Under the pieces are notes generated by a model, which saw only the letters and a list, made by a program, of their open reading frames with translations, searched no databases and was not told the DNA's origin. This document shows, in pieces, positions 1 through 10,017 of a stretch of 10,017 bases of DNA. Source of the stretch: a bacterium (GTDB taxonomy: Bacteria; AUK180); contig JAUXGM010000082.1 in assembly GCA_030622125.1 (NCBI GenBank), positions 1 to 10,017 of the forward strand, written 5' to 3'. Within the stretch, counting starts at the first letter, position 1, and every line of letters starts with the position of its first letter. The translations under genes and the position numbers were made by a program.

Positions 1-1
1 C

Positions 2-30
2 GTACTAAGTACTAAGTTTTTCGTACTGAG
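2..30. repeat. 7-nt tandem repeat, GTACTAA units
   Basis: Two perfect tandem copies of GTACTAA lie at 2-15, and a related CGTACTGAG follows at 22-30. The word GTACTG recurs near 80. No reading frame or promoter is visible here. This is low-complexity intergenic DNA; its function is unknown. Confidence 0.5.
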
Positions 31-94
31 TTTAAGAAATTCCATTTCTATTTACTCAACACGGAATACGGTATACTGGGTACTGATTTCCAAC

Positions 95-114
95 TCTCAA
101 TTCTCAACTCTCAA
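95..114. repeat. 7-nt periodic repeat, TCTCAA x3
   Basis: TCTCAA occurs at 95-100, 102-107 and 109-114, so the spacing is exactly 7 nt with one variable base between copies. The period equals that of the GTACTAA repeat at the window start. It lies directly before the perfect hairpin at 116-137, so the two may belong to one intergenic repeat element. The copies are short, so a role is not established. Confidence 0.5.
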
Positions 115-115
115 C

Positions 116-137
116 GGGTAGACACACAGGTCTACCC
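116..137. repeat. REP-like perfect hairpin
   Basis: GGGTAGAC (116-123) and GTCTACCC (130-137) are perfect reverse complements around a 6-nt loop, ACACAG. No T-run follows on either strand, so it does not look like an intrinsic terminator. It resembles the short palindromic intergenic repeats (REP type) scattered through many bacterial genomes, but the genome copy number cannot be seen from here. It sits about 20 nt upstream of the -35 box of the carbamoyltransferase operon. Confidence 0.55.
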
Positions 138-158
138 CTATATTTGTTTCCACAAGAC

Positions 159-187
159 TTGCATATTAAATAATAAAATTGTATAAT
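159..187 (+). promoter_or_regulatory. sigma70-type promoter of the transcarbamylase operon
   Basis: A TTGCAT -35 box (159-164) and a perfect TATAAT -10 box (182-187) are separated by 17 nt. Transcription would start near 194, about 40 nt before the first start codon at 234. The 15 bases up to and including the -10 box match those of the leftward promoter at 9710-9737 exactly. No clear operator is visible. Confidence 0.7.
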
Positions 188-233
188 GCTTTTTTAAAAA
201 GATGAATCTTTAACATATTAAAAGGAGCGTAAG

Positions 234-344
234 ATGATTACAAATTTCAATGGACGTGATTTTATAAGCGTCAGGGACTTTTCGAAGGAAGAACTCGAAA
301 CAATTATTTCTGTTCGATATATTATTAAAAACATTCAAGAATAG
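234..344 (+). pseudogene. 36-codon remnant of a carbamoyltransferase N-terminus
   Basis: This short frame has a strong Shine-Dalgarno (AAAGGAG, 221-227, 6-nt spacer) and an ATG start, and ends in TAG. Its product begins MITNFNGRDFISVRDFSKEE, which aligns with the N-terminus of the next gene: both share F-x-GRD, then KEE-x-ET-x-I, with a one-residue gap between the blocks. In full-length relatives this segment is the first helix region before the carbamoyl-phosphate loop. Homology runs to about residue 25-33 and then the frame stops. Only 20 nt remain before the next gene's ATG, so a simple frameshift cannot restore a full enzyme. The likeliest reading is a third paralogue largely removed by deletion, probably by recombination between tandem copies. 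Because promoter and ribosome site are intact, it is probably still translated, so a leader-peptide role is possible but unproven. Confidence 0.65.
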
Positions 345-364
345 ATGTTTTTAGGAGGCAAAAA

Positions 365-1441
365 ATGAGAACAAACAAATTTTTAGGACGAGATTGGATT
401 GATGCTACAATCGATTATACAAAAGAAGAATGGGAAACGCTGATCGAAGCAGCTCTTTATTTAAAGAAAAAATATGCTTTGGGAGAAGATACTTCGCATT
501 TATTAAAAGGCAAAACTCTTTTTACTATGTTTTTTAATCAATCTTTAAGGACACGAAGTACTTTTGCTGCGGGTATACAGCAGCTTGGTGGATACCATGT
601 TGATTTAGAACCTGGAAAGACTTATATTCCCGCAAGAAAAGGATTTGATATTCCTTATAAAACTGAAAGGATTGCTGATGTTGCGAGAATGTTATCAAGA
701 GTTGGTGATGCCATAGCTATTAGAATGTATGGACCTCCGGCACAGTGGATTTACGGTTTTGCAAACGCTACAATAAAAGAATTTGCAGAATTTTCCGATA
801 TTCCGATCATTAACATGGAATGTGACAAATACCATCCCACACAAGCATTAGCAGATTTAATTACTATTAAGGAAAAATTTGGCGGATTCAAAGGAAAAAA
901 ATTCACTATGTCTTGGGCATATTCCGGTTCTATAGAAAAACCGCGAGCAGTACCACAAAGTGTTATTCTTGCCGCGACAAAAATGGGAATGGATGTTACA
1001 TTAGCACATCCAAAAGGATTCGATTTAGATCCCGAGGTCATTAAACATGCTAAGGCATTTTCGGAACAAACTAATGGTTCTTTTAGAATAACAAATAATT
1101 TTGAAGATGGATTTAGAAATGCAGATATAGTTTACCCAAAATCGTGGGGAGCGTCTTCATGTTATACTTATGTTGATGATGAAGGAAATACTGTAAATAA
1201 AAAAAATCATGAAGAAGCAGAAAAATTAAATGAAGCGGCTAAATTATGGAAAACTACTGAGAAAGAAATGGAATTAACTGATAAAAACGGAATTTATATG
1301 CATTGCTTACCTGCTGATCGAGGGCAAGAAGTTACAGATAATGTTATTGATGGTCCTAAATCTGTAGTTATTGATGAAGCAGAAAACCGTCTCCATGCGC
1401 ATAAAGCAATTATGGCATTGCTGATGGGCAGCCGTTTATAA
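365..1441 (+). CDS. knotted carbamoyltransferase, YgeW/acetylornithine-carbamoyltransferase-like
   Basis: This 358-aa cytosolic enzyme belongs to the aspartate/ornithine carbamoyltransferase superfamily. It moves a carbamoyl group between phosphate and an amino (or amide) acceptor, and with a downstream carbamate kinase it probably runs in the phosphorolytic direction. Family motifs are intact: SLRTR carbamoyl-phosphate loop (60-64), HPTQ (157-160), YPKSWG (257-262) and HCLPAD (313-318). The Pro-containing insert at about 184-198 (SGSIEKPRAVPQ) matches the loop that forms the trefoil knot in YgeW and N-acetyl/succinyl-ornithine transcarbamylases. The stretch around 203-262 looks closest to YgeW, while the tail (DEAENRLHAHKAIMALL) looks like acetylornithine transcarbamylase. 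It lacks the N-terminal extension of E. coli YgeW (396 aa). The ATG follows AGGAGG (353-358) with a 6-nt spacer. True substrate is unknown; ordinary ornithine carbamoyltransferase is unlikely given the knot insert. Confidence 0.85.
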   Translation: MRTNKFLGRDWIDATIDYTKEEWETLIEAALYLKKKYALGEDTSHLLKGKTLFTMFFNQSLRTRSTFAAGIQQLGGYHVDLEPGKTYIPARKGFDIPYKTERIADVARMLSRVGDAIAIRMYGPPAQWIYGFANATIKEFAEFSDIPIINMECDKYHPTQALADLITIKEKFGGFKGKKFTMSWAYSGSIEKPRAVPQSVILAATKMGMDVTLAHPKGFDLDPEVIKHAKAFSEQTNGSFRITNNFEDGFRNADIVYPKSWGASSCYTYVDDEGNTVNKKNHEEAEKLNEAAKLWKTTEKEMELTDKNGIYMHCLPADRGQEVTDNVIDGPKSVVIDEAENRLHAHKAIMALLMGSRL

Positions 1442-1443
1442 TT

Positions 1444-1448
1444 GGAGG
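1444..1448 (+). promoter_or_regulatory. Shine-Dalgarno that fixes the second transcarbamylase start
   Basis: GGAGG lies 5 nt before ATG at 1454, a good spacing. The in-frame TTG at 1442 overlaps this site and directly abuts the preceding stop codon, so it would have no ribosome site of its own. The ATG at 1454 is therefore preferred. Confidence 0.8.
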
Positions 1449-1453
1449 TAGAA

Positions 1454-2476
1454 ATGGAAAGTCTAAAAGGTAAACATTTAATTACCACAATGGATTGGGA
1501 ATTAGATGACCTCATAAAGATCATTGAAGTTGCAGAAGATATGCAGAAGAACAGATATGCCGATAAATATACAAAACTGTTGGCATACAAAACCTTTCTG
1601 ATGTTTTTTTACAATCCTTCCGTCAGAACAAGACAATCATTTGAAGCGGCAGCAACCGAACTCGGAGGGCATGCCCAATTTCTTGAACCCAAATCAATGA
1701 GATTAAAAACCGCAAAATCGGCGGGTGAAACCGTTGAAGATGCGGCAAATGTAATGTCAAGATACGGCGTAGGTCTTGGAATAAGAATCCTTGAAGGAAA
1801 GATCAGTGCTTATGGTGACGGGGAAAAATTATTAAGAGAATATGCAAAATATTCAAAGATCCCTATTATTTCAATGGCTCATGATAAGTATCATCCAATG
1901 CAGGGGCTTGCTGATGTTATGGGTTTAAGAAAGCATCTTGGAAAGAATCTTGAAGGCAAAACATTTACCTTGACATGGGGCAAGGGTGCGTTAGCCCGTT
2001 CTTGGTGTTCAGTTCAGGAAGCATTAGTATTATATTCACGATTTGGTATGAATGTTAGAATTGCAAGACCGGATGGCTATGACCTTGATCCGGAAGTTAT
2101 TGAATATACAAAGAAACAATGTGAAAAGAACGGAAAAGAATTTTTCATAACAGGTGATCAGGAAGAGGCTTATGACGGAAGTAACATTATTTACTCCCGT
2201 AACTGGATGTCGCCAAATGCTTACCATGATGGAGAATATCACAAAGAAGAAGAGATTGAAAAATCATTACAACATCAAAATTGGATCTGTGATGGAAGAA
2301 AGATGAGATTGACCGATAACGGCATTTATATTCATCCCATGCCTGTTGACAGAGGAAACGAAGTAACAGATGAGGTTGCCTCAAGCCCGAGATCTATTAT
2401 TTATGATGTTGCGGAAAATCGTTTACATGTTCAAAAAGCAACAATGGCATTAACAATGTCGGATTTAGAGGTATAA
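1454..2476 (+). CDS. second knotted carbamoyltransferase with HPMP in place of HCLP
   Basis: This 340-aa paralogue of the preceding enzyme has almost exactly the length of Xanthomonas N-acetylornithine transcarbamylase. It starts 12 nt after its neighbour's stop. Visible motifs are the SVRTR carbamoyl-phosphate loop (56-60), HPMQ (147-150), the knot-region insert TWGKGALARSWCSVQ (174-188), and an acetylornithine-transcarbamylase-like tail, VAENRLHVQKATMAL (319-333). Two positions depart from its neighbour. The usual HCLP substrate motif is HPMP (294-297), which recalls the HPLP of aspartate carbamoyltransferase, and the usual KSWG is RNWM (249-252). Carbamoyl-phosphate binding should be retained while the acceptor pocket differs, so it probably uses a different substrate from the first enzyme. 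An alternative is that the two subunits form a mixed trimer with split roles. The substrate cannot be named from sequence. Confidence 0.85.
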   Translation: MESLKGKHLITTMDWELDDLIKIIEVAEDMQKNRYADKYTKLLAYKTFLMFFYNPSVRTRQSFEAAATELGGHAQFLEPKSMRLKTAKSAGETVEDAANVMSRYGVGLGIRILEGKISAYGDGEKLLREYAKYSKIPIISMAHDKYHPMQGLADVMGLRKHLGKNLEGKTFTLTWGKGALARSWCSVQEALVLYSRFGMNVRIARPDGYDLDPEVIEYTKKQCEKNGKEFFITGDQEEAYDGSNIIYSRNWMSPNAYHDGEYHKEEEIEKSLQHQNWICDGRKMRLTDNGIYIHPMPVDRGNEVTDEVASSPRSIIYDVAENRLHVQKATMALTMSDLEV

Positions 2477-2479
2477 TTT

Positions 2480-3415
2480 ATGAAATTAGTAGTAGCGATC
2501 GGCGGAAATTCTTTAATAAAGGATAAGCAGCATCAAACCGTTGAAGATCAGTACGATGCAATAATGAAAACTTCTGAACATATCTCCGAATTGGTTAAAT
2601 CGGGATATGATGTTGTTATTACACACGGTAATGGTCCTCAGGTCGGTTTTATCTTATTAAGGGCGGAAATGGCTTCAAAGACATTGCATACCGTACCGTT
2701 GGATTCCTGCGGAGCAGATACTCAGGGTGCAATCGGCTATGGTTTACAAAAGGCGATGAGTAATATTTTAAAAAGGAAAGGTGTTGAAGGCAGGATACCG
2801 GTAACGGTTGTTACCCAGGTATTGGTTGATAAGAATGATCCTGCATTTCAAAATCCTTCTAAACCCATCGGTCCTTTCTATTCGGAAGAGGAAGCCAAAG
2901 AAAAGAAAAAAAAATTGGGATGGAGTGTTGTGGAAGATGCCGGAAGAGGCTACAGAAGGGTTGTTGCCTCCCCAATTCCAAAGGAAATTATTGAGATCGG
3001 GGCAATCGAAAAATTATTGGAAGAAAAATTTGTCGTAATAGCAGTCGGTGGCGGAGGAATTCCAATTATCAGAAATGATAAGGGGGAAATAGAAGGTGTC
3101 GCAGCCGTTATAGATAAGGACTATGCTTCAAGCTTACTTGCCCGAAATATTGATGCCGATGTCTTTATTATTTCAACCGCCGTAGAAAAGGTCTATTTGA
3201 ATTTTGGTAAACCGGATCAAAAACCGCTCGATAAAATAACTGTTGGAGAAGCAAAGAAATATCTTGAAGAAGGACATTTTGCAAAAGGTTCAATGGAACC
3301 CAAAATTAAAGCTGTTATTGAATATCTTGAAAATGGCGGGAAAAAAGCCATAATAACAGATCCTCCAAATATAATGCGTGCGATAAATGGGGAAACAGGA
3401 ACAACAATTATCTAA
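2480..3415 (+). CDS. arcC: carbamate kinase
   Basis: Carbamate kinase (311 aa, normal length, cytosolic) catalyses carbamoyl phosphate + ADP to ATP + carbamate, which decays to ammonia and CO2. Diagnostic segments are present throughout: AIGGNSLI (6-13), THGNGPQVG (48-56), IGYGLQKAM (85-93), GPFYSEEEA (131-139), GYRRVVASPIP (157-167), VGGGGIP (189-195), the IDKDYASSLLA block (211-221) and the FAKGSMEPKI (267-276) segment. The ATG is only 3 nt after the preceding stop, with AGAGG about 8 nt upstream inside the previous gene, so translation is probably coupled. As last gene of a transcarbamylase operon its role is energy capture, as in arginine deiminase, allantoin or YgeW-type pathways, although no arginine deiminase or other lyase is present. 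The 3' end overlaps the convergent gene by 8 bp. Confidence 0.95.
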   Translation: MKLVVAIGGNSLIKDKQHQTVEDQYDAIMKTSEHISELVKSGYDVVITHGNGPQVGFILLRAEMASKTLHTVPLDSCGADTQGAIGYGLQKAMSNILKRKGVEGRIPVTVVTQVLVDKNDPAFQNPSKPIGPFYSEEEAKEKKKKLGWSVVEDAGRGYRRVVASPIPKEIIEIGAIEKLLEEKFVVIAVGGGGIPIIRNDKGEIEGVAAVIDKDYASSLLARNIDADVFIISTAVEKVYLNFGKPDQKPLDKITVGEAKKYLEEGHFAKGSMEPKIKAVIEYLENGGKKAIITDPPNIMRAINGETGTTII

Positions 3416-3887
3416 GATATTCTCGCAGATCGGGGTCGGAAAGAAATTTCTTTGAGAATCTTAATAATGCATACCTAAAGGTACGGTAATAGCTTCGCAC
3501 TGATTTTCCAACCACTTTATATTCTTTTGAAAATCTTTTATCTGCTGAGGATACCTCTATTTTCATTTTACAGGTATATGCCGTAAAAAAAATTCCTTCT
3601 ATTACTAAGGTAATAGATGATATTTTAAAATTCAATGATTTTTTTGAATTTTTATTGATACCAATCCCTCTTTTGATAAACTCTTTTTTAAGATTTTCTA
3701 CAAGGAAATCGGTCCATTGATGAAAATTTGCCTTATTATATTTATCGGGTATGGACTGAAGTTCTGAATCATCTTGAACATTGATCAACGAAATTTCTAA
3801 ATTTTGCTTATATTTTCCAACATCCTCTAATGGAACAGCCCAGAATTTATCCGGTACCCATATATGAGTGCAACCGGTTGCTGTCAA
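3408..3887 (-). CDS. small lipoprotein-like protein, probably missing its signal peptide
   Basis: This 159-aa product is of uncertain family. It begins TATGC after the initiator, which resembles a lipobox with Cys at residue 6. Reading further upstream adds only V-L-N before an in-frame TAA (3894-3896), so the N-terminal positive and hydrophobic part of a lipoprotein signal is absent. The body has the layout of YajG-like outer-membrane lipoproteins: a strand-rich start, a central FLVENLKKEFIKRGI helix (61-75), paired strands (84-113), an Arg/Tyr-rich helix (129-146) and a closing SDPDLREYL (150-158). YajG assignment is by overall look only. The only possible start near the front is TTG at 3887, overlapping the uvrC stop as TTGA, with no convincing ribosome site. 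I infer a gene that lost its 5' end in a deletion that also clipped uvrC. It may instead be a coupled, non-exported protein. Confidence 0.6.
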   Translation of the reverse strand: MTATGCTHIWVPDKFWAVPLEDVGKYKQNLEISLINVQDDSELQSIPDKYNKANFHQWTDFLVENLKKEFIKRGIGINKNSKKSLNFKISSITLVIEGIFFTAYTCKMKIEVSSADKRFSKEYKVVGKSVRSYYRTFRYALLRFSKKFLSDPDLREYLR

Positions 3888-5473
3888 GTTGAGGACTTAT
3901 CTCTTTTTTTTCTATGCCATTCAATAGAATGTCTGTGTGCCTCATCTCTGATCTTTATAATATATTTTAATAATGGGTTATCCTTTGAAAGAATGATCTT
4001 TTTTTTGTCTATTTTGTACAATTTCTCATTCTTTCCCTTGGCAATGGAAAGTATCGGAAGATCAAGTCCAAGTTCATCCACTGCTTTTTTTGCCATACCG
4101 ATCTGTCCCCTTCCACCATCTATGAGGAGCATTTGAGGTAAAGGATAATCATGTTTTTTCAGGTGTTTAAGATGAATAAGCACCGTTTGATAGATCGATC
4201 TATAATCATCGGGATTGCCGATCTCTGAAGTAAGAATATAGTGTCTATACATCTCTTTTTCAGGAATAAAATCCCGGAATCGGACAACACCACCTATTGT
4301 ATGCGTCCCAAAAAGATGTGATATATCAAATCCATCTACGATGTTTATATTCGGGTAGATCGGAAAGAGGGAATTAAAATTTATCAACTCTTTCTTTTTG
4401 AGAATATTAGTGAGTGTGCAATTAAGATTTTTCTCGGCGGTTTTAATGTAGTGGATATCCTTACTTTTATTTGTTGCAATTTTGACCTTTGTTTTTTTAT
4501 GAAGTAGATCTTTAAATATTGTCCTGATCTTATTACCGTTGATCTTTTCCGATAGAATGATCCTCTCAGGAACATGATTGTCAAGATAATACCGTTCAAG
4601 AAAATCGATCTGTTGATCCGATTCGTTGTTAAAATGATCAAAACTCTGTGTATAAATTCCCAATAATGCCCCTTCTAAAAAATGAAATATTCCGATCAAC
4701 AAAAGATTTTCCTTGAAAACATAATCAATAACATCAAAATTACCTTTTTGATTTACAATATAATTCATTTCTTTGTTTGTTAAAAAATTTAAGACATCTC
4801 TATAGAAAGCAGCATTCTCAAATTTTAATATCGACGCTTCATCGTTCATTATTTTTTCAAGATTCTTTATAAGTTCTTTTTTAGGATAATTCAGTTCCCT
4901 GATCGCTTTTTTAAAATTTTCATTATATGCCTCTTTTAAATTCCTTTTAATACAGGGAGCAAGGCATTTTGAAAGTGAATAATAAATGCAGGGTTTAGAA
5001 TCTAATTTGCCTTTGCACCATCGGAGTTTATACTTTGCCAAAAGATAATTAAGGAATTTTTTGGCACCGTTAGAATCCGTATACGGTCCGAAATAGATAG
5101 TATTTTTTCTTCTCTTTTTTACCCTTGTAAAATAAAGATATGGATAATCCAAATTCTTATTATAAGCTAAATAGGGATAACTTTTATCATCTTTAAGCAT
5201 TATATTGAATTTGGGTTTATGCTTTTTTATTTGGACATTTTCTAATAAAAGAGCTTCGTACTCATTTGCAGTAACGATAAAATCATAGTAGTGGAATGTT
5301 TTCTTCAGAAGAGATGTTTTATAGGTATCCGAATGAGAATGGAAATACGATGCTAATCGAACTTTTAATTTTTTGGCTTTTCCAATGTATATAATATTGA
5401 ACCGAGAATCATATAAAAAATAGATTCCCGGCTCACTTGGAATTCCTCTGATCTCTTTTTTACTTCTTTTCAC
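3884..5473 (-). CDS. uvrC: excinuclease ABC subunit C lacking the C-terminal HhH domain
   Basis: UvrC makes the two incisions flanking DNA damage in UvrABC nucleotide-excision repair. Seen here: GIY-YIG nuclease (GIY 16-18, YIG 29-31, Arg39, Glu78), a Cys cluster (C153, C162, C170, C174), a UVR-type UvrB-contact helix (about 198-232), and the RNase H-like nuclease with GFDISH (381-386, Asp383), LIDGGRGQ (450-457, Asp452) and IRDEAHRHSI (508-517). The protein stops at residue 529, three residues after HRKKRDK. In E. coli UvrC (610 aa) HRKKRAK leads straight into the tandem helix-hairpin-helix DNA-binding domain, which is missing here. Both catalytic domains look intact, so partial activity is plausible. 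The GTG start follows an in-frame TAG (5474-5476) and is the earliest possible. It lies 14 nt inside the upstream gene, so translation is coupled. No ribosome site is obvious. Confidence 0.93.
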   Translation of the reverse strand: MKRSKKEIRGIPSEPGIYFLYDSRFNIIYIGKAKKLKVRLASYFHSHSDTYKTSLLKKTFHYYDFIVTANEYEALLLENVQIKKHKPKFNIMLKDDKSYPYLAYNKNLDYPYLYFTRVKKRRKNTIYFGPYTDSNGAKKFLNYLLAKYKLRWCKGKLDSKPCIYYSLSKCLAPCIKRNLKEAYNENFKKAIRELNYPKKELIKNLEKIMNDEASILKFENAAFYRDVLNFLTNKEMNYIVNQKGNFDVIDYVFKENLLLIGIFHFLEGALLGIYTQSFDHFNNESDQQIDFLERYYLDNHVPERIILSEKINGNKIRTIFKDLLHKKTKVKIATNKSKDIHYIKTAEKNLNCTLTNILKKKELINFNSLFPIYPNINIVDGFDISHLFGTHTIGGVVRFRDFIPEKEMYRHYILTSEIGNPDDYRSIYQTVLIHLKHLKKHDYPLPQMLLIDGGRGQIGMAKKAVDELGLDLPILSIAKGKNEKLYKIDKKKIILSKDNPLLKYIIKIRDEAHRHSIEWHRKKRDKSST

Positions 5474-7496
5474 CTACTATTAAACTATTTGAAAATTTTA
5501 CCATTTTGGACATTGCTTTTTTATATTTGAAGTAAAATTTTCTCGGTGCAAGTTCTTTTTTAACAAATTTATCAAGTTGCAGCGAAAGTGTCGTTCCGCT
5601 ATTTATTATTGAAGAATTAATGGATATATATTTCTTATTGAATCTAATATTTTTCGGGACATAAGTAATTCTATACCCATCCGGAAGTTTGATATTAATG
5701 ATGTATTTCATAAATTCTCTATCGGCAAAAAATACCGGGAGTTCCCTTGTGTCCTTTCCCACCGAATAACCGTTAAACTTAATAAGTGGAATGTTGAACA
5801 AAATATTGCTGCCGGCAATTGATGCAAATCCTAATTTTTTGAAATTGATAACGATATATATTTTTTTATCCCTTTCCAAGTAATTTTTTATTTCGTAATC
5901 GCTCAATGATGCCTGTGGAATATAATTACTTAAAACCTGTTGCATTATAATATCAACATCTTCTTTCTTCCTATACTTCATCTCACGCAGCGCAGCATCA
6001 TTTAATTTGCTTATTTCTATTGACAGCTTTCCGGATAGGTCTCCTTCTTTACCGATATTGCCTTCCAAGACCATTTTTTCATTGAAATTCGTATCTTTCT
6101 GATCATACGAAGGGATATTACCAAATTCATTTTTTGTTACATCATAATATTTTTGCCCGTAAATAGGATAAGGAATGACCATATACGGTTGTGTGATTGC
6201 GCCAAAATAGAGATAATGAGAATTTACTTTTAAAATAGGATAGGAATATCTTTTATAGTTAAAGAAATTGTCCTTTTCCACATAATTAAATCGTGTAGAT
6301 GCAAAGATAAGAGAAGAATCTATATTAAAAAATGATAATATTTTTTGAGCTAAAACCGTTTTGTCAAGCGGTGAAGCAGTAGAGAATTTTAATATTTCAT
6401 CAATTGAATGCGGATAGTATGAATAACTGCGAGGACTTATGGGAGCATTAACGATCCCATCTTGAATAAAGTTATATACGGTCTTTAATATATTTACCGG
6501 ATCGTTCTTTTTTACATCAATTTTTTGAATATAATTTTTAAGATTATCCTTATCATAATTGTTTACTATTTCCTGAAATTTTTTTGAAAATTTTTCTTTT
6601 TCAATCTTGTCTGATATAATTATTCTCGGTGCAAATGCATTGAATGGCGGTAAAAAAGCAGTATCCGTATACTCTTTTTTAAATGAATAAGAGAAAACTA
6701 ATTTTTCCGGAGATGTCTTAATATTAAATTTCCCCTTGTTTAATATTTCATAGTTTATTTTTTCGGGATGAATAATTTCAATAATCTGATTAAGGTAGGG
6801 CACCTTATCTTCAAATGTTTCATCCAGGAAAAGTGGGAAATCCATTTTATCATCTGTGTATTTTATTGTAACTTGATAGGAGACAAGAGCCCCGATCTCT
6901 ACTTTTGGAACTGAAAATTTTATTTTACATAGATCAATATAATTCGGCAATTTACTAAATAAGGTCTCATCGGCAATCAAATTTTCATATATGGATTCAA
7001 CATGTCCGGTTGCCGATATTGACACAGCATAATCAAGAGAAAAATTCTGAGCTCTCTTAGAATGAAAATGAGAATGACTCGATGCCATTCTAATTCCGTC
7101 CTTTCTCAAGACCTTATAAATATATTTTTCGGTTACAACCGGATGCTCCGTGGAATAATCAATGGTAATCTTTTTCAACAGGTTTACATAATTGGAATTT
7201 CCATATTTATCTTTTGTTACAACAGCATTAAAAGCTGATTTGATATCAGGGTCATTGATCTTATTGATAGAATTCACATCATAAAATTTTCTTTTCTTAT
7301 CAAGTTTTATTTTATTGACATCTTCTTTTTTAAATGTCTTTTTACTGCCGTCAAGTTTCATTACTACTGAAATAGTATTATCTGAGACGGATTTTAAAAT
7401 ACATTTGTATTCCTGCCCTGATTTTAAATAAATCGTATCGGTAAATATACTCATTGCAAGAAATAATACCAATACAAAAAATGTTGTTCTTTTCAT
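5460..7496 (-). CDS. secreted DUF3857/transglutaminase-like protein with degenerate active site
   Basis: This 678-aa paralogue of the upstream gene has the same layout: a signal peptide (about 1-19, FFVLVLFLAM core), a short strand-rich domain (DTIYLKSGQEYKCIL..., about 20-66), a DUF3857-like region (about 105-290), a transglutaminase-like region (about 330-435) and a strand-rich C-terminal part. The ends align well (AP-x-x-(F/Y) to N-x-S-x-I). All three positions that form the catalytic triad in the neighbour are changed: Cys to Pro376 (in ASPLDK), His to Tyr417 and Asp to Gly432 (in YLYFGA). It should therefore be catalytically dead, acting as a binding or structural partner in the periplasm. 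The reading frame is long and undamaged, so it is not simply decaying. The ATG has AGGAGT (7507-7502), which overlaps the preceding stop, and the gap is 9 nt. The family's function is not known precisely. Confidence 0.8.
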   Translation of the reverse strand: MKRTTFFVLVLFLAMSIFTDTIYLKSGQEYKCILKSVSDNTISVVMKLDGSKKTFKKEDVNKIKLDKKRKFYDVNSINKINDPDIKSAFNAVVTKDKYGNSNYVNLLKKITIDYSTEHPVVTEKYIYKVLRKDGIRMASSHSHFHSKRAQNFSLDYAVSISATGHVESIYENLIADETLFSKLPNYIDLCKIKFSVPKVEIGALVSYQVTIKYTDDKMDFPLFLDETFEDKVPYLNQIIEIIHPEKINYEILNKGKFNIKTSPEKLVFSYSFKKEYTDTAFLPPFNAFAPRIIISDKIEKEKFSKKFQEIVNNYDKDNLKNYIQKIDVKKNDPVNILKTVYNFIQDGIVNAPISPRSYSYYPHSIDEILKFSTASPLDKTVLAQKILSFFNIDSSLIFASTRFNYVEKDNFFNYKRYSYPILKVNSHYLYFGAITQPYMVIPYPIYGQKYYDVTKNEFGNIPSYDQKDTNFNEKMVLEGNIGKEGDLSGKLSIEISKLNDAALREMKYRKKEDVDIIMQQVLSNYIPQASLSDYEIKNYLERDKKIYIVINFKKLGFASIAGSNILFNIPLIKFNGYSVGKDTRELPVFFADREFMKYIINIKLPDGYRITYVPKNIRFNKKYISINSSIINSGTTLSLQLDKFVKKELAPRKFYFKYKKAMSKMVKFSNSLIVGEKK

Positions 7497-7505
7497 AATA
7501 TACTC

Positions 7506-9644
7506 CTACTTCTTTTTTATAATAATGGATTTGTTAGCGTAATTCAATATCTTCAGATGAGCGGTTCTATACTTTTCGTAATGTTCGGGTGCAATTATTC
7601 GATTATATCTTTTGTAATTATCAACAAGTGTTATTTTCCCATCTTTAAAATCGAACTTTCCATGATATTCAAAATCATCTGTTTTAATATCCAATGACTC
7701 GGGCAAATATTTTATCACATAACCATTTGGTATTTTAATTTCGTATTTATGCCCGGTATAGCGGGATGACCAAAATTCTATCGGATACTTTCTCGTTTTA
7801 AGTTCAATTGCAGGGAAACGGTAATTCCAACCGGGAACCTTAAATATCATATATTTTCCGGCAGTTGTCGGATAATCGTAAAGATTGTACGAATAGGTTA
7901 AGAAAAACGGTTCAAAGTAATTTGTAACATCAGAAATTTTATATCCGACCAATACACCTTTTGGCGACATACCGTTGACCATATTTTTGAAGATTGCTTC
8001 TCTCTCTTTTTCTCCTTTTCTATAGGTGTAAAGTCCCCTTAATCCCGCTTCATAATCTCCCGTATATTTCCCAACCGTTTTACCCGTAAAAACACCTTTT
8101 TTGTTGATATTGATATTTATATCATAAAAGTTCATTTCATATTCAGGCTCGGGAACCTCTATTTTTCGAACGGTATTCAGTATCTCATTTACAGCATAGA
8201 TGCCTTTGTCATCACCACGGAAAGAAGGATATCTATAAGATGAGGCGGTAGAGTCAAGATAAAAGATATTATCTTTGAAGTGAACCTCTGTAATGGCATG
8301 GTTGCCGTCTATAACAGGAATATCAACGATCATATCTTCCGAACTACTTGATTTAACGGTTACGGGATATGCCTTTAAGTCCGGAATATTTAATGCTTTT
8401 ACCATCGTGGCAAAAAGGATCGCTTTATCTATACAATCACCCTTTCTATTGTTTAAAGTTTCAATAGCGGGATGTCCCGTGATCCCGGAACTTATCGAAC
8501 CCTTAACGGAGGTATATTCAATATGCGTTTGAAGCCAATGGTAGATCTTGGCGAGTTTGATTTCAGGATCATCTTTTTGATCCGTGATCTCCTGAACCGT
8601 TTTTGTGATCTCGGGGGTTACCTTCATTCTCTCTTTTTCCATTCCTCCGATCCAGTTGTCTAATTCCTTTCTATCCTTAAAAATCGTCCCTTGAATATTG
8701 GGGAGGAAATCCTCAATGTTCTTTTGCTGCGGTTCTTCTACATAAGGTGGCATATTTTTCATTGTCCAGGTATATCCTGTTGAATATTGTTTTTTTGCGA
8801 TCTTCGGTTTCCCGAATTTTCCCATATTGTAAGCCTTATAGTTTAAAAAAACATTTTTAACAAAGACATTTTTCTTATCCTTGTCCTTATACTTTAAGTA
8901 TCTGGGAACGCTTACACTATATTTAGAAAAATAAACGGGAACATCCCCTTGAAAATAAAATTCGGGCTCAAATATTTTTGGATTTGTCGGGGCAAAATTA
9001 TTCATTGAATATTTATATTCAACGAGTCTTCCCTCTTCAACATTTGGGATTGTGTAAACCCTTCTTTTGCTATTTCCATAACTCCATGATTCAGCCTGAG
9101 GTGTTACTATCTTGAAATTATTCGGATCAAAATTATAAACCTTTCCATCCTCGGTAATGGTTCTTCCAATATTGAGTGTTGATTTATACCTTTCCTCAGC
9201 CATAAAAAATGACATCTTTGAAAGATCCGTTTTTGCTTTTGGAGAGGTAACATAACCGAGAAAATGGTATGTATAAATTCTTGTTCCATCCGACTTTAAC
9301 CTTGAATAACCGACATCAATGATATGAACATAGTCGGTACCAGGAAACTTTGCGGCTAAATTCTTTCCTATCTTAAAATATTTTTGATATTTTTGCTGCT
9401 CTTTATAGGAAAGATTTGTAACATTTTGAGATATTTCTTTCTTTGTCTCCTTTTGACTTCCGAACCCGATTTCACTGACCTCTGTTGTCGGTATCTCTTT
9501 TCCACTTTGCAAAATAACTTTATCTTTTGTCATCTCCTGAATTGTAACATTTTCCAATAGTTCACCGTTCCTAAGGTTAATTCTATCAGCAGTTACTCCC
9601 ATCAAAAGAGAAAAGATCGCTAAGAAAATAAGGTTTTTTTTCAT
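7506..9644 (-). CDS. secreted DUF3857/transglutaminase-like protein with intact triad
   Basis: This 712-aa exported protein has a signal peptide at 1-19 (IFLAIFSLLMGVTA, cleavage likely before Asp20). A short strand-rich domain follows (DRINLRNGELLENVTI..., about 20-62). The DUF3857 region (about 100-300) carries IPNVEEGRLVEYKY (199-212) and FYFQGDVPVYFSKYSVSVP (229-247). The transglutaminase-like core (about 355-470) has a complete Cys-His-Asp triad: Cys404 in KGDCIDKA, His449 in GNHAITEV and Asp464 in FYLDST. The C-terminal strand-rich part ends in IIIKKK. Proteins of this layout are often annotated as transglutaminase-like cysteine peptidases, but substrates are not established. Location is periplasmic or surface. 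It is the first gene of the leftward set, with GGAGG (9653-9649) 4 nt before the ATG and a promoter about 65 nt upstream. Its degenerate paralogue lies next, so the two may act as a pair. Confidence 0.85.
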   Translation of the reverse strand: MKKNLIFLAIFSLLMGVTADRINLRNGELLENVTIQEMTKDKVILQSGKEIPTTEVSEIGFGSQKETKKEISQNVTNLSYKEQQKYQKYFKIGKNLAAKFPGTDYVHIIDVGYSRLKSDGTRIYTYHFLGYVTSPKAKTDLSKMSFFMAEERYKSTLNIGRTITEDGKVYNFDPNNFKIVTPQAESWSYGNSKRRVYTIPNVEEGRLVEYKYSMNNFAPTNPKIFEPEFYFQGDVPVYFSKYSVSVPRYLKYKDKDKKNVFVKNVFLNYKAYNMGKFGKPKIAKKQYSTGYTWTMKNMPPYVEEPQQKNIEDFLPNIQGTIFKDRKELDNWIGGMEKERMKVTPEITKTVQEITDQKDDPEIKLAKIYHWLQTHIEYTSVKGSISSGITGHPAIETLNNRKGDCIDKAILFATMVKALNIPDLKAYPVTVKSSSSEDMIVDIPVIDGNHAITEVHFKDNIFYLDSTASSYRYPSFRGDDKGIYAVNEILNTVRKIEVPEPEYEMNFYDINININKKGVFTGKTVGKYTGDYEAGLRGLYTYRKGEKEREAIFKNMVNGMSPKGVLVGYKISDVTNYFEPFFLTYSYNLYDYPTTAGKYMIFKVPGWNYRFPAIELKTRKYPIEFWSSRYTGHKYEIKIPNGYVIKYLPESLDIKTDDFEYHGKFDFKDGKITLVDNYKRYNRIIAPEHYEKYRTAHLKILNYANKSIIIKKK

Positions 9645-9709
9645 AATGCCTCCAATTTATTTTAAACTATACGCTTAAATTCACATTTAATTTCATTCAA
9701 CTTCACCTT

Positions 9710-9737
9710 ATTATACAATTTTATCATAAAAATGCAA
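9710..9737 (-). promoter_or_regulatory. sigma70-type promoter of the leftward operon
   Basis: Read on the minus strand, a TTGCAT -35 box (9737-9732) and a perfect TATAAT -10 box (9715-9710) are separated by 16 nt. The predicted start near 9703 gives a leader of about 58 nt before the ATG at 9644. The word ATAAAATTG before the -10 box is shared with the promoter at 159-187. This promoter would drive both transglutaminase-like genes, uvrC and the small lipoprotein-like gene, since no other promoter is obvious between them. Confidence 0.7.
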
Positions 9738-9764
9738 GGGCAACAAAAATAAAGAAATATAGAG

Positions 9765-9798
9765 GCTGGAGGCATGCCCAGCACCGTGAAACTGGTGC
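9765..9798. repeat. two-hairpin palindromic element between divergent promoters
   Basis: GCTGG (9765-9769) pairs with CCAGC (9778-9782), and GCACC (9781-9785) pairs with GGTGC (9794-9798). Each stem is 5 bp with an 8-nt loop, and the stems share two bases. The first loop contains most of the palindrome GGCATGCC (9771-9778). A TGAAC direct repeat follows (9803-9807 and 9811-9815). The stretch is GC-rich against AT-rich surroundings and lies between the -35 boxes of the two divergent promoters. It looks like a REP-type intergenic repeat; a regulator site is an alternative. Confidence 0.45.
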
Positions 9799-9830
9799 GG
9801 GGTGAACTTTTGAACCTTTTTATTATCATA

Positions 9831-9859
9831 TTGCAAAAATGAGTATAAATGGTTATAAT
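9831..9859 (+). promoter_or_regulatory. sigma70-type promoter of the alcohol dehydrogenase gene
   Basis: TTGCAA (9831-9836) and a perfect TATAAT (9854-9859) are separated by 17 nt. Transcription would start near 9866, about 55 nt before the ATG at 9921. It has the same TTGCA-type -35 box as the other two promoters in the window. Confidence 0.65.
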
Positions 9860-9920
9860 AGAATAAGGATAAAAAAATATAAACAGATACGTTTCATAAT
9901 TTGAATCCGAAGGAGGTTGT

Positions 9921-10017
9921 ATGCAAAATTTTTCTTTGTATAATCCTGTTAAAGTTATTTTTGGGAAAGGTAGTATCGAAAGGATCGGGAAATATGCTCG
10001 GGCTTTCGGAAAAAGAG
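9921..10017 (+). CDS. iron-containing alcohol dehydrogenase, N-terminal fragment cut by the window end
   Basis: Only the first 32 codons are present. The start FSLYNPVKVIFGKGSIERIG (residues 4-23) matches the N-terminus of group III iron-dependent alcohol dehydrogenases (butanol-dehydrogenase-like BdhA/YqhD group), where F-x-x-(Y/F)-N-P-T-x-I-x-F-G-x-G begins the NAD(P)-binding fold. Such enzymes reduce aldehydes to alcohols in fermentation. Substrate and cofactor cannot be judged because the metal-binding half lies outside the window. The ATG is preceded by AGGAGGT (9911-9917) at a good spacing. It is transcribed away from the transglutaminase/uvrC set, so a functional link is not implied. 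Confidence 0.85.
   Translation, partial: MQNFSLYNPVKVIFGKGSIERIGKYARAFGKR

Follow-up and report, generated by a model that had tools for sequence, protein, structure and literature searches.

The uvrC gene in the stretch of DNA that we analysed (10,017 nucleotides, hereafter the window) encodes a protein that ends without the C-terminal tandem helix-hairpin-helix (HhH) domain, while its relatives in the same family keep that domain. Taken as a whole, the account that we consider moderately probable is that a recent, lineage-specific break shortened uvrC, that what is left of UvrC is most likely still functional, and that the lipoprotein-like open reading frame (ORF) now adjoining it is probably a remnant. 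The preceding sequence-only reading, which had proposed damage to both genes at one point, was partly supported.

The uvrC gene lies on the minus strand at positions 3884 to 5473 and encodes 529 amino acids with a GIY-YIG nuclease, a putative UvrB-binding (UVR) motif and an RNase H nuclease, as judged from the ORF, Pfam, TIGR00194 and an alignment with relatives. Its TIGR00194 score of 386.9 bits passes the curated cut-off of 285.45, and the match covers only positions 2 to 538 of the 574 in that model. Both nuclease domains (PF01541 and PF08459) score above their Pfam cut-offs, and the UVR motif (PF02151) falls below its own at 16.1 bits (cut-off 21.5). In the alignment with relatives the GIY-YIG region is intact, the cysteines of WC, PC, KC and PC are kept, and so are the aspartates of the RNase H domain (in GFDISH and LLIDGG) and the histidine of DEAH; we take this D/D/H set to be the catalytic residues, as is general for UvrC. 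The branch of the window UvrC in a FastTree phylogeny (0.33, against 0.49 for the sister lineage) is not lengthened. With these residues kept and the branch not lengthened, the truncation must be recent or selection must still act on the protein.

The end of the protein was confirmed in the window DNA as HhH-less. UvrC had been read as stopping just after HRKKRDK, and the translation does close with HRKKRDKSST and a stop codon; the terminal RDEAHRHSIEWHRKKRDKSST ends 12 residues beyond the RNase H domain match (Pfam). The last codons past that domain (3884 to 3910, minus strand) are conserved through RDK and then give only SST and the stop, where relatives run on into the HhH domain. A tandem HhH was found neither in UvrC nor in the three frames downstream of its stop, which hold just the next ORF. 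A simple frameshift at the run of eight A before the stop was ruled out since the reading frame past the run yields the conserved RDK and the other frames hold no HhH, and a UvrC-lipoprotein fusion through -1 slippage at the same run was ruled out by a TAA in the -1 frame.

The UvrCs of all four same-family genomes, 583 to 589 amino acids long, can be aligned with the window protein up to its end, beyond which they have 54 to 60 more residues, VPGIG hairpins among them. End to end they are 54 to 56 residues longer, so the earlier expectation of some 60 to 70 extra codons was right about the tail and slightly high about its size. Of two same-class genomes, one also has a long UvrC; in the other the gene is cut off by the contig end. 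Because four of four same-family UvrCs carry the HhH tail, the tail is, on this comparison, ancestral and the short UvrC a derived form found only in the window lineage. An old, stable arrangement, which the sequence-only reading had named as the finding that would overturn it, is not what the family displays: every same-family UvrC is long, and the neighbouring lipoprotein-like ORF is in none of the four genomes. In these same-family UvrCs (L086, L085, L087) the second HhH hairpin is without the usual G-h-G motif, as is also seen in some other bacteria, so that the domain has a partly eroded look throughout the family.

We also searched the rest of the source assembly, which is fragmented into 192 contigs and 96% complete. 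Its single UvrC RNase H domain leaves no second UvrC, and HhH searches of the assembly found no uvrC-type HhH tail or stand-alone piece elsewhere, which answers in the negative the two places where the sequence-only reading had suggested looking. A move of the domain to another site was likewise rejected, the HhH matches being RuvA, DNA ligase, a DisA-like protein and other larger proteins. UvrA and UvrB are both present at full length. Our account is supported by the tail in all four family members, by an assembly with neither a uvrC-type HhH remnant nor another UvrC, and by the full-length partners. The assembly also contains a 685-amino-acid ORF (L164, G000:C170) that remotely matches the N-terminal region of UvrC, starts like a metallophosphoesterase and has counterparts in relatives.

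The lipoprotein-like ORF (3408 to 3887, minus strand) is 159 codons long from a TTG start that overlaps the uvrC stop as TTGA. As had been read, it opens VLNLTATGC-TH directly after an in-frame TAA, and the TTG at 3887 is the only possible start near its N-terminus. From that TTG the reading begins LTATGC-THIW, which is a lipobox (by consensus match only) without a signal peptide before it, just L-T-A-T-G-C being left. The likeness to Lipoprotein_16 (PF03923), a family of LptE/PqiC-like small lipoproteins, consists of a weak profile match and a similar predicted order of helix, three strands and helix; it differs in that the ORF scores 18.3 bits, below the Pfam cut-off of 25, and in that a structure search with its low-confidence model gave no significant fold match. 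A Lipoprotein_16 match in G002 was rejected as a relative since it looks like LptE beside a leuS-like ORF. No homologue of the ORF was found in 386 genomes, and a search in plasmids with the DNA across the junction gave no match. The lipobox is thus what stands of the claim that a lipoprotein lost its signal peptide; truncation of the ORF is unproved because those 386 genomes yielded no intact homologue.

The genes on either side place the junction in context. Upstream of uvrC, a DUF3857 protein (5460 to 7496, minus strand) overlaps it by 14 bases (5460 to 5473), as it does in same-family relatives, and the block of two DUF3857 genes and uvrC is conserved in the family. On the other side, a carbamate kinase (2480 to 3415, plus strand) converges on the lipoprotein-like ORF with an 8-base overlap and belongs to a block with two carbamoyltransferases that is also conserved. 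In the relatives examined the two blocks are on different contigs or non-adjacent, the carbamate kinase lying away from uvrC, and the genes that follow uvrC and carbamate kinase vary. Because the two conserved blocks lie apart in relatives, the junction between uvrC and the lipoprotein-like ORF is, by gene order, a new arrangement. Given the non-adjacent blocks and an ORF present in no other of the 386 genomes, the break may have arisen by deletion, rearrangement or misjoining. The two truncations do fit the single deletion or assembly collapse that had been proposed, but, with the flanking blocks lying apart in relatives, they would be accounted for equally well by the breakpoint of a rearrangement or by a chimeric contig, and a single deletion is not favoured.

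The strongest alternative is an assembly error, in which two separate parts of the genome were joined in the contig or a stretch was left out, so that uvrC would in reality keep its HhH tail and the lipoprotein its signal peptide. Two genes cut at the same few bases, flanking blocks that are not adjacent in relatives, an HhH domain in every same-family relative and the fragmentation of the assembly all fit such an error. However, the assembly holds no uvrC HhH fragment elsewhere. Beside the junction, a perfect 12-base palindrome, GCAACCGGTTGC (3870 to 3881), codes for the A-T-G-C of the lipobox; its single copy in the assembly rules it out as a repeat family and means that the join was not caused by a repeat covering it. 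Long direct repeats are absent near the junction, which together with the single-copy palindrome argues mildly against a repeat-driven misjoin, and GC content has no step there. We regard an assembly error as rather unlikely, although a double truncation at one point of a fragmented assembly should be believed only with read support.

On the account that we prefer, with the DNA presumed correct as assembled, a recent lineage-specific deletion or rearrangement would have taken away the last 54 to 60 codons of uvrC, which encode the HhH domain, and placed the gene next to an unrelated lipoprotein-like ORF whose signal peptide was lost. The ORF would probably be a remnant, dead or cytoplasmic, and any translation of it would come from coupling at the TTGA. 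With the shortened UvrC, nucleotide-excision repair most likely still takes place: UvrB binding and the 3' cut by GIY-YIG would persist, and the 5' cut by RNase H would be less efficient or confined to fewer substrates. The (HhH)2 domain of E. coli UvrC binds single-stranded DNA, and 5' incision, in some contexts also 3' incision, depends on it (PMC7835731); UV survival in E. coli needs both HhH motifs (PMC9426483). This requirement speaks against our account, as do the 192-contig assembly and the unproved truncation of the ORF. In H. pylori, disrupting the single HhH gave no marked rise in UV sensitivity, and some Helicobacter are without the domain (PMC9426483). Given these findings, reduced to normal repair is to be expected in the window lineage and its loss is not certain. 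Repair without HhH is plausible by this precedent and less unusual than the sequence-only reading had implied.

Like the window protein, Helicobacter UvrCs have both nuclease domains with the C-terminal DNA-binding domain truncated or absent, but there the reduction spans a genus, whereas here it is in one genome and all same-family relatives keep the domain (PMC9426483). The degrading uvrC of vesicomyid clam symbionts is similar in having deletions within the gene in one lineage with relatives intact; it differs in its fragmented ORFs and the additional degradation of uvrB, whereas the rest of the window UvrC is intact and UvrA and UvrB are present (PMC5310779). Most likely the truncation is recent and ordinary, and the UvrC that is left works in part or in full. 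We think it unlikely that the lineage has switched to stable HhH-less repair after a family-wide erosion of the second hairpin; if it has, this UvrC would be a natural test case for 5' incision without HhH. If the DNA is real, it adds a further HhH-less UvrC in a lineage whose relatives keep a domain said to be necessary for 5' incision, and would help show that HhH is dispensable in some bacteria.

A survey of 97 uvrC loci, partly from related organisms so that its counts do not estimate a frequency, found 83 long UvrCs and flagged 7 as short; a further 4 were cut off where the stretch ended, and 3 had no match that could be scored. Apart from the window, the flagged loci were L123 (discarded as masked sequence), L068 (discarded as a frameshift with HhH in another frame), three clear cases (L160, L161 and L073) and L162, which has an unrelated tail and is uncertain; the 88 scorable loci other than the window gave three clear HhH-less UvrCs and one uncertain one. 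Those of L160 (430 amino acids), L073 (a Levyibacteriota MAG, 424 amino acids) and L161 (556 amino acids) end, like the window protein, a few residues from the RNase H domain. In L160 and L073 the middle region is shortened too, whereas the window UvrC is full length up to the end of RNase H. UvrCs ending at about the same place thus occur elsewhere, one of them in a 2-contig, 99% complete genome. The HhH-less UvrC of the window is not unique. These short UvrCs and the Helicobacter precedent support our account, as do the kept residues, the short branch and the separation of the flanking blocks in relatives. That the short UvrC is instead a settled functional form, followed by a complete cytoplasmic coupled gene that starts at the TTG and resembles a lipobox by chance, is improbable: the frame intact across 159 codons, a TTGA overlap typical of coupled genes and the short UvrCs of other lineages would fit it, but the arrangement occurs in no same-family genome, the lipobox sits exactly at the N-terminus and no well-placed Shine-Dalgarno precedes the TTG at 3887.

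The flanking blocks have features of their own. Two tandem carbamoyltransferase paralogues precede the carbamate kinase (365 to 2476, plus strand), and neither reaches any NCBIfam carbamoyltransferase cut-off, the best being the N-acetylornithine type (275.6 against 288). At 96% and 89% identity to G002 they are far more conserved than uvrC (54%). The two adjacent DUF3857 proteins (5460 to 9644, minus strand), conserved beside uvrC in the family, have signal-peptide-like N-termini, and the longer of them has a transglutaminase core.
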